From positions 2,078,001 to 2,142,000 of the forward strand of contig NZ_CP069128.1 in the NCBI RefSeq assembly GCF_029637485.1: a DNA stretch of 64,000 bases, in the 5' to 3' direction. The notes beneath the pieces were generated by a model that saw nothing but the letters and a program-made list of their open reading frames with translations, did not search any database and was not told the origin of the DNA. The stretch comes from Sphingomonas sp. LHG3406-1. GTDB taxonomy: Bacteria > Pseudomonadota > Alphaproteobacteria > Sphingomonadales > Sphingomonadaceae. This document shows, one piece after another, positions 1 through 64,000 of this stretch (position 1 is the stretch's first letter; each line of letters starts with the position of its first letter). Both the position numbers and the translations under genes were made by a program.

Positions 1-161
1 CCGATCCCGAGCCAGCCGAGGAAATCACCTTCCGCGTGGAGCGAGGCATCCACGTCGACGCTGCCCAGGCCGAGGCCGATCGCCTCGACGAGGCCGATGA
101 GGATCATCAGCACCAGCGCCACCGCGAACGGCGCATTGGCCGGGCTCAGCAGCATTTCCAC
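1..161 (-). CDS. YqiJ-like inner-membrane protein (5' part, cut by window edge)
   Basis: Only the first 53 or so codons lie in the window; the rest runs off the left edge. The visible part is a hydrophobic helix of about 20 residues (FAVALVLMILIGLVEA) followed by a polar stretch ending GDFLGWLG. This resembles the start of E. coli YqiJ, an inner-membrane protein with a C-terminal OB-fold and unknown function, often encoded beside flotillin-like YqiK. GTG at 161 is preferred over ATG at 155 because a GAGGGGG stretch lies about 10 bases upstream of it. With one helix visible the family assignment is tentative; that it is a membrane protein is more secure. Confidence 0.5.
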   Translation of the reverse strand, partial: MEMLLSPANAPFAVALVLMILIGLVEAIGLGLGSVDVDASLHAEGDFLGWLGI

Positions 162-279
162 GGCGATTCACCCCCTCGAAACATGGATCGAGTGTGACCG
201 GGCTTAAGAAGGGAATCCAGCAAAACCGGACGTTTGCTGCTGCTCCTCGTCGCTTTTCGAGGTTAATGCGCGCGCCGGG

Positions 280-831
280 TCAGCGCGCTTCGCCGAGCAA
301 CCCAGCCGCCTTGGCGCCGGACCAGTCGAGGTCGCCGGTGTAGCGCCAGATCTCCTTGCCGTCCGAGCCGAAGAGGATGGTGGTGGGAAGGATCTGGCTG
401 CCGAGCGCACTCGACACGGCCATCTCGGCATCCTGATAGGCTTCGAGGCCGATCTTGCGCTCGGCGAGGAAGGCGCGGACCTGCTCGGGGGCGCTGGTGT
501 CCTGGCTGAGGGCCATCACCTGCGGCGCGCCGGGACGATCGGCCAGCGCGTCGAGGGTCGGCAGCTCCTTGACGCAGGGCGCGCACCAGGTGGCCCAGAG
601 ATTGACCAGCAGCGGCTTGCCGGCGGCGATGGCGGACAGGCTGGTCTCCTCGCCGTCACCGTCGCGGATCGGGGTGTCCGGCATGGCCTTGCCGGCCTGG
701 CTGCGATCAAGGCCCGGGCCGCCGGGACGCGCGGCTTCGGTGCCGCCGGCTTGGCTTTGGGTGCCGCTTTGCCTATCGCAGCCGGCGGTCAGCAACGCCG
801 CCAGCGCGGCGGCAAGGATGAGAGCACGCAT
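280..831 (-). CDS. TlpA-family thioredoxin-like lipoprotein
   Basis: Predicted periplasmic thiol-disulfide oxidoreductase of 183 residues. A lipoprotein signal ends in LTAGC (lipidated Cys18). A thioredoxin fold follows, with the active site WCAPC (Cys83 and Cys86) and the cis-proline loop ILPTT near residue 148. Family members reduce periplasmic disulfides, for example in cytochrome c maturation, or act in redox stress; which applies here cannot be told. The start was chosen because MRALILAAAL begins a typical signal peptide. Its ATG shares the palindrome CATG with the start of the divergent lipoprotein gene, so the two genes have no intergenic space and the promoter must lie inside the neighbour. 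Confidence 0.85.
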   Translation of the reverse strand: MRALILAAALAALLTAGCDRQSGTQSQAGGTEAARPGGPGLDRSQAGKAMPDTPIRDGDGEETSLSAIAAGKPLLVNLWATWCAPCVKELPTLDALADRPGAPQVMALSQDTSAPEQVRAFLAERKIGLEAYQDAEMAVSSALGSQILPTTILFGSDGKEIWRYTGDLDWSGAKAAGLLGEAR

Positions 832-1192
832 GGGAGAGCGCTTGGCGCCGAACGGCCAGCCGCACAAGCTTGGGCTTTGGCCCATTGCGGTGGTGCTCGG
901 CCTTGCGCTCGCCGGATGCGGGCGGGTCGGTGACCTCAGGCCGCCGCCCGGCCAGTCGCTTCCGGTCAAGCCGGCGCTCGCCCGCGCGACCCCGACGCCC
1001 GAGGAGCTGATGACGCCGCCGCCGATCGCCCGGCCGGTGCGCGTCGACGAGATCCTGCGCCGGTCCGAACCGCGCCGTCCCGACCGGTTCGACCTGCCGC
1101 CGCCGAGCGGTGCCGACGCCGCGCCGGAACCGGAAGGCGACAGCAGCGCTACCCCGAACGACGATCAAACCCGAGTTCAGGAGCCCCGGTGA
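830..1192 (+). CDS. small LptM/YifL-like lipoprotein
   Basis: Predicted 120-residue lipoprotein. A basic N-terminus and hydrophobic stretch end in LALAGC (lipidated Cys30), followed by GRVGDLRPPPG. This matches the short motif after the lipobox in LptM/YifL-type lipoproteins, which help the LptD-LptE outer-membrane LPS translocon to mature. The remainder is proline-rich and of low complexity. In many proteobacteria such a gene precedes lysA; here it precedes galU, with a 4-base GTGA overlap. ATG 830 is favoured; an in-frame ATG at 818 would overlap tlpA further. That it is a lipoprotein is clear; the LptM role is inferred from a short motif. Confidence 0.65.
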   Translation: MGERLAPNGQPHKLGLWPIAVVLGLALAGCGRVGDLRPPPGQSLPVKPALARATPTPEELMTPPPIARPVRVDEILRRSEPRRPDRFDLPPPSGADAAPEPEGDSSATPNDDQTRVQEPR

Positions 1193-2058
1193 TTTCAAGC
1201 TTCAAGCCCGTCCGCAAAGCCGTCTTCCCCGTCGCGGGGCTCGGCACCCGGTTGCTGCCCGCGACCAAGACCATGCCCAAGGAGATGCTGACGGTGATCG
1301 ACCGTCCGCTGATCCAATATGCGGTGGACGAAGCGCGCGAGGCCGGAATCGAGCAGCTGATCTTCGTCACCGGCCGGGGCAAGTCGAGCCTGGTCGATTA
1401 TTTCGACGTCTCATTCGAGCTCGAGACGACCATGCGCGCCAAGGGCAAGAGCCTGGAGGTGCTGGAGCTTTCCCGCGCCGATTATGGCGAGCTGATCAGC
1501 GTCCGCCAGCAGCAGCCATTGGGCCTCGGCCATGCGGTCTGGTGCGCGCGGCACGTGGTCGGCGATGAACCATTTGCGGTGCTTCTTCCGGACGACCTGA
1601 TGGCCGGGAGTCCGGGTGCGCTGGCCCAGATGGTGGAAGCCTACAACAAGGTCGGCGGCAACATCGTCTGCGCCGAGGAAGTCGCGCCGGAGAAGACGGC
1701 GAGCTATGGCATCGTCACGCCGGGCGCGAGCGACGGCAACCTCACGGAAGTAACGGGGCTGGTCGAGAAGCCGAAGCCCGAGGTGGCCCCGTCGCTGCTG
1801 GGGGTGATCGGCCGTTACATCCTGCAGCCCGAAGTGATGCAGGTGCTCGACGAACAGGAGCCGGGCGCGGGCGGCGAGATCCAGCTGACCGACGCCATGG
1901 CCAAGCTGATCGGACGCCAGCCCTTCCATGCGGTGAAGGTCGATGCGGTGCGCCACGATTGCGGCGACAAGGCCGGCTACGTGCTGGCGACGCTCAAGCT
2001 CGCCATGCAGCGCGACGACCTGGCGCCAGCGGTGCGGGAAGCGCTCGCCGGGCTCTAG
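1189..2058 (+). CDS. galU: UTP--glucose-1-phosphate uridylyltransferase
   Basis: Makes UDP-glucose from UTP and glucose-1-phosphate in the cytoplasm, feeding LPS, capsule and glucan synthesis. The 289-residue length is normal for the family. The nucleotide-binding motif GLGTRLLPATK is at residues 17-27, followed by PKEML and the sugar-binding region VEKPKPE near residue 190. It starts at GTG 1189, inside the stop of the upstream lipoprotein gene, suggesting translational coupling. Its stop overlaps the stop of the convergent response-regulator gene in the palindrome CTAG. Assignment is secure. Confidence 0.95.
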   Translation: MISSFKPVRKAVFPVAGLGTRLLPATKTMPKEMLTVIDRPLIQYAVDEAREAGIEQLIFVTGRGKSSLVDYFDVSFELETTMRAKGKSLEVLELSRADYGELISVRQQQPLGLGHAVWCARHVVGDEPFAVLLPDDLMAGSPGALAQMVEAYNKVGGNIVCAEEVAPEKTASYGIVTPGASDGNLTEVTGLVEKPKPEVAPSLLGVIGRYILQPEVMQVLDEQEPGAGGEIQLTDAMAKLIGRQPFHAVKVDAVRHDCGDKAGYVLATLKLAMQRDDLAPAVREALAGL

Positions 2059-2579
2059 ACGCTCAGCCGCCGGCGCTCGGCCTCGAGCGCGTACATGCGG
2101 TCCTTGAGTTCGCCGATCTCGATCGCCTTCATCGCGGCGCGCGCATCCATGGCGTCGCGGTCGGCGCGGAGGGCGGCGATGTGGCGGGCGGCGGCGAGGC
2201 GGCGCTCGATCCGGGCGACCAGCAGTTCGAAGTGGAAGGGCTTGAGCAGGACGTCGTCTGCGCCCGCGGCATAGGCGCGGACGGCCGGGTCCGGTTCGGA
2301 GCGGCCGGCGAGCAGCATGACGGGAAGAAGGGAGAAAGGCTCGGACTCGCGGATGGCGCCAGTCAGCTCGGCGCCGCTCATCGGTCCCATGACGAGTTCG
2401 GCGAGCAGGAGGTCGATCGGGCGGCGGTGAAGTTCGCCGAGCGCGCCAGAGCCGTCGGCGGCGGTGGCGATGCCGTAGCCTTCTGCGCCCAGCCGCTTCG
2501 CCAGCACCGCGAGATGCCCGCGATTGGGGGTGACGACGAGCAGCCGCGCGCGCGGCCTTGGGAAAGCGGACGGGGACAT
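2055..2579 (-). CDS. degenerate receiver-domain protein (pseudo-receiver)
   Basis: A 174-residue protein with a receiver fold over about residues 10-130 and then a charged helical tail (AALRADRD to the end) that may form a coiled coil. The switch residues are not standard: the acidic pair after the first strand is replaced by TPN, the phospho-acceptor Asp is replaced by Glu61 in LLAELVMGPM, and the switch Thr/Ser is Ala in MLLAG. The conserved Lys (LLKPF) is kept. It probably acts as a phosphorylation-independent, permanently switched or partner-binding module. There is no output domain and no adjacent kinase. Confidence 0.8.
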   Translation of the reverse strand: MSPSAFPRPRARLLVVTPNRGHLAVLAKRLGAEGYGIATAADGSGALGELHRRPIDLLLAELVMGPMSGAELTGAIRESEPFSLLPVMLLAGRSEPDPAVRAYAAGADDVLLKPFHFELLVARIERRLAAARHIAALRADRDAMDARAAMKAIEIGELKDRMYALEAERRRLSV

Positions 2580-2703
2580 GCGCCCAGTCTCGTTCCAAAT
2601 GGTTAACGAGACGTTAGGAAGTGGGGGGGCGCTAATCGTTGGTTCCGCCCGGCCCCGTTGCAAAGCTCTCGTGGTCGCGATCCCGTGCTTTGATGCCGCG
2701 GCG

Positions 2704-3270
2704 CTAAGCCTCCAGCTCGACGTCCCAGTAGAGATAGTCCCGCCAGCTTTCGTGGAGGTAGCCCGGCGGAAAGGCGCGGCCATGGTCCTGGAGTTGCCAG
2801 CTGGTCGGGCGCTCGGGCCAGCGGGCAATGCTCATGCCCGCCTGGCGCGGGGTTCGGCCGCCCTTGCGGAGGTTGCAGGGCGCGCAGGCCGTGGCAACAT
2901 TCTCCCATGTTGTCCGTCCGCCCTGGGCACGGGGAATGACATGGTCGAAGGTCAGTTCCCGGTGCGACCCGCAATAGACGCAGCGGAAGCGGTCGCGAAG
3001 GAACAGGTTGAAGCGGGTAAAGGCCGGATGCTCGCTCGGCCGAACGAACTGGCGAAGCGCGATGACGCTCGGCAGCTTGAGCGTGTGATTGGGGCTGTGC
3101 ACCTCGCGGTCGTAGTGCGCGATGACGTCCACCCGTTCGAGGAACATCGCCTTGACCGCCGTCTGCCACGGCCACAGGCTCAGCGGATAGTAGGAGAGGG
3201 GCGTGTAGTCGGCGTTGAGCACCAGCGCCGGACAAGAGTCTGGGTGGCGAATGAGTTCGGGATGATACAC
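2704..3270 (-). CDS. HNH endonuclease
   Basis: A 188-residue HNH nuclease. The zinc-binding pairs are CVYC (Cys97, Cys100) and CAPC (Cys129, Cys132), and the catalytic segment is FDHVIPRAQGG (Asp109, His110) with Asn in WENVATAC. GTG at 3270 was chosen because the protein then begins MYHPELIRHPDS, the conserved opening in alphaproteobacterial relatives; a longer reading has a low-complexity N-terminus. These stand-alone housekeeping HNH proteins are nearly universal in sphingomonads and their DNA substrate is unknown. There is no restriction-modification partner nearby. Confidence 0.85.
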   Translation of the reverse strand: MYHPELIRHPDSCPALVLNADYTPLSYYPLSLWPWQTAVKAMFLERVDVIAHYDREVHSPNHTLKLPSVIALRQFVRPSEHPAFTRFNLFLRDRFRCVYCGSHRELTFDHVIPRAQGGRTTWENVATACAPCNLRKGGRTPRQAGMSIARWPERPTSWQLQDHGRAFPPGYLHESWRDYLYWDVELEA

Positions 3271-3443
3271 GAGCGCGCGGTCTCCGTTCGGTCCTGCCGA
3301 ACGCGCCCCTCCGGCCTCGTCGCACGCAAGGAGGAGAGACCGTCTTCGGCCGCTTCCCTTGTGCCCACCGGATGCCAAGCCGATGTGACGCCCTCATGAA
3401 TCGCAAGTTGCGGAATCGCGGTCAAGAGTCTTTGCCGAACGAA

Positions 3444-4280
3444 ATGATCACGCGATTCGCTCCCTCGCCGACCGGTCGGCTGCACCTTGGGCATGCCTAT
3501 AGTGCCGTGCTGGGGCGGAAACTGGGAACGCGCTGGCTGCTGCGGATCGAGGACCTCGATCCCGGCCGGGCGCGGCCCGAGTTTGTCGACGGGATCATGG
3601 AGGATCTCGCCTGGCTCGGGCTCGCGCATGACGGCGCGCCGATCGTCCAGTCCGGGCGCACGCACCTCTATGCCGAGGCGCTGGAGCGGCTGAAGGAGCA
3701 GGGCCTGGTCTATCCCTGCTTCTGCACCCGCGCCGACATCGCCGCATCGTTGACCGCGCCGCATGGGGACGCGGGGAGCGCCTATCCGGGCACGTGCCGA
3801 GGACTGAAGGACGATCCCGAGCGGCGGGCGAGAGTACCGCACAGCTGGCGGCTAGATTCAGCCAGGGCGGTCGAGGCGGCGGGCGGCCTGCCGTGCTGGC
3901 GCGAGCAGGACGGACGATTATTCGAGGCAAGGGTCGAGATGATCGGGGACGCGATCCTCGCCCGCAAGGACGCGCCTTCGTCCTATCATCTCGCCTGCGT
4001 GATCGACGATTCGGCGAGCGGCGTCACCCATGTGGTGCGGGGCGAGGACCTGAGGCCGTCCACGCCGATCCAGCGGCTGCTGCAGACACTGCTCGATCTC
4101 GCCGAGCCGACCTATGTTCATCATCCGCTCGTCACCCATGAGGACGGCCGCCGGCTGGCCAAAAGGGATCAGGCGCCGACCCTGTCCGCGATGCGCGAGG
4201 CGGGCGTGGACGGGCGGGCGCTGGCGGAGCAACTAACCACGGGCTTCCTGCCTACTGGTTATCGCCTGTCGGGGCATTAG
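3444..4280 (+). CDS. gluQ: glutamyl-Q tRNA(Asp) synthetase
   Basis: A 278-residue truncated relative of glutamyl-tRNA synthetase that attaches glutamate to queuosine at the wobble base of tRNA-Asp. The HIGH motif is HLGH (residues 14-17). The zinc ligands are CFC (Cys92, Cys94), Tyr114 and Cys118, matching the E. coli YadB pattern, and a degenerate KMSKS is seen as LAKRD. The anticodon-binding domain of true GluRS is absent, which separates the two. ATG 3444 gives the canonical start MITRFAPSPTG; the Shine-Dalgarno signal is weak, and TTG 3432 is possible. Confidence 0.92.
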   Translation: MITRFAPSPTGRLHLGHAYSAVLGRKLGTRWLLRIEDLDPGRARPEFVDGIMEDLAWLGLAHDGAPIVQSGRTHLYAEALERLKEQGLVYPCFCTRADIAASLTAPHGDAGSAYPGTCRGLKDDPERRARVPHSWRLDSARAVEAAGGLPCWREQDGRLFEARVEMIGDAILARKDAPSSYHLACVIDDSASGVTHVVRGEDLRPSTPIQRLLQTLLDLAEPTYVHHPLVTHEDGRRLAKRDQAPTLSAMREAGVDGRALAEQLTTGFLPTGYRLSGH

Positions 4281-4292
4281 ATAGGAGGCATC

Positions 4293-4496
4293 ATGAACAC
4301 GCTCCTCATCATCGCGCTGGTGGTCGCCATGGCAGCGACCGCCTACGTCCTCGTCCGCGGGGTTCTCGCCATGGCTTCGGGCAAAGTCGGCAACCAGGAA
4401 CAGCAGCAGCAGTGGATGCGCAAGCGCGTGCTCTACCAGGGCATCGCCATCTTCATCGCCGCCGCCATCCTGATGCTCGCCAGCGCTGGGAGCTGA
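4293..4496 (+). CDS. twin transmembrane helix small protein (HIG1-like)
   Basis: A 67-residue inner-membrane protein with two hydrophobic helices (about residues 4-28 and 48-65) joined by a polar loop containing QEQQQQWMRKRVLYQG. This is the HIG1-like family found next to the cobalamin adenosyltransferase gene in many Alphaproteobacteria, as here. HIG1 relatives in mitochondria assist respiratory supercomplexes; a similar role here is only inference. TAGGAGG at 4281-4287 is a good ribosome binding site for ATG 4293. Confidence 0.85.
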   Translation: MNTLLIIALVVAMAATAYVLVRGVLAMASGKVGNQEQQQQWMRKRVLYQGIAIFIAAAILMLASAGS

Positions 4497-4500
4497 TCCG

Positions 4501-5058
4501 CTGGTCAAGCTCAACAGGATCTACACCCGCACCGGCGACGCCGGAACCAGCGGGCTGGTCGACGGCAGCCGGGTCAGCAAGGCTTCGGCGCGGATGCATG
4601 CCATCGGCGAGGTGGACGAGGCCAACAGCGCGATCGGGCTTGCCGTCGCCGACCTGGACGGCGAGGCGAAGGCAGCGCTCGGGCGGGTGCAGAATGAATT
4701 ATTCGACCTCGGTGCCGACCTTGCGACCCCCGGTGAGATGGAGGGAGCGCTTCGCATCCTCGCGAGCCAGGTCGAGCGGCTCGAGCGCGAGATGGACTCG
4801 ATGAACGAGGCGCTGACGCCGCTGACGAGCTTCATCCTGCCGGGTGGCTCGCGGGCAGTGGCGGCGCTTCACCTCGCCCGGGCAACCGTGCGGCGGGCCG
4901 AGCGGTGGACGGTGGCGCTGGCGGCGGAAGAGGCGATCAACCCGCAGGTGCTCGCCTATCTGAACCGGTTGTCGGACCATCTGTTCGTGACTGCGCGCCA
5001 CGTCGCGGCGGGCGAGGGCGGCGACGTGCTGTGGCAGCCGGGGGCGACCCGCACCTAG
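4501..5058 (+). CDS. PduO-type cob(I)alamin adenosyltransferase, apparent CTG start
   Basis: Transfers the adenosyl group of ATP to cob(I)alamin to make coenzyme B12. The conserved N-terminal ATP-binding motif YTRTGDAGT and the C-terminal LARATVRRAER signature are both present; from 4501 the protein is 185 residues, normal for the family. In this frame a stop lies at 4471 and no ATG, GTG or TTG occurs before ATG 4594, which would delete the essential TRTGD motif. CTG 4501 aligns with the family's MVKLN start and has GGGAG at 4488-4492 with 8-base spacing. Initiation at CTG is therefore the best reading; a base error at 4501 is the alternative. Confidence 0.85.
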   Translation: MVKLNRIYTRTGDAGTSGLVDGSRVSKASARMHAIGEVDEANSAIGLAVADLDGEAKAALGRVQNELFDLGADLATPGEMEGALRILASQVERLEREMDSMNEALTPLTSFILPGGSRAVAALHLARATVRRAERWTVALAAEEAINPQVLAYLNRLSDHLFVTARHVAAGEGGDVLWQPGATRT

Positions 5059-5126
5059 GCGAAAGCCGTAAGGGACCGATCCGCCGCTCGCGAGTTGTTA
5101 CAAAAACGACCCGCATCGGAGGACAC

Positions 5127-5750
5127 GTGCCGCTCACTGCCATTGCGCTCAATGCCACTCTCAAGCCCTCGGGCGACGAAGCCTCTTCGACCGACCGGAT
5201 GATCGATCTCGTTCGCGACGACCTTGGCAAGCATGGCGTCGAATGGGCCGGCACGATCCGGCTGGCCGATCACCGGATCAAGCCGGGGGTGACCTCGGAC
5301 GAGGGCGATGGCGACGAGTGGCCGCAGATCCGCAAGCGGATCCTCGAGGCGGACATCCTCGTGTTCGGGACCCCCATCTGGCTCGGCCAGCTGTCGAGCC
5401 TTGCCAAGCTGGCGCTGGAACGGATGGACGCCTTCCTGTCGGAAACGGACGACAAGGGGCGGATGCCGAGCGCAGGCAAGCTGGCGGTCGCGGCGATTGT
5501 CGGCAACGAGGATGGCGCGCACCGGGTCACCGCCGACCTCTTCCAGGCGCTGAACGACGTCGGCTGGACGATTCCCGCGGCTGCCGCGACCTATTGGGTC
5601 GGCGAGGCGATGCACAAGAAGGACTTCAAGGAACTGGAAGAGGTGCCGGACGAGGTCACCCAGACCATCGCCATGCTGGCCTCCAACGCCGCGCATCTCG
5701 CCGGCCTGCTTGGACGCGAGCGCTATCCGGGAGTAGACAAGGGGGCATGA
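5127..5750 (+). CDS. NADPH-dependent FMN reductase / flavodoxin-like protein
   Basis: A 207-residue flavodoxin-fold protein. The first strand and phosphate loop are ALNATLKPSGDEASST, and the FMN-loop signature FGTPIWLGQLSS is near residue 90, as in NAD(P)H-dependent FMN reductases of the WrbA/SsuE type. GTG 5127 is preceded by GGAGGA at 5118-5123. Its stop overlaps the egtB start by 4 bases (ATGA), so it is coupled to ergothioneine synthesis genes; it might supply reducing power to that pathway, but this is inference. The exact substrate is unknown. Confidence 0.8.
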   Translation: MPLTAIALNATLKPSGDEASSTDRMIDLVRDDLGKHGVEWAGTIRLADHRIKPGVTSDEGDGDEWPQIRKRILEADILVFGTPIWLGQLSSLAKLALERMDAFLSETDDKGRMPSAGKLAVAAIVGNEDGAHRVTADLFQALNDVGWTIPAAAATYWVGEAMHKKDFKELEEVPDEVTQTIAMLASNAAHLAGLLGRERYPGVDKGA

Positions 5751-6979
5751 ACGTCGCCCTTCCCGTCCGGGAGGCCTCGATCGAGGAACGGTTGCGTGCC
5801 ACGCGCGCCCTGACCCTTGCCCTCGCCAGGCCGCTGAGCGATGCCGAGGCGACGGTTCAGCCGATGCCGGACGCGTCGCCTGCCAAGTGGCACCTCGCCC
5901 ACACCAGCTGGTTCTACGAGACCTTCCTGCTGCGCGACCGGCTGGCGGGCTACCGGCCGTTTGACGAGCGCTGGGCGTTTCTGTTCAACAGCTATTATGA
6001 GGGTGAGGGCGCCCGGCTGGCGCGCGATCGGCGGGGCATGCTGGCCCGGCCAACGCTGGACGAAGTGCGGTCCTATCGCGCCCACGTCGACGAGGCGCTC
6101 GAACGCGTCATGCCCAGGCTCGACGCACGCGGGTGGGAGATCGTCGAGCTCGGCATCAACCACGAGCAGCAGCATCAGGAGCTGTTCCTCACCGATATCC
6201 TCGCCACCTTCGCCGCCAATCCGCTGGAGCCGGCTTATGGCTCTGCGCCCATGCCTCCGCGCGCCTCCGACCTGCCTCTGGACTGGCTTGCCGGCAGTGC
6301 CGGTGCGGTCGAGATCGGCGCGGCGGGCGGCGGCTTCGCCTTCGACTGCGAGCGACCGCGGCATACTGTCTGGCTGCAGCCGCATGCCATTGCCAGCCGT
6401 GCGGTCACCAATGCCGAGTGGCAGGCCTTCATCGACGATGGCGGCTATCGAACACCGACGCTGTGGCTCAGCGATGGCTGGGACTGGGTCCGTCGCGAAA
6501 GGGTCACGGCGCCGCTCTACTGGCTCGATGATGGGGACAGCTTCACCCTTGCCGGCCGCCGTGCCCTCGATCCTCACGCGCCGGTCGCCCATGTCAGCTA
6601 CTTCGAGGCGGACGCCTTTGCGCGCTGGGCCGGCGTTCGGCTGCCGACGGAAGCGGAATGGGAGGTCCTTGCGCGCTCGGCCGATGCGGCTGGCGGCAAC
6701 CAGCTCGACGAGGCCGGCGCGGTGATGCCGATGCCGGGCGGCGCCCTGTTCGGGGATGTCTGGTGCTGGACCGGCTCGGCTTTCCTTGCGCATCCGGGCT
6801 TCCGGCCGGAGGAAGGGTCGATCGGCGAGTATAATGGCAAGTTCATGAGCGGGCAGATGGTGCTGAAGGGCGCCAGCTGCGCGACCCCGCGCGGCCATTC
6901 CCGCGTCACCTACCGCAACTTCTTCCCGCCGTCGGCTCGGTGGCAGTTCACGGGAGTGCGCCTTGCTCGAGACAGCTGA
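5747..6979 (+). CDS. egtB: ergothioneine biosynthesis protein EgtB (sulfoxide synthase)
   Basis: Non-heme iron enzyme that couples hercynine to a thiol donor (gamma-glutamylcysteine or cysteine) to form the sulfoxide precursor of ergothioneine. The 410 residues contain an N-terminal DinB-like domain with the iron ligands His52 (HLAHTSWF), His139 and His143 (NHEQQHQE), then a C-terminal formylglycine-generating-enzyme-like domain (RLPTEAEWE; CWTGSAFLAHP; GGS-type ending). It overlaps the flavoprotein gene by 4 bases and egtD by 17. No egtA, egtC or egtE is seen nearby, as is usual in proteobacteria with only egtB-egtD. Confidence 0.93.
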   Translation: MNVALPVREASIEERLRATRALTLALARPLSDAEATVQPMPDASPAKWHLAHTSWFYETFLLRDRLAGYRPFDERWAFLFNSYYEGEGARLARDRRGMLARPTLDEVRSYRAHVDEALERVMPRLDARGWEIVELGINHEQQHQELFLTDILATFAANPLEPAYGSAPMPPRASDLPLDWLAGSAGAVEIGAAGGGFAFDCERPRHTVWLQPHAIASRAVTNAEWQAFIDDGGYRTPTLWLSDGWDWVRRERVTAPLYWLDDGDSFTLAGRRALDPHAPVAHVSYFEADAFARWAGVRLPTEAEWEVLARSADAAGGNQLDEAGAVMPMPGGALFGDVWCWTGSAFLAHPGFRPEEGSIGEYNGKFMSGQMVLKGASCATPRGHSRVTYRNFFPPSARWQFTGVRLARDS

Positions 6980-7922
6980 GAGATCGAAGCAGGATTTTGC
7001 CCGCGGGGTGCTCGAGGGGTTGGCCCAGGAGCCGCCGGCGATCGCCGCGCGCTGGCTTTACGATGATGCAGGCTCGGCCCTGTTCGACGACATCACGGAC
7101 CTGCCGGAATATTATCCCACGCGGACGGAGATCGGCATCCTGCGCGATCGACGCGACGAGATTGCCGCCGCGGTCGGTCCTGGCCGGTCGGTCATCGATT
7201 ATGGCGCGGGGTCGCTGACCAAGACGCCGCTGCTGATCGAGGCGGTGAAGCCGGCCGTCTATGTGCCGGTGGATATCAGCGGTCCGTTCCTGCGCGACAG
7301 CGCGGCGGCGCTGGGCGAGCGTTTTCCCGACCTGCCCATCCATCCGGTCGAGGCCGATTTCACCCGCGCCTTCACCCTTCCGGCGGAGGTGTCGCGGCAC
7401 CGGCGTCTGGGCTTCTTTCCGGGCTCGACGATCGGCAATTTCGTGCCGGAAAGCGCGGTCGATCTGCTGCGCTCCTTCCGCACGACGCTTGGAACCGGGG
7501 CGCTGCTGCTGATCGGCTTCGACCGGCTGAAGGACGAGCGCCGGCTGGTCGCGGCTTATGACGATGCGGCGGGCACGACCGCGGCGTTCAACCGCAACCT
7601 GCTGGAGCGGATGAACCGCGACCTTGGCGCCGACGTCGATGTCGAGGCCTTCGCCCACGAGGCGCGCTGGAACGAGCGGATGGCGCGGATCGAGATGCAC
7701 CTGGTCGCTCGCCGAGCGACCGCGTTCATGGTCGCCGGGCACCATTTCCATTTCGAGGCGGGCGAGACCATCCATACGGAGAACAGTCACAAATACACGC
7801 TCCACAGCGCAAGGCTGCTGCTTCTGTCGGGCGGCTGGACCCCGCTTCAGGAGTGGAGCGACGCGAACGACGACTTTTCGCTCATCCTCGCCCGGTCCGA
7901 AGCGGAGCGGTTCGCACCGTGA
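6963..7922 (+). CDS. egtD: L-histidine N(alpha)-methyltransferase EgtD
   Basis: Trimethylates histidine to hercynine with three S-adenosylmethionines, the first step of ergothioneine synthesis. The 319 residues contain the typical LFDDITDLPEYYPTR opening, the SAM motif DYGAGSLTKT and FFPGSTIGNF. It starts at TTG 6963, inside the end of egtB; GGGAG at 6952-6956 sits 6 bases before it, supporting this start. The pair forms a minimal ergothioneine operon, giving a thiol antioxidant. Confidence 0.93.
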   Translation: MLETAERSKQDFARGVLEGLAQEPPAIAARWLYDDAGSALFDDITDLPEYYPTRTEIGILRDRRDEIAAAVGPGRSVIDYGAGSLTKTPLLIEAVKPAVYVPVDISGPFLRDSAAALGERFPDLPIHPVEADFTRAFTLPAEVSRHRRLGFFPGSTIGNFVPESAVDLLRSFRTTLGTGALLLIGFDRLKDERRLVAAYDDAAGTTAAFNRNLLERMNRDLGADVDVEAFAHEARWNERMARIEMHLVARRATAFMVAGHHFHFEAGETIHTENSHKYTLHSARLLLLSGGWTPLQEWSDANDDFSLILARSEAERFAP

Positions 7923-7924
7923 GG

Positions 7925-7953
7925 CCCGTGTTGCCTGCCCAACACGGGGCAGG
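7925..7953 (+). promoter_or_regulatory. two mutually exclusive hairpins before yggT
   Basis: CCCGTGTTG (7925-7933) can pair with CAACACGGG (7940-7948). Alternatively CCTGCCC (7934-7940) can pair with GGGCAGG (7947-7953). The two share bases and cannot form together. The yggT ribosome binding site AGGAGG follows at once. No T-run follows, so this is not a classical terminator. It may be an RNA stability or translation-control element, or chance in GC-rich DNA. Confidence 0.4.
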
Positions 7954-7965
7954 TAGGAGGCGCTC

Positions 7966-8277
7966 ATGATCATCCTGCGCACGCTCCTCGAGATCGCCGC
8001 CATCCTGCTCAACGTGATGTGGTGGCTGATCATCATCCAGGTGATCCTGTCCTGGCTGGTCGCCTTCAACGTGCTGAACACCGCGAGCGAAGGAATCCGG
8101 CGGTTCGTCGTCGGGCTCGACCGCTTCCTCGAGCCGCTCTACCGGCCGTTCCGCAGGATCCTGCCGGACTTCGGCGGGCTCGACCTGTCGCCGATGGTCG
8201 TGCTGCTGCTCATCTCCATCCTCATCAACCCGGTCATCTCGAACACGCTGCGTTCCCTGCCGCCGGCCGGGATGTGA
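7966..8277 (+). CDS. YggT family membrane protein
   Basis: A 103-residue inner-membrane protein with two hydrophobic segments (about residues 5-35 and 75-95) flanking [27 protein letters not shown] sequence. The PLYRPFR and GGLDLSP motifs are diagnostic of YggT. Members have been linked to osmotic tolerance and to cell-division or SepF-type loci; the molecular role is unknown. AGGAGG at 7955-7960 serves ATG 7966. It overlaps or nearly touches folD downstream, suggesting co-transcription. Confidence 0.9.
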
Positions 8278-8282
8278 GGCCG

Positions 8283-9176
8283 GTGCCGGCGCGACGGATC
8301 GACGGCAAGGCAGCCGCGGCGGCGCTGCGGGAGCGGGTCGGACACCTCGCCTCCTTCTTCTCGGCGTCGACCGGCCGCCCGGCAGGGCTCGCGACCGTGC
8401 TGGTCGGCGAGGATCCGGCGAGCGAGGTCTACATCCGCTCCAAGCGAGCGGCGACCGCCGAAGCAGGAATGGAGAGCGTCCACCATGCGCTGTCCGCCGA
8501 CACGTCGGAGGCCGAGCTGCTTGCGCTGGTCGAGCGCCTCAACGCCGATCCGGCGGTGGACGGCATCCTCGTCCAGCTTCCCCTGCCGGGCCACATGGAC
8601 TCGGCGCGGGTGATCGCTGCCATCGATCCCGACAAGGATGTCGACGGCTTCCATGTGGTGAACGCAGGCCGGCTGGCGGTCGGCGACCCTGCGGCGCTGG
8701 TGCCCTGCACGCCCCTGGGCTGTCTCCACCTGCTCAAGGCCGAGCTTGGCGACCTGTCCGGCAGGCATGCGGTGGTGATCGGCCGGTCCAATATCGTCGG
8801 CAAGCCGATGGCGATGCTCCTGCTGGGCGAAAGCTGCACGGTGACCATCGCCCATAGCCGGACCCGCGACCTGCCGGCGCTGTGCCGCGAGGCGGACATC
8901 CTCGTCGCGGCGGTCGGCCGGCCGGAGATGGTCAGGGGCGAGTGGGTCAAGCCGGGTGCTACTGTCATCGACGTCGGCATCAACCGGGTGCCGGGTGTCG
9001 AGCCGGGCAAGAGCCGGCTGGTCGGCGACGTCGCCTTCGCCGAGGCCGAGCAGGTGGCGGGCGCGATCACGCCGGTGCCGGGCGGGGTCGGGCCGATGAC
9101 CATCGCCATGCTGCTTCGCAACACCCTGGTCGCCGCGCATCGCCGCGCCGGCCTTGCCGCTCCGGAGGGACTGTGA
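8283..9176 (+). CDS. folD: bifunctional methylenetetrahydrofolate dehydrogenase / methenyltetrahydrofolate cyclohydrolase
   Basis: Interconverts 5,10-methylene-, methenyl- and 10-formyl-tetrahydrofolate with NADP. The 297 residues carry the catalytic YIRSK motif (Tyr and Lys near residue 50), [10 protein letters not shown], the NADP-binding [13 protein letters not shown] and the C-terminal [14 protein letters not shown] signature. GTG 8283 gives MPARRIDGK, matching the family start; GTG 8274, overlapping the yggT stop, is an in-frame alternative adding three residues. Confidence 0.95.
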
Positions 9177-9799
9177 TCCTCGCCCTGCTTCTTGCCGCTG
9201 CGACGCCGGCCACTGCCGTTGATGCCGAAAGGGCTTTCGCCGAAGATGCCCGCAAACTCGGCCAATGGACTGCTTTCCGCAAATGGGCGGTGTCCGATGC
9301 GGTGATGTGGACCCCTCAGGCGGTGTGGGCGCAGGACTTCTTCAAGGATCGCAAGGATCCCGCGACCGCGGTGCGCTGGTGGCCCTCGCACAGCTGGCAG
9401 TCGTGCGACCGCCGCACTGCCGTCAATGTCGGCCCGTGGCAGCTGCCAGGCGCGACCGGCCGCTTCATCACCTTGTGGATGCGCCAGCCGGGCGGCGAGT
9501 GGCGCTGGTCGGCAGACGGGCAGCTTGCGCCGGCCAAGTCATTCGCGGTGCCGAAGCAGCCGGCGGTGCGAATCGCTTCCTGTGCCAATCCGCGCCTGCG
9601 CGCCTCGCGGGTCGCCGCCGCCTACGGCAATCCGGTCAATCGCACGGCATCGCCGGGTGACAGCGGCTACGGCCGCTCCGCCGACGGCACCCTCCTGTTC
9701 AACTGGACCGTGGCGGCAGACGGCATTCGCCGGACCCGCGTCCAGTTGTGGACCGGCCGCCGGTTCGCCCTCGTGCACGACGAGGTGACGCGGCCGTGA
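9173..9799 (+). CDS. secreted protein of unknown function
   Basis: A 208-residue protein with a short hydrophobic signal ([14 protein letters not shown]) and a mature part rich in Trp and Arg ([24 protein letters not shown]). It probably resides in the periplasm; two mature cysteines could pair. I do not recognise a named domain, but similar proteins next to folD are typical of sphingomonads. GTG 9173 overlaps the folD stop (GTGA) and follows GGAGGGA at 9164-9170. Its stop overlaps the marC start, so it is within a coupled folD-marC series. Confidence 0.75.
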
Positions 9800-10428
9800 T
9801 CGAGCTGTTCACCTCGGCCTTCATCACGCTTGCCGTCATCATCGATCCGCCGGGCTGCGCACCGATCTTCGCCGGCCTGACCAAGGGCGCCGACGCCGCG
9901 CATCGCCGGGCGATGGCGATCCGCTCGGCGCTGGTCGCCTGGTGCATCCTGACCTTCTTCGCCCTGCTCGGAGAGCCGCTGCTGCGGACGCTCGGAATCA
10001 GCCTGTCTGCCTTCCGCCTTGCGGGCGGCATCATGCTGTTCATGATCGCGCTCGACATGGTGTTCGAGAAGCGTACGGAACGGCGGGAGGAACGGGCGAG
10101 GGAGATCGAGGGCACCCCGGAAGCCGACGATATCTCGGTCTTCCCCATGGCCATTCCGATGATCGCCGGGCCGGGATCGATCGCGTCGATCATGCTGCTC
10201 TCGGCACGCGCCGACGGAACGCTGTCCCAGCTGATCGTGCTTGGCGCCATGTCGGCGGTGATCCTGCTCACGCTATTCGCCCTCCTGCTCGCCGGGCCGC
10301 TGATGCGGCTGATCGGGGCGAAGCTGGAGGCGATGATCACGCGGATCCTAGGGGTCATCCTCGCGGCGCTGGCGGTCCAGTTCGTGCTCGACGGGCTGGA
10401 GCGCAGCCTGCCCGGCCTTGCCGGCTAG
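9796..10428 (+). CDS. MarC family (UPF0056) integral membrane protein
   Basis: A 210-residue polytopic membrane protein with about six helices. The signatures are VIIDPPGCAPIFAGLT near the N-terminus and FPMAIPMIAGPGSI in the middle, both typical of MarC/SnatA. Family members are implicated in amino-acid or small-solute export; E. coli MarC itself is not a drug pump. A charged cytoplasmic loop (KRTERREERAREIEG) splits the two halves. GTG 9796 overlaps the previous stop. The next gene is convergent, its stop beginning one base after this one's. Confidence 0.88.
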   Translation: MIELFTSAFITLAVIIDPPGCAPIFAGLTKGADAAHRRAMAIRSALVAWCILTFFALLGEPLLRTLGISLSAFRLAGGIMLFMIALDMVFEKRTERREERAREIEGTPEADDISVFPMAIPMIAGPGSIASIMLLSARADGTLSQLIVLGAMSAVILLTLFALLLAGPLMRLIGAKLEAMITRILGVILAALAVQFVLDGLERSLPGLAG

Positions 10429-12213
10429 TTACTCCACCACCCGCCACATCTTGAGCGGGCTGTCCTTGCCGAGGTCGATCGGCTGGAGCCAGGGGAAGGT
10501 CGCGCCGCGCTCGAGCTGGGCGTAGAAGCCCTTGGGCGAACGGGCGCGGAAGATGGTCGCCTGGTTCATGTGCGGGCAGATCAGCAGATAGTCGGAGCGA
10601 TGCTTGGCGATCAGCGTGCGCGCCTGCTCGGGAGAGCCGTGAAAGGCGTTCATGCTGTCGGCGATGGCCTGGCCGTTGCGGTGATAGGGGCCGCCGAGCG
10701 CATCGTGCTTGGTGACCGCGATCAGTCGAGGGCCGAGGTCGATGAAGGTGAAGACACTGCCCTTGGGTTGCTTCGCGACAGGCCGCATCGCCCACAGGGT
10801 CGGGCACAGGCGGTTGGCGCGGTTGTTGAGCTTCTGCGCTTCGGTCTGCTTCTTCTGCGCTTCGGGAAAGAAGGAGATGGCGAGCGGTGCCGCGCCACCG
10901 CTTGCCGCGAGGACAAGGGCGCTGGAGCCGAGCACCACGACCAGGCTGTTCTTCGCATTCCACAGGCGCGGCAGGAGGGTGGCGGTGAGCGCGGCGCAGC
11001 CAACGACGCCCAGCAACTGGCTGGCCGGTCCGGCGCGGGTCTGCCAGAAGAGCAGGGCGAAGGCGGTGGCGGCGATCACCGCGACCGACAGGATGCGGCG
11101 CAGGCGCTCGCCATCACCGCGGTTGAGCCAGGCGAGCCAGATCCAGCCGATGAGTCCGACGGCCGGGAGCGAGGCGATCGTCACACCGGTGCGCCAGGCA
11201 TGTTCGTAGATGGGCTTCGCCTCGCGCACGTTGCTGAGCCACAGACGCTCGACTTCGGGCGAAACGCCTTCGAGGCGCGACAGGCATTGCGGCCAGGCGA
11301 AGGTGTGAAAGGCGGCGACGACCAGTCCGGCGGCGGCGGCCAGGGCGAGGCGTGTGGTCCACCGTTCCGGGCTCTTCCAGGCGAGCAGGGTGAGCAATGC
11401 GCCGCCGACCAGTGCGTCCGACAGCCAGACGGGCGACAGGGCATCGCAGACGGGGGCGCGATTGGCGTAGCTGGCAAAGAGGAGATAGCCGGCCGCACAG
11501 CCGCCGGCGATGCTGACGGCATAAGCCAGCAGCCGTTCCCGCTCTCTACCGTCGGTGACCCACATCAGCACCTGCGCGGCTCCGGCGAGGGCGAGATAGA
11601 TGAGCATCTCGAGCCCGATCGACAGGCTGACGGCACTGGCGATCCCGGTCGTCAGGCCACCGCGGCGACGGTCGGGATCGGCGAGGCCGGCGATCACCAG
11701 GCTCAGCATTGCCAGCTGCCAGCCATGATGATCGATGCGGGTCGGCATGAACATGCCGTTGGTCGAGCCGGCGAAGTAGAGGGCGACGAAGGCGGCGACG
11801 AAGGCGGACGGGCTGATCAGGCGGCGCGCAGTCAGCGCGATGCCGGTCAGCAGCACGACGTAGGGCAGCATCGGCGCCACGGCGACGGCCATTCGCTCGG
11901 CGTCGGCGCCGCTCATGAAGGACCGTCCGAGCAGGATCAGGCCGGCGATCGGCAGATCGACGATGCGGCTCCAGTGGATGTTGGCGCCGCCGAAGGCCGG
12001 ATCGAAACGATATTGCCTGAGGTCGAACCAATCCTGGCCTCCGAGCCAGGCCCTGACCTGCGCCAGCCGGAGATTGTCGTCGGTGTCGCCGAGCGCGAAG
12101 CCCTGGATCCCGGACCAGCGCTGCCAGGTGAAGACGGCGCAGGCGACCAGCCACATGGCCACCACCACCAGGCGCCAGTGCCGTTCCATCCAACCCAGCA
12201 AACGCTCCGGCAC
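10429..12213 (-). CDS. large polytopic membrane protein, probable GT-C type glycosyltransferase
   Basis: A 594-residue protein with about 11-13 hydrophobic helices and a soluble C-terminal domain of about 120 residues. After the first helix, the first external loop has acidic residues (GDTDDNLRLAQVRAWL) followed by QDWFDLRQYRFDP and ANIHWSRIVDLP. Loop-one acidic motifs of this kind are the hallmark of GT-C enzymes (STT3, PMT and arabinosyltransferase types) that take sugars from polyprenyl-phosphate donors. The neighbouring GtrA and DPM1-like GT2 fit this. The exact family is not recognised, and catalytic function is inferred. Confidence 0.7.
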   Translation of the reverse strand: MPERLLGWMERHWRLVVVAMWLVACAVFTWQRWSGIQGFALGDTDDNLRLAQVRAWLGGQDWFDLRQYRFDPAFGGANIHWSRIVDLPIAGLILLGRSFMSGADAERMAVAVAPMLPYVVLLTGIALTARRLISPSAFVAAFVALYFAGSTNGMFMPTRIDHHGWQLAMLSLVIAGLADPDRRRGGLTTGIASAVSLSIGLEMLIYLALAGAAQVLMWVTDGRERERLLAYAVSIAGGCAAGYLLFASYANRAPVCDALSPVWLSDALVGGALLTLLAWKSPERWTTRLALAAAAGLVVAAFHTFAWPQCLSRLEGVSPEVERLWLSNVREAKPIYEHAWRTGVTIASLPAVGLIGWIWLAWLNRGDGERLRRILSVAVIAATAFALLFWQTRAGPASQLLGVVGCAALTATLLPRLWNAKNSLVVVLGSSALVLAASGGAAPLAISFFPEAQKKQTEAQKLNNRANRLCPTLWAMRPVAKQPKGSVFTFIDLGPRLIAVTKHDALGGPYHRNGQAIADSMNAFHGSPEQARTLIAKHRSDYLLICPHMNQATIFRARSPKGFYAQLERGATFPWLQPIDLGKDSPLKMWRVVE

Positions 12214-12275
12214 CGGCGATCCTCGTCCAAACCTCTCGTTGCCGCTCTAGGCGCTCGTCGCTAGAGGGCAAGGGG

Positions 12276-12686
12276 ATGGCTTCCGCCCCTTCCCCCGTCG
12301 CCTCCCGCCGCGAACTGCTCGGCCAGCTGATCCGCTTCGGGCTGGTCGGCCTCGGATCGACCCTGCTCTACGCCGCGGTCTACTGGCCGCTCGCCACTTT
12401 TGTCATGTGGCCGGTGCTGGCGGTGGTGATCGCCTTTGCGGTGGCGGTCACGGTCGGTTTCTTCCTCCACAGCCGGTGGAGCTTCAGGGGCCACGAAAAG
12501 GACGAGGATGCGAAGACCAAGGCGCAGTTCCTCGCCGTCCAGACCGCCGGCATGCTGATGAATGCCGCTTTCACCTGGATTGCGGTGGACCTCATGCAGG
12601 GGCCGACCTGGTGGCCGCTGGTGCCGGCGGTGCTGATCACGCCCTTCCTGACGTTCGCGCTCAATCGCTGGTGGGTGTTCCGCTGA
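12276..12686 (+). CDS. GtrA family flippase-like protein
   Basis: A 136-residue protein with four membrane helices, opening LIRFGLVGLGSTLLY, with NRWWVF-type ending typical of GtrA/DPMS. GtrA proteins are thought to flip polyprenyl-phosphate-linked sugars across the inner membrane for O-antigen or other surface glycan modification. It is divergent from the GT-C-like gene (62 bases between them) and overlaps the methyltransferase start by one base (TGATG). Confidence 0.9.
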   Translation: MASAPSPVASRRELLGQLIRFGLVGLGSTLLYAAVYWPLATFVMWPVLAVVIAFAVAVTVGFFLHSRWSFRGHEKDEDAKTKAQFLAVQTAGMLMNAAFTWIAVDLMQGPTWWPLVPAVLITPFLTFALNRWWVFR

Positions 12687-13417
12687 TGGAACGGCAAGTC
12701 TACGACCGCATGGCCGAACTGGACCAGCGCCACTGGTGGTACCGGGCGCGGCGCATGGTACTGGCCTCGCTGATTGCGCGAGTGGTCAAGCCGCCGCGCA
12801 ACGCCCGCATCCTCGAGGTCGGCTGCGGTACCGGGCACAATCTCGCCATGCTTGACCAATTCGGGTCGGTCGAGGCGATCGAGGTGGATCCCGCGGCGCG
12901 CGCGTTCGCCGAGGAGCGGCTCGGCCGGCCGGTCGGCTCGGCGCCCCTGCCCGAGCTTTCCGGGGTTCCGGACAGGACGTTCGACATGATCGGATCGTTC
13001 GACGTCATCGAGCATATCGAGGATGATCGTGCGGCGCTGGCGGGCATCGCGCGCTGCCTCAAGCCCGGTGGCAAGTTCGTGATGACGGTGCCGGCCCACC
13101 AGTGGATGTGGTCCGCGCACGACGTGGTGAACCATCACCACCGGCGCTATTCCAAGGCCGGGCTGACCGCCCTGTTCGCCGGTTCACCGCTCCGGCTGGA
13201 AGGCGTCGGCTATCTCAACAGCCTGCTGTTCCCCGTAGCCGTCGCAGCGCGGGCGGCGGGAAGGCTGACCGGCAAGGACGATGGTGACGACACGCTTCCG
13301 CCGGCGCCGCTCAACGCCGCGCTGGAGAAGGTGTTCGCTCAGGAAGCGCGGCTGATCGGCAGGGTGCCGCTGCCGCCCGGACTGTCGCTCTGGGCGGTGG
13401 CTTCCTCGGGCACCTGA
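12686..13417 (+). CDS. class I SAM-dependent methyltransferase
   Basis: A 243-residue methyltransferase. SAM motif I is ILEVGCGTGHN, the acidic post-I residue is in VEAIEVDP, and motif II is SFDVIEHIEDD. An N-terminal RHWWYRARR patch is common in methyltransferases of glycan or lipid loci. Its start overlaps the gtrA stop. Its 3' end overlaps the convergent GT2 gene by 79 bases, which is unusually long. The substrate is unknown; modification of a polyprenyl-linked sugar or lipid fits the context. Confidence 0.85.
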   Translation: MERQVYDRMAELDQRHWWYRARRMVLASLIARVVKPPRNARILEVGCGTGHNLAMLDQFGSVEAIEVDPAARAFAEERLGRPVGSAPLPELSGVPDRTFDMIGSFDVIEHIEDDRAALAGIARCLKPGGKFVMTVPAHQWMWSAHDVVNHHHRRYSKAGLTALFAGSPLRLEGVGYLNSLLFPVAVAARAAGRLTGKDDGDDTLPPAPLNAALEKVFAQEARLIGRVPLPPGLSLWAVASSGT

Positions 13418-14370
13418 CCGAGGCCCTTGCGGGGGCTTCGGGCCTGCCCGGCGATGTCCTGCACGATGTAGAGCGGGCGGTTCTTGGCCTGGCTGTAGAG
13501 GCGGCCGATATATTCACCCATCATCGCCAGCACGAACATCTGCACCGCGCCGAGCACGACCACCACCAGCATCAGCGACGTCCAGCCCTGGATGTTCTGG
13601 CCGGTGACGAAAGCGTAGAGGATGTAGAGGATGATCAGCAGCGAACCGACGCTGAGCAGCAGGCCGAAGTGGCTGGCGAGCTTCAGCGGGGCGGAGCTGA
13701 AACCGGTCAGCGCATCGAGCGCGAAGCGGATCATCTTGGACAGGGGATATTTGGTCTCGCCGGCCGCCCGCTCGGCCCGGTCGTAGAGGAAGGGCGTCTG
13801 CCTGAAGCCGATCCAGGCGACCATGCCGCGGACGAAGCGGGCCTGCTCGGGCATCGCCAGCAGCACGTCGAGCGCGCGGCGGCTCATCAGCCGGAAGTCG
13901 CCGGCGTCGAGCGGGATGTCGATCTCGGTGGCGCTGGACAGCAGGCGGTAGAAGGCGTGGGCGGTGGCGCGCTTGAAGTGGGTTTCGCCGGCGCGGCTCC
14001 GGCGCACGCCATAAACGACGTCCGCGCCTTGCGACCGCATCACCTCGAGCATCGGGGCGAGTAGTTCGGGCGGGTCCTGGAGGTCGGCGTCGACGATCAG
14101 GATGGTCTTGCCGCGGGCGAGGTCGAGGCCGGCGGTGAGCGCGAGCTGGTGCCCGTGATTGCGCGACAGGTTGACGCAGGTGAGATGCGGGTCGCGCGCG
14201 CTCAGTTCCTGCATGATCGGCCAGGTGCGGTCGCGCGAACCGTCGTTGACCAGGATGATCTCGTAATCGTCGCCGAAGGAAGTCCGCGCCGCGCCGGTCA
14301 GCCGCTCGTGCAGCAGGCCGACGCACTCCTCCTCGTTGAAGCAGGGGACGACGATCGAAAGGCCGGTCAT
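13339..14370 (-). CDS. family 2 glycosyltransferase, polyprenyl-phosphate type (GtrB/DPM1-like)
   Basis: A 343-residue enzyme with an N-terminal GT-A domain (SIVVPCFNEEE, nucleotide-sugar binding; metal-binding DADLQDPPE) and two C-terminal membrane helices (about residues 235-300), the layout of GtrB and ArnC. Such enzymes load a sugar onto undecaprenyl phosphate for later flipping (GtrA) and transfer (GT-C). All three activities are found in this cluster. It overlaps the following 14367-15941 gene by 4 bases and the methyltransferase by 79 bases tail to tail. Confidence 0.9.
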   Translation of the reverse strand: MTGLSIVVPCFNEEECVGLLHERLTGAARTSFGDDYEIILVNDGSRDRTWPIMQELSARDPHLTCVNLSRNHGHQLALTAGLDLARGKTILIVDADLQDPPELLAPMLEVMRSQGADVVYGVRRSRAGETHFKRATAHAFYRLLSSATEIDIPLDAGDFRLMSRRALDVLLAMPEQARFVRGMVAWIGFRQTPFLYDRAERAAGETKYPLSKMIRFALDALTGFSSAPLKLASHFGLLLSVGSLLIILYILYAFVTGQNIQGWTSLMLVVVVLGAVQMFVLAMMGEYIGRLYSQAKNRPLYIVQDIAGQARSPRKGLGQVPEEATAQSDSPGGSGTLPISRAS

Positions 14371-15941
14371 GGCACCGGATTAGCGGCTTGCGGGCGGATC
14401 CGGTAGAGGGCCGATCCGTCGGCCAGTCCCCACACCTTCTGCATGCCCGCGACGGTGGCGGGATCATAGGGCGGCGGGTTGATCAGCCAGACGTAATCGA
14501 AACCCTCGCGCGGGAAGTTCTTCAGCATCCAGCTGACCGGACGGGCGAAGCGGGCTGGGCAGAGATCACCGACCACGAGGTTGGACGGATCATATTTCCA
14601 TGCGCCCGCCGCCTCGTTGGTGACGTTCAGCAGCTTCGCGCCCTCGACATTCCAATGGTCGTTGGAAAAGCCGAGCCTGCGCACCACGACCATGCCGCCG
14701 AGGTGGGCGTTGCGCCACATCGGCCAAGTCGAGTCCTTGCTGCAGCCGAGGCCGACGAAGCTCACCACGCGCGCTCCGACCGGCAGGCGGTCGAGGGCGG
14801 TCAGCTGGCGATCATATTCGTCGCTGGCGAGCTTGAGGCTCCAGGTCACGCTGGCGGTGCGGGCGAGGAGGAAGGCGAGCGCCAGGCTGGCGAGCACCCA
14901 GCCGACCTTCTCGTCGGTGTCGCGGCGGAAGCGGATGGCAAGCAGGGCCATGGCCAGCACGAAGGGCATCAGCCGCATGTCGGCGTAGGCGGAGCCGAAG
15001 ATGATCCGCGGCAGCATGGCGAAGGTGACCGCCAGCACGAGGGCGGTGAAGGTCAGCATGCGCGACAGGGTCAGGCGCGGGTAGATGACGGCAAAGCCGA
15101 ACACCACGATCGGGATGAAGAAGCTCAGCCGGTCCCATTGCATCCAGCGGTCTCGCAGCACGGTGCGCAGCGAGAACATCTTGTTGGTCCAGTTGAACCA
15201 GTCGGCGGTCTGGCCGCCCGCGCCCTCGCGCCAGGCGAGCATCAGCAGCAGCGGCACGGCAAGGATCAGGCCCTGGCCCACCGCGCGGATGATGGCGCGC
15301 CACCAGCTGCGGCCGTCGTCATGGGCGCGGACGACCTCGGCCGAAAAGGCGAGCAGTCCGAGCAGGCCCCAGCCAAAGGCGTGGCACAGCCAGATGACGA
15401 TGCTGATCGGCACGAACAGGGCGGCACGCAGGCCATAGCGCCCAAGGCGGCCGAGGCGGAGCCAGAGGCCGAAGGCGACCATCGCCAGCGCGACGCTCAG
15501 CGAATAGTTGACGAAGCCGAACAGGAAGTGGTGACCGTAGACGAACGGCAGGGCAAACATGACCGTCGGCGGGAGGCGGTGATGGACCTCTCGCGCGACC
15601 CACAGCATGCCGGCCGTGGTGATCATTGGAATGACAATGACGATGAGCTTCACCGCCGGCTCGAGCCCGAACAGCCTGGCCAGTGGATAAACGGCGAGGT
15701 CGACGCCGAGATTGCCCATCACGCCCCACTGGAACTCATAGGCGCTGGCGAGGCTCGGCGCGTCGCCGTCGAGCATGACGCGATAACGACCCATGTGCCC
15801 GAGCAGGTCGACCAGTGGCGGAACCGGCGGGTAGAGCAGGGGCACCGCCGACAGCAGCACCATCAGCACGACGAAGGTGCGCGTCTCCCACCAGGGGCGG
15901 GGCGTTCCGGGCGGTGCGGGGGGCGCGGCAGGAGGGATCAT
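14367..15941 (-). CDS. polytopic membrane protein of a surface-glycan locus
   Basis: About 524 residues with a proline-rich cytoplasmic N-terminus and about 11 helices, followed by an external C-terminal domain of about 130 residues. The first loop has DLLGHMGRYRVMLDGDAPSL, whose acidic residues recall GT-C enzymes, but the family is not recognised. ATG 15941 was chosen; an upstream ATG at 15983 would add 14 residues of low complexity. It is upstream of and coupled (4-base overlap) to the GT2 gene, so both are probably made from one transcript and act in the same glycan pathway. Confidence 0.7.
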   Translation of the reverse strand: MIPPAAPPAPPGTPRPWWETRTFVVLMVLLSAVPLLYPPVPPLVDLLGHMGRYRVMLDGDAPSLASAYEFQWGVMGNLGVDLAVYPLARLFGLEPAVKLIVIVIPMITTAGMLWVAREVHHRLPPTVMFALPFVYGHHFLFGFVNYSLSVALAMVAFGLWLRLGRLGRYGLRAALFVPISIVIWLCHAFGWGLLGLLAFSAEVVRAHDDGRSWWRAIIRAVGQGLILAVPLLLMLAWREGAGGQTADWFNWTNKMFSLRTVLRDRWMQWDRLSFFIPIVVFGFAVIYPRLTLSRMLTFTALVLAVTFAMLPRIIFGSAYADMRLMPFVLAMALLAIRFRRDTDEKVGWVLASLALAFLLARTASVTWSLKLASDEYDRQLTALDRLPVGARVVSFVGLGCSKDSTWPMWRNAHLGGMVVVRRLGFSNDHWNVEGAKLLNVTNEAAGAWKYDPSNLVVGDLCPARFARPVSWMLKNFPREGFDYVWLINPPPYDPATVAGMQKVWGLADGSALYRIRPQAANPVP

Positions 15942-16045
15942 GGTCGGGGTCGAGCCCCTTGCACCTTGCGATCCACCTGTCACCCCCGGTTCAGCTATTC
16001 GCTGTTAGAACTCATCAATCACAACAGGGCGAGTGGAGGCAATCC

Positions 16046-16642
16046 ATGAAGACAATTCTCTTGGTGAGTGGCCTTTTGGCGGCTGCGACCGCGGCGGGCG
16101 CGCAGGTTGCGCCGACCGCGCCGGTGGCGCCGCGCGACGGCATCCAGACCCGCAACGAGGTGGTCGAGCGGACCCGCGCCATGTTTGCGCGCGTCGATGC
16201 CGATCGCGACGGCTTCATCACCGCCGCCGAGGGCCAGGCGCTGCGCGGCAAGGCCCGCGCCAATCGCCAGGCGAAGCGCGCCGATCCGGCCCGCGCCCAG
16301 GCGATGTTCGAGCGGCTCGACGCCAATCGCGACAACATGATCAGCCGCGACGAATGGGCGCAGGCGCAGGCCGTCCGCGGCCAGCAGCGTGCGGCGCGCG
16401 CCGGCCAGGCCCGCGGCCGGATGGACGGCCAGCGCATGGCGATGCGCGGCCGCATGGGCGGTGCGATGCTTCGCCAGGCCGATGCCAATCGCGACCAGCG
16501 CATCTCGCTGGCGGAGGCCGAAGCGGCGGCGCTGCAGCGCTTCGACCGCGCCGACCTGAACCGCGATGGTCGGGTCACGCAGGACGAGCGGCAGCAGCTT
16601 CGCCAGCAGCGCCAGCAGCAGCGGGCCGCGCCGGCCCGCTAA
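16046..16642 (+). CDS. secreted EF-hand calcium-binding protein
   Basis: A 198-residue exported protein. A signal peptide ends around AAGAQVAP. Four EF-hand loops are visible: DADRDGFITAAE, DANRDNMISRDE, DANRDQRISLAE and DLNRDGRVTQDE. The first and last have the best Asp/Asn/Asp/Gly pattern; the central two lack the canonical Gly at position 6. The linkers are Arg/Gln/Ala-rich. It probably buffers or senses calcium in the periplasm or outside. GGAGG precedes ATG 16046, and a strong terminator follows. Confidence 0.88.
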   Translation: MKTILLVSGLLAAATAAGAQVAPTAPVAPRDGIQTRNEVVERTRAMFARVDADRDGFITAAEGQALRGKARANRQAKRADPARAQAMFERLDANRDNMISRDEWAQAQAVRGQQRAARAGQARGRMDGQRMAMRGRMGGAMLRQADANRDQRISLAEAEAAALQRFDRADLNRDGRVTQDERQQLRQQRQQQRAAPAR

Positions 16643-16659
16643 GCGGTCCCAAGGTCAGG

Positions 16660-16702
16660 AGAAGGGCTCGGCAGGGACGACCTGCCGAGCCCTTCTTTCG
16701 TA
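16660..16702 (+). terminator. Rho-independent terminator after the EF-hand gene
   Basis: A perfect 16-base-pair stem (AGAAGGGCTCGGCAGG at 16660-16675 with CCTGCCGAGCCCTTCT at 16681-16696), loop GACGA, then TTCGT. It lies between the convergent EF-hand and cfa genes and may serve both, although the T-rich tail is only on the plus strand. Confidence 0.88.
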
Positions 16703-16707
16703 GACGA

Positions 16708-17925
16708 TCAGCCGGCGAGCATAGCCCGGTAGCGCTGCTCCGCCTCGACCATATAGTCGCGGGTGATCGGAAGGGCGCGGCGGTCACGCACATATTGCAC
16801 CTGGAAGTTGTTCATGGCGCCATTCTCGAAGGCGACGGCGCCGGCAGCGAGATAATATTCCCACATGCGGAAGAAGCGTTCGTCGTAGAGTGCGACGATC
16901 TCCGCCCGATGCGCATGGCAGTTCGCCAGCCAGTGGCGCAGCGTGTAGGCATAGTGGAGCCGAAGCGTCTCGACGTCGGTGGCGATCAGCCGCACCTCCT
17001 CGCTGGCGGCCATCATCTGGCTGAGGCTCGGCAGGTGGTAGCCGGGGAAGATCCACTTGTCGGTGAACGGGTCAGGCTTCCCGGCCTTGCCATATTTGCC
17101 GATGGTGTGGAGCAGCATGACCCCATCGTCGGTGAGAAGCTCGCGGCACTTCGCGAAGAACTCGCCATAGTGGGCGGCGCCGACATGCTCGAACATGCCG
17201 ACCGAGACGATCCGGTCGAAGCGGCCGGCGAGGGCGCGATAGTCGACCAGCTCGAACCGGACCTGGTCGGCGACCCCGGCCTCTTCCGCCCGTTGCCGCG
17301 CGACGCGGAGCTGTTCTTCCGACAGGGTGACGCCGAGCACTTCCACGCCAGCCAGGCGGTTGAGGGTGAGCGCCATGCCGCCCCAGCCGCAGCCGATGTC
17401 GAGCACGCGCTGGCCGGGTCGGAGATCGAGCTTGGCGGCGATATGCGCCTTCTTGTCCGCTTGCGCGCCGGCGAGGCCACGAGCGGTATCATGGAAGTAG
17501 GCGCAGCTATACTGCAGGTCCGGATCGAGGAAGAGCCGATAGAGCCGCTCGTCGAGGTCGTAATGGTGGGCGACGTTGCGGCGCGCGGCGGTCGCGTCAT
17601 TGCGGCGCGGGAGCAGCGACTTGATGAAGCCAAGTTGTTTCTTGAGCCGTCCCTTGTGGCCGCCGTCCTCGAAGCGGTTGGCGCCGATGACGAGGCTCAG
17701 GAGATTGATCAGGCTGCCCTGGTCGAGTGTCAGCCGGCCTTCCATGTAGAGTTCGCCGAACGCCAGCCGCGGGTTGCGGAGGAGCGCGAGCAGCGCGCCC
17801 TTGTCGTGGATTCGCGCAACGATCTCCGGTGCGCCGGTGCCGACCGAGGAGCGCTGACCGTCGGGCAGGACCAGTGTCAGGGAGCCGCCGTCGATCCGGT
17901 CTCCGAGCAAGCGCTGGAGTATCAT
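16708..17925 (-). CDS. cfa: cyclopropane-fatty-acyl-phospholipid synthase
   Basis: Transfers a methylene group from SAM to the double bond of unsaturated acyl chains in membrane phospholipids, usually in stationary phase or acid stress. The 405 residues include a small N-terminal lipid-binding domain (RLAFGELYMEG) and the SAM-binding VLDIGCGWGGMAL, followed by EHVGAAHYGEFF and the C-terminal NNFQVQYV. It overlaps the upstream MpaB-like gene by 4 bases and so is the last gene of a coupled series rlmN-tauE-mpaB-cfa. Confidence 0.93.
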   Translation of the reverse strand: MILQRLLGDRIDGGSLTLVLPDGQRSSVGTGAPEIVARIHDKGALLALLRNPRLAFGELYMEGRLTLDQGSLINLLSLVIGANRFEDGGHKGRLKKQLGFIKSLLPRRNDATAARRNVAHHYDLDERLYRLFLDPDLQYSCAYFHDTARGLAGAQADKKAHIAAKLDLRPGQRVLDIGCGWGGMALTLNRLAGVEVLGVTLSEEQLRVARQRAEEAGVADQVRFELVDYRALAGRFDRIVSVGMFEHVGAAHYGEFFAKCRELLTDDGVMLLHTIGKYGKAGKPDPFTDKWIFPGYHLPSLSQMMAASEEVRLIATDVETLRLHYAYTLRHWLANCHAHRAEIVALYDERFFRMWEYYLAAGAVAFENGAMNNFQVQYVRDRRALPITRDYMVEAEQRYRAMLAG

Positions 17926-18830
17926 GCCTCCTTCTTGCGGGGAGCCAGCGCCCAGCGCAAGGTGGAGGCGAGTCCGAAGGTCGCGGCGCGGGTGGTCGGC
18001 CGCGTGATGCCGCTTCCGCGAAGGCCGTGGAGACGGCGGACCTCGGGCGGCAGGAGGTCGACGGCCGAGCGCATCAGCAGGCGCTGCACGGGCAGCAGGC
18101 GAAGCTGCTCGGTGGGCGCGTTCAGGATGATGTCGCGGACGGTCCGGCTGCGCTCGTCGGCGCTGAGTTCGAGCAGGAAGTCGCGGGCGAGGAGGTCCGC
18201 CTCGGCCTCGCTGCGCGGGACCGGATCGGCGCCGAGCTTCTCGGCGATGATCGCCACTTCGCGCCAGTAGGTGTCGCGGTCCTGCTGGCTCATGCGCGGC
18301 TCGACGAAGCGGCGATAGCCGGCGAGGAACATGGCCGAGCCGGCGATATGGACGAAGGTCAGCAGCCGCGGATCGTTCGCATCATAGGGCGCCCCGTCCG
18401 CCAGCGTGCCGTTCACATGGTCGTGGATGCGGCGCACCCTTGCGATGGCTGCCTCCGCTTCCTGCCGCGCTCCATAGGTGGTGACGGCGATGAAGCGGGC
18501 GGTATTGCGCAGCCGCCCGTGCATGTTGCGCTGGAAGTCGCTGTGGTCCCACACGCCGGCCAGTGCCTTGGGATGGAGCATCTGCCAGAGCAGGGCAGCC
18601 ACGCCGCCGACCATCATTCCGGCGACGTCGGCATGGACTCGCCAGGCCACGCCGCCCTTCGGGCAGAGCGAGTCCGCGGCCGGGACGATCGGCTGCTGTC
18701 CCTTGGTGCCGTCGTTGAAGAAGCCGACCACGCCGCGCGCGATGGCGAGGCGGAGCTGCTCGGCAGGAGAGGATGGGGGTGCAGCCACTGTCTTCCAACG
18801 GCCGACCGGGCGGCCTGCTCCCTCAGCCAT
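17922..18830 (-). CDS. oxygenase MpaB-like (DUF2236) protein
   Basis: A 302-residue all-helical protein of the MpaB/DUF2236 family. Characteristic segments are GGVAALLWQMLHPKAL, the conserved RFIAVTTYG and RRIHDHVNG (with heme-ligand-type His), and TFVHIAGSAMFL. Family members include rubber oxygenase and MpaB, heme oxygenases that cleave or oxidise lipophilic chains. Direct coupling to cfa suggests a fatty-acid or lipid substrate, but that is inference. ATG 18830 overlaps the tauE-type gene by 8 bases. Confidence 0.82.
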   Translation of the reverse strand: MAEGAGRPVGRWKTVAAPPSSPAEQLRLAIARGVVGFFNDGTKGQQPIVPAADSLCPKGGVAWRVHADVAGMMVGGVAALLWQMLHPKALAGVWDHSDFQRNMHGRLRNTARFIAVTTYGARQEAEAAIARVRRIHDHVNGTLADGAPYDANDPRLLTFVHIAGSAMFLAGYRRFVEPRMSQQDRDTYWREVAIIAEKLGADPVPRSEAEADLLARDFLLELSADERSRTVRDIILNAPTEQLRLLPVQRLLMRSAVDLLPPEVRRLHGLRGSGITRPTTRAATFGLASTLRWALAPRKKEA

Positions 18831-19581
18831 AGGCGCGCACGAAGAAGACGATGGTCGTTGCGCCACTGACCAGCAGGGTCCAGGCTCGAACGGCCTGGGT
18901 CGGCAACCTTTTGCCCCAGTGCGCGCCAAGCCATCCGCCAAGGATCGCGCCCGCAGTCATGGCGAGAAAGGCTGGCCACACCACCAGTCCGGCAGCGATG
19001 AAGACCAGCGCCGCCGCCGCATTGGCCACCGCCAGCATCAGCGTGCGGGGCGCGAACAGGCTGCGCGGATCGCGTCCCGCGAGCAGGCCATAGGTGGCCG
19101 TCATCATCAGCCCGACACCGCCACCGAAATAGCCGCCATAGACGCCGAGCAGGCCTTGCGCGCCTAGCAGGGTTCCCGGGCCGATGTGGACCCGTGCCGC
19201 AAGCCAGCCCGCCGCCCGCTGTCCAAGCAGGAGGACCAGGAATGCATAGAGCACCAGCCAGGGGATGATCAGGTCGAAGGTGCGGGTGGGTGTCCATACC
19301 AGCAGCAGGCTGCCGACCAGCCCCCCGGCGAACGTGACCATCGCCAGCGATCGCCATCCGACCGGGCCGACCGGGCCGAGCTCGTCACGGAGGGTCCAGG
19401 CGCTCGCCGCCGCGCCGGGGAGGAGGGCGACATTTGACGACGCGTTCGCTACGTTGGCGGGAAGGCCGATGGCGAGCAACGCCGGCAGGGTGGCGAAGGT
19501 GCCTCCGCCAGCCAGGGCATTCATCGCGCCGCCGACCAGTCCGGCCGCGGCAACCAGCGCCAGCAGCGCCAGCTCAGCCAA
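18823..19581 (-). CDS. TauE/SafE family anion exporter
   Basis: A 252-residue polytopic inner-membrane protein with about eight helices in two repeats. The repeats are marked by [21 protein letters not shown] near the N-terminus and [15 protein letters not shown] in the middle, the TauE/SafE (DUF81) pattern. Members export sulfite, sulfoacetate or similar anions. It overlaps rlmN and the MpaB-like gene by 8 bases each. The substrate is unknown. Confidence 0.88.
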
Positions 19582-20779
19582 GCGCCTTCAGCTTTTCCTC
19601 AGCCTGGCGATCGAGTTCGGCCCGGCTGCGCTTCTCCGCCGCCGTCTTGAGCTGGCCGCAGGCGGCATCGATGTCGCGGCCGCGCGGGGTTCGGACGGGC
19701 GCCGAGATTCCGCCCTCGAACACGATGTTCGAAAAGGAGCGGATCCGCTCGGGGGTCGAGCATTCATAGTCGGCGCCGGGCCAGGGGTTGAACGGGATCA
19801 GGTTGACCTTGGCCGGCAAGCGATAGTGGCGGATCAGCCGGACCAGCTCGCGCGCATGCTCGTCGCTGTCATTCTTGTCCTTGAGCATGACATATTCGAA
19901 CGTGATGCGGCGGGCATTGTTGGCGCCGGGATAGTCGGCGCAGGCCTGCAGCAGCTCCTCGATGCCGTATTTGCGGTTCAGAGGCACGATCTCGTCCCGG
20001 ATCTCCTTCGTCACCGCATGAAGCGACACGGCGAGATTGACCCCGATCTCCTCTCCGCACTTCTCCATCATCGGCACCACGCCGGAGGTCGAAAGCGTGA
20101 TCCGGCGCTTGGAGAGGCCGAGCCCGTCACCGTCCATGACGATCTTCAGCGCGTCGCGCACATTGTCGAAATTGTAGAGCGGCTCGCCCATGCCCATCAT
20201 GACGATGTTGGTGAGCATCCGGCCTTCCGGCTGGCTCGGCCATTCGCCCAGCGAATCCCGGGCGAGCATGACCTGGCCGACGATCTCGTGGATCTCGAGA
20301 TTGCGCACGAGACGCATGGTGCCGGTGTGGCAGAAGCGGCAATTGAGGGTGCAGCCGACCTGGCTCGACACGCACAGGGTGCCGCGGTCGGCGTCGGGAA
20401 TGAACACCATCTCGAAATCGTGCGCGTCGTGGGTGCGGAGCAGCCACTTGCGAGTGCCGTCCGAAGAGACCTGCGCTTCGACCACTTCAGGACGTGAGAT
20501 CCGGAAGCGTTCGATCAGCCACGGCTGCTGCGCCTTGGCGATGTCGGTCATCAGCGCAAAGTCGGTGACGCCGCGATTGTAGATCCAGTGCCACAACTGC
20601 TTGGAACGGAGCTTGGCCTGACGCGCGTCCATGCCGGCTGCTTCCAGCGCGGTGCGGATCTGGTCACGGGGAAGGCCGATCAGCTCGACTCGACCGTCGG
20701 CGCTCGACGCAGTCGGGCGCGGGACGGGCACGGGATCGACCGGGCCGGGGATCGGCATCAGGGAGGTATCGGCGCTCAT
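19574..20779 (-). CDS. rlmN: 23S rRNA / tRNA adenine-C2 methyltransferase
   Basis: Radical-SAM enzyme that methylates A2503 of 23S rRNA and A37 of some tRNAs. The 401 residues contain the iron-sulfur motif CTLNCRFC (Cys143, Cys147, Cys150), [10 protein letters not shown] and the C-terminal resolving cysteine in AACGQLK (about residue 374) that forms the transient methyl link. ATG 20779 was preferred over an upstream ATG at 20851. It is the first gene of the rlmN-tauE-mpaB-cfa overlap series. Confidence 0.95.
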
Positions 20780-20863
20780 GGGAGAGCGGCCATGTAGCGA
20801 GTCTGGCGGAATTTTCCAGTGGCGCGCGCGGTTGGCTGGTCGGCCGCGCAAGCCATGGCAGGC

Positions 20864-21349
20864 TCAGGCGCAGGCAAGTGCAGCCGCATCGATGGCGGTC
20901 GGAGCACCGGCGAGGAGATAGCGGTCGCTGATCCGCCCGCCGATACCCCGCGCGCGGACCCGCATCTCTCCATTGCGGCGGACAGCAGCGATGATCGCCT
21001 GCTCCTGCGCCGGGCCACTGCTCCAGGCGCTGATGCCACGGGTGACGAGGAGGAAGCTGGCACCGCCGATCGTCAGCACCGCCGAGGCGTCGGCCGCGAC
21101 CGGTCGGGCAAAGAGGAAGTGCAGCTGCCCGCGGCGCTGCCCGTCGCGGCTGAAAGCGAAGGCGGCGCGGGCCTGCGGACGCCCGGGCAAGGCGACCAGC
21201 TCGCTCCGCCCCACCGCTTCGCATTTCCCGCCGGGCCGCTCCAGCGCTGCCCAATAGGTGCCGGCGTGAAGCAGGCGCTGGGCGGGAGCGGCGGCTGGCG
21301 CGGCGGCAAGCGCGAGCAGGAGCGCGGCCCGGCCGACGGCCGCGATCAT
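20864..21349 (-). CDS. exported protein, IalB-like
   Basis: A 161-residue protein with a signal peptide (LLLALAAAPAAAPAQ) and a mature domain with two separated cysteines (about residue 43 and near the C-terminus). The pattern of a beta-rich domain with ASVLTIGG-like strand, LLVTRGISAWSS, and a final AALAC resembles the IalB family (invasion-associated locus B), a common periplasmic family in Alphaproteobacteria with unclear function. Its ATG overlaps the stop of the prepilin peptidase gene (4 bases). Confidence 0.65.
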   Translation of the reverse strand: MIAAVGRAALLLALAAAPAAAPAQRLLHAGTYWAALERPGGKCEAVGRSELVALPGRPQARAAFAFSRDGQRRGQLHFLFARPVAADASAVLTIGGASFLLVTRGISAWSSGPAQEQAIIAAVRRNGEMRVRARGIGGRISDRYLLAGAPTAIDAAALACA

Positions 21350-21852
21350 CCTGCAGCCCGAGCCGCCGCCATCAGCTGCATCGAGGCGATGATCGCGCCG
21401 GCGGCGATCGCGATGCCGTAGGGGATGCCGGACTTCGGCTGCAGCACTTTGATCCGCGAGCGGATCGCCTCGGGCCAAGGCATGACACGCATGGCGATGA
21501 TCAGCACGGCAAGGACGCCGCCCGCGAGGGCGGTCCAGACGACCAGCCGCAGGGCCCCGCCGAGATCGAACCAGAGGACGGTCGCGGCGAACAGTTTGAC
21601 GTCGCCCCCGCCGAGGATCCCGCGTCCGAACAGGAATGTGCCGATCGCGAGGGACAGGATGAAGGCGACGCCATTCTCCCACAGGTTGAGCGTCGGCCCG
21701 GCGATCACCGCCGCCACGATCCCAAGCAGCAGGACGGCCGCGGACAGATAGTTGCTGATCTTCAACATGACCGCATCCTGCAGAGCGGACAGCACCAGCA
21801 AGGCGATAAGGGTCCAGAACAGCCATTCCGGCACCAGCGTCGGCAAGTTCAC
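21346..21852 (-). CDS. prepilin peptidase, CpaA type (A24 family)
   Basis: A 168-residue integral membrane aspartic protease of the short type that lacks the methylase domain. The two catalytic Asp are in ALQDAVMLKISN (about residue 26) and GGGDVKLFAA (the GxGD motif, about residue 83). In Alphaproteobacteria such enzymes process Flp/Tad prepilins or pseudopilins. No other tad/cpa gene is in this window, so it may act in trans or on another locus. Confidence 0.9.
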   Translation of the reverse strand: MNLPTLVPEWLFWTLIALLVLSALQDAVMLKISNYLSAAVLLLGIVAAVIAGPTLNLWENGVAFILSLAIGTFLFGRGILGGGDVKLFAATVLWFDLGGALRLVVWTALAGGVLAVLIIAMRVMPWPEAIRSRIKVLQPKSGIPYGIAIAAGAIIASMQLMAAARAAG

Positions 21853-22041
21853 GTCGATGTCCCCCTCAGACTCCAGCCGCCAGCGATGGCCTGCCGCGCG
21901 TCCTCACGCAAGCCGGGTTGCGCTGGAGCGTTGACCGTGAGAAGATGCCCCTGCTCGGATAACCAGCGCTGGGGGGCGCGTGGACCGGGCGAAATACTTC
22001 AACTCACGGCTTTTTCTCGCGGTTCTTCCGAGTCGCATGCG

Positions 22042-23415
22042 ATGAGCCTTCAGAATGTCCTCGCCGAGGCCGCCGCCGAGCTGGCGCTGTTCGCGGCGCT
22101 CGGCTTCCTGCTCTTCTCGCTCGACGACTTGGCGGTGGACGCCATCTTCTTCGTGCGGCGGGTGTGGCGGGCGGTGACCGTCTACCGCCATCATCCGCAT
22201 GCCGACGCCCGCTCGCTGGTCGAAGGTGCGCCGAGCGGCTGGATGGTGGTGCTCATCCCGGCCTGGGACGAAGCGTCGGTGATCGGCGCCATGCTGCGCG
22301 CTGCCCTGAAGCGCTTCGATCATCCCGACTACACCCTGCTCGTGGGTTATTACCGCAACGATCCCGCCACCCGCTTTGCGATCGAGGACGTCCCCGATCC
22401 GCGGGTGATGGCAGTGGAGGTGCCGGTCGACGGCCCGACCACCAAGGCCGATTGCCTCAATCACCTCTACTCCTTCCTCGTTCGCCACGAAGCCGCGAGC
22501 GGACGGCGGGCGCGGGCGGTCGTCCTGCATGATGCCGAGGATCTGGTGCATCCGCTCGAGCTTCGCTTGTTCGACCGGCTGGTCGGCCGCGCCGGCGTGG
22601 TCCAGTTGCCGGTCGTACCACTGCCCGATCGCGCAAGCCCCTGGATCGGCGGTCATTACTGCGACGAGTTCGCCGAAAGCCACGGAAAGGAACTGGTCGT
22701 GCGCGAGGCAGTGGGCGCGGCCATCCCGCTCGCCGGGGTAGGCTGCGCCATCGCCCGCGAGGCCATCGCCAGGCTCGCCGCAGCCCATGACGGTCGGCCG
22801 TTCGCCGGCGGGTCGATGACCGAAGATTACGAAATGGGGCTACGGCTCGGCGCGCTCGGCGAGCGGACCATCTTCGTTCGCCTGCCAGCCAGTTCGGGCG
22901 AGCCGGGTGCCGTTGCCAGTCGCGGTCACTTCCCGGGTACGCTCGGCGCCGCCGTCCGGCAGAAGGCGCGCTGGCTGGGCGGCATCGCCTTTGCCGGCTG
23001 GGACCGGCTCGGCTGGCGCGGTGGCCTTGGCGAACGCTGGTTCCGGCTGCGCGACCGGCGCGGTCCGCTCGCCGCCCTGCTCCTCCTATCCGGCTATGTG
23101 GCGGCAGCGCTGTGGGGGCAATTGTGGTTTGCCGCGCAGCTCGGCGCGCCCTTGCCGCCGCAGCCCTCGCCGCTGCTCGCCACCCTTCTTCAGGTCAACT
23201 TCTTCCTCCTGCTGTGGAGAATGCTTATGCGGATCACCTTCACAACGCGTCTCTACGGCTTCGGCGAGGGGCTCGCCTCGGTCCCGCGGGTCGTCGCCGG
23301 CAACCTCATCGCCATCCTCGCCGCAGGGCGCGCCCTGTTCCTGCACGCGGGCGGTGGGCCGAAGACGTGGGACAAGACCGCACACACCTTTCCGGCCGAG
23401 GCGGCGCGGTCATGA
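22042..23415 (+). CDS. NfrB-like membrane glycosyltransferase (processive GT2)
   Basis: A 457-residue protein with an N-terminal helix, a GT2 domain and three C-terminal helices. Substrate motifs are VLIPAWDEASVIG, the Asp-rich HDAEDLVHP (DxD-like), TEDYEMGLRLG and the acceptor/product motif RQKARW (QxxRW type). This is the arrangement of NfrB, the cytoplasmic-membrane partner of the phage N4 receptor NfrA, now known to make a secreted polysaccharide. The E. coli protein has an extra C-terminal domain that is missing here. Its stop overlaps the next gene by 4 bases. Confidence 0.85.
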   Translation: MSLQNVLAEAAAELALFAALGFLLFSLDDLAVDAIFFVRRVWRAVTVYRHHPHADARSLVEGAPSGWMVVLIPAWDEASVIGAMLRAALKRFDHPDYTLLVGYYRNDPATRFAIEDVPDPRVMAVEVPVDGPTTKADCLNHLYSFLVRHEAASGRRARAVVLHDAEDLVHPLELRLFDRLVGRAGVVQLPVVPLPDRASPWIGGHYCDEFAESHGKELVVREAVGAAIPLAGVGCAIAREAIARLAAAHDGRPFAGGSMTEDYEMGLRLGALGERTIFVRLPASSGEPGAVASRGHFPGTLGAAVRQKARWLGGIAFAGWDRLGWRGGLGERWFRLRDRRGPLAALLLLSGYVAAALWGQLWFAAQLGAPLPPQPSPLLATLLQVNFFLLLWRMLMRITFTTRLYGFGEGLASVPRVVAGNLIAILAAGRALFLHAGGGPKTWDKTAHTFPAEAARS

Positions 23416-24664
23416 GCGCCCCGCTCCGCTTCCTCGGTGTCGCGGTGCTGGCCTATGTCGGCCTGCGCACGGCCAGCAGCGCGCTGGCGCTGCAGCCCAT
23501 TCCGAGCCTCAACCAGCACTCCGCCGCGCCGCCCCCCGGCGACGTGGCGGCCGCCGCTTCGATGCTTCCGCCGGGGATCCCGGCCGACATGGGTCCGCTG
23601 GCAGCGGCCCATTATGGCGCGGCGCCCTACGACGCCATGCCATACGGCTATGCCATGGCCGGCGCTTACCCGCCGCAGGCGTATGCCATGCCCTATGCGG
23701 CGATGTCGGGGATGATGTCCGGTCCGCGCGAGGCACGGCCCTTTTACTATCCCGTGCCTTATCCCGCGCCGACCGCGCCGGCTGCGCCGGCCGCGGCGGT
23801 GGCGGCCGTCAACGCGGAAGGGGCGTCGGCGGGCGGAACGCTGGCCGCCTACGAGGGAGCGGTGCCGCCGATCGACCAATGGCCGGCGATCGGCACCGCC
23901 GGCCCTTATTCACTCGGCGACATCCAGCGAACCCCCAGCTGGGGCAAGGATGCACCCGACGACGGTGCGCTGGAAGCGGCCCGGCCGCGCCGCCTGTCGG
24001 TGGATGCCTGGGCGCTGCTTCGCCCGCCACGCGAAGGCGTTTACGTCAACAACGATCCCGGACGCGGGCTCAATCCGGGTCTCGCTTCGGCTGGAGCGCT
24101 CGGCGGCAGCCAGGCCGGCATGCGGATCAGTTGGCGCCCGATCGAAAGCCTCGGCGTCCACCTCCGCGCCTCGACCGCCCTCCTGCCGCAGGGCCGGAGC
24201 GGGCAGGCGATGGCCGGCGGCGAAGGAGCGCTCGGGGTCAGCTGGAAGCCGCTTCGCCAGGTGCCCGTGCGCATCGTCGCCGAGCGGCGGCAGCGGCTCG
24301 GACCCGACTCGGTGGTGGCCGCAACGCCTTCGCCTTCCTTGCCGAGGGCGGAGTCTATGATCAGCCACTGCCCTTCGGGCTTCGGCTCGACGGCTATGCG
24401 CAAAGTGGCATGGTGGGAATGAAGAGCCGCGACCTGTTTGCCGATGGCGGTTTCGCCGCCACCTACCCGGTCATGTCGCGCCTGTCGTTCGGGGCCGGCC
24501 TGTGGGGCGGCGTGCAGCCCGGGCTCTACCGCCTCGATGCCGGTCCACGGCTGAGCTACGACCTTCGGCGCGGCCTGCGGGCCCATGTCGATTACCGGTT
24601 TCGCATGATCGGCAATGCCGACCCGGTAAGCGGTCCGGCGCTGACCCTGGCGGCAGGTTTCTGA
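23412..24664 (+). pseudogene. NfrA-like outer-membrane protein, frameshifted near 24,315
   Basis: One gene read in two frames. From ATG 23412 come a signal peptide, a long Ala/Pro/Tyr/Met-rich low-complexity region and a domain ending VPVRIVAERRQRLGPDS. Homologous continuation GRNAFAFLAEGGVYDQP is in the next frame, running to TGA 24664 and ending in a beta-barrel-like segment with terminal Phe (LTLAAGF). The total length is one base short of a whole number of codons. The best explanation is loss of one G in GACTCGG(G)TGGTGGCC. It may be a true mutation or a homopolymer sequencing error; no slippery site is seen. It overlaps the NfrB-like gene (ATGA), matching the NfrB-NfrA partnership. Confidence 0.8.
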
Positions 24665-24851
24665 GCGCGATCTAAACGGCCGGCCCACCCCAAGCCGCCG
24701 GCCGAGCGAGGCCCCTTCTTCCTCCCCAGTGGAGGGGGCCTCCACCTCTTCCACCATGGCACTCGCCATGGCTCTGTCGTGCCTTTGCGCGGCGCGGCCG
24801 ACTGTCCTAAAGACGCCTCCCTTGACGGGGTGGAGGCAAGAAGAAGCGACC

Positions 24852-26621
24852 ATGCGCAAGGGCACCAGGCTCGAACATTTTCCCAATCTCGTCGCCATGT
24901 TCCTCGACCGGGTCGGTCAGCGCGGGGACGCGCCATTCCTGTGGGCCAAGCGCGACGGTCAGTGGCAGTCGATCAGTTACAACGAGGCCGCCCGGCAGGT
25001 CGCTGCGCTGTCGCAGAGCCTGATCGACCTCGGCTGCAAGCCTGGCGATCGGGTGATGCTGGTCAGCGAGAACCGGCCGGAGTGGCTGATCGCCGACCTC
25101 GCCATCATGGCCGCCGGCTGCGTGACCGTGCCGACCTACACCACCAACACGACCCGCGATCACACGCACATCCTGACCAACTCCGGCGCAAGGACGGTGA
25201 TCGTCTCGACCCAGAAGCTGGCCAAGACGCTGGTGCCGGCAGTGCTGTTCGCCTCCGACTGCCACGACGTGATCGGCATGGAGGACATCCGCACCGGACA
25301 GCCGGTGAACGGCGCCAAGTTCCACCACTGGGCGGAGCTGGTTGCCAACGGCGGGACCCTGGAGGCAGTGAAGGAGCGGATCGCGGGCATCGGTCGCGAC
25401 CATCTCGCCTGCCTCATCTACACCAGTGGCACCGGCGGCGCGCCGCGCGGAGTCCGCCAGCATCATGGCGCCATCCTCCACAATGTCGCCGCGTGCCTCG
25501 ACGTCATCGCGAACGACTTCGGCTGGGACGACGAGATTTTCCTCTCCTTCCTCCCCGCCAGCCACGCTTATGAGCATAGCGGCGGGCAGATGTTCCCGAT
25601 CGGGCTCGGCGGGCAGATCTATTATGCCGAAAGCCTGGAGAAGCTCGCCGCCAACATCGAGGAGGTTCGCCCGACCCTGATGGTGGTCGTGCCCCGCCTG
25701 TTCGAGATGCTCCGCCAGCGCATGCTGAAGACCATCGAGAAGCAGGGCGGGCTCGGCCAGAAGCTGCTCGACCGGGCGCTGCAGATCGGAAAGGAGCGCT
25801 ACGAGAAGGGCTCGATCCCGATCAAGGACTGGCCGGCGGATCTTGCGATCAAGCTGCTGCTCAAGCGAAAGGTGCAGCAGAAGTTCGGCGGCCGGATCAA
25901 GGCGATGGTCTCTGGCGGCGCGCCGCTCAATCCCGATGTCGGCCTCTTCTTCCATTCGCTCGGCCTGACCATGCTGCAGGGCTACGGCCAGACCGAGGCG
26001 GCGCCGGTGATCAGCTGCAACCGGCCGAAGAACGGCATTCGCATGGAAAGCGTCGGCCCGCCCCTGCTCGACGTCGAGGTCAGGTTCGCCGAGGATGGCG
26101 AGCTGCTGGTGCGTGGCGAGCTCGTCATGCACGGCTACTGGAACAACGAGGAAGAAACGGCGCGCGTCCTCAAGGACGGCTGGCTGCATACCGGCGACGT
26201 CGGCCATTTCGACGAGGCCGGGCGGATCGTCATCACCGACCGCAAGAAGGACCTGATCGTCAACGACAAGGGCGACAACGTGTCGCCCCAGCGGGTCGAG
26301 GGCATGCTGACCCTGCAGCCGGAGATCGCGCAGGCGATGGTCTATGGCGATCGCCGCCCGCACCTCGTTGCCCTGCTGGTGCCTGAGCCCGAACTGATCA
26401 ACGAGTGCAAGCGCGACGACGCGGCGATCCGGGCGCGGCTGCAGAAGGCGGTGGACCGAGTCAACGCCGAGCTGAGCGTCATCGAAAAGGTGCGCCGCTT
26501 CACCCTCGCCGACGAGGGCTTCACCGTCGACAATGAGCAGATGACGCCGAGCATGAAGATCCGGCGCCATGTGCTGAAGCAGGCCTATGGCGAGCGGCTG
26601 GATGCGCTCTACGGCAAATAG
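24852..26621 (+). CDS. long-chain fatty acid--CoA ligase (AMP-forming)
   Basis: A 589-residue adenylate-forming enzyme of the FAA1/FadD15 type. The P-loop is YTSGTGGAPRG (Gly where Thr is usual), the adenine motif is GYGQTEAAP, the hinge is GWLHTGDVGHF, and the catalytic Lys is in MTPSMKIRR. ATP activates a long-chain fatty acid for transfer to CoA. ATG 24852 was chosen as it starts conserved sequence and follows AAGAAG. About 190 bases separate it from the NfrA-like gene, so it is probably an independent unit. Confidence 0.92.
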   Translation: MRKGTRLEHFPNLVAMFLDRVGQRGDAPFLWAKRDGQWQSISYNEAARQVAALSQSLIDLGCKPGDRVMLVSENRPEWLIADLAIMAAGCVTVPTYTTNTTRDHTHILTNSGARTVIVSTQKLAKTLVPAVLFASDCHDVIGMEDIRTGQPVNGAKFHHWAELVANGGTLEAVKERIAGIGRDHLACLIYTSGTGGAPRGVRQHHGAILHNVAACLDVIANDFGWDDEIFLSFLPASHAYEHSGGQMFPIGLGGQIYYAESLEKLAANIEEVRPTLMVVVPRLFEMLRQRMLKTIEKQGGLGQKLLDRALQIGKERYEKGSIPIKDWPADLAIKLLLKRKVQQKFGGRIKAMVSGGAPLNPDVGLFFHSLGLTMLQGYGQTEAAPVISCNRPKNGIRMESVGPPLLDVEVRFAEDGELLVRGELVMHGYWNNEEETARVLKDGWLHTGDVGHFDEAGRIVITDRKKDLIVNDKGDNVSPQRVEGMLTLQPEIAQAMVYGDRRPHLVALLVPEPELINECKRDDAAIRARLQKAVDRVNAELSVIEKVRRFTLADEGFTVDNEQMTPSMKIRRHVLKQAYGERLDALYGK

Positions 26622-26654
26622 GAGCGCCGCCCCGGTCAGGGCGGGGTGCGAGGA

Positions 26655-27089
26655 TCAGCGCCGACGCGGTCCCGTATAGGGCACGAAATCGCCGAGGCTG
26701 CAGCTGCCGACGATGAAGCCGGTCGAAGTATCGACGACCTGCGCGATCTCGCCGCGGCAAAGCTGGCTTCCGGTCTGGCGCGTCACCAGCGCGGTGCCCG
26801 GCCGGCCAAGGCCGCTGCATGGACCATTGACGTCGTTGCGCCAGACCCGGTTCGCGCCATCGCGGAACAGGATCGTACTCTCGTCGATGATCGTCATGTC
26901 CTGGTTGCGGAAGGTTGGCAGGCAACTTTGCGGCCGTCCGACGACCCGACCGTCGAGCCAGCGGGACAGTTCCTGCTGCGCCGCGGCGGACCGCGCCGGC
27001 GGCTGGCCATTGGTGGCGCAGGAGGCGAGCGTCCCGGCGGCAGCCAGGGTAGCGAGAGAAGCGATGGTGAGGCGGCGCATGGACGTCAT
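26655..27089 (-). CDS. hypothetical exported lipoprotein
   Basis: A 144-residue protein (or 141 from ATG 27080). The signal sequence ends LASCAT, a lipobox-like site. The mature part has four more cysteines (SCLPTF, GPCSGL, QLCRG, GSCSLG), suggesting two disulfides, and motifs ESTILFRDG and VDTSTGFIVG. I do not recognise a named domain; similar small proteins are common in sphingomonads. It is monocistronic and lies downstream of the gloB gene. Confidence 0.7.
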   Translation of the reverse strand: MTSMRRLTIASLATLAAAGTLASCATNGQPPARSAAAQQELSRWLDGRVVGRPQSCLPTFRNQDMTIIDESTILFRDGANRVWRNDVNGPCSGLGRPGTALVTRQTGSQLCRGEIAQVVDTSTGFIVGSCSLGDFVPYTGPRRR

Positions 27090-27152
27090 CCTTGATGCTC
27101 AGGCAAACGGGTCGAAGACGGTAACGCTTCGGCCAGCTTGCTGTCTCCAGGC

Positions 27153-27869
27153 TTAACGGAAGCTGTCCTTCGCGGCACGCAGGCGTGCGAACTCGGCGAC
27201 ATCGGCAGCGCGCAGGAAGAGGTTGCTCTTCCTTTCCTCGCCGATGGTGGTCGGGAGGGTAGGGCGGCCCGCTTCGCGCAGCGCGGTGACCTCCGCCAGC
27301 CGCCGCTCGATCTCACGGTCGCCGGGCGCCTCGGCCGCGAGGAAGCGGAAGTTGGAAAGCGTATATTCGTGCGCCGGATAGGCGATGGTCTCGTCGGGCA
27401 GCGTCGCCAGGCGCTGGAGCGATCCGTGCATCTGCTCGGGACTGCCTCCGAACAGCCGACCGCAACCGCCGGCGAACAGGGTGTCGCCGGGGAAGACATG
27501 CCCAGGCAGCACAAAGGCGATGTGGCCGAGCGTGTGGCCGGGCACCGCCCAAACGTCCGCGTCACGGCTTCCGACCGTCACCCGGTCGCCATCGGCGAGG
27601 CCGTGATCGAGCCCGGCGAAGCGCTCGCGCTCCGCTTCCGGACCCCACACGCTGGCACCGGTGGCGGCGACGATTGCCGGAATGCCGGCGGTATGGTCGG
27701 GATGCCAGTGGGTGATCAGCACCTGGTCGATCGTCCAGCCATGCTCCGCCGCGCCTTGCAGCGCCGCCGCCCCGTCGCCCGGATCGATCACCGCCGTATG
27801 CCCGGCGACCTCGTCGTGAAGCAGCCAGATGTAATTGTCGGTGAGCGCGGGGACGGCGGCGACCTGCAT
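27153..27869 (-). CDS. gloB: hydroxyacylglutathione hydrolase (glyoxalase II)
   Basis: Hydrolyses S-lactoylglutathione to lactate and glutathione, the second step of methylglyoxal detoxification. The 238 residues have the metallo-beta-lactamase motif THWHPDHTAG, then PGHTLGHIAF and FPGDTLFAGGCGRLFGG, and the C-terminal PTTIGEERKSNLFLR that binds glutathione. ATG 27869 overlaps the gloA stop by one base, so the two glyoxalase genes are coupled. Confidence 0.95.
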   Translation of the reverse strand: MQVAAVPALTDNYIWLLHDEVAGHTAVIDPGDGAAALQGAAEHGWTIDQVLITHWHPDHTAGIPAIVAATGASVWGPEAERERFAGLDHGLADGDRVTVGSRDADVWAVPGHTLGHIAFVLPGHVFPGDTLFAGGCGRLFGGSPEQMHGSLQRLATLPDETIAYPAHEYTLSNFRFLAAEAPGDREIERRLAEVTALREAGRPTLPTTIGEERKSNLFLRAADVAEFARLRAAKDSFR

Positions 27870-28285
27870 CACCAGACGCCCGTGTTCGGCATCGACGCCC
27901 ACGGCTCGGCGGGAGCTTGGGCGCCACCCTTGTTGAGCAGTTCGATCGAGATATTGTCGGGAGTGCGGACGAAGGCCATGCGGCCTTCGCGCGGCGGGCG
28001 GTTGATGGTCACGCCGGCGTCCATCAGCCGCTGGCAGGTCTCGTACACATCGTCCACCTCATAGGCGAGGTGCCCGAAGTTGCGTCCGCCATCATAGTCC
28101 TCGGGGTCCCAATTATGGGTCAGCTCGACTTCGCCGCCCTGGTCGCCCGGCACTCCGAGGAAGATAAGCGTGTAGCGACCCGCCTCATTGGTAATCCGTC
28201 GGCGCTCCTCGAGGCCGAGCAGTTGAAAGAATGCAACAGTGCGTTCCGGATCGGCAACGCGCAGCATGCTGTGCAGGAATCTCAC
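27869..28285 (-). CDS. gloA: lactoylglutathione lyase (glyoxalase I)
   Basis: Isomerises the hemithioacetal of methylglyoxal and glutathione. The 138 residues form two VOC modules with the four metal ligands visible: His in FLHSMLRV, Glu in GEVELTHNW, His in FGHLAYEVDD and Glu in ISIELLNKG. GTG 28285 was chosen because it yields MRFLHSM, the family start, with GGAG about 10 bases before it. Forms the gloA-gloB operon. Confidence 0.93.
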   Translation of the reverse strand: MRFLHSMLRVADPERTVAFFQLLGLEERRRITNEAGRYTLIFLGVPGDQGGEVELTHNWDPEDYDGGRNFGHLAYEVDDVYETCQRLMDAGVTINRPPREGRMAFVRTPDNISIELLNKGGAQAPAEPWASMPNTGVW

Positions 28286-28394
28286 TGGCTCATAACTCCA
28301 TTCATCGCTAATTAAGCACGGTTCGTCGGCGTATCGTAACCGGCAATGGTGTCCGGTGATCGCCCAAGGTGACGACGAACCGAGAGACTTCAAG

Positions 28395-29141
28395 ATGGAC
28401 AGCCAATTGGTGAGCAATCGCGTCGCCCTGCTTGGCGCGGTGGGGATCTTTGCGCTCGGCCTGACCACGAGCGGCTATGCCCTCGGCGACGGACTTCGCC
28501 GCTACAAGCTGGCGGAACCGCGCACGGTGACGGTGCGCGGCGTGTCCGAGCGCAACGTCACGGCTGACCTTGCAACCTGGTCGATCGGCTTCGCTCATAG
28601 CGGAACCGAGCTCGCCGACGTCGAGCAGTCCGTCGACGCGCAGGCCCGTGCCGTCCGTGCCTTCTTCATCGGAGCCGGGTTCAAGCCGGCCGACATCACG
28701 GACGTCGATGTCTCGCTTCGCCGCGAGCAGCCGACTGGCCGCGACGGCGAGCCGGTCGGACCGGAAAAGCTGACCGTCAGCCGGTCGATCCAGCTGAGGA
28801 CCGAGGACGTGATGCGAACCCGCGACGCTTATGCCCGGCAGGCCGAGTTGCTCCGCGCCGGGGTCGAACTGTCCAGCAGCAGCGCCAGCTACAGCTTCAC
28901 CAGGCTCAACGACCTCAAGCCGGAGATGATCGCGGAAGCCAATCGCAATGCCCGCCGCAGCGCCCAGCAGTTTGCGAGCGACAGCGGAGTCGCGGTCGGC
29001 AAGATGAAGACTGCGAGCCAGGGCTATTTCTCTGTCGGCGCGCGCGACGGCGAGGAATGCGACGACTGCGGGTCGTCGGGCGGCAGCTCTCCCTTCCAGA
29101 AGGTGCGGGTCGTAACCACCATCGACTACGACCTCGGCTAG
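28395..29141 (+). CDS. SIMPL domain (DUF541) periplasmic protein
   Basis: A 248-residue protein with an N-terminal membrane anchor (about residues 8-32) and a SIMPL domain beginning PRTVTVRGVSERNVTADLA. The tail has CDDCGSSGGSSPFQKV before the last strand. E. coli YggE belongs to this family and is linked to oxidative stress; the biochemical role is unknown. ATG 28395 is preferred over ATG 28356. It ends in a CTAG palindrome shared with the convergent hydrolase. Confidence 0.85.
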   Translation: MDSQLVSNRVALLGAVGIFALGLTTSGYALGDGLRRYKLAEPRTVTVRGVSERNVTADLATWSIGFAHSGTELADVEQSVDAQARAVRAFFIGAGFKPADITDVDVSLRREQPTGRDGEPVGPEKLTVSRSIQLRTEDVMRTRDAYARQAELLRAGVELSSSSASYSFTRLNDLKPEMIAEANRNARRSAQQFASDSGVAVGKMKTASQGYFSVGARDGEECDDCGSSGGSSPFQKVRVVTTIDYDLG

Positions 29142-29887
29142 GCCCGGGCGGAGGGTGGCACCAGATCGAGGACGGTCCGCTCGAGCAGGGTAAGCTCGTT
29201 CGGGGCGGACAGGCGGTGGGTGCCGCCCTTCACGATGGCGAGCTGGACGTCGGTCGAGGCGAGTGCGTCCTTGAGCCGCATCGCGATCTCGACTGGCACT
29301 TCCGCATCGGCGTCCCCGTGCAGCAGCCGGACCGGGCCGTAAACGTCGATCGGCCGGTCGAGGAGCTTCAGCCGCTCGCCCGACTGCCAGAAGGAGAAGG
29401 TCGTCAGTTCCGCCTCGCCGCCATAGGGATTGTCGCGGCGCAATTCGCCGTTGGCGGCAAGCGTCGCCTTGTCGGCTTCCCCATAGCCCCAGTCGGTGAA
29501 ATCCGGTGCGGCGGCGATGCCGACGAGGGCCGCGACCCGCGCGCCCAGCCGTTCGGCGAGGTGGAGCATGATCCAGCCGCCCATCGAGGAGCCGACGAGG
29601 ATGAGGGGATTGTCGTCAAGGTGGGCGACCGCTTCCGCCTCCTCCAGCCAGCAGTCGAGCGTGCCCTCGGCGAAGCGGCCGCTCGACTCGCCCGTGCCGC
29701 TATAGTCGAAGCGGAGCATGCCGAGCCCGTGCCGCTCGGCAAGGGCATCCAGCGCCAGCGCCTTGGACCCCATCATGTCGGAGGCATAGCCGGGCAGGAA
29801 CAGGATGGTCGGCGCTGCGCCGGCCGGGCGGCGCTGGCGCACGGCGATGCGGCGCTCGCCGGAAAGCGCAAGGAAGGACGGGCTCAT
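29138..29887 (-). CDS. alpha/beta hydrolase (ABHD10-like)
   Basis: A 249-residue serine hydrolase. The nucleophile elbow is GSSMGG (Ser about residue 100), the oxyanion region is FLPGYASDMMGSKA, and the acid and base are in HGDADAEVPV and GGTHRLS. This is the arrangement of ABHD10-type thioesterases/esterases, which hydrolyse acyl or glucuronyl esters. The substrate is unknown. It shares a 4-base CTAG overlap with the convergent SIMPL gene. Confidence 0.88.
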   Translation of the reverse strand: MSPSFLALSGERRIAVRQRRPAGAAPTILFLPGYASDMMGSKALALDALAERHGLGMLRFDYSGTGESSGRFAEGTLDCWLEEAEAVAHLDDNPLILVGSSMGGWIMLHLAERLGARVAALVGIAAAPDFTDWGYGEADKATLAANGELRRDNPYGGEAELTTFSFWQSGERLKLLDRPIDVYGPVRLLHGDADAEVPVEIAMRLKDALASTDVQLAIVKGGTHRLSAPNELTLLERTVLDLVPPSARA

Positions 29888-29929
29888 GATCCGTTCGTAG
29901 CGGCCTGGCGGCCATGCCGCGAGAGGCTG

Positions 29930-30244
29930 CTACGGCCGGTCCATCCAGCCTTTCGGGGCGGTCCCGGTCTCGGTCGGGCCCGGCACCGCTGCCGGCGCCT
30001 GGGTCATCTGCCGACCGGGCCAGGCAGCGACGAAGATGGCGATGGCCAGCACGGCGAGGCTCACCATCAGCAGCATGTAAGGGATGGTGCCGAGCAGGGG
30101 GCGGCTTCGTTCGAGCGGGTCGCCGCCGCCCGCCTGCATGCGCAAGCGGTTGACCGCGGGACGGCCAGATCGGGCCGGCCTGCGCGGCGGCCAATAGTCT
30201 TCGGGGCGGGTCCAGGCCCGCGCTTTCTCGTCGGGAATCGGCAT
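29930..30244 (-). CDS. hypothetical single-pass membrane protein
   Basis: A 104-residue protein. A basic N-terminal half (DEKARAWTRPEDYWPPRRPAR) is followed by one hydrophobic helix (about residues 55-77) and a Pro-rich tail ending in GWMDRP. No named domain is recognised. ATG 30244 was preferred over ATG 30271 because it gives the PIPDEKA start typical of soluble N-termini. It is upstream of the alpha/beta hydrolase on the same strand with a 42-base gap and may be co-transcribed. Confidence 0.6.
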   Translation of the reverse strand: MPIPDEKARAWTRPEDYWPPRRPARSGRPAVNRLRMQAGGGDPLERSRPLLGTIPYMLLMVSLAVLAIAIFVAAWPGRQMTQAPAAVPGPTETGTAPKGWMDRP

Positions 30245-30335
30245 GGCTGCTGGTGGAACGCACCATATCATGCTTGGCTTCGCACCACGGCGGAAAGTCC
30301 GGGGTGGCGGGGCTCCTTTGCGCCGGACCGTGGCG

Positions 30336-30767
30336 TCAGTGCAGCAAACGACCGGACTCTACGCCTGCGCGGGTTCTGGCGAAGCCGGCATGATCAATGT
30401 TGCGACCATGGGCGATCACCAGCAGCAACTCGGTGTAGAGTCGGTCCCACAGCGGCTGGACGAGCGAAATCTCGGTGCCTGCCTGGTCGATGATGATCGC
30501 CGGTCGATCGCCAACGGCGACCAGCCGAAGTCGGATCGGCGCATCGCCGGTGGAGCCTTCGTCGGCGAGCTCCCCGGCATCGGACAGGCGGGCGCTCATC
30601 AGGAAGCCGGCGAGGAGTTCGCCGCCGTAGAGGTCGAGCAGGACCGCGGCGGTGCCGGGCCGGTCCGGATCGCTGAGGCGGATGACCGGGCCTTCGCCCG
30701 CCTGCCCCTGATTCAGCACGAGCCGGATGCGGCTGCCCGATCCGTGGATGATGTCGCGAACGCGCAT
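30336..30767 (-). CDS. conserved hypothetical protein beside the flagellin remnant
   Basis: A 143-residue soluble protein of mixed alpha/beta composition (MRVRDIIHGSGSRIRL, LLDLYGGELLAGFLM, RPAIIIDQAGTEISL), with an amphipathic C-terminal helix. I do not recognise the family. It is on the same strand as the flagellin fragment and lies just beyond that fragment's terminator, so it may be a surviving flagellar-cluster neighbour. Its ribosome binding site is weak (ACGGGAC). Coding is supported by full-length openness and codon pattern, not by homology I can name. Confidence 0.6.
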   Translation of the reverse strand: MRVRDIIHGSGSRIRLVLNQGQAGEGPVIRLSDPDRPGTAAVLLDLYGGELLAGFLMSARLSDAGELADEGSTGDAPIRLRLVAVGDRPAIIIDQAGTEISLVQPLWDRLYTELLLVIAHGRNIDHAGFARTRAGVESGRLLH

Positions 30768-30808
30768 GATCGTGTCCCGTCTGCGGGTGCGCCATGCCGG
30801 TTGGAGGC

Positions 30809-30841
30809 ACGAAAGCCGGAGTGATGCATCGATCACCCCGG
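30809..30841 (-). terminator. Rho-independent terminator retained from the flagellin gene
   Basis: On the minus strand, CCGGGGTGAT and ATCACTCCGG arms (30816-30841, one mismatch, loop of six) are followed by CTTTCGT (30809-30815). It lies 48 bases after the flagellin-fragment stop codon, in the direction of its transcription. Confidence 0.7.
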
Positions 30842-30888
30842 CCCCCATGCCGCCGGACCGGAGGCCGGCGAATCCCTTACCCTTCCGC

Positions 30889-31059
30889 TTAGCGGAACAG
30901 GGACATGATGGCCTGCGGCGCCTGGTTGGCGATCGACAGCGCCTGGATGCCGAGCTGCTGCTTGACCTGCAGGGCCTGCAGCCGCGCGCTTTCCTTGGCG
31001 AGGTCGGCGTCGACCAGGTTGCCGACCGAAGCCTCGACGACATCGCTCAGCTTGCTGGT
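30889..31059 (-). pseudogene. flagellin, C-terminal fragment only
   Basis: About 56 residues closely match the D0 C-terminal helix of flagellins: [20 protein letters not shown], then [14 protein letters not shown] and a final SLFR. Normal flagellins are 270-500 residues; everything upstream is missing. The matching sequence stops around 31,050-31,060, where flgD sequence begins on the other strand. It cannot make a filament, and no start codon with a ribosome binding site is seen, although ATG 31077 would open the frame. It is the remnant of a deletion. Confidence 0.85.
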
Positions 31060-31560
31060 ACCCAGCAGCTTGTGCAATATTCGCAGGTCGAGCAGTCGCT
31101 GACCCAGACGAGCGTCCTTCGGGACATACTTGCGCGCCTGTCGAGCGACGATCTGACGAGGGCCGGACAGCTGATCGGCCGCACCGCCGAGTTCGATTCC
31201 TCGGTCTCAGGGCTTACTGCCAACCGTCCTGCCGAATGGCGCTGGAGCTTCTCCAAGGCGCCGGCGTCGATCGAGGCGGAGGTACTGGATAGTGGCGGCC
31301 GGGTGGTGGCGCGTCCGGCAGTGACGGCGGATGCGGGCGGCAATTTGCGCTGGAATGGCGTGCTTGCCGACGGAAGCAGGGCTCCGGACGGCGCCTACGT
31401 CCTGCGGCTCATCGCGCGATCGGCGGACGGCACCGCGCTCAGCCCGACTCTGACCAGCCTCGGCCAGGTGCAGGACGTGGTCAGCCGCGAGGGCGAGCTC
31501 TGGGCCGGACTCGGCAGCGTCGCGCTGCCGCTCGCCAAGCTCGTGCGGATCAGCGCCTGA
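31060..31560 (+). pseudogene. flgD: flagellar hook-cap protein FlgD, 3' fragment
   Basis: About 166 residues match FlgD from the conserved [15 protein letters not shown] helix to the C-terminus. The LIGRTAEF strand and the hook-cap tandem domain with WNGVLADGSRAPDGAYVLRL (FlgD Ig-like/FLG_D4 pattern) follow. The N-terminal part, including the usual DPTNPxD region, is missing; the upstream bases are flagellin antisense. The reading frame continues back into that antisense sequence without a stop, so it looks like a long gene, but the first part is not FlgD. No other flagellar gene is in the window. Confidence 0.88.
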
Positions 31561-32151
31561 TCAGCCGCACCAGCTTCGGCGGCCGTTGCCATAGGGGCGC
31601 GCCACGCCTTCGCGGATGAGGGTTGCGCCTACGTCGTGTCCATCAACCTCGACGTTTCTGAGCAGCCGACCGTAGCGATCGCGGTCACGCTCGTAGGAAA
31701 CGAGCGTGACCGCGCCACCATTCAGCAGATCGTGCAGCCGTTCGGTCGCCCGGTCGCCAAGCGCCTTCTCCTCCGGGCAGCGGCTCTGGTGCGTTTCGGG
31801 AGCATCGATACCTGCGATGCGTATCTTCTCGCCGTCGAGGTGGAAGGTATCGCCGTCGACGACGCAGTTCAGCGATCCGCCGGTGCGACAGAAGTCGAAG
31901 CGAGTGCGGAGGCCGGGGGTGGACGCCGCATTCGCCCGGACAACGCTGTCGCCTCCCGTCAGCTCGTCGGCAAGCCCGCTTCCGATCACGCCGAAGGCAA
32001 GCAGGGCGCCAACGCCGATTGAGAGCCATGTGCGGGAAGCACCTGCCTGGGCTTTGCGACCGCTCCTTCGTGCTTTCGTCGTCCGACGGCGCGCGTCTGG
32101 TCCGTAATCGTCAAGGCGCGTGAATCGTCGCGCCGGGGAATTGTTCTTCAC
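31561..32151 (-). CDS. thermonuclease (SNase-like) family protein
   Basis: A 196-residue membrane-anchored or exported nuclease-like protein. A basic N-terminus and one hydrophobic helix (about residues 42-62) precede an SNase domain with VVDGDTFHLDGEKIRIAGID, APETHQSRC, the catalytic-type EERDR region written here as YERDRDRYGRLL, and GVARPYG. It probably cuts nucleic acid outside the cytoplasm. Its stop directly abuts the stop of the flgD fragment, so the deletion scar ends just before it. Confidence 0.82.
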   Translation of the reverse strand: MKNNSPARRFTRLDDYGPDARRRTTKARRSGRKAQAGASRTWLSIGVGALLAFGVIGSGLADELTGGDSVVRANAASTPGLRTRFDFCRTGGSLNCVVDGDTFHLDGEKIRIAGIDAPETHQSRCPEEKALGDRATERLHDLLNGGAVTLVSYERDRDRYGRLLRNVEVDGHDVGATLIREGVARPYGNGRRSWCG

Positions 32152-32202
32152 CGAGCACCCACCGAGCTTTGGGTGCCCTCACTCTAGCAGGCTTGAGGGG
32201 CT

Positions 32203-32242
32203 GCGGCGACGGGGGACTAACCTTCCGTCGCCGCATTTTGTC
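32203..32242 (+). terminator. hairpin terminator between nuclease and autotransporter genes
   Basis: GCGGCGACGG (32203-32212) pairs with CCGTCGCCGC (32225-32234), 10 base pairs, loop of 12, followed by ATTTTGTC on the plus strand. It lies immediately downstream of the minus-strand autotransporter stop, where it may act without a T-run, but the T-rich side faces the plus strand. Confidence 0.6.
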
Positions 32243-32247
32243 AGTAA

Positions 32248-34089
32248 TCAGAAGCCGAAGCGAACGCCGCCGTGGACACTCACTTCATTGCCCTGGTCCT
32301 TGCCCGCCGTGGTGCTGGCGAGGACGTCGAGCTGGATGCGGCTGGTAAGCTGCGCCGACGCGCCGCCCGAAAAGCGGCTGTAGATGCCCTTGTCACGCTC
32401 GCCGAGGTTCCAGCTGTTGACGATCGTCGGCGCCGAGGTCTGCGAGAAGGCGAGGGTCCGGCTGTCGCCCTCCAGATCCTTCTCGATCATCGCGGAAGCG
32501 AACGGGCGAAGTGCCGCGCCGCCGCCCTCGAAATCGCCGCGAAGCTCGAGGCCGGCGCCGCCGACCAGCGCCGAATAGCGCTGCTTGCCGACGTTGAGGC
32601 TGAGCGCCGCGTCGCCTTCCTCAGTGTAGCCGTCGACCTTGGCGCGGGCATAGTCGATGCTCACGACCGGGCCGAGGCGGAACGCGCCTACGTTGGCGAG
32701 ATAGCCGGCCTTGGCACCGGCGATGACGTGGCTGCCGTTCGGGCTGGCGGTCAGGTCGTCGATGACGCCGGTACGGCGGATGTCATAGTCGGTGCGGCCG
32801 GCACCGGCATGACCCTGCACGAACACCGGGCCGAGGGCGTAGGTGGCATAGACGCCGCCCTGCCAGCTTTCGCCGCGCACCCTGGCGCTGCCGATCCCGA
32901 ACCTGGCCGTGCCGCGGCTGTAGTTGCCGGCGATGCCGACCAGGCCGTTGCCGCCGAAGCCGAACTCGACACCGGCGGTGGCGCCGATGCTGTTCACGTC
33001 GAAGGCGTCGTTGATGTCGGTGTTGCCGACGTCGCGGCTGAAATTGTCACCGACGGCGAAGACGCGGGCGCCTTCGAGCACCTCGCCGTCGCGCGGGCTG
33101 CCGAGGTCCATGCGGCTGTTCAGCGTGCGGCCGAACTGGCGCGCGCCGTCGAGCGCCAGGTCGCTGGTCGCGCCGAGATTCAGCGGAGCCTGCACTTGGC
33201 GCTGGATGTAGCGGGCAACGACGCGGAAGCCGTCCGAGCTGAGGTGCAGATTGTCGACGTAGAACAGATACCCGGCGCAGCCCGCGAGGACGTTCGCCTG
33301 GGTGCCCGGGCAGACCACGCCATTGGGCAGGCCGTAAGCGGCGCCGTTGGTCTGCACGCGCTGGAGCAGCGAAGTCAGGTCGAGATAGTGGACCATCACG
33401 CCGTTCGCGGCATAGCCGGCGAGCGTCTGCTGGATCGCGCTGTTGTAGGTGGTCGAGTAGGTGTTGCGCAGCGCCTGCGCGGCCGGGTTCGTCGCAACTT
33501 CCGGCAGCTGGGCGGTGTTGCCGGCAAGCCAGCTGATGGTCGGTGCGCCTGCGCCGACCAGCCGGTCGAGCTGGGTGCGAGCCGACAGGATGCTGTCGTT
33601 TACCGTGAAGGTTGGTGTACCGCCGGCGGTGATGATCTGCTCATACTGACGGGCGTCGTTGCCGCCGATGGAGATCGCAACCAGGTCGCCCGTCTGGAAG
33701 GTCGGCGCGATGGTCGGGAAGATGGTCGACTGAGTGCCGACGTTCAGGAACTGGTCGACCTCGTAGGGCAGGCCCCAGGTCGGCACATTGCCGTTCTGGT
33801 TGCGGGCCTGGCCGCCGCCGATGGCGAAATCGAACACCGGCACGCCGAGCAGCTGCGACAGGCTGTCGATGTAATTGGTGCCGCCGGAGAAGCGGCCGGT
33901 CGTGTAGATACCGCCGGTGCCCGTGACCGGATTGATGCCGGCGAGACGCAGGAAGTTGCCGGTGTCGGCATAGCTGTCACCGAAGGAGACGATGCGGGTG
34001 ATGCGCTGCGCATCGGCCGGAGCCGACAGGCCGAACGCGAGAGCGGCGGTCGCTCCAAGCAAGGCACGAGCGCCAAGACGCTGGATCAT
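32248..34089 (-). CDS. GDSL esterase/lipase autotransporter
   Basis: A 613-residue autotransporter. A signal peptide (ALAFGLSAPADAQ) is followed by a GDSL passenger with block I FGDSYADTGNF, oxyanion GGND and the catalytic DNLHLSSDG. The C-terminal translocator (about residues 325-613) is a 12-strand-type beta-barrel ending in VRFGF with terminal Phe. Like EstA and ApeE it should display an esterase on the cell surface. GGAGGAAACCTACC precedes ATG 34089; a sigma-70-like promoter lies upstream. Confidence 0.93.
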   Translation of the reverse strand: MIQRLGARALLGATAALAFGLSAPADAQRITRIVSFGDSYADTGNFLRLAGINPVTGTGGIYTTGRFSGGTNYIDSLSQLLGVPVFDFAIGGGQARNQNGNVPTWGLPYEVDQFLNVGTQSTIFPTIAPTFQTGDLVAISIGGNDARQYEQIITAGGTPTFTVNDSILSARTQLDRLVGAGAPTISWLAGNTAQLPEVATNPAAQALRNTYSTTYNSAIQQTLAGYAANGVMVHYLDLTSLLQRVQTNGAAYGLPNGVVCPGTQANVLAGCAGYLFYVDNLHLSSDGFRVVARYIQRQVQAPLNLGATSDLALDGARQFGRTLNSRMDLGSPRDGEVLEGARVFAVGDNFSRDVGNTDINDAFDVNSIGATAGVEFGFGGNGLVGIAGNYSRGTARFGIGSARVRGESWQGGVYATYALGPVFVQGHAGAGRTDYDIRRTGVIDDLTASPNGSHVIAGAKAGYLANVGAFRLGPVVSIDYARAKVDGYTEEGDAALSLNVGKQRYSALVGGAGLELRGDFEGGGAALRPFASAMIEKDLEGDSRTLAFSQTSAPTIVNSWNLGERDKGIYSRFSGGASAQLTSRIQLDVLASTTAGKDQGNEVSVHGGVRFGF

Positions 34090-34133
34090 GGTAGGTTTCC
34101 TCCCTTGCCGAAGAGACACTCGGCTTGGGCGAA

Positions 34134-34163
34134 TCTATGCCCTTGCGGGCAAGCTCATGACAA
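34134..34163 (-). promoter_or_regulatory. candidate sigma-70 promoter for the autotransporter
   Basis: On the minus strand a -35-like TTGTCA (34158-34163) and a -10-like CATAGA (34134-34139) are 18 bases apart, about 45 bases before ATG 34089. Base matches are partial, so this is a candidate only. Confidence 0.4.
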
Positions 34164-34187
34164 GTGGCCTCGCTGCAACAGCGATGC

Positions 34188-34487
34188 TCAGATGCCGAGG
34201 ACCCTGGCGAAGTCGGGATCGAGCAGATCGTGCGTCTCGGCGTGCCGCTTCATGTAGTTCATGTAGAAGGTGCACTGCGGGATCACCTGGAGCTTCTGCT
34301 CCCGCGCCCAATCCAGCGAGACGCGGGCGATCTTCGAGGCGAGGCCCTGGCCTTCGTGGGCGGGGGGCACGACGGTGTGCGGGAACATGATCTTGCCGCG
34401 CAGCAGCCGATAGTCGGCGAAGGCGACCGAGCCGTCGTCGAGGGCGATCTCGAACCTCTGCTTCTCCTCGTTGCGGACGACCTCCAT
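34188..34487 (-). CDS. small GNAT-like N-acetyltransferase (YjdJ type)
   Basis: A 99-residue single-domain GNAT. The acetyl-CoA-binding region EGQGLASKIARVSLDWAREQ is clear, preceded by HTVVPPAHEG. YjdJ/GTLF3-like proteins of this size are widespread and their substrates are unknown. The start overlaps the stop of the M20 peptidase gene by one base (TGATG), so it is the last gene of the hmgA-fahA-peptidase series. Confidence 0.85.
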   Translation of the reverse strand: MEVVRNEEKQRFEIALDDGSVAFADYRLLRGKIMFPHTVVPPAHEGQGLASKIARVSLDWAREQKLQVIPQCTFYMNYMKRHAETHDLLDPDFARVLGI

Positions 34488-35785
34488 CAGCGTCTCTCCC
34501 TTGCAAGGCGGCTCATCAGGATGGCGGCGCGGGTGGCCTGCCGCCAGATCGAAGGAATGTCGACCCGCTCGGCATCCGTGTGGTCGCCGGTCGAGGCGGG
34601 GCCGAGGCCGACCAGCCCGTCGACGTCGGCGGCGACGAAGCTGATGTCGCCGGCGCCGCGCTTCAGGGGATCGAGCGCCGCCATTTCCGGCAGATCGAGA
34701 TCGCGGTTGATGCGGTTCAGCCGGTCGAGCAGCGCGCGATTGCCGGCGGTCGGCGCCATCGGCGGGTAGCCGTCCTCGAAAGTAAGCCTGGCTTCGATCG
34801 TGCCGGGCAACGGGGAGGCAAGGATCGCCTGCATCTTCGCCTTGGCGCGGTCGATCTGTTCCTGGCTGAGGCCGCGCAGGTCGCCGCGCGCGACGGCTTC
34901 GGCGGCGATGATGTTGGTCTTGCCAGTGACTTCGGCACGGATGCCGCCGGGCGCCAGCTTCGCACTGCTGCCGCCGGCGATCAGGCCGACGTTGAAGGTC
35001 AGGCTCGGCTCGCGCACCTCGCGCCGGAAGGTGTCGACGATCCGCGCCAGCTCGTAATTGGCGCCGAAGCCGCTCGCCTCGGAGAAGGTGCCGCTGGAAT
35101 GGGCGCTGCGCGCGCGGACCACCAGCTGCCAGTCGTTGACCGAGCGGCGGGCGATCGAGCCCATGTCGCGGCCGCCTTCCTGCGCCAGTCCCTCGAAGTC
35201 GAGCGCCACGTCCGCCGCCTTGCCGGCCGCGATCAGGTCGGCGCGCGCGAAGTCCTGCGGCGTTCCGGGATCCTCCTCGTCGCCGGTCAGGAAGACGGTG
35301 ATGTCGGAGCCCGCGAGCGTTCCCGCCGCCCGCATCGCCCGTAGCGCGGCGACGATCACCGCCACCCCGCCCTTATTGTCTGCGGCGCCCGGCCCGTGGC
35401 CCTTGTCGCCTTCGCGGGTCCACTTCTGGAAGGGCGAGTCCGGCTCGAACACCGTATCGAGGTGGCCGATCAGAAGCAGCTTCCTGTTGCCCGCCTTGCC
35501 GCGGTGGGTGGCGACGAGATGGCCCGCACGACCGGTCTGGCGAAGTGGGATCCAGCGCACGGCGAAGCCAAGGGGCTCGAGCTCCGCGCGGACCTGCGCC
35601 GCGACCTTCTCGACCCCGTCCGGATTCTGGCTGCCGCTATTCTGGTTGACCAACCGCTCGAGCAGCGAGAGCGTCCGCTCCTGCTCGGCGGCGACGATCG
35701 CCTGCATCGTTCGCTCGGCCCTGCTCAGCTGAGCGGCGGCCGGACTGGCGAGAAGCAGCGCCAGAACACCGACCAACAGCCTCAT
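34487..35785 (-). CDS. M20 family metallopeptidase (glutamate carboxypeptidase type)
   Basis: A 432-residue exported zinc peptidase. The signal peptide is LLVGVLALLLASPAAA. Zinc ligands are visible as HLDTVF, the bridging Asp in GAADNKGG, the catalytic Glu-Glu in TGDEEDP and His in GDHTDAE; the dimerisation domain lies between about residues 200 and 310. Similarity is closest to carboxypeptidase G2-like M20A enzymes that remove C-terminal residues or hydrolyse N-acyl amino acids. It is coupled to fahA by a 4-base overlap, suggesting amino-acid catabolism. Confidence 0.88.
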   Translation of the reverse strand: MRLLVGVLALLLASPAAAQLSRAERTMQAIVAAEQERTLSLLERLVNQNSGSQNPDGVEKVAAQVRAELEPLGFAVRWIPLRQTGRAGHLVATHRGKAGNRKLLLIGHLDTVFEPDSPFQKWTREGDKGHGPGAADNKGGVAVIVAALRAMRAAGTLAGSDITVFLTGDEEDPGTPQDFARADLIAAGKAADVALDFEGLAQEGGRDMGSIARRSVNDWQLVVRARSAHSSGTFSEASGFGANYELARIVDTFRREVREPSLTFNVGLIAGGSSAKLAPGGIRAEVTGKTNIIAAEAVARGDLRGLSQEQIDRAKAKMQAILASPLPGTIEARLTFEDGYPPMAPTAGNRALLDRLNRINRDLDLPEMAALDPLKRGAGDISFVAADVDGLVGLGPASTGDHTDAERVDIPSIWRQATRAAILMSRLARERR

Positions 35786-37059
35786 CCGACCACCATTCCC
35801 CGGCATTCTCCAAGCCCGATGCTCACATGGCCGTCGGCCTCCGCCCGCGCCGTCAGGATCAGCTCGTCGCCGTCCTCGAGGAAGCTGCGCTGCTCGCCCG
35901 ACGGCAGCGTGAGCGGCGCCTTGCCGCCCTGGCTGATCTCCAGCAGCGAGCCCAGGCCGTCGGCCGATGCGGTCGACAGGGTGCCGGTCCCGATCAGGTC
36001 GCCCGGCTGCAGGTTGCAGCCATTGCAGCTGTGGTGGGCGATGATCTGCTCGACCGTCCAGTACATGGCGTCGGCGGCCCGTCCGCGGCTGAGGCGGTGC
36101 GGCGGCATGCCCGCTTCGCGCATCGCCCGCGTGCTCAGGCAGGCTTCGACGATCAGGCCAAGTCCGGGCCGCTCCGATCCGCCATCGAGATAGGGCAGCG
36201 GCGCAGGATCGCCGTCTGGGCGCACGAAGGCTTCCGTCATGAACGGTGCCAACGCCTCCGGGGTCACCACGAAGGGCGACACGCTGGTCAGGAAGTTCTT
36301 GGCGAGGAAGGGGCCGAGCGGCTGATATTCCCACGCCTGCAGGTCGCGCGCGGACCAGTCGTTGAGCAGGCAAAAGCCGGCGACCGCATCCTCCGCCTCG
36401 TCGATGGGAATGGGCTGCCCGAGCGCATTGCCGCAGCCGATCCAGACGCCCAGTTCCAGCTCATAATCGAGCCGGCGCGAGGGACCGAATACCGGCACTT
36501 CGGCCTCGGGCGGCTTGCGCTGACCGGACGGGCGGATCACCGGCTCGCCCGACACCCGCACGCTCGAGGCGCGGCCGTGATAGCCGATGGGCACATATTT
36601 GTAGTTGGGCAGCAGCGGATTGTCGGGGCGGAACTGGCGGCCGACATTGGTCGCGTGATGGATGCCGACGTAGAAGTCGGTATAATCGCCGATCAGGGTC
36701 GGCAGGTGCATGGTCGCTTCCGACTGGCCGATCAACGCACCCTCGACCCCGTCGCGATGCGCCTCGTTGCTGAGAAGCTCCGACAGCCGCTGTCGCAGCG
36801 CCACGCGGGGCCCGCTGCCGAGCGCAAGGAAGCCGTTGAGAACCGGGCTCGCCAGTTCCTCAGTCCACGCATCGCCGAGCGCGTCGGTGATCGCTGCAAG
36901 ATCGAGCAGGAAGTCGCCGATCGCGATCCCGGCACGCCGCTCTTTTCCCTCGCTGGCGAAGATGCACAAGGGCAGGTTCTGGATCGGAAAATCGGCATGG
37001 CCGTTCGCGCTCTCCACCCAGGAGGTGAGCGCGGGATCGTGGGTCTCGTCGATCCTCAT
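35782..37059 (-). CDS. fahA: fumarylacetoacetase
   Basis: Cleaves fumarylacetoacetate to fumarate and acetoacetate, the last step of tyrosine catabolism. The 425 residues show the FAH pattern: N-terminal SH3-like domain, then [17 protein letters not shown] (active-site Asp, His), and the metal/product region LGVWIGCGN with [26 protein letters not shown] 37059 gives the start MRIDETHD. The stop of hmgA overlaps it by 4 bases. Confidence 0.95.
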
Positions 37060-38348
37060 GGCAGGCGCGCCTTGGGGAAATCGGCCCACGCCGCGTCATA
37101 GTCCGGCTGGGCCCGGCCGATCGCTTCGGCGGTCACCTCGAACGGCCAGCAGCTTTCGACCATGAAAGCCATGGTGCCGTCGATCTTGACCGGCTTCAGC
37201 TCGGCTTCGCTCGCCTTGCGCCAGCTCTCCACGTCGGGGCCGTGGCCGCTCATCATGTTGTGGAGGCTGAGGCCGCCCGGCCGGAAGCCGTCCGCCTTCG
37301 CATCATATTCGCCGGTCAGGAGCCCCATGCACTCGCTCATCACGTTGCGGTGGAACCAGGGCGGGCGGAACGTGTCTTCGGCCACCATCCAGCGCGGCGG
37401 GAAGATGACGAAGTCGACATTGGCGCGACCGGCGACGCTCGACGGCGAGGTCAGGACGGTGAAGATCGACGGGTCCGGATGGTCGAAGCTGACCGTCCCG
37501 ATCGCGTTGAAGTGCGACAAGTCGTAGCGGCAGGGCGCGAGATTGCCGTGCCAGGCGACCACGTCGAGCGGGCTGTGGTCGAGCCTCGTCGTCCACAATC
37601 GTCCACCATATTTCTGGATCAGCTCGGTCGGTTCGTCCCTGTCCTCGAACCAGGCGACCGGCGTCTCGAAGTCGCGCGGGTTGGCAAGGCCGTTGGCCCC
37701 GATCGGTCCGAGGTCCGGCAGGCGGAAGGGAGTGCCGTAATTCTCGGTAAGATAGCCGCGCGCCGATCCGTCCGGCAGCGCCACCTTGAAGCGCACGCCG
37801 CGCGGGACCAGCGCAATCTGCCCGGGTGCGATCTCGACCCGCCCGAGCTCGGTCAGCAGTTCGATCCGGCCCTGCTGCGGCAGGAACAGCAGTTCGCCGT
37901 CCGCCGAAGTGAAGACCCGGTCGAGCCGCTCCTGATTGGCCGCATAGAGGTGCACCGCCACGCCCTCGAGATCGGCCGGCGCGCGGTTGAAGACGGCGGT
38001 CGTCAGCGAATCGATGAAGTCGGTGCCGGCAGCCGGCTCGGCGATCGGATCCCAGCGCAGCCGGTTGGGCGCCAGTGGATCGGCTCCCGCCTCGCACTTC
38101 AGCCGCGGCGCACCCGCATAAGCGGTGAACGGCCGATGGTCGGCGGTTGGCCGCAGCCGGTAGAGCCAGGATCGCCGGTTCTCATGCCGCGGCATGGTGA
38201 AGGCCGTGCCCGACAATTGCTCGGTATAAAGGCCAAAGGCCGGCTTCTGCGGTGAATTGCGCCCCTTGGGCAGCGCGCCCGGAACAGCCTCGGTCGCGAC
38301 ATGGCCGCCGAAGCCCGGGAGATAGGCGGGAGTGGAGCTGGTCAGCAT
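37056..38348 (-). CDS. hmgA: homogentisate 1,2-dioxygenase
   Basis: Iron(II) dioxygenase opening homogentisate to maleylacetoacetate. The 430 residues carry [13 protein letters not shown] near the start and the iron-ligand region [24 protein letters not shown] with [11 protein letters not shown]. It is first in the coupled hmgA-fahA-M20-GNAT series. Neither maleylacetoacetate isomerase nor 4-hydroxyphenylpyruvate dioxygenase is seen in this window, so those steps must be encoded elsewhere. Confidence 0.95.
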
Positions 38349-38379
38349 GTCACCGCTCTAGGCCTGCCGGAGCGATGAG

Positions 38380-38412
38380 AAAAGCGCCGTCCCGACCGGA
38401 GCCGGGACGGCC
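38380..38412 (-). terminator. Rho-independent terminator of the 71-residue membrane protein gene
   Basis: On the minus strand GCCGTCCCG and CGGGACGGC (38386-38394 with 38403-38411, loop of eight) are followed by GCTTTTCTC. It lies 6 bases after the stop codon and 32 bases before the hmgA start, so the two are separate units. Confidence 0.85.
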
Positions 38413-38417
38413 TCGCT

Positions 38418-38633
38418 TCAATTGACGTTGACGTTGATCTCGTCGGGCACCGTGATCTCGGTCTTCGAGCCGAAGGTGCCGTTCTGGTAGAGGATGAAGC
38501 CGACGACCAGGATCGCCAGCAGGAGCACGACCGCGATCAGCCCGCCGCTTCCGCGGCCGCCGTCGGCGTTGACCACCGTCGTCCGCTCCACCACGCGCCC
38601 GTCGTCGACGCCGTCCCGATTAATGTCCGCCAT
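38418..38633 (-). CDS. 71-residue single-pass membrane protein under a stress promoter
   Basis: A hydrophilic N-terminus (ADINRDGVDDGRVVERTTVV, which has an EF-hand-like DINRDGVDD segment) and a Gly-rich linker lead to one helix (LIAVVLLLAILVVGFILY) and an acidic tail ending INVNVN. It has no named family I recognise; similar micro-proteins are common in sphingomonads. An excellent sigma-EcfG promoter lies 33 bases upstream and a strong terminator follows, so it is a self-contained general-stress gene. AGGAG precedes ATG 38633. Confidence 0.8.
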   Translation of the reverse strand: MADINRDGVDDGRVVERTTVVNADGGRGSGGLIAVVLLLAILVVGFILYQNGTFGSKTEITVPDEINVNVN

Positions 38634-38665
38634 GTCCCTTGAACTCCTGTTATGGTAGCGAAACG

Positions 38666-38690
38666 AACGCCGGGCGCGGCGAACCGTTCC
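38666..38690 (-). promoter_or_regulatory. sigma-EcfG (general stress response) promoter
   Basis: On the minus strand GGAAC (38686-38690), exactly 16 bases, then CGTT (38666-38669): the consensus of alphaproteobacterial EcfG promoters controlled by PhyR-NepR. It is 32 bases before the start of the 71-residue membrane protein gene, in the 59-base gap after the KTSC gene. Confidence 0.8.
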
Positions 38691-38692
38691 TG

Positions 38693-38926
38693 TCAGTCGT
38701 TCACCGCCCGCTTCGGCTCCGTCTCGTCGCGAAGCGCATGGCAGTCGAACCGTCCGCGGATCGCCCGGTTGAAGTAGGCCCCTTTGGAAGGCGCTGCGGA
38801 GAACCTCTCAGCGACGTCGGCAGGTACGCCGAGGTAGAGGTAGCGCCGCCCGCCCGCGAGGCAGATCTCCAGCGCCCTGTGCTCCGGCCAATAGAGCGCG
38901 CCACGAATGAGGCTGCTGTCCATCAC
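38693..38926 (-). CDS. KTSC domain protein
   Basis: A 77-residue (or 76 from the second Met) protein with the KTSC layout: an early Ser (SSLIRGALYWPEHRAL), GGRRYLYLGVPADV, and the terminal Lys-Gly-YFN-IR motif in SKGAYFNRAIRGRF. The family is named for conserved Lys, Tyr, Ser and Cys; it may bind nucleic acid or protein, and its function is unknown. No clear promoter is seen upstream. Confidence 0.85.
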   Translation of the reverse strand: MMDSSLIRGALYWPEHRALEICLAGGRRYLYLGVPADVAERFSAAPSKGAYFNRAIRGRFDCHALRDETEPKRAVND

Positions 38927-39064
38927 CGTGCTGAACGCGACGGCTCCGAAGCGGACTCATGATCTGCGGCAGAAGGATTCCCACGGGAGTCGAACCGGTA
39001 TACTTTACTATCTGGTAACCGTGGCTGGGGCATTTGCATCCTTAATGGGGGTAATGGCAGGCGC

Positions 39065-40282
39065 ATGGACGGCAGCTTCGCACCAGCAATGACGGCAGAC
39101 CAGGAATCGGTCCCGCCCTCGATGGAGATCGGCACGGACGAGCGGCGCATGCATGTCCGCGCCTATAATTACTGGGCGTCGCTGCTCGGTGGGCGGGACT
39201 TTCCGTCGATCGAGGACCTCGACAGCAGCCACGTCCGCGATTTCTCCGACCATAGCTTGCTGCTCGACTTCACCGCTTCGCCCGACAATCCCGCATGCAG
39301 CTTCATCGGCGCCACCATCCGGGCAGAGTGCGAGATCGGCGACGAGGTGCGGACCATCGCCGACGTGCCGCCACGGTCGCTGCTCAGCCGGCTGACCGAT
39401 CATTACATGCAGATCATCGCCAATCGCGCGCCGATCGGCTTCGAAGCCGAGTTCACCAATCAGCGCGGCCACGACATCTGCTATCGCGGCATCCTCATGC
39501 CCTTCTCATCGGACGGCGAGACGATCGATTTCATCTACGGCGTCATCAACTGGAAGGATGGCGTGACCGTCGCTCCAGTTTCGTTCGTGCCGGCGGCTGC
39601 TGCAACCGAGCCCGGACAGGACGTCCTCGATCTGACCGATGCGCTCGGCTTCGTGCCTGACGGAGAGGAAGTGGAAGCGCCGGTGGCGGCGCTTGATGCC
39701 GATGCCGGCCTCGCCGACCGGCTCTCCGCCGCGCGCGAAACGGTGGAGGTGCTCAAGGCCGCCGACGGTCGCAGCCGGGCTGCACTCTATCGCGCCCTGT
39801 CGCTCGCCTATGATTTCGCCGTCGCCTCCCGCCGCGTGCCGGACGACTATGCCGAACTGCTCGAGGATGCAGGGATCAAGGCCCAGGCGCGTGCGCCGAT
39901 GACGCCGATCGTGAAGCTCGTATTCGGCGCTGATTACGACAAGGCCCGTCTCACCGAATTTGCCGCCGCCCTCGCCTATGCCGAGCGCTGCGAGGTCGAC
40001 TTCGAGGGGTTCCTCCCTTTCATCGAGACCTGCCCTGGAGGACTGAAGGGGCTGGTCGCGGCCGAACGCGACGCGCGCCGGCCCGTGACGCGGGTCGACA
40101 ATCGCGCCGATCGTGCCCGTACCCGCCTCCGCTCGGCGCACGCCCAGTCGCTCAGCGCGCTTGCCGGCAATGACGAATTCACACTCGTCCTGGTCCGCCG
40201 CGACGCGCAGGGGCGGGTCGAGCCGGTGACGGCGGTGGCGGACCTCGGCCTGCTCGAAAAGGCCCTTCGCCGTCTCGCCTGA
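39065..40282 (+). CDS. PAS domain protein
   Basis: A 405-residue soluble protein (397 if ATG 39089 is used). Residues about 15-165 form a PAS_5-like domain (YNYWASLLGGRDFPSIEDL, HYMQIIANRAPIGFEAEF), a type often seen in Alphaproteobacteria as a stand-alone sensor. The rest is helical and charged, with no kinase, cyclase or DNA-binding domain I can see. It may bind a ligand or partner; its role is unknown. It is 87 bases upstream of the glutamate dehydrogenase gene on the same strand. Confidence 0.82.
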   Translation: MDGSFAPAMTADQESVPPSMEIGTDERRMHVRAYNYWASLLGGRDFPSIEDLDSSHVRDFSDHSLLLDFTASPDNPACSFIGATIRAECEIGDEVRTIADVPPRSLLSRLTDHYMQIIANRAPIGFEAEFTNQRGHDICYRGILMPFSSDGETIDFIYGVINWKDGVTVAPVSFVPAAAATEPGQDVLDLTDALGFVPDGEEVEAPVAALDADAGLADRLSAARETVEVLKAADGRSRAALYRALSLAYDFAVASRRVPDDYAELLEDAGIKAQARAPMTPIVKLVFGADYDKARLTEFAAALAYAERCEVDFEGFLPFIETCPGGLKGLVAAERDARRPVTRVDNRADRARTRLRSAHAQSLSALAGNDEFTLVLVRRDAQGRVEPVTAVADLGLLEKALRRLA

Positions 40283-40369
40283 GTTCGATCCGGGCGCAGA
40301 CGGGGTTGTGACCCGGGGAGGCCGGGTCTAGACGCCCGTGAAGATTTCACCGGCGGAGCATCAAGAAAC

Positions 40370-43300
40370 ATGGCGGCTGACCCCCGCGTGTCCGGCACGT
40401 TGACGGACGCCTTTTTCGAAGCCTTGCTGGAGGGCGCCCTGCCCGGCGAGACCGAGGGCTTCAGCCGGGACGAGCGGGCCGAGGCTGCGGCCTTCATCGC
40501 CGATACGGCGGCGAACCGCCAACCCGGCGAGATCGCGCTCAAGCTCCAGTCGATGGGTGGCGAGGCCGCGCGCCGCTTCATGCGGCTGGTTATCGTCAAC
40601 GATGACATGCCCTTCCTCGTGGACAGCGTCGCCGCGGTGATCGCCGGCCATGGGCTGACCGTCCACCGCCTGCTCCATCCGATCGTTTCCGCCCGCCGCG
40701 ACGGCGCGCGACTGGTGTCCCTCGGCGAGGGCAACCCCGAATCCGTCATCTATGTCGAGCTCGATCGTGCCGATGCACGCGGTCGGCAGGAACTCGTTCA
40801 GGGCGTGGAAAGCGTGCTCGCCTGCGTCCGCGCCGCGGTGACCGACTGGCGGACCATGCTCCAGCTCATGCACGACGATGCCGCGGCGGTGTCCGCGATC
40901 GACGCCGAAAGCGGAGCGCTGCTGACCTGGCTTGCCGACAATCACTTCACCCTGCTCGGACACAAGACTGTCGCGGCCGACGGCAGCATCGGCGAGGGGC
41001 TCGGTATTCTCGCTTCCGCCGGGATCGACCTGTGGAGCGCAGAGGGTCTGCGCGCCATCACCGACGCGGTTGCGCAAGAGACGCGCTCCGTTCTCCTCCT
41101 CAAGGCCGACCGGCTGTCGCCCGTGCACCGCCGCGTGCCGCTCGACGTGGTGGTCGTGCGCCGTGCCGATGGTGCGCTGTCGATCCATGCGGGTCTGTGG
41201 ACCAGCGCGGCCCTGCGCTCGCCGCCAACCGAGATCCCGGTCGTTCGCCAGCGGCTCGCCAAGCTCGATCGCGAACTCGGTTTCGCGCCTGCCAGCCATG
41301 GCGCGAAGGCGCTGGCCCACGCCATCTCCACTCTTCCGCACGACCTGCTCGTGTCGTTCGAGGAGGCCGAAGTGCGCGAGGCGGCGCTTACCGCGATGAG
41401 CCTTGCGGACCGGCCGCGCCCCGCCTTGCTCCTCCTCCCCGGCGCCCTCCGCCGTCACCTTTTCGCTTTCGTATGGCTTCCTCGAGACGAACTCACCACC
41501 GCACGCCGCCAGGCGATCATGCGGCTGATCGAGGAAGCGGTGCTGTCGTCGGTCACCAGCTGGGCGGTCGAGCTCGGCGACGGCGGGCTCGCCCTCATCC
41601 GCCTGACCCTCGGCTTCGCGGCGTCGCGGCCGTTGCCGGATGTCGAGGCGCTCGATGCGCAGCTGGTCGACATGGTGCGTGGCTGGGCACCGGCCGTCGA
41701 GGCCGAGCTGAGCGAGCGGGTCGGAAGCGGTCGTGCGACCAGGCTTGCCCTCACCTACCTGCCGGGCGTCCCGGAAGATTATCGCAGCCGTGCGAGCGCC
41801 GCCGAGGCCGCCGCCGACATCCTCCGCCTCAGCGCTCTGGAGGGTCCGGAGGATCGTGACGTCCGCCTGTTTCGCGACGAGCGCGACCGGCCGGGCCGGC
41901 TTCGTCTCAAGCTCTACCGCTCGGGCGGGCTCGTGCCCTTGTCGGAAGCGGTGCCAGTGCTTGAGAATTTCGGCTTTCGGGTCATCGAGGAACGGCCTGC
42001 TGCTCTCGGCGAGGACAGCCGGCTTGGCCACATCCACGATTTCCGGCTGGAGCTGCCGGGCGCAGAGATGGACCAGGTGCTCGCCCGCACCGACGTCATC
42101 GAGGGGGCGATCGGCGCCGTTCTCCAGCGCCACTCCGAAGATGATGAGTTTAACCAGCTCGTCCTGCTCGCCGGGCTCGATCCCCAGCCGGTGGTCTGGC
42201 TGCGCGCCTGGTTCCGCTACCTCCGCCAGACCGGAGTCGCCTATGGGCTGATGACGATGGTTGATGCGCTGAAGCGCTCACCCGCTGCCACCCGCGCGCT
42301 GATCGGCTGGTTCTCGGCCGCTCACGATCCCGCACGCGAGAACCGCAAGGGAGCGGTCGGTGCGGAGAAGGCTGCGTTCGACACGGCGCTGGCACAGGTC
42401 AAGTCGATCGACGACGACCGCATCCTGCGCCTGTTCCGCAACGTGGTCGGTGCGACGCTGCGGACCAACGCCTTTGCGCCGCGTCCCGGCGAGGCGCTTG
42501 CCTTCAAGCTCGACCCGAAGCGCATCCCCGGACTTCCGGCGCCGGTGCCCTATCGCGAGATCTGGGTCTATTCGCCGCGGGTCGAGGGCATCCACCTGCG
42601 GGGCGGGCCAGTCGCCCGCGGCGGCCTTCGCTGGTCCGACCGGCGCGACGATTTCCGCACCGAGATCCTCGGCCTGATGAAGGCGCAGCTGGTCAAGAAC
42701 GCCGTCATCGTGCCGACCGGCGCCAAGGGCGGCTTCTATCCCAAGCAGCTGCCTTCGCCCGCGACCGATCGCGAAGCCTGGCTCGCCGAAGGTACCGAAA
42801 GCTACCGCATCTTCATCCGCTCTCTGTTGTCGGTCACAGACAACATCGTCGAAGGCGGGGTCGTCCACCCCGAGGGCGTTGTCGTTCACGACGGCAACGA
42901 TCCCTATTTCGTGGTCGCCGCGGACAAGGGCACTGCCACCTTCTCCGACGTCGCCAATGCCATCGCGCTGGAGCGGGGCTTCTGGCTCGGTGATGCCTTC
43001 GCCAGCGGCGGCTCCAACGGCTACGACCACAAGGCGATGGGGATCACCGCCAAGGGCGCGTGGATCAGCGTCCAGCGCCATTTTCTCGAAATGGGCATCG
43101 ACGTCCAGACGCAGCCGGTGACGGTCGCGGGCTGCGGCGACATGTCGGGTGACGTGTTCGGCAACGGCATGCTGCTCAGTACGGCAATCCAGCTCGTCGC
43201 TGCCTTCGACCACCGCCACATCTTCATCGATCCGACGCCCGATCCGGCCGTCAGCTGGCAGGAGCGCAAGCGCCTGTTCGACCTGCCGCGGTCGAGCTGG

Positions 43301-44995
43301 GACGATTACGACCGGACCAAGCTCAGCCCCGGTGCGATGATCGTGCCGCGCAGCCAGAAGGAGATCGAACTGACGCCGGAAGCGGCTGCCGCCATCGGCG
43401 TCCAGCCCGGCATCTTCGATCCCACCAGTCTCATCAATGCCATCCTGAAGGCCCCCGTCGGCCTGATGTGGTTCGGTGGCATCGGCACCTATGTGAAGGC
43501 GCGTGCGCAGGCCAATAGCGCAGTCGGCGATCCAGCCAACGACGCGCTTCGCGTCGATGCTGCCGACCTTCGCGCCAAGGTGCTTGGCGAGGGCGCCAAC
43601 CTTGCCATCACGCAGGCCGCCCGCATCGAGTTCAGCGAGCGAGGTGGACGCTGCAATACCGACTTCATCGACAATAGTGCGGGCGTCGACTGCTCGGACA
43701 ACGAGGTCAACATCAAGATCCCGCTCAACCAGGAGATGCTGGAGGGGCGGCTGACGCTGGACGCGCGCAACGACCTGCTCGCCCGGATGACGGACGAGGT
43801 GTCCGAACTGGTGCTCGAGGACAATCGCCGGCAGACGCTGGCACTGTCGGTCGCCGAGCGGGGTGGAGTATCGGCTCTTCCCGCGCAGGTCCGGACGCTG
43901 GAGCTGCTGGAGTCGTCGGGTCGCCTCGACCGCCGCGTCGAGGGCCTGGAAGGCAGCGAGGATCTGCTCCGTCGCGCTGCGGAGAACCGAGGCCTGACCC
44001 GTCCGGAGCTGTCGGTGCTGCTCAGTCTCGCCAAGTTGAGCCTGCAGGATGCGGCTGAGGAGCTTCGGTTGGCCGAGGACCCGCTCCTCCACGATCAGCT
44101 GCTCGCGGCCTTCCCGGCGCCGCTGCGCGAAGCCCATCGCGAGGCACTGCTCAATCATCGGCTCGGAAACGAGATTCTCGCCACCAAGGTCGCCAACCGC
44201 TTCGTCAACCGGCTCGGACCGAACGTCGCGCTCGAACTGACCGAGGAAGAAGGCTGCTCGCTTGGGCAGGTGGTCGCCGCTTTCCTCACGGCCGAGCGTC
44301 TGCTGAAGCTCGACCTGTTGTGGGACCGGATGGACCAGGCCGACGTCGGCGAGGCTGCGCGGCTCGACCTCTTCGCCATGGCGGCGCAGAGCATCCGCAG
44401 CCACATGGCCGACATCCTTCGCGCCGGTGGCGGCGAGATGAGGGTGTCCGACCTCGTTGCCTTGCTCGAACCTGGCCTGCTCAAGATCGAAGCGGCCGCT
44501 CGGACGATCATCCGCGACGAGGTCCGCATGCAGGCAATGGCGCGGCACCAGTCCATCGAGGCGCTGGGCGCGAGCGAAGCCATCACCCGCGGCCTGGTCA
44601 AGCTCTACGAGCTGGACGGCGTCTTCGGCATTGCCGCGCTCGCCATGCGCAAGGAGCTGGACGCGCTGGCGCTGACCCAGGCCTATGTCCGCATCGGCGA
44701 GACGCTCGGCCTCGACTGGGCGCAGAGCCAGGCATTCCGCCTGAACCCGACCGATCACTGGGAGCGGCTGCTGGTCGCCAATCTGCTCAACGACTTCGAG
44801 CAGCTTCGCGTGGAATGGCTTGCGCGCATCCGAGGCGACGATCCGGAGGCGTCTGTCGAACGCTGGGCGGAGCGGCACGAGAAGCGCATCCTGCAGTTCC
44901 GGCGGCTGGTCGACCGCGCCCGCGGCAGCGGAACGGTGACCGTGCCGATGCTGGCGCAGATCGCCGGCCAGGCCCGCATATTGCTCGCCCGCTAG
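40370..44995 (+). CDS. gdhB: NAD-specific glutamate dehydrogenase, large (180-kDa) class
   Basis: Oxidatively deaminates glutamate to 2-oxoglutarate with NAD. The 1541 residues are typical of the large class: ACT-like regulatory domains over the first 700 or so residues, and a central catalytic core with the Lys-containing PTGAKGGFYPKQL (about residue 783) and GGIGTYVKA (dinucleotide region about 1035). A helical C-terminal domain follows. This class is controlled allosterically by arginine or TCA intermediates in other bacteria. It is followed 8 bases later by the ATP-grasp gene. Confidence 0.95.
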   Translation: MAADPRVSGTLTDAFFEALLEGALPGETEGFSRDERAEAAAFIADTAANRQPGEIALKLQSMGGEAARRFMRLVIVNDDMPFLVDSVAAVIAGHGLTVHRLLHPIVSARRDGARLVSLGEGNPESVIYVELDRADARGRQELVQGVESVLACVRAAVTDWRTMLQLMHDDAAAVSAIDAESGALLTWLADNHFTLLGHKTVAADGSIGEGLGILASAGIDLWSAEGLRAITDAVAQETRSVLLLKADRLSPVHRRVPLDVVVVRRADGALSIHAGLWTSAALRSPPTEIPVVRQRLAKLDRELGFAPASHGAKALAHAISTLPHDLLVSFEEAEVREAALTAMSLADRPRPALLLLPGALRRHLFAFVWLPRDELTTARRQAIMRLIEEAVLSSVTSWAVELGDGGLALIRLTLGFAASRPLPDVEALDAQLVDMVRGWAPAVEAELSERVGSGRATRLALTYLPGVPEDYRSRASAAEAAADILRLSALEGPEDRDVRLFRDERDRPGRLRLKLYRSGGLVPLSEAVPVLENFGFRVIEERPAALGEDSRLGHIHDFRLELPGAEMDQVLARTDVIEGAIGAVLQRHSEDDEFNQLVLLAGLDPQPVVWLRAWFRYLRQTGVAYGLMTMVDALKRSPAATRALIGWFSAAHDPARENRKGAVGAEKAAFDTALAQVKSIDDDRILRLFRNVVGATLRTNAFAPRPGEALAFKLDPKRIPGLPAPVPYREIWVYSPRVEGIHLRGGPVARGGLRWSDRRDDFRTEILGLMKAQLVKNAVIVPTGAKGGFYPKQLPSPATDREAWLAEGTESYRIFIRSLLSVTDNIVEGGVVHPEGVVVHDGNDPYFVVAADKGTATFSDVANAIALERGFWLGDAFASGGSNGYDHKAMGITAKGAWISVQRHFLEMGIDVQTQPVTVAGCGDMSGDVFGNGMLLSTAIQLVAAFDHRHIFIDPTPDPAVSWQERKRLFDLPRSSWDDYDRTKLSPGAMIVPRSQKEIELTPEAAAAIGVQPGIFDPTSLINAILKAPVGLMWFGGIGTYVKARAQANSAVGDPANDALRVDAADLRAKVLGEGANLAITQAARIEFSERGGRCNTDFIDNSAGVDCSDNEVNIKIPLNQEMLEGRLTLDARNDLLARMTDEVSELVLEDNRRQTLALSVAERGGVSALPAQVRTLELLESSGRLDRRVEGLEGSEDLLRRAAENRGLTRPELSVLLSLAKLSLQDAAEELRLAEDPLLHDQLLAAFPAPLREAHREALLNHRLGNEILATKVANRFVNRLGPNVALELTEEEGCSLGQVVAAFLTAERLLKLDLLWDRMDQADVGEAARLDLFAMAAQSIRSHMADILRAGGGEMRVSDLVALLEPGLLKIEAAARTIIRDEVRMQAMARHQSIEALGASEAITRGLVKLYELDGVFGIAALAMRKELDALALTQAYVRIGETLGLDWAQSQAFRLNPTDHWERLLVANLLNDFEQLRVEWLARIRGDDPEASVERWAERHEKRILQFRRLVDRARGSGTVTVPMLAQIAGQARILLAR

Positions 44996-45003
44996 GCCGC
45001 TGC

Positions 45004-45855
45004 GTGCGCATCGCGATGCTGACGCCCGCGCCCGACTATGTCGGGGAGTGGGACTGGGCCTTCGACATCGAGGCCAAGGCCCTGCGGGCGAGCGGCGCCG
45101 ATGTGGTGGCGGTGCCGTGGACCGAACTCGACGGACCGAACGGCTTCGACCTTGTCCTGCCGCTCGTCACCTGGGGCTATCATCTGCGACTGCCCGAGTG
45201 GATGACCCTGCTCGACCGCGCCGAAGCCGGAGGCTGGCCGATGCTCAATCCGCCGGCGCTGCTGCGCTGGAACAGCGACAAGGCCTATCTGGCCGAGCTC
45301 GGAGCCAAGGGGATCGCCAGCGTACCGACGCTTGAAGTGGACCATCTGAACGAGGCCGCACTGACCGCCGCTCATGGCGTGCTCGGCAGCGACGAGCTGG
45401 TGATCAAGCCGCCGGTGTCGGCAGGGGCCTGGGGCACTTACCGGCTGGGCAAGGGGGAGCCCGTCCCGGCCGAGGTGCACGGGCAGCGCATGCTGATCCA
45501 GCCATGGCTGCCGTCGGTGGTCAGCGAGGGCGAATATAGCCTGATCCTGTTCGGCGGCCGCTTTTCGCACAGCGTTGCCAAGCGACCGAGGTCGGGCGAC
45601 TTCCGGGTCCAGCCCGATCACGGCGGATCAACCGAACCGTGTGCGCTGCCCGAAGGTGCCATGGCGCTCGCCGAAGCCGCGCTGGCCGCCGCGCCTGCGC
45701 TCGCGACCTACGCTCGTGTCGACCTCATCCGTGGACCTGACGGCGCGCTGCAATTGATGGAGCTGGAGCTGATCGAGCCTGCCCTGTTCCTGCATTGCGT
45801 GCCCGACGCAAAGGCGCGTTTCGCGCAAGCCATCCTGACCGCCCGCCCGGCCTAG
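45004..45855 (+). CDS. ATP-grasp domain protein
   Basis: A 283-residue protein. The N-terminal part (MLTPAPDYVGEWDWAFDI, WTELDGPNGFDLVLPLVTW) precedes an ATP-grasp core with LRWNSDKAYLAELGAKG, VIKPPVSAGAWGT and QPWLPSVVSEGEYSLI. Metal-binding type residues occur in LMELELIEPALFL. Similar proteins (cycloserine- or glutathione-synthetase-like) ligate small molecules; the substrate is unknown. GTG 45004 was chosen as the first start after the glutamate dehydrogenase stop. Confidence 0.85.
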   Translation: MRIAMLTPAPDYVGEWDWAFDIEAKALRASGADVVAVPWTELDGPNGFDLVLPLVTWGYHLRLPEWMTLLDRAEAGGWPMLNPPALLRWNSDKAYLAELGAKGIASVPTLEVDHLNEAALTAAHGVLGSDELVIKPPVSAGAWGTYRLGKGEPVPAEVHGQRMLIQPWLPSVVSEGEYSLILFGGRFSHSVAKRPRSGDFRVQPDHGGSTEPCALPEGAMALAEAALAAAPALATYARVDLIRGPDGALQLMELELIEPALFLHCVPDAKARFAQAILTARPA

Positions 45856-46091
45856 CCGCCGAGTGCGCTGCCGAACAGCCACTGGCGCAACGCGCTGGTG
45901 AGGTTGGGCGGATCGGCGACCTTGAGCCGTGCCTCGTCCACCTCGGCGACGAGGGCGTTGACGGGCATGGCGGCATCGCGCGCAGCGATCTCGAGCGCCC
46001 GCCAGAAGATGGGTTCGAGGCTGATGCTGGTCTGGTGACCGCGGATGAGGACGCTGCGCTTGACGGGCGGCGAATAGGTAACGGTCTCCAA
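45852..46091 (-). CDS. ribbon-helix-helix (RHH_4) protein
   Basis: A 79-residue protein with KRSVLIRGHQTSISLEPIFW and ALEIAARDAAMPVNALVAEVD, the RHH_4 signature of small alphaproteobacterial regulators that have a DNA-binding beta strand and two helices. TTG 46091 gives METVTYSPPVKRS; GGAG lies 8 bases upstream. It is downstream of phaB on the same strand with a 89-base gap. Targets are unknown. Its end overlaps the ATP-grasp stop by 4 bases. Confidence 0.82.
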   Translation of the reverse strand: METVTYSPPVKRSVLIRGHQTSISLEPIFWRALEIAARDAAMPVNALVAEVDEARLKVADPPNLTSALRQWLFGSALGG

Positions 46092-46180
46092 GGCCCAAGC
46101 TCCACTGGACGTCGCCCGGATGAAGGATGCGGCGTCGGTCTCGAAGGCCAACGCCGCAAGTCCTTCCGGGGTTCGTCCGG

Positions 46181-46903
46181 TCAGTACATGTGCTGGCCGC
46201 CGTTGATCGACAGGGTCGAGCCGGTGACGAAGCCCGCATTCTCTTCGGTCAGGAAGATCACTCCGCGAGCGATTTCGTCGGCGCGGCCGAGGCGACCGAC
46301 GGGGATGCGCGCGACGATCTTTCCGAGAACATCCTCGGGAACGGCGGCGACCATGTCGGTGTCGATGTAGCCCGGCGCGATGGCATTGACGGTCACGCCC
46401 ACGCGCGCGCCCTCCTGCGCCAGCGCCTTGGTGAAGCCGTGGATGCCGGATTTTGCGGCGGCATAGTTGACCTGGCCATATTGGCCGGCCTGGCCATTGA
46501 TGGAGCCGATGTTGACGATCCGGCCATAGCCCCGCGCCACCATGCCGTCCCACACCGCCTTCGCCATGTTGAAACAGCCGCCGAGATTGGTGTCGATGAC
46601 CTCCTGCCACTTGGCATGGTCCATCCGCTTCATTGTCGTGTCGCGGGTGATTCCGGCATTGTTGACCAGCACGTCGACGGGCCCGAGCGCCTCCTCGACC
46701 CACCGGACCCCGGCGATGCACGCCTCATGGTCGCTGACGTCCCACTTGAAGGCCTGGATCCCGGTCCGATCGGTAAAGTCGCGGGCGCGCTCCTCGTTGC
46801 CGGCGTAATTGGCGGCGACGGTCATGCCGGCATCCTTCAGGGCGACGCTGATCGCCTCGCCGATGCCGCGTGTTCCACCGGTGACGATCGCAACCCTGGC
46901 CAT
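46181..46903 (-). CDS. phaB: acetoacetyl-CoA reductase
   Basis: NADPH-dependent short-chain dehydrogenase reducing acetoacetyl-CoA to (R)-3-hydroxybutyryl-CoA for polyhydroxyalkanoate synthesis. The 240 residues have the cofactor motif GGTRGIGEA, NNAGITRD, the catalytic YAAAKSG and PGYIDTDMV. PhaB is a close match in length and motif; no phaA or phaC is nearby. Its product links to the acyl-CoA and acetoacetate metabolism of the window only loosely. Confidence 0.9.
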   Translation of the reverse strand: MARVAIVTGGTRGIGEAISVALKDAGMTVAANYAGNEERARDFTDRTGIQAFKWDVSDHEACIAGVRWVEEALGPVDVLVNNAGITRDTTMKRMDHAKWQEVIDTNLGGCFNMAKAVWDGMVARGYGRIVNIGSINGQAGQYGQVNYAAAKSGIHGFTKALAQEGARVGVTVNAIAPGYIDTDMVAAVPEDVLGKIVARIPVGRLGRADEIARGVIFLTEENAGFVTGSTLSINGGQHMY

Positions 46904-46933
46904 GTGATTCTCCCCTAATCGGCGAGGGATAGC

Positions 46934-47941
46934 CTAGGCAGGCGCTATCCACCCCGCAAGCTCGCGGCGCATCAGGGCTTCGAGCATGTCCGTGCCGATG
47001 TCGCCGTCGTTGAGGCAGTCGAGCCGGGCGAAATGGGTGCCGCCGGCTTTCTCGAAATCCTCCTTGCCGCGGATGCCCAGTTCCTCGACGGTTTCCAGGC
47101 AGTCGGCGGAGAAGCCGGGGGCGGCGATCGCGACGCGGGTGACGCCCTGCGCGGGATAGGCCTTCAGCACGTCGTCCGTCGCAGGCTCCAGCCATTTGTC
47201 GCGGCCAAAGCGGGATTGGAAGCTGGTGTCGGTTGCGACCTTCAGCCTCTCGCCCAGCAGCCGCGCCGTCTTGCGGCAATGGCAGTGGTAGGGATCGCCC
47301 TTGCGCAATGTCCGCTCGGGCATGCCATGGTAGGAGAGCAAGAGCCGCTGCGGCTCGAAGTCGAGCGTGGCCATCTGCCGCTCGAGGTCGGCCTTCAGCG
47401 CCTCGATATATTCGTCCGCGTCATGGTAGGGCGGGAGCGTGCGCAGCGCCGGCTGCCAGCGCATGCCGGCGAGCGTCGCGAAGGCATGGTCATTCGCCGT
47501 CGCCGTCGTGGCGGCGCAATATTGCGGGTAGAGGGGCGCGAGCAGGATGCGCTCGCAGCCGCTGTCCTTCATTGCCGTCAAGCGGTCCGGGATCGAAGGG
47601 TTGCCGTAGCGCATCGCCCAGTCGACCCGCACGTCCTGCCCAAGCCGCTCCTGAAGCTTGAGTGCCTGCCGCTTGGTGATGGCTGCGAGAGGGGAGCCGT
47701 CCTCGCTCCATACCTGCGCATAGGCATGCGCCGACTTGGCGGGCCGGGTGCGCAGCACGATGCCGTGCAGGATCGGCTTCCAGATCGCGCGCGGGATCTC
47801 GATTACCCGGGGATCAGACAGGAATTCGGCCAGATACTTGCGCACGGCCGGGACGTCCGACGAGTCGGGCGTGCCGAGGTTGATCAGCAGCAGGCCGACC
47901 TTGCGCGGCGGGATGGAAGGATGATCAGAGGGAGGAAGCAT
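46934..47941 (-). CDS. hemH: ferrochelatase
   Basis: Inserts iron(II) into protoporphyrin IX to make heme. The 335 residues include LLINLGTPDSS near the start, the catalytic His in LSYHGMPERT, and CHCRKTARLL, followed by the C-terminal cysteine-bearing FSADCLETVEELGIRGKE. ATG 47941 was chosen; an upstream ATG would overlap the molybdoenzyme gene. It is transcribed leftward, 5 bases after the molybdoenzyme stop. Confidence 0.95.
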   Translation of the reverse strand: MLPPSDHPSIPPRKVGLLLINLGTPDSSDVPAVRKYLAEFLSDPRVIEIPRAIWKPILHGIVLRTRPAKSAHAYAQVWSEDGSPLAAITKRQALKLQERLGQDVRVDWAMRYGNPSIPDRLTAMKDSGCERILLAPLYPQYCAATTATANDHAFATLAGMRWQPALRTLPPYHDADEYIEALKADLERQMATLDFEPQRLLLSYHGMPERTLRKGDPYHCHCRKTARLLGERLKVATDTSFQSRFGRDKWLEPATDDVLKAYPAQGVTRVAIAAPGFSADCLETVEELGIRGKEDFEKAGGTHFARLDCLNDGDIGTDMLEALMRRELAGWIAPA

Positions 47942-47945
47942 CGGC

Positions 47946-50081
47946 TCAGGACATCGGGTCGAAGGGCAGGCTGCGCAAGCGCCGCCCGGTTGCCGCCGCA
48001 AGGGCGTTGCCGACCGCTGCGGGGGCAGCGGCCGGACCAAGGCCATTCACACCGCCAGGCGCTTCGCCGCTAGCCAGTATTTCGACCAGTATCTCGGGTC
48101 CGCCGGCGAGACCGGGGGCCTGCGGCTCCAAGGGCCCGAGCACGCGGCCGTGACGAAAGGAAGGCGCGCGTGAGGTCACCTGGCCGATCGCCGCCAGCAT
48201 CCCGCCCTCGATCTGCTGACGGACCAGCGCCGGGTTCACCACCTTTCCGCAGTCCACCACCGCCACCAGCCGGCTCACTTCCACCCTGCCCCCTGCTCCG
48301 ACCTGCGCCTGCCCGACCAATGCGATGTGGCTGCCATAGCCGCTGAAGGCGGAAAGTCCCATCTGGCTTCCCGGGCCGCCGCCGTCCCAGCCGCCCAGCG
48401 TCGTCGCCCGGACCAGGCAGCGGGCAAGGCGGGGGTTTCCCGAAAGAAGCGCGATGCGCTGGCTCAAAGGGTCGCGTCCACCGATCCGCGCCAGTTCGTC
48501 GAGGAAGCTTTCCGTGAAGAAGGTGAGGACCGGGTGCAATTCGCCGCGGTGATAGCCGATGCGGATCGGCAGCCCGGCATTCGCCGCTTCGATCGCCACA
48601 TGCGGAATGGAATAGGGAAGCGGCACCACCGACGCGCTACGAAACTGCCCGCCCTCCCGGCCGAGCAGCCGCTTCATGGCCGCGCTCGTACCGTCCTCGC
48701 CCACCAGCCGCAGCCGCCAGCCCGCAATGCTTCCGTCCGGAAGTGGACGGGCAAACAGCCGCGCCTTGATCGGCGAACGGACGGCATCGCCGCGCAGCTG
48801 CTCCGTGCGACCGAGCGTCGCCTGCACGGGGCGGCCGGTTCGCCTTGCAAGGGCGGCCGCGGCGGGCACCAGCTCGGCTTCCAGCGCTGAGCCGCCCTGG
48901 CCGCCGACTGGCATGGCGTAGAGGATGGTATCGCCAAGGCCGACGCCAGCCGCATCGGCAGCGGCGCGCCGGGCCAGCTCCGGTGCCTGGCTAGCCGCCC
49001 AGACTTCGAGCAGGCCGTCCCTCAAGCGCGCCGTGGCGCTCGGTGGCTCGAGATCCTGGTGGAGCGCGGCTGCGGACGAATAGGTGGCGGCGAGCGGCCG
49101 CACCCCTTCGAAGATGCCGTCCACGTCGCCGACCGAATGGAGGAGCTCGAAATCCTCGCCAGCCAGTGCGCGGTCGAGCGCGTCGGCGATGACGAGGTCG
49201 TTGCCGCCAGCCGGGCCGAAGCTCCGGATGTTCGCGCGGGCAAGCGCACTTTCCGCTGCCCACCAATCTTCGGCGAGGGCCGCGACCCAGCCGTCGCCTT
49301 GCTCGAACTGGATACCCTGCGGTGGCGGCGAGTCGATGCGGACGGGTCCGCCACCCGAGCGCCGAAGCGAGGCGTGCAGCAGGCCGGGCAGACGCACGTC
49401 GCCGGCGAAGCGGAGCCGCCCCTGCGCCTTGGGCAAGGCATCGAGGCGCGGAAGCGGCCTGGCGGCGAGGGTGCCGGCAGAAGCGCGGAGCGGTGCCTCC
49501 TTCGGAAGATCGCGTCCTGCCGCCGCCTCGGCCAGGGCGGCGAAGGGCAGGCGTTTGCCTTCGTGGGTCACAAAGCCATCCGCGCTGTCGCACTCGCCCG
49601 CGGCGACGCTCCAGCGATCCGCCGCCTCGGCGATCAGCAGCGCCCGCGCCGCCGCCGCCGCCTGACGCACCGGCGCTTCCATCGCCCGGATGCTGGTCGA
49701 GCCGGCGGTGATCCGCGTGGCACCTTCGGGAAGCGACCAGGACCGCGCGTCACCATCGAACCAGCCTTCGCCGTCCGCCAGGCGATTGTCCCACCGGCTG
49801 CCCGCCCGCGCCGGAGCGACCTCGATGGTCTCCCACGCGGCGCCAAGCTCGTCGGCGGCGACCTGAGCGAGACCCGTCCAGACGCCCTGTCCAGTCTCCA
49901 CCTGCGGCACGGCCACGGTCACCCGCCCGTCCTTGCCGATCGCCAACGCCGGACCCAGCAGCGCGGCATCCTTGCTCCCAAGCAGGCTCGCCCGCTCACC
50001 GCGCGGCCATACGGCCCAGCCGACGGCCAGCCCGACCGCGGCGCCGCCGCCCACCAGCAGGGTGCGGCGGGTCAGCTTCAA
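47946..50081 (-). CDS. Tat-exported molybdopterin-dehydrogenase-like large subunit, catalytic Glu apparently lost
   Basis: A 711-residue protein resembling the IorB-type large subunit of xanthine dehydrogenase-family enzymes. A twin-arginine signal (TRRTLLVGGG, residues 5-14) and helix precede DGRVTVAVPQVETGQGVWTG and later GGQGGSALEAELVPAAA. At the C-terminus the family motif GVGE, whose Glu is the proton acceptor, reads GVNGLG before PAAVGNALAAATGRRLRSLP. TTG 50081 overlaps the acyl-CoA ligase stop (TTGA). The usual 2Fe-2S partner subunit is not adjacent. Whether it is active is doubtful. Confidence 0.82.
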   Translation of the reverse strand: MKLTRRTLLVGGGAAVGLAVGWAVWPRGERASLLGSKDAALLGPALAIGKDGRVTVAVPQVETGQGVWTGLAQVAADELGAAWETIEVAPARAGSRWDNRLADGEGWFDGDARSWSLPEGATRITAGSTSIRAMEAPVRQAAAAARALLIAEAADRWSVAAGECDSADGFVTHEGKRLPFAALAEAAAGRDLPKEAPLRASAGTLAARPLPRLDALPKAQGRLRFAGDVRLPGLLHASLRRSGGGPVRIDSPPPQGIQFEQGDGWVAALAEDWWAAESALARANIRSFGPAGGNDLVIADALDRALAGEDFELLHSVGDVDGIFEGVRPLAATYSSAAALHQDLEPPSATARLRDGLLEVWAASQAPELARRAAADAAGVGLGDTILYAMPVGGQGGSALEAELVPAAAALARRTGRPVQATLGRTEQLRGDAVRSPIKARLFARPLPDGSIAGWRLRLVGEDGTSAAMKRLLGREGGQFRSASVVPLPYSIPHVAIEAANAGLPIRIGYHRGELHPVLTFFTESFLDELARIGGRDPLSQRIALLSGNPRLARCLVRATTLGGWDGGGPGSQMGLSAFSGYGSHIALVGQAQVGAGGRVEVSRLVAVVDCGKVVNPALVRQQIEGGMLAAIGQVTSRAPSFRHGRVLGPLEPQAPGLAGGPEILVEILASGEAPGGVNGLGPAAAPAAVGNALAAATGRRLRSLPFDPMS

Positions 50082-51745
50082 GAAGCGTAGTGCGCCTTGA
50101 GCGCGACCCGGTCGATCTTGCCGGTGCCGAGCCGCGGCAGGCTGTCGGTCGCGAAGATGAAGCGCGCCGGCACCTTGAAGGCTGCCAGGCGCGGCTCGAG
50201 GAAGGCGCGCAGGTCGGCCTCGCCGAGGTCGCTTCCCTCCGCCGGCAGGACCACCGCGACCGGCACTTCGCCCAGCCGTTCGTCGGGAGCGCCGAACACC
50301 GCCGCTTCGGCCACCGCTTCGCAGGAGTAGATCGCAGCTTCGACTTCGGCCGAACTGATATTCTCGCCGCCGCGGATGATGATGTCCTTCTTGCGGTCGA
50401 CGATGAACAGATATCCGTCCTCGTCGATGTAGCCGATGTCGCCGGTCTTGAGGTAGCCGTCGGCCGTGAAGGCCGCGACCGTCGCTTCGGGGTTCTTCCA
50501 ATAGCCCTTGATGTTGGCGGCCGAACGGATCGCCACTTCGCCCCGTTCGCCGACCGGCAGGTGGGCGTCGCCGGCACCGAGGATGGCGAGGTCCACGAAG
50601 GGCAGAGCGCGGCCGGTCGAGGCCGGCTTGGCGATGTAGTTGCCCCAGAAATTACCGCAGCCGACCGCATTGGTCTCGGTCAGGCCATAGCCGAGCGCCG
50701 GCTGGGCGGTGTCGAAGCTGTCCTTCAGCCGCTGGACGTGCGCGACCGGCCGCGGCGCGCCACCCGCGGCGATGTCGGTCAGGCTGGAGAGGTCATGGTG
50801 CTCGCGATCGGGATGGCTCATCATCTCGAGGCTCATCGTCGGAACGCCGACGAAATAGGTGATCTTCTCCTGGGCGATCAGGCGCAGCGCTTCGCCCGCG
50901 TCCCACTTGGGCATGAGCACCATGCCGCGGCCGATGACGAAGCTGTTGAGCAGCACCGGCACCTCCCCGGTGACATGGAACAGTGGCACGTTGAGCAGGG
51001 TCTTGGGTGGGTTACTGGGCTCCGACCCCATGCTCTGCATGATGCCGAGCAGGCACATGATGCTGGTCGCGTAAGTGTAGACGCCCTGGGTCACCGCCCG
51101 GTGCGTCGACAGCGCGCCCTTGGCGCCGCCGGTCGAACCGGAGGTGAAGAGGATGGTGGCGTCGTCTTCAGGGCCGATCTCGGGCAGCGCGACGTCGCTT
51201 GCCGCGCCCTCGGTCAGCGGGGCGATGGCCTCCACGATCGGCCGCTCGATCGGCAGCGCGACGATCGGCCACGGTCCGCATGCGGCGGCGATGCGCCTGG
51301 CGCGCGGTTCGTCGGCGATGATCAACCTGGGCTCGGTCAGTTCGAGCGCATGGCTCATCTCCGCGCTCTGCCACCAGCCGTTCAGCAAGGTGGAGATGCC
51401 GCCCGCCTTGAGCACGGCCATGTGGGCGACGATCCAGCTCGGGCAGTTCCGCATGGCGATGCCAACCCGGTCCCCCTTGGCGATGCCATGGCGTCCGACC
51501 AGTGCCCTGGCGAGATCGTCCGACACCCGGTCCAGGTCGGCGAAGGTCAGCCGTTCATCGCCGGCGATCACCGCCTCGACCTGACCGTTCAGCGCGCAGA
51601 AGACCTTGAAGAAGCCCGGCAGGGTGGCAGGAAAGTTGGCCACGACGCGCCGGCCTTGCTCGTCCGTGTCCACCACCACCCGTCCGCCCGGCCCCGTGAC
51701 CGCCGCGAGGACGGCGTCATAACGTTGGTCGAGCTCGGTCGGCAT
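50078..51745 (-). CDS. acyl-CoA synthetase (AMP-forming, class I adenylate-forming)
   Basis: A 555-residue enzyme. The P-loop is [16 protein letters not shown], the adenine motif is [10 protein letters not shown], the hinge is [13 protein letters not shown], and the C-terminal domain has the Lys-containing [12 protein letters not shown]. This activates a carboxylic acid as the acyl-adenylate and transfers it to CoA. The substrate is unknown; motifs fit medium- or long-chain or aryl acids. It overlaps the molybdoenzyme start by 4 bases, so they are co-expressed. Confidence 0.9.
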
Positions 51746-51815
51746 GGTCGCGGGTCTCCTTGGCCTTTGCTGTGCGCCCTCTTATGAGACGTTCGCACCA
51801 CGAGGGAAGTGCCGA

Positions 51816-52691
51816 ATGAACGATGTAACATCTGCGGGAATCGACTTTACCAGTCTCGGACTCAGCCCGGTCGCCCTCGACCTGGGGTTCTTCGAGCTGC
51901 GCTGGTACAGCCTGGCCTATCTCGCCGGTATCTTCCTCGGCTACTGGTACATGCTCCGGTTGATCCGCCAACCCGGCTCGCCCATGGCCCGCCGCCATGC
52001 CGACGACCTCGTCTTCTACGCCTCCCTCGGCGTGATCCTCGGTGGCCGGCTCGGCTACGTCCTCTTCTACCGGCCGGGGTTCTATTTCGACAATCCGCTC
52101 GAGATCGTCCGGCTGTGGGACGGCGGAATGAGCTTCCACGGCGGCGTGATCGGCACCAGCGTCGGCATCATCTATCTCAGCTGGAAGGAAAAGCTGAACT
52201 GGCTGCGCGTGCATGACTATGTCGCCTGCGTGGTACCGATCGGCCTGTTCACCGGCCGCCTTGCCAATTTCGTCAACGCCGAATTGTGGGGAGCCCCCAC
52301 CACGGTGCCCTGGGCCGTCCGCTTCCCCGAGGTGATCGACGGTGTGCGCCAGCTTGGCCCGGCCCGCCACCCGAGCCAGCTCTACGAGGCCGCGCTCGAA
52401 GGCCTTGTGCTCTTCATCGTCCTCGCGGTCATGTTCTGGAAGACGCGCGCGCGCTACCAGCCGGGCCTGCTGGTCGGCACCTTCACCTTCCTCTACGGCG
52501 TCTTCCGCTTCGGGGTGGAGTTCATCCGCGAGCCCGACGACCACCTGCGCGGCTTTGCCGAGACCACCGGGCTGCACATGGGCCAGTGGCTGTGCGTGCC
52601 GATGATCATCCTCGGCCTCTACCTGATGGTCACCGCCGCCGGCCGCCGCCAGCGCGTCGAGAGCATCACGGGGCAGGAGAGCGTCGCCTGA
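51816..52691 (+). CDS. lgt: phosphatidylglycerol--prolipoprotein diacylglyceryl transferase
   Basis: Attaches diacylglycerol to the lipobox cysteine of prolipoproteins. The 291 residues form about seven helices with MSFHGGVIG, the Lgt signature [13 protein letters not shown], and HPSQLYEA, followed by REPD. ATG 51816 was chosen for the usual start and a GAGGGAAG nearby. It overlaps the MidA-like gene (CTGA) and is divergent from the acyl-CoA ligase. Confidence 0.95.
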
Positions 52692-53665
52692 CCCCCTTCG
52701 CGCGCGCCATCGCGGAGCGGCTGAGGAGCGAGGGACCGATGAGCGTCGAGGCCTATATGGAGGCCTGCAACGCTTACTATTACGCGACCCGCGATCCGCT
52801 CGGGACGGACGGCGATTTCACCACCGCGCCGGAAATCAGCCAGATGTTCGGCGAACTGGTCGGCGCGGTGCTGGCCGATGCGTGGCGGCGTGCCGGGGCG
52901 CCAGCGAACGTCCGCTATGTCGAACTTGGGCCCGGACGGGGGACGCTGGCCTCGGATGCACTGAGGGTGATGCGCTCGGCCGGGCTCGACCCGCCCGTGC
53001 ATCTGGTGGAGACCAGTCCGACGCTTCGACAGGCCCAGTCCGCGCTGCTCGGCTCGGTGACGCACCATGACAGCATCGGCGATCTGCCAGGCGATGGCCC
53101 CCTGCTGGTAGTCGCCAACGAGTTCCTCGATGCGCTGCCGATCCGCCAGCATGTCGGCGGCATCGAGCGGCACGTCGAATGGATCGGCGATGGCCTCGCC
53201 TTCGATCGCGACGGCGAGGTGGTCGAAAGCTCGCCGGCGCGCGATGGGGCGGTGCAGGCGCTGGCGGAAGGACTGGTGCCGCTTGGCGGCGTGGCGCTGA
53301 TCATCGACTATGGGCATGAGCGCAGCGCGCCCGGTGACACGCTCCAGGCCGTTCGCGGCCATCGCTTCGCGCCCGCGCTGGCGGACCCCGGCGAGCAGGA
53401 CCTGACGAGCCATGTCGACTTCGAGCGCGTGGCCGAGGTGGCGCGGGAGGCAGGAGCCTTCGTCGCCGGGCCCGCCGAGCAGGGCGCATGGCTGGAGCGG
53501 CTCGGAATCCAGGCCCGGGCGCGGGCGCTTGCCGATCGCTCGCCGTCGCGTGCCGAGGAGGTGGAAGCCGCCCGGGCGAGGCTCTGCCGGCCCGACCAGA
53601 TGGGTAGCCTGTTCAAGGTGCTTGCCATCCACTCACCGGAATGGCCAAGGCCGGCGGGACTATGA
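52688..53665 (+). CDS. MidA/NDUFAF7-like SAM-dependent methyltransferase (PF02636 type)
   Basis: A 325-residue methyltransferase. Typical motifs are [19 protein letters not shown], the SAM loop [10 protein letters not shown] and [22 protein letters not shown]7 methylates an arginine of complex I subunit NDUFS2 in mitochondria; bacterial members are less known. The start is uncertain: CTG 52688 overlaps the lgt stop and has AGGAG 8 bases upstream, keeping the conserved helix [13 protein letters not shown], while ATG 52739 would lose that helix but also has a GAGGGA nearby. No ATG, GTG or TTG lies between the lgt stop and 52739. Confidence 0.85.
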
Positions 53666-54168
53666 TCGTCCGTCCCGCCTCCGCCGCCGACCTGCCCGCC
53701 ATCGACCGGATCTTTCGGACGAGCTTCTGCGACACCTTCGCGCATCTCTACGCTCCGGCTGACCTCCAGGCCTTCCTCGATGAGCTTACGCCGGACGGCT
53801 GGGACGCGGAACATGGGAACGCGGACTTCGCATTCGCCCTGGGCACGGACGAGGCGGGCGAGCCACTGGGCTTCGCCAAGCTCGGCCCCAACAAGCTTCC
53901 GCACGTCGAGCCGGAGGGCACGATCGAGCTTCGCCAATTCTACCTGCTCAAGGAAGCGCATGGCACCGGGCTCGCGCAGCAGTTGATGGCCTGGGTGCTT
54001 GACGAGGCGCGGAGGCGCGGGGCGGAGCGTCTGGCCTTGTCGGTCTGGAGCGAGAATTTCCGGGCGCAGGCCTTTTACGGACGCTTCGGTTTCACCGACC
54101 TTGGCCCGGTGACCTTCATGGTCGGAGATCATGCGGACGAGGATCGCGTGTGGGCGATGAAGCTGTGA
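53662..54168 (+). CDS. GNAT family N-acetyltransferase
   Basis: A 168-residue acetyltransferase with the GNAT fold: [16 protein letters not shown] at the start, IELRQFYLLKEAHGTGLAQQLMAWVLDEA (acetyl-CoA loop QxxGxG-like HGTGLA), and LSVWSENFRAQAFYGRFGF near the C-terminus. This resembles acetyltransferases of the RimI/phosphinothricin type, but the substrate is unknown. ATG 53662 overlaps the MidA-like stop by 4 bases, and its stop overlaps pgeF by 4. Confidence 0.9.
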   Translation: MIVRPASAADLPAIDRIFRTSFCDTFAHLYAPADLQAFLDELTPDGWDAEHGNADFAFALGTDEAGEPLGFAKLGPNKLPHVEPEGTIELRQFYLLKEAHGTGLAQQLMAWVLDEARRRGAERLALSVWSENFRAQAFYGRFGFTDLGPVTFMVGDHADEDRVWAMKL

Positions 54169-54926
54169 GCGCTCCGGCCTGGACCAGCGCGGCTCTTGCC
54201 GTACCGCACGGCTTCCTCGGCCGGCGCGGAGGCATCAGCGAGGGCGCGATGGCGAGCCTCAACTGCGGCTGGGGCAGCGGCGACGACCTCGCGCTCATCC
54301 AAGAGAACCGCCGTCGTGCAGCTGACGCGGTGCTGCCGGGCGCGCGCATCGTCTCACCCTACCAGGTGCATGGTGTCGAGGTGCTGGAGGCCGGCGACTG
54401 GAGCGACGACGAGCGGCCGCATGCCGACGCGCTGGTGACGGATCGGCCAGGCATCCTGCTCGGCATCCTCACGGCCGATTGCGCGCCCCTCCTGTTCGCG
54501 GACTCGGAGGCAGGCGTCGTCGGCGCCGCCCACGCGGGCTGGCGCGGCGCGCTCGGCGGGGTGGCCGAGGCGACCATCGGCGCAATGGAGAAGCTTGGCG
54601 CCCAGCGAGACCGGATCGCAGCCGCGATCGGCCCGACCATCGCCCGCGCCAGCTACGAAGTCGATCACGCCTTCCCCGATCCCTTCCTCGCCGCGGACGA
54701 CGCAGCGGAGCGCTTCTTCTCGGATGGGCCTGCCGGCAAGCCGCACTTCGACCTACCGGCCTATCTGCTCCACCGGCTTGCCGCAGCAGGGCTGCGGCGG
54801 GTCGAGGCGCTCTGGCTCGATACCTATGCGCGAGAGGAGGACTTCTACTCCTTCCGGCGGTCGACGCATCGGGGCGAGCCGAATTACGGTCGGCAGATCA
54901 GCCTGGTCGGACTGCGCCAGCGCTAA
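54165..54926 (+). CDS. pgeF: purine nucleoside phosphorylase / peptidoglycan editing factor (YfiH, laccase domain)
   Basis: A 253-residue zinc enzyme. The ligands are visible as YQVHGVEV (His), TADCAPLLF (Cys) and AAHAGWRG (His). Members phosphorolyse or deaminate purine nucleosides and remove wrongly inserted L-Ser from peptidoglycan precursors. GTG 54165 (VSAPAW) overlaps the upstream GNAT stop (GTGA) and is preferred over ATG 54150. It ends the coupled lgt-midA-GNAT-pgeF series. Confidence 0.93.
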   Translation: MSAPAWTSAALAVPHGFLGRRGGISEGAMASLNCGWGSGDDLALIQENRRRAADAVLPGARIVSPYQVHGVEVLEAGDWSDDERPHADALVTDRPGILLGILTADCAPLLFADSEAGVVGAAHAGWRGALGGVAEATIGAMEKLGAQRDRIAAAIGPTIARASYEVDHAFPDPFLAADDAAERFFSDGPAGKPHFDLPAYLLHRLAAAGLRRVEALWLDTYAREEDFYSFRRSTHRGEPNYGRQISLVGLRQR

Positions 54927-54961
54927 CGAAGCGGAAAGGGCTTGCCCCTAGAAGGTGGCGC

Positions 54962-55225
54962 ATGGCGCGACCATTGGCCTCGGGGAAGAAAGCGGTGGAT
55001 CTGGCGGGCGGAGCTCGCAGGGTCGGCTCCCGGATCCGGCGCGACCCGCCGCCGCCGCCGGAACGGAAGGTCACCACCGCGGAACTGCGCGAGCGGGAGG
55101 CGTGGGTGATCGCCACGGGGATCATGGCCGTCGCACTGGCCATTGGAGTCATCCTGTTCGCCGTCGCTCGCTGGAGCGGCTGGAGCCCAAGCCACTATAC
55201 GGTCAGGGTCGAAGACAGGAGTTAG
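54962..55225 (+). CDS. hypothetical single-pass membrane protein
   Basis: An 87-residue protein. A basic, Arg- and Pro-rich N-terminal half (KKAVDLAGGARRVGSRIRRD, then PPPPERKVTTAELRERE) is followed by one helix (IMAVALAIGVILFAVARW) and a short tail SHYTVRVEDRS. It is probably inserted with the N-terminus in the cytoplasm. No named domain is recognised. ATG 54962 has AAGGTGG 4 bases upstream. It is 35 bases after pgeF and may be co-transcribed. Confidence 0.7.
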   Translation: MARPLASGKKAVDLAGGARRVGSRIRRDPPPPPERKVTTAELREREAWVIATGIMAVALAIGVILFAVARWSGWSPSHYTVRVEDRS

Positions 55226-55310
55226 GGCCACGCTCCCGCCGCCGTCCGGACCCGCAACGCGCATGAAGCGTTGGGGGCCGGAACAACGCAGCAGAAAAGG
55301 AGCGGGAGCA

Positions 55311-55571
55311 ATGGCCGACCTCAGTCAGATCCGTGAGCATATGGAAGTCATCGGCGCCGACGGCGTCCACCTCGGCACCGTCGACCGAGTCGAAGGCGAG
55401 CGGATCAAGCTGGTCAAGGCGGACAGCGGCGCGACCCATACGGACCATCACCATTATCTGCCCGGCGGCCTGATCGCCGAGGTCGAAGGCGACCAGGTCC
55501 GCCTCAGCGCCAATGCGGACGTGGCGGCGAACCTGTTCGAGCAGGAAGAATCGGGCGAGCCGATCGGCTGA
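55311..55571 (+). CDS. DUF2171 domain protein
   Basis: An 86-residue protein with the DUF2171 pattern: IREHMEVIGADGVHLGTVDRVEGERIKLVK, then HHHYLPGGLIAEVEGDQVRL. Family members are small PRC-barrel-like proteins, often stress-associated in sphingomonads; no biochemical role is known. AAAGGAGCGGGAGC precedes ATG 55311. A palindromic terminator follows. Confidence 0.88.
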   Translation: MADLSQIREHMEVIGADGVHLGTVDRVEGERIKLVKADSGATHTDHHHYLPGGLIAEVEGDQVRLSANADVAANLFEQEESGEPIG

Positions 55572-55579
55572 GCCCCGGT

Positions 55580-55610
55580 GGGCGGAAGGCGCTTCTCGCC
55601 CCTTCCGCCC
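55580..55610. terminator. bidirectional hairpin terminator
   Basis: GGGCGGAAGG (55580-55589) pairs with CCTTCCGCCC (55601-55610), loop of 11, between the convergent DUF2171 and 55618-55842 genes. There is no T-run on either side, so it may act with Rho or as a weak terminator. Confidence 0.5.
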
Positions 55611-55617
55611 AGCCCGC

Positions 55618-55842
55618 CTAGTGGCGGGAGTAAGCGGGGCGGAATGGCGCCCGCGCGGTGGTGGCCGGGATCAGGCTCGACTTGAGCTTGCGGGTCATGA
55701 CCGCCGCGCCGTCGCTGCTCATGCACACCAGGCGCACGCCCCCGGCCGGGAGCCGTTCGAGCGCCGAAATTCCGACCTTGGCATGATCGCACTTGGCGAT
55801 CACTTCGGCTTCGGAGAGGCTGAGGAAGAGGGCGCGGCTCAT
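55618..55842 (-). CDS. small conserved protein of unknown function
   Basis: A 74-residue protein MSRALFLSLSEAEVIAKCDH.. with GISALERLPAGGVRLVCMSSDGAAV and a basic end. The pattern of an N-terminal helix and a short beta-strand with two cysteines is familiar from sphingomonad micro-proteins, but I cannot name the family. Its start overlaps the stop of the 49-residue gene upstream by 4 bases, so the two are coupled. Confidence 0.75.
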   Translation of the reverse strand: MSRALFLSLSEAEVIAKCDHAKVGISALERLPAGGVRLVCMSSDGAAVMTRKLKSSLIPATTARAPFRPAYSRH

Positions 55843-55988
55843 GCGCCAAGCGCCCGGCGGACGGCGGCGATCCGGGGGCCATAGCCGTGATAGAGACCGA
55901 GATGGGCCGAACGCGACCGCTCGCAGGCAGCGTCGCCGGCGCGGGCCAGCGAGATGCCGCGGCGCAGATACAGATAGTTGAGGTCCAT
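55839..55988 (-). CDS. 49-residue conserved micro-protein
   Basis: A short gene reading MDLNYLYLRRGISLARAGDA and ending AAVRRALGA, with CERSRSAHLGLYHGYGPR between. Similar 45-60 residue proteins starting MDLNYLYxR are widespread in sphingomonads. It overlaps the 74-residue gene by 4 bases (ATGA), which supports it being translated. The helical, Arg-rich character suggests nucleic-acid or protein binding, but the function is unknown. A GGAG lies 7 bases upstream of the ATG on the minus strand. Confidence 0.7.
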   Translation of the reverse strand: MDLNYLYLRRGISLARAGDAACERSRSAHLGLYHGYGPRIAAVRRALGA

Positions 55989-56116
55989 GGGGAAGCTCCA
56001 CAAGGCGTAAGCGGGAGCACCGTAAGTCTCTCAGTCGCGCATGGCCTACGAGCCGGGATCGCGCGATGCCCATCCCCTAGCACGCCCCGCCCGCTTTCCC
56101 TAATCGCGCCGCCTCT

Positions 56117-56689
56117 TCATGCCGCCGGCATCGTCCCCGGCCGCAGATAGGCCCACATGTGCGGCACATAGTCGCGCTTGCCCAGCGGCACGCCGGCGCT
56201 GCGCAGCAGGGCATAGGCCATGTCGACATGGAAACCGACCTGCGGCAGCGCCCAGTCGCGCACGTAGCTCGACCCGGTCATGTCGAACACCATGCCCATC
56301 GGCAGCGCATGGGCGAGCGGCCGGTCGGCTGCGGCGTCCAGCTCGGTCTCGCCGACCCCATCGAGGAAGGCGAGCGCTTGCGCCAGGATGGCGCGGCAGT
56401 CGTCGAGCGTCCCCGGCTCGTCCGGACGCATCGCGCCATGGGTGCGGACGGCGAGCAGCTCGGCCGGCACCTCCTCCCCGCGCAGCCGGTAGACGGCCTC
56501 CTGGGCAAGGAAGGAAGCGAAGCGGAGCTGCGTGCCGAGCGGGAACATGTCGACTGCGAGCCGCACGGCGAGCAGGTCGCCGGGCGCATGGTTGTGGGCG
56601 AGCGCATGCGCCTCGGCCTTGTCGAGCCAGCCGAGGAGCGCGGTCAGCTGGTTGCGGAAGGTGGGAACGAGGAGCTGGGTCGGGGTCAT
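56117..56689 (-). CDS. DUF1993 domain protein
   Basis: A 190-residue all-helical protein of the DUF1993 family, related in fold to DinB-type four-helix bundles: TPTQLLVPTFRNQLTALLGWLDKAEAH-like start, MFPLGTQLRFASFLAQEAVYRL, and a C-terminal VGFHVDMAYALLRSAGVPLGKRDYV. The His residues are placed as in DinB metal sites. The function is unknown. It is monocistronic. Confidence 0.88.
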   Translation of the reverse strand: MTPTQLLVPTFRNQLTALLGWLDKAEAHALAHNHAPGDLLAVRLAVDMFPLGTQLRFASFLAQEAVYRLRGEEVPAELLAVRTHGAMRPDEPGTLDDCRAILAQALAFLDGVGETELDAAADRPLAHALPMGMVFDMTGSSYVRDWALPQVGFHVDMAYALLRSAGVPLGKRDYVPHMWAYLRPGTMPAA

Positions 56690-56961
56690 GGCCGACCCAT
56701 GTCACGGCCGGCACCCTTGCGCCAGTGACCGGCGCGGCGGAGGGAAGCGAAAAAAGGCATAGCGTCCACGTCGTCCAGTTCGCGGTTCGTTCCCGGCGAG
56801 CGCGGCGACAGCGGTGCGAAGCGGGAGGTGGTCGGGCCAGGTCTGGCGGACATGGGTCAATTTAGCCGATCTGGTTTGTTTTTGCAAGATGGTTGTGGCG
56901 GTAGCTAGTGGTGACGGTGCGGGTTTATGATTGCGGACAGCAGCAGCGGAGAGCCGGCCCC
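56690..56961. other. 272-base intergenic region
   Basis: Between the DUF1993 and DUF2200 genes. It contains a stretch of lower GC (about 56,858-56,900 with TTTGTTTTTGC) that could hold promoters for the divergent pair. No open frame with a ribosome binding site, RNA gene or repeat was found. Confidence 0.5.
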
Positions 56962-57318
56962 ATGCACCGCGTCTTCACCACCAGCGTCGCCAGCGTCCAC
57001 GTCCATTATGTTGCCAAGGCGGATAAGAAGGGACGCACCCGCGCCGAGGTGGACGAGATCCTTCGCTGGCTGACCGGCTATTCGCAAGAAGCGCTGGAGG
57101 CGGCGCTGGCGGCGGGCACGGATTTCCAGACCTTCTTTGCCGAGGCGCCGGCGATGAATCCGGCGCGCCTGGCGATCACCGGCAAGGTGTGCGGGGTGCA
57201 GGTGGAAGCGGTCGAGGACCCGCTGATGCGGGAGATTCGCTACGTCGACAAGCTGGTGGACGAGTTGGCGAGGGGGTGGAAGATGGAGAAGATATTGCGG
57301 GAGCCGGTCGCCAATTAG
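56962..57318 (+). CDS. DUF2200 domain protein
   Basis: A 118-residue protein with [37 protein letters not shown] and [19 protein letters not shown], the DUF2200 pattern. The family is widespread in bacteria and functionally uncharacterised. ATG 56962 matches the usual start; ATG 56908 would add 18 unrelated residues. It is followed 35 bases later by the HNH gene. Confidence 0.88.
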
Positions 57319-57352
57319 CCGCTTGGCAAGGCTTGGCGCTTAGGCAGGCGGC

Positions 57353-57880
57353 ATGAATGCGCCGACCAAGCTGAGTATCGTCGATCAGATCCGCGCCCGT
57401 GACGGGGACCATTGCTGGCTCTGCAACGGCACGCTCGACTTTGCGGCGAAGCCGAACAGCAAGAGGGCACCGACCAAGGAGCATCTGGTGGCGCAGTCGC
57501 TCGGCGGCGGGAACGAGCTGTCGAACCTCGTCCTTTGCCACCCCGGCTGTAACAGGATGCTGGCCGACCGCCCGGTCGCGGACAAGGAGAAGATCCGCGC
57601 CAAGTTGGCGGCCAATCGGGCGAAGGTGGCGGCAGCGAAGAAGGCGGGCGTGCCGGTGCCGTCGAATTCCCCGGCGTCAGTTAAGGCGACGGAGAAGGCG
57701 GGTGCGCTCTCGCCGCCGATTGCTCCGGCACCCTTGCAGAGGAACGCGGCAACCAGGGCTGGTCCGCCGGCCCTTCGCCTTGAGGCGCAGCTCTGGCGCT
57801 GGCAAATGATCAGCTTGGTGAGCGCCGGGGCGGCGATGCTGGCGATCGGTGTTCTGATCGGGCTGGCCTTGGCCGCGTGA
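57353..57880 (+). CDS. HNH endonuclease with C-terminal membrane helix
   Basis: A 175-residue protein. The HNH core (about residues 8-75) has the zinc pair CWLC, the catalytic EHLVAQSLGGGNELSNLVL and CHPGCNRML. A Lys/Ala/Pro-rich linker leads to one hydrophobic helix (about residues 150-174, ISLVSAGAAMLAIGVLIGLA). A membrane-tethered HNH nuclease is unusual. It begins a run of small accessory genes up to 59950. Confidence 0.82.
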   Translation: MNAPTKLSIVDQIRARDGDHCWLCNGTLDFAAKPNSKRAPTKEHLVAQSLGGGNELSNLVLCHPGCNRMLADRPVADKEKIRAKLAANRAKVAAAKKAGVPVPSNSPASVKATEKAGALSPPIAPAPLQRNAATRAGPPALRLEAQLWRWQMISLVSAGAAMLAIGVLIGLALAA

Positions 57881-58090
57881 GGATCAAGGGACCTGCCAGA
57901 AGCCCAACATGAATTGGCGCAGGATCGCCTTTTGTACGACTTTGAATTGGATACCGCTGTCCTACTGCTAACCAAATAGGCTAAATCGATGCGAGGCGCG
58001 ACTCATCAAGAGGATCGTAGCCTTGTTGAGGTGGGCTTCATGCGTCATTGTCGGTGCTGCTCGGTTTTCGCGTTTGGAGGGCGTCCTTCC

Positions 58091-58522
58091 GTGTTGAACC
58101 TCACTGAGCGCCAGCAGCAATGCTTGGAGGGTTATCTGGCCCGGAAGACCGCGAAGGAGATCGGGCGTGAGCTCGGGATCTCGCATCATGCGGTCGAGCA
58201 GCATCTGAAAGCGACCCGGCGCAAGTTGAACGTGACCGACACTGCCTCAGCGGCCCGGCTCTACCTCCATGCAGGCACTACGGTGGAGCCATACTATGAT
58301 CCCCCGGAGCTACACGAACCTGGCACCGCCGAGGTAGCCGATCAATATCCGGAGCGTCAGATTGCCGACCTTCGGGATGTAACGTCGGAAGCCATGGGGA
58401 GAGCATATTCGCTGTCGGCTGGACAGGTCCTTGCGGCCATCGGCCTGTGCGGCGTTGCTCTGATCGTCGCCATGACGCTGCTTTTGGCAATCGCACAAGG
58501 CATTGACCAGATCACAGCCTGA
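58091..58522 (+). CDS. LuxR-type HTH protein with C-terminal membrane helix
   Basis: A 143-residue protein. The N-terminal domain NLTERQQQCLEGYLARKTAK, then EIGRELGISHHAVEQHLKAT is a LuxR/GerE helix-turn-helix. A hydrophobic helix (about residues 110-132, VLAAIGLCGVALIVAMTLLLA) ends the protein. GTG 58091 was chosen because GGAGGG lies 9 bases before it; ATG 57989 would add an unconserved Cys-rich leader. A membrane-tethered LuxR HTH without a sensor domain is unusual. It is separated from the HNH gene by 210 bases of lower GC. Confidence 0.8.
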   Translation: MLNLTERQQQCLEGYLARKTAKEIGRELGISHHAVEQHLKATRRKLNVTDTASAARLYLHAGTTVEPYYDPPELHEPGTAEVADQYPERQIADLRDVTSEAMGRAYSLSAGQVLAAIGLCGVALIVAMTLLLAIAQGIDQITA

Positions 58523-58552
58523 GCGGTGCCTTGATCCCGCGGGGGTCTTGCA

Positions 58553-58897
58553 ATGTTGAACAACCGACTGGCCGCTGCCAAGGCGGTCTATAACGAACTG
58601 GCGCCTGCCGAAGCAGATGTGGACAATGCGATCGTGCATGCCGCCAAGCTTGCGATCGCAGTGGTCGAAGGCCGGCGCAGCGCCCATCTCCCGCTGACAG
58701 CCGGGCAGGAAGGCCTGGCCCACGTATCACGGGCAAGCCTGCGCCTAGTGGAGGCCCGGGAGGAATTGTGTGCGGCCCATGCCGCGTTCCGCGCTACCCA
58801 GGTCGAAATCGGCCTTCGGGCGGTTTCATTCGGCAACCTTTGGGAGTGCCCGCCGAACACGGGCGAGCTACCCTCGAATGTCGCGAACGTCGCGTAA
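58553..58897 (+). CDS. hypothetical protein
   Basis: A 114-residue protein, largely helical (RLAAAKAVYNELAPAEADVD, RASLRLVEAREELCAAHAAF), with a C-terminal FGNLWECPPNTGEL segment. No named domain is recognised. It is 30 bases downstream of the HTH gene on the same strand and 40 bases upstream of the next one, so all may be co-transcribed. Codon use is slightly less GC-rich than in the housekeeping genes, consistent with an accessory origin. Confidence 0.65.
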   Translation: MLNNRLAAAKAVYNELAPAEADVDNAIVHAAKLAIAVVEGRRSAHLPLTAGQEGLAHVSRASLRLVEAREELCAAHAAFRATQVEIGLRAVSFGNLWECPPNTGELPSNVANVA

Positions 58898-58937
58898 GCG
58901 GCTTGCAGCATGAGTGTGCGGCCGCCAGCATCTGGAT

Positions 58938-59387
58938 ATGAACCCGGTCTTCTTCTTCCTTGGCTTGCTGGTCTTCTCGCTCAGCTTTGCGGCTTGGAAG
59001 GGTGGGGGACCCGAGCGGCTGGCGGCCGCCATCTACCTGGCCGCGACCATCGCCTCATCCATGGCGGGAAGCGACGCAGCACCGGGGCGCGGATTCCGCG
59101 ACCTGGCAACTCCGCTGCTGACCGTGGATGTGGCGATGGCGCTGGCGCTGACGGCGCTTACGGTGCGTGCCAACCGGCTCTGGTTGATCGCAGCCAGCGC
59201 GTGCCAATGGATTGCGGTGCTGGCGCACATCGTGCGCGCGATCCAGCCAAACATCATCCCAACCAGCTACGCCTTTTTGGCGATGATCTGGTCGTGGCCG
59301 ATGGTGGGGCTGTTGCTAGGCGGTACGGTCGCCTACCGTCGGCGCCTGACCGCCGGTGTACCAGTACCGGACTGGAGACATTCCTGA
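58938..59387 (+). CDS. hypothetical four-helix membrane protein
   Basis: A 149-residue integral membrane protein with about four helices (FFFLGLLVFSLSFAAWKGG; LAAAIYLAATIASSM; VAMALALTALTV and AFLAMIWSWPMVGLLLGGT). No named family is recognised. It lies between the 114-residue gene and the RadC-type gene, overlapping the latter by about 16-94 bases depending on the RadC start. Confidence 0.7.
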   Translation: MNPVFFFLGLLVFSLSFAAWKGGGPERLAAAIYLAATIASSMAGSDAAPGRGFRDLATPLLTVDVAMALALTALTVRANRLWLIAASACQWIAVLAHIVRAIQPNIIPTSYAFLAMIWSWPMVGLLLGGTVAYRRRLTAGVPVPDWRHS

Positions 59388-59950
59388 ACGAGGTCGGCCT
59401 CGCCAGAGCAACCCGGTCATCGGAGCAAATCCGGGCCGCGTTCGGAAGTCTGGCGGCAGCGCTGGATGCCGAGCCTCTGGCGCTGAAGGCGGTAGTGGGA
59501 GCAAAGGCTGCGCGCATGCTCAAGGCAGCGCAAAAGCTCCACGTCGATCTATTGGCAGAGGCCCTAGTCGAGCGTCCGCTCCTCTCCAGCCAAGGGGAAG
59601 TGGCGGCGTTCCTGGCGCGTTGCATCGGCTTTCGCCCGATCGAGGTGCTGATCGTGCTGCACGTGGATGGCCGCCGTCGGATCATCTGTCATGACGTGCT
59701 CGCCGAAGGACGCGTCGATGCCGTGCCCATCGATTGCCGCCGCATCATCTTGCGGGCGCTGGAGCGGGGTTCAAGGGGATTGGTGCTGGCGCACAATCAT
59801 CCGTCGGGCGACGGTCGGCCGAGCGCAGCGGACCTGCGTGCCACGCGGCAGGTTGCTGACTGCGCGAGGATTTTCGAAATCGTGCTGCACGATCACCTGA
59901 TCGTGACCGGCACGGACATTACGAGCTTGCGGGCGCTGAATTACGTCTAA
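59294..59950 (+). CDS. RadC-type JAB/JAMM domain protein
   Basis: Protein with an N-terminal helix-hairpin-helix-like region (LETFLNEVGLARAT, AVVGAKAARMLKAAQKL) and a C-terminal JAMM domain whose metal motif is LAHNHPSGDGRPSAADLRAT (HxHPSGx7-8D). RadC was once thought a repair protein; JAMM members are metal hydrolases, often found in mobile or accessory islands. The start is uncertain: GTG 59294 has no ribosome binding site and overlaps the membrane gene by 94 bases; CTG 59372 gives the conserved LETFL start but has no site either. The domain assignment is secure; the 5' end is not. Confidence 0.75.
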   Translation: MADGGAVARRYGRLPSAPDRRCTSTGLETFLNEVGLARATRSSEQIRAAFGSLAAALDAEPLALKAVVGAKAARMLKAAQKLHVDLLAEALVERPLLSSQGEVAAFLARCIGFRPIEVLIVLHVDGRRRIICHDVLAEGRVDAVPIDCRRIILRALERGSRGLVLAHNHPSGDGRPSAADLRATRQVADCARIFEIVLHDHLIVTGTDITSLRALNYV

Positions 59951-60027
59951 GGAGCGACTAGCCCGGTGCTACAGATCGCAGGCTCCTTGATCCTCGCCTT
60001 CGCCAGGTCTCACCCGCATGGCCAATT

Positions 60028-60055
60028 GGGACCGCTCCGGAGGAGGAGCGGTCCC
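60028..60055. terminator. hairpin terminator between RadC-type and nrdB genes
   Basis: GGGACCGCTCC (60028-60038) pairs with GGAGCGGTCCC (60045-60055), 11 base pairs, loop GGAGGA, in the gap between the convergent genes. There is no T-run on either side. Confidence 0.6.
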
Positions 60056-60089
60056 TTGGCGCTATGTTCGACCTTTCAGGTCCTACAGG

Positions 60090-61142
60090 TCACTCCGCCG
60101 CCACCCCGGCAGCATCGAACAACCCACCTTCGGCCTCGGCCTCCGGCGCGTCGTTCGCGACCTTGGCCTTCTGGCGGCGGTCGAAATTGTCCCACACCTC
60201 GTTCCAGTTCCCCTTGGTCGCTGCCTTCGAATATTCCGTCGCGCGGGTTTCGAAGAAGTTGGCGTGCTCGACGCCGTTGAGGAGCGGGGCGAGCCAGGGG
60301 AGGGGGTGTTCGTCGACCATGTAGATGGGCTGGAAGCCAAGCTGGCCCAAGCGCCAGTCGGCGATGTAGCGGATGTACTTCTTGATCGACTTGGGCGTCA
60401 TGCCCTCGACCGGGCCCTGTTCGAAGGCGAGGTCGATGAAGGCGTCCTCGAGGCGGACGGTCTTCTGGCACTGATCGATGATCGAATCCTTGACCTCGGC
60501 GGTGAGGCAGTCGCGCTCCTTCACGAAGGCGTGGAAGAGCTTGATGATGCCCTCGCAGTGGAGGCTTTCGTCGCGGACCGACCAGCTGACGATCTGGCCC
60601 ATGCCCTTCATCTTGTTGAAGCGCGGGAAGTTCATCAGCATGGCGAAGCTGGCGAACAGCTGCAGCCCCTCGGTGAAGGCGCCGAACATGGCCAGCGTCT
60701 TGGCGATGTCGGCATCGGTGTCGACGCCGAAGGTGTTCAGATAGTCGTGCTTGTCCTTCATCTCCTTGTACTGGAGGAAGGCGCTATATTCGCTCTCGGG
60801 CATGCCGATGGTGTCGAGCAGGTGCGAGTAAGCGGCGATGTGCACCGTCTCCATGTTGGAGAAGGCGGTCAGCATCATCTTGATCTCGGTCGGCTTGAAC
60901 ACCGAGCCGTACTTGTCGTGGTAGCAATCCTGCACCTCGACGTCGGCCTGGGTGAAGAAGCGGAAGATCTGGGTGAGGAGGTTGCGCTCGTGCGGGGTGA
61001 GCTTCTGCGCCCAGTCGCGGCAATCCTCGCCCAAAGGCACTTCCTCCGGCATCCAGTGGATCTGCTGCTGGCGCTTCCAGAATTCGAACGCCCAGGGATA
61101 TTCGAAGGGCTTGTAGGCCTTGTTGGCTTGGAGGAGGGGCAT
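60090..61142 (-). CDS. nrdB: ribonucleoside-diphosphate reductase subunit beta (class Ia)
   Basis: Holds the di-iron tyrosyl radical cofactor. The 350 residues have ligands Asp67, Glu98 and His101 (ETVHIAAY), then Glu in FTEGLQLFASF and VRDESLHCEG (Glu, His), and the radical Tyr105 at the spacing of E. coli Tyr122. This identifies the classical class Ia type. A 5-base gap separates its ATG from the upstream 39-residue gene; the micro-genes between nrdA and nrdB are probably co-transcribed. Confidence 0.95.
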   Translation of the reverse strand: MPLLQANKAYKPFEYPWAFEFWKRQQQIHWMPEEVPLGEDCRDWAQKLTPHERNLLTQIFRFFTQADVEVQDCYHDKYGSVFKPTEIKMMLTAFSNMETVHIAAYSHLLDTIGMPESEYSAFLQYKEMKDKHDYLNTFGVDTDADIAKTLAMFGAFTEGLQLFASFAMLMNFPRFNKMKGMGQIVSWSVRDESLHCEGIIKLFHAFVKERDCLTAEVKDSIIDQCQKTVRLEDAFIDLAFEQGPVEGMTPKSIKKYIRYIADWRLGQLGFQPIYMVDEHPLPWLAPLLNGVEHANFFETRATEYSKAATKGNWNEVWDNFDRRQKAKVANDAPEAEAEGGLFDAAGVAAE

Positions 61143-61146
61143 GGGG

Positions 61147-61266
61147 CTAGTCCTTGGGGCTGGTGTCGGTGGAAGCGGCGGCGGCGTCGCGGGGGCGGCG
61201 CTTGGGGACGGGGATGGCGACGGCCGCGGTCGGGGCCGATAGGGCGAGGATGAGTTCCGGTTTCAT
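61147..61266 (-). CDS. 39-residue micro-protein between nrdA and nrdB
   Basis: Reads MKPELILALSAPTAAVAIPV then KRRPRDAAAASTDTSPKD. A hydrophobic N-terminus (too short for a secure membrane helix) is followed by a basic patch and polar tail. AGGAGA lies about 9 bases upstream of the ATG on the minus strand, supporting translation. It ends 4 bases before the nrdB start. No family is recognised; overlapping mRNA with nrdA and nrdB is inferred from strand and spacing. Confidence 0.55.
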   Translation of the reverse strand: MKPELILALSAPTAAVAIPVPKRRPRDAAAASTDTSPKD

Positions 61267-61297
61267 GCGGCGCGTCTCCTGCGGATGGATGGCGTGA

Positions 61298-61516
61298 TCA
61301 TGGGCTCGCCCCGTTGCTGAAGTCGTAGGGTTCGGTCGTCGCATAGGCGATGGCGAAGCCGCCCAGGACCAGGCCGAAGGCGAGCAGCATCATGCCGCCG
61401 ATGAGCTGGGCGGTGGACTTGCGGCTCTCCCCCGGGCGCCCCCGCAAGGCGGCGATGAGGGTGAGGAGGCCGAAGAGGGCGCTGAGGCCGCCGAGGATGA
61501 CGAAGAGCAGGTTCAT
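61298..61516 (-). CDS. 72-residue two-helix membrane protein in the nrd operon
   Basis: A small membrane protein with two helices (LLFVILGGLSALFGLLTLIA and LIGGMMLLAFGLVLGGFAIA) joined by a basic loop RGRPGESRKST, ending TTEPYDFSNGASP. It is inside the nrdA-nrdB gap on the same strand. The nearest Shine-Dalgarno sequence (GGAGG) is about 15 bases from the ATG, so initiation may depend on coupling to the 32-residue gene. No named family is recognised. Confidence 0.75.
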   Translation of the reverse strand: MNLLFVILGGLSALFGLLTLIAALRGRPGESRKSTAQLIGGMMLLAFGLVLGGFAIAYATTEPYDFSNGASP

Positions 61517-61522
61517 GGGGGA

Positions 61523-61621
61523 TCAACGCACGCCTCCGCCCTTCTTCGCCACGAAGGCGCCGACGACGACGATCACCGCGAAGGAGGGCGGCGGGGCGAG
61601 GACGGGGCTGGCGAAGCTCAT
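61523..61621 (-). CDS. 32-residue membrane micro-protein in the nrd operon
   Basis: Reads MSFASPVLAPPPSFAVIVVV followed by GAFVAKKGGGVR: a short hydrophobic helix and a basic end, typical of a single-pass micro-protein. Its ATG overlaps the stop of the upstream 27-residue gene by 4 bases (ATGA). GGAAGG is about 7 bases upstream. Its stop is 6 bases before the 72-residue gene's start. It is too short to show homology by eye. Confidence 0.6.
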   Translation of the reverse strand: MSFASPVLAPPPSFAVIVVVGAFVAKKGGGVR

Positions 61622-61701
61622 CGCCCGCCCTTCCGCTGAAGCGAGCGCAGCGCCCAGAAGATCACCAGGACGGCGATGACGATGACGGCAATCTTCAGCA
61701 T
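61618..61701 (-). CDS. 27-residue membrane micro-protein in the nrd operon
   Basis: Reads MLKIAVIVIAVLVIFWALRS then LQRKGGR: one hydrophobic helix with a basic C-terminal end. A strong ribosome binding site (AAGGAGG, about 9 bases before the ATG on the minus strand) shows this very short gene is translated. It overlaps the 32-residue gene by 4 bases. It lies just after two GC-rich hairpins that follow nrdA. Confidence 0.65.
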   Translation of the reverse strand: MLKIAVIVIAVLVIFWALRSLQRKGGR

Positions 61702-61722
61702 GGCGTCAATCCTCCTTCCGGT

Positions 61723-61793
61723 GGCGGCGGCAGGGCCGCGAGCCCTGCCGCCGCCGGCTCCTCGCGCCCGCCCCTCCCGCGCGGCGGGAGGGG
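61723..61793 (-). promoter_or_regulatory. two tandem GC hairpins between nrdA and its downstream micro-genes
   Basis: First on the transcript: CCCCTCCCGC/GCGGGAGGGG (61771-61780 with 61784-61793, loop of three). Next: a perfect 14-base-pair stem GGCGGCGGCAGGGC/GCCCTGCCGCCGCC (61723-61736 with 61742-61755, loop CGCGA). Neither has a T-run, so they may cause partial termination, mRNA processing or protection and set the ratio of nrdA to nrdB. Confidence 0.6.
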
Positions 61794-61803
61794 GCTCAGC
61801 GGA

Positions 61804-63702
61804 TCACTGGCAGGCCAGGCACTCGTCATAGTCGGTGCTGGCGGCGAGCTCGTACTTGGGCGCTTCGGCGGTGTTGTCGGCCTCCACCCCGCCGGCGAAG
61901 CCCGCGCGCTGCACGGACTTGGAGCGGAGATAGTAGAGCGACTTGATGCCGAGCTCCCAGGCGCGGAAGTGGAGCATCATCAGGTCCCACTTGTCGACGT
62001 CGGCCGGGATGAACAGGTTCAGCGAGGTGGCCTGGTCGATGTAGGGCGTGCGGTCGGCGGCGAGCTCGATCAGCCAGCGCTGGTCGATCTCGAAGCTGGT
62101 CTTGAAGGTCGCCTTCTCATCCTCGGAGAGGAAGTCGAGGTGGGCGACGCTGCCACCCTGCTCGAGAATCGAATTCCACACCGCGTCGGAGTTCTTCGAC
62201 TTCTCGGTGAGGAGCTTCTCCAGGTACGGATTGCGGATCGAGAAGCTGCCGGACAACGTCTTGTGGGTATAGACGTTGGCCGGGATCGGTTCGATGCAGG
62301 CCGAGGTGCCGCCGCAGATGATCGAGATGGACGCGGTCGGCGCGATCGCCATCTTGCAGGAAAAGCGCTCCATCACGCCCATGTCGGCGGCGTCCGGGCA
62401 CGGCCCGCGCTCGACTGCCAGCTGGAGCGAGGCTTCGTCGACCTGCGCCTTGATGTGCTTGAAGATCTTGAGGTTCCAGCTTTTGGCCATGGCGCCTTCG
62501 AACGGCAGGCCGCGGGCCTGGAGGAAGGAGTGGAAGCCCATCACGCCGAGACCGACCGAGCGCTCGCGCTCCGCGCTGTACTTGGCCCGCGCCATCTCGT
62601 CCGGCGCGCGGTCGATATAGTCGGTGAGGACATTGTCGAGGAAGCGCATGACGTCCTCGATGAACGACTTGTCGCCGTTCCACTGGTCCCAGGTTTCGAG
62701 GTTGAGGGACGACAGGCAGCAGACCGCGGTGCGGTCGGCGCCGAGATGGTCCTTGCCGGTCGGCAGGGTGATCTCGGAGCAGAGGTTCGAGGTCGACACC
62801 TTGAGGCCGAGATCGCGGTGATGCTTGGGCATCGACCGGTTCACCTGGTCGATGAAGATGATGTAGGGCTCGCCGGTCGCAAGGCGGGTCTCGACCAGCT
62901 TCTGGAACAGCGAGCGGGCGTCGACCGTGCCGCGCGGGCTCTGGTCGCGGGGGCTGCGGAGCGTGAACTCGGCGCCGTCGCGCACCGCTTCCATGAACTC
63001 GTCGGTGACCAGCACGCCATGGTGCAGGTTCAGCGCCTTGCGGTTGAAGTCGCCCGAGGGCTTCCGGATCTCGAGGAACTCCTCGATTTCGGGGTGCGAG
63101 ATGTCGAGGTAGCAGGCGGCCGAGCCGCGGCGGAGCGAGCCCTGGCTGATGGCGAGGGTCAGCGAGTCCATCACCCGCACGAAGGGGATGATGCCGCTGG
63201 TCTTGCCGTTGAGGCCGACCGGCTCACCGATGCCGCGGACATTGCCCCAATAGGTGCCGATGCCGCCGCCCTTGGACGCGAGCCAGACATTCTCGTTCCA
63301 GGTATTGACGATGCCGTCGAGGCTGTCGCTGACCGAGTTCAGATAGCAGCTGATCGGCAGGCCGCGACCGGTGCCGCCATTGGACAGGACCGGGGTCGCC
63401 GGCATGAACCACAGCTTGGAGATATAGTCGTAGACGCGCTGGGCATGCGCCTCGTCGTCGGCATAGGCGGCGGCGACGCGGGCGAACAGGTCCTGGTAGC
63501 TTTCGCCGGGCAGGAGGTAGCGGTCGTTCAGCGTCTCCTTGCCGAAGTCGGTGAGGAGCGCGTCGCGGCTCGAATCGGTGGTCACCGAGAAGCGCCGGGC
63601 GTCGACCGTCTTGCTGTCCTTCTTCGCCGACTCCTCCTTAGAGGCCTGGGGCGGGGTGGTGACGTCGGCGCTGCCGACCTCGCTGCCGCTCGAGAAGTCC
63701 AT
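61804..63702 (-). CDS. nrdA: ribonucleoside-diphosphate reductase subunit alpha
   Basis: The catalytic subunit that reduces ribonucleotides. The 632 residues contain the radical-site motif NLCSE (Asn306, Cys308, Glu310), redox Cys119 and Cys328/329 region, and the C-terminal swinging pair CLAC (Cys628, Cys631). There is no N-terminal ATP cone, the domain that shuts off the enzyme with dATP in E. coli. ATG 63702 was chosen because AGGAGG lies about 8 bases upstream; ATG 63708 is too close to it. It starts the nrd operon. Confidence 0.94.
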   Translation of the reverse strand: MDFSSGSEVGSADVTTPPQASKEESAKKDSKTVDARRFSVTTDSSRDALLTDFGKETLNDRYLLPGESYQDLFARVAAAYADDEAHAQRVYDYISKLWFMPATPVLSNGGTGRGLPISCYLNSVSDSLDGIVNTWNENVWLASKGGGIGTYWGNVRGIGEPVGLNGKTSGIIPFVRVMDSLTLAISQGSLRRGSAACYLDISHPEIEEFLEIRKPSGDFNRKALNLHHGVLVTDEFMEAVRDGAEFTLRSPRDQSPRGTVDARSLFQKLVETRLATGEPYIIFIDQVNRSMPKHHRDLGLKVSTSNLCSEITLPTGKDHLGADRTAVCCLSSLNLETWDQWNGDKSFIEDVMRFLDNVLTDYIDRAPDEMARAKYSAERERSVGLGVMGFHSFLQARGLPFEGAMAKSWNLKIFKHIKAQVDEASLQLAVERGPCPDAADMGVMERFSCKMAIAPTASISIICGGTSACIEPIPANVYTHKTLSGSFSIRNPYLEKLLTEKSKNSDAVWNSILEQGGSVAHLDFLSEDEKATFKTSFEIDQRWLIELAADRTPYIDQATSLNLFIPADVDKWDLMMLHFRAWELGIKSLYYLRSKSVQRAGFAGGVEADNTAEAPKYELAASTDYDECLACQ

Positions 63703-63824
63703 GGTCATTTCCTCCTGGCGGCCGATTGCGCCGCTCCTTGTTCCCGATCCGTTCACGGTGCCGGGATACGCCCGACGGCCGTGATTCGCTAGGGCCTCGA
63801 GAGGTTGGAGAGGGTTCATCCCCG

Positions 63825-63833
63825 CTATCCACA
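63825..63833 (+). promoter_or_regulatory. DnaA-box-like sequence in the nrdA leader
   Basis: CTATCCACA at 63825-63833 differs from the DnaA consensus TTATCCACA at one base. With the second site TTATCCCCA (63865-63873, one mismatch, between the promoter hexamers), it makes a pair that fits DnaA control of nrdA seen in E. coli. Chance matches are possible. Confidence 0.45.
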
Positions 63834-63857
63834 GGGACGCGTCTCTCCCTCGCCAGA

Positions 63858-63886
63858 GATATAGTTATCCCCAGCGCCAACCACAA
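63858..63886 (-). promoter_or_regulatory. candidate sigma-70 promoter of nrdA
   Basis: On the minus strand TTGTGG (63881-63886) and TATATC (63858-63863) are separated by 17 bases, about 155 bases before ATG 63702. This gives an untranslated leader of about 150 bases. The DnaA-like TTATCCCCA lies between the hexamers, and the first NrdR-like box overlaps the -35. Confidence 0.55.
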
Positions 63887-63927
63887 GTTTGTGCGTTGGT
63901 CCCCCGATGCCGCTACAACATCTTGTG
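63882..63927 (-). promoter_or_regulatory. pair of candidate NrdR boxes upstream of nrdA
   Basis: CACAAGTTTGTG (63882-63893, arms CACAA/TTGTG) and the related CAACATCTTGTG (63916-63927, ACAA..TTGT core) are about 33 bases apart centre to centre, the spacing usual for tandem NrdR boxes. The first overlaps the candidate -35, where repression would act. Match to the NrdR consensus is partial, so this is a candidate. Confidence 0.45.
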
Positions 63928-64000
63928 CTTTGACCCGCGATTCAGCGCAAGCGGGAAAATGCCGGGGAAAGCGAAAATGCGGTGGATTGTGTGGCAACGG

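Follow-up and report, generated by a model that had tools for sequence, protein, structure and literature searches.

The window analysed here, 64,000 nucleotides of the genome of Sphingomonas sp. LHG3406-1 (a single contig of 2.85 Mb), carries the genes for both subunits of ribonucleotide reductase (RNR) on the minus strand, separated by a gap of 661 bp (Table 1). As expected for a class I RNR operon, nrdA and nrdB are neighbours on one strand and their products match the respective family models. The ATP-cone model of Pfam matched neither NrdA nor NrdB, and the enzyme may operate without the usual overall-activity switch. Downstream of nrdB, on the other strand, lie genes for an HNH nuclease-like protein, with matches just under the cut-offs, and a RadC-type JAB protein (57353-57880 and 59408-59950). 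A further gene (57989-58522) encodes a LuxR-type (GerE) DNA-binding domain and, by eye, a hydrophobic C-terminal stretch, and is perhaps that of a membrane-tethered regulator.

Table 1. Coordinates of the features of the nrdA-nrdB locus in the window.
Feature	Coordinates	Strand	Description and basis
Tandem NrdR-box-like sites	63913-63928 and 63881-63896	-	Starts spaced by 32 bp; upstream of nrdA
nrdA	61804..63702	-	RNR large subunit, 632 aa; Pfam Ribonuc_red_lgN and Ribonuc_red_lgC; NCBIfam NF006577, 1042.6 bits
GC-rich hairpin after nrdA stop	61772..61792	-	No T run; folding
Hairpin between nrdA and micro-ORF 1	61723..61755	-	15-bp stem; folding
Shine-Dalgarno AAGGAGG of micro-ORF 1	61711..61717	-	9 nt 5' of ATG; sequence
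Micro-ORF 1	61618..61701	-	27 aa, one predicted membrane segment, basic tail; ORF list, hydropathy
Micro-ORF 2	61523..61621	-	32 aa, one predicted membrane segment; ORF list, hydropathy
Micro-ORF 3	61298..61516	-	72 aa, predicted two-helix membrane hairpin, conserved family; homologues, dN/dS, model
AGGAG 5' of micro-ORF 4	61276..61280	-	Spacing as for micro-ORF 1; sequence
Micro-ORF 4	61147..61266	-	39 aa; inner start of a 65-aa frame (61147..61344)
nrdB	60090..61142	-	RNR small subunit, 350 aa; Pfam Ribonuc_red_sm, 251.7 bits; NCBIfam NF007186, 584.7 bits

The first-pass annotation, made from the sequence alone, described a string of four short genes (27, 32, 72 and 39 aa) in this gap on the nrd strand, and all four frames are present in the ORF list. 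The upper coordinate given for the string, 61793, also takes in the hairpin 3' of the nrdA stop codon. Strong ribosome-binding sites had been noted for the first and last frames, and AAGGAGG and AGGAG were found at these places; the arrangement AAGGAGG-N4-10-ATG occurs at eight sites in the 464 kb sampled from this genome, the window included, and two of the eight open long coding-like ORFs. The ATGA overlap reported between the first two frames lies at 61618-61621. The stop codon of the second frame is followed after 6 nt by the third, which ends 31 nt before the start of the fourth, and the fourth stops 4 nt before nrdB, its tail holding the nrdB Shine-Dalgarno sequence AAGGA (61151-61155). 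With starts picked by simple rules and a hydropathy cut-off of 1.7 over 19 residues, the four frames are predicted to contain 1, 1, 2 and 0 membrane segments, respectively, in agreement with the earlier prediction of three membrane proteins. None of the four gave a match above cut-off in Pfam or NCBIfam.

The 108-nt stretch 3' of nrdA, which includes the two GC-rich hairpins, has a minimum free energy of -70.1 kcal/mol (z -3.5). A search of Rfam over 59900-64000 gave a single match, below the gathering score and within nrdB. Between 60000 and 64000, a consensus scan covering the sigma-70-like type of promoter found none, and terminator-like sites were absent from the nrd strand, with one on the other strand. 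The region upstream of nrdA was scored against the NrdR-box consensus. The window's tandem sites score 21, the highest score among 200 mononucleotide shuffles being 19; the score expresses likeness to the box and not binding. Of 28 relatives, 25 score at least 20 upstream of nrdA (26 at least 19). A spacer of 15-16 bp is described for NrdR boxes (PMC12051234), with which the 16-bp spacer of the window agrees. As the boxes precede nrdA and the best NrdR-like score in the window's own gap is 15, transcription of nrdB and the micro-genes most likely starts at the promoter of nrdA.

Among the four frames, that of 72 aa is clearly a conserved protein under purifying selection, as judged by dN/dS values of 0.16-0.55 in all ten comparisons of the window with relatives; third codon positions were those changed most in each of the ten pairs. 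A phmmer search retained 120 of 127 candidates, 51-97 aa long, as homologues at E ≤ 0.001, and 119 of these had no Pfam domain listed. Named sources of the relatives are species of Sphingomonas, among them S. humi, S. rosea, S. arenae and S. swuensis. A 72-aa protein with 90% identity (P0001) is encoded on a metagenome contig of 34 kb. Some relatives bear the source labels 'DUF4190' or 'HdeD (DUF308 family)', which look like automatic annotation. Short hydrophobic repeats are common to Pfam DUF308 and the 72-aa family, and of 20 family members compared with DUF308, 7 reach E ≤ 0.1, the best at 3.1e-5; for membership of the window protein in DUF308/HdeD, no Pfam or NCBIfam match reached the cut-off. 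AlphaFold predicts a two-helix hairpin, with a mean pLDDT of 84.8 for the best model and 63.9-80.4 for the other four. Between the helices lies the basic stretch RGRPGESRKS and, given the positive-inside rule, by which basic stretches are oriented toward the cytoplasm, this loop should face the cytoplasm. The loop is retained as RGR-GESRKS in close relatives and is not conserved in distant members of the family, and G41 and G48 of helix 2 are invariant. A Foldseek search of the model against the PDB returned 65 matches when E values of up to 10 were allowed but none that reached 0.001, and is uninformative because a two-helix hairpin is too generic.

The nrdA-nrdB gap was measured in 45 of the 61 genus genomes searched. 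An nrdB match was found in 55, and for the ten of these without a gap value contigs were cut through or beside one gene, loci were unretrieved or nrdA was not found in the stretch examined (e.g. G004 and G022); the surveyed genomes are related and the counts are not independent. The gap ranges from 48 to 3860 bp, and two members with complete nrdA and nrdB have gaps of 48 and 51 bp, with no room for a micro-gene. A first profile of the 72-aa family matched in 32 of the 45 gaps. A wider iterated profile, which also captures related two-helix proteins of ~67 aa that are often in the same gap, matched in 36, and none of the 64 matched frames was on the opposite strand. A profile scan of genome contigs gave 14 loci, every one of them in an nrdA-nrdB gap. 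Whole-genome searches of 26 genomes, selected so as to cover both carriers and non-carriers of the family, gave 13 strong matches, each in the gap and each the only one in its genome; 12 genomes had no match to the profile, and G016 had a weak one within a 708-aa frame. Plain vertical inheritance would also give this one-place pattern.

Outside the genus, the wider profile matched in 7 of 68 drawn genomes with linked nrdA and nrdB, and in all three genomes (G235, G247 and G272) that were added to the family survey because of an earlier match to the 72-aa profile. Applied to whole genomes, the first profile matched in 5 of 149 from a draw of the family and in 6 of 98 from a draw of the order, the window's genome being among both. 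The 72-aa matches in six extra-genus genomes are weak, and all six are located beside nrdB, with nrdA also within the 3.2 kb examined in four. The gap in the 71 linked genomes of other genera is 60-3720 bp. For 19 of the 90 other-genera genomes (87 drawn and 3 added; e.g. G135 and G146), no nrdA was detected in the 4 kb upstream of nrdB; the gene is either unlinked there or split off by a larger insertion. Of ten genomes from other families of the order, nine have a gap of 42-110 bp and one has a gap of 1824 bp.

Conservation of the remaining frames is uneven. Position-matched MLKI/MVKI/MIKI peptides correspond to the 27-aa frame in three genomes (G017, G011 and G059), with dN/dS of 0.16-0.32 among themselves; the window copy is far diverged from them (0.49-1.56). 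For the 32-aa frame, position-matched peptides of 30-32 aa are found in four genomes (G011, G059, G031 and G028), with dN/dS of 0.12 between the two closest copies and 0.43-0.87 in the other pairs, as compared with 0.83-1.51 against the window copy, whose homology is suggested by position and a weak sequence pattern. Both window copies are too diverged for proof of homology. In G011, the order of the ORFs and the 4-nt overlap are as in the window, with one extra ORF before the 72-aa gene, and the window's 27- and 32-aa frames have a GC3 of 0.88-0.94 and a GC2 of 0.38-0.55. Tails similar to the 39-aa frame occur in G031 and G028, with dN/dS of 0.95-1.37 in four comparisons with the window and 0.68-1.66 among the relatives only, and part of the similarity is accounted for by the nrdB Shine-Dalgarno sequence. 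With dN/dS at about 1, these comparisons show no selection at the protein level and give no support for the 39-aa frame as a conserved protein. Hence, the conservation in relatives for which the first-pass annotation had called was found, unmistakably for the 72-aa gene and as position-matched relatives for the 27- and 32-aa frames, and the 39-aa frame falls outside it. On these comparisons the 72-aa gene is secure, the 27- and 32-aa genes are probable and the 39-aa gene is doubtful. An origin of the frames as fragments of one broken gene was rejected, as the pieces represent separate families that are found apart and in differing sets.

Small membrane ORFs, defined as ORFs of 23-150 aa with a membrane segment, were then counted in all gaps of at least 150 bp (43 in the genus and 62 in other genera). 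One or more on the nrd strand are present in each of the 43 genus gaps. Over the 51 kb of these gaps, 116 such ORFs are on the nrd strand versus 8 on the opposite strand and a mean of 2.8 in 20 dinucleotide shuffles, and the corresponding numbers for ORFs with at least two segments are 74, 0 and 0. In other genera, 39 of the 62 gaps contain small membrane ORFs (78 ORFs versus 5 on the opposite strand and 9.0 in shuffles). A control drawn from the window's genome with crude gene calls, comprising 67 same-strand gaps of at least 150 bp (59.7 kb of 464 kb), contained 22 such ORFs, three of which are those of the window nrd gap itself; at least two same-strand small membrane ORFs occurred in 4 of the 67 gaps, the window nrd gap (with three) among them. 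Under a slightly wider ORF definition, the median number of membrane ORFs per genus gap is 3, and the median fraction of the gap that they cover is 66%. The families found include the 72-aa family, a 67-aa two-helix, a 49-aa one-helix and a 118-aa family and a 125-aa PepSY_TM protein, and the sets of micro-genes vary between close relatives. One genus member also encodes a second NrdB, 68% identical (G052:C1:1381053-1382021).

The spacing of these ORFs points to translational coupling. Among 95 successive ORF pairs in the 43 genus gaps, a count made without a shuffle control, 36 share exactly 4 nt, another 17 have a longer overlap and 28 are separated by more than 20 nt. The stop-start overlap expected of a coupled operon is also seen at one of the window's junctions, that between its first two frames. 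An ORF of 25 aa or longer ends at -6 to +4 of the nrdB start in 31 of the 43 genus gaps, as compared with 1-4 gaps for each of five neighbouring 11-nt intervals, and 25 of these 31 nrdB-abutting ORFs include a membrane segment. The one in the window ends at -4 and has no such segment. The same abutment had been expected in other genera and was not borne out, the count there being at background level (11 of 62, versus 7-14 in the neighbouring intervals).

Other genes occupy the gap as well. The most widespread gene cluster across the family encodes a DUF2171 protein on the opposite strand and was found by clustering in the gaps of 34 genomes, 28 of them in other genera (e.g. L111 and G110), and by tblastn in 36 linked gaps; the one member scanned matches Pfam PF09939. 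With one member scanned from each, a DUF559 cluster is present in 7 genomes and a PepSY_TM cluster in 17, and a protein of ~750 aa, the scanned member of which gave no domain match, is present in 3. The opposite-strand DUF2171 gene lies in 6 of the 45 genus gaps, so the simple operon is broken there. NrdR-like boxes at nrdB were expected in gaps broken in this way, and the expectation was mostly unsupported, with such boxes in 2 of the 6 genus gaps and in 1 of 30 from other genera. Within 300 bp before nrdB, 2 of the 45 genus members (G059 and G011) score at least 20, a value reached by 3 of 357 shuffles. The boxes in these two (L054 and L053, respectively) are about 226 nt upstream of nrdB, and both genomes also have boxes before nrdA and the opposite-strand DUF2171 gene in the gap.

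The reading that we favour, with a probability of about 0.6, is that the gap holds a translationally coupled chain of membrane micro-genes inside an NrdR-controlled nrdAB operon and that re-initiation at the end of the chain feeds nrdB. A single promoter under NrdR control, located upstream of nrdA, would drive nrdAB together with these genes for small inner-membrane proteins, and the 4-nt stop-start overlaps would pass ribosomes along the chain, with re-initiation at nrdB. The chain would thereby keep the long gap translated and set the amount of NrdB relative to NrdA. Its single-helix members would turn over fast, the 72-aa member staying as a two-helix hairpin, and the last frame of the window would probably serve as an nrdB leader instead of a conserved protein. 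According to the first-pass annotation, the micro-genes may have a part in localising, tuning or assembling the enzyme at the membrane, and for tuning the stop-start coupling and the ORF end abutting nrdB offer indirect evidence. Membrane proteins pull the mRNA that encodes them to the membrane while they are being made, and for this reason the nrd message would probably be translated partly there. In E. coli, mRNAs that are polycistronic with genes for inner-membrane proteins are described as membrane-enriched (PMC4874777).

In a stronger form of this last point, which we think unlikely, the purpose of the membrane segments would be to carry the nrdA-nrdB polysome to the inner membrane, where NrdB would be made beside NrdA. 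Single-helix members could then turn over because their sequence matters little, and hydrophobicity, overlaps and nrdB abutment would persist despite the turnover. A soluble essential enzyme would in that case have membrane-localised synthesis.

Whether the gap contents have anything to do with nucleotide reduction is a separate matter. At only a little under even odds, the gap may be a tolerated insertion site in Sphingomonadaceae for genes unrelated to it. The range of gap lengths within and outside the genus, the 19 genomes in which nrdA was not detected near nrdB, the unrelated contents (DUF2171, DUF559, the ~750-aa protein and PepSY_TM) and the differing micro-gene sets of close relatives are all consistent with this. 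It is also compatible with the coupling described above, and in the genus same-strand coupled genes would be those that survive, because others would cut off nrdB. However, a permissive site alone leaves the largely membrane nature of the same-strand small genes of the genus unexplained. A dedicated RNR partner is another proposal: the basic cytoplasmic loop of the 72-aa protein would bind NrdA or NrdB and keep the enzyme at the membrane, close to where iron or electrons are supplied or to the replication machinery. Strong members of the family are found only in the nrdA-nrdB gap, the loop is kept in close relatives along with the two invariant glycines, and a PepSY_TM-type protein is often a neighbour (17 genomes). 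As no ATP-cone was matched in NrdA or NrdB, some other control would be useful. Nevertheless, no family member was matched in 9 of the 45 genus gaps or in 61 of the 68 linked genomes drawn from other genera, where nrdAB are retained all the same, the loop is not conserved in distant members, synteny in one place is no proof of a functional link and we know of no RNR that is a membrane protein. We hold such a partner to be very unlikely. The 48- and 51-bp gaps without the hairpin protein and the unrelated gap genes favour a permissive site over a dedicated subunit and, together with the short gaps elsewhere, argue against any obligatory role of the micro-genes in the reductase.

A more sceptical account takes only the 72-aa gene as real and the 27-, 32- and 39-aa frames as chance ORFs in a GC-rich spacer. 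The dN/dS of the 39-aa frame, the difficulty of aligning the window's 27- and 32-aa copies clearly with their relatives and the lack of Pfam or NCBIfam matches above cut-off for the three frames are in its favour. The AAGGAGG before the 27-aa frame, the codon-position bias in GC content of the 27- and 32-aa frames, the repetition of order and 4-nt overlap in G011 and the low values among the relatives' own copies (up to 0.32 and 0.87, respectively) all count against it, and we regard it as rather unlikely. The coupled chain remains the preferred reading.

Known accessory genes of RNR operons, nrdH, nrdI, yfaE and nrdR, are small and co-transcribed with the RNR subunits, and encode soluble redox, flavo-, ferredoxin or repressor proteins; the genes in the window gap are likewise small, but none of the known products is a membrane hairpin. 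CydX, KdpF and AcrZ are membrane proteins of fewer than 100 aa, several of them encoded in or near the operon that they serve. They are alike in size and membrane nature, but their partners are membrane complexes, whereas NrdAB is soluble. The nearest parallel is the mobE of T4-type phages, a free-standing HNH homing endonuclease gene between phage nrdA and nrdB, which is described as expressed from promoters upstream of nrdA; coupling is suggested by a start-stop overlap between nrdA and mobE, and nrdB of T4 is served by a middle promoter that lies after mobE (PMC2988022). As described there, mobE resembles the present case in being settled in the nrdA-nrdB gap with a start-stop overlap, and differs in encoding an endonuclease and not membrane micro-proteins. 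Neither the four window ORFs nor the 65-aa form matched an HNH or GIY-YIG nuclease. The de novo emergence of membrane peptides is an established theme (PMC7005711). Membrane genes in nrd operons were not found among the best matches in the open-licence literature.

RNR is an essential enzyme that has been studied intensively, and its operons are generally considered well understood. With the chain described here one could ask directly whether the synthesis of a soluble essential enzyme is governed, in dose or in place, by the translation of membrane peptides. In addition, the gaps of 48 to 3860 bp with their many gene sets would provide a natural series in which to follow the origin and spread of small membrane genes within an operon.
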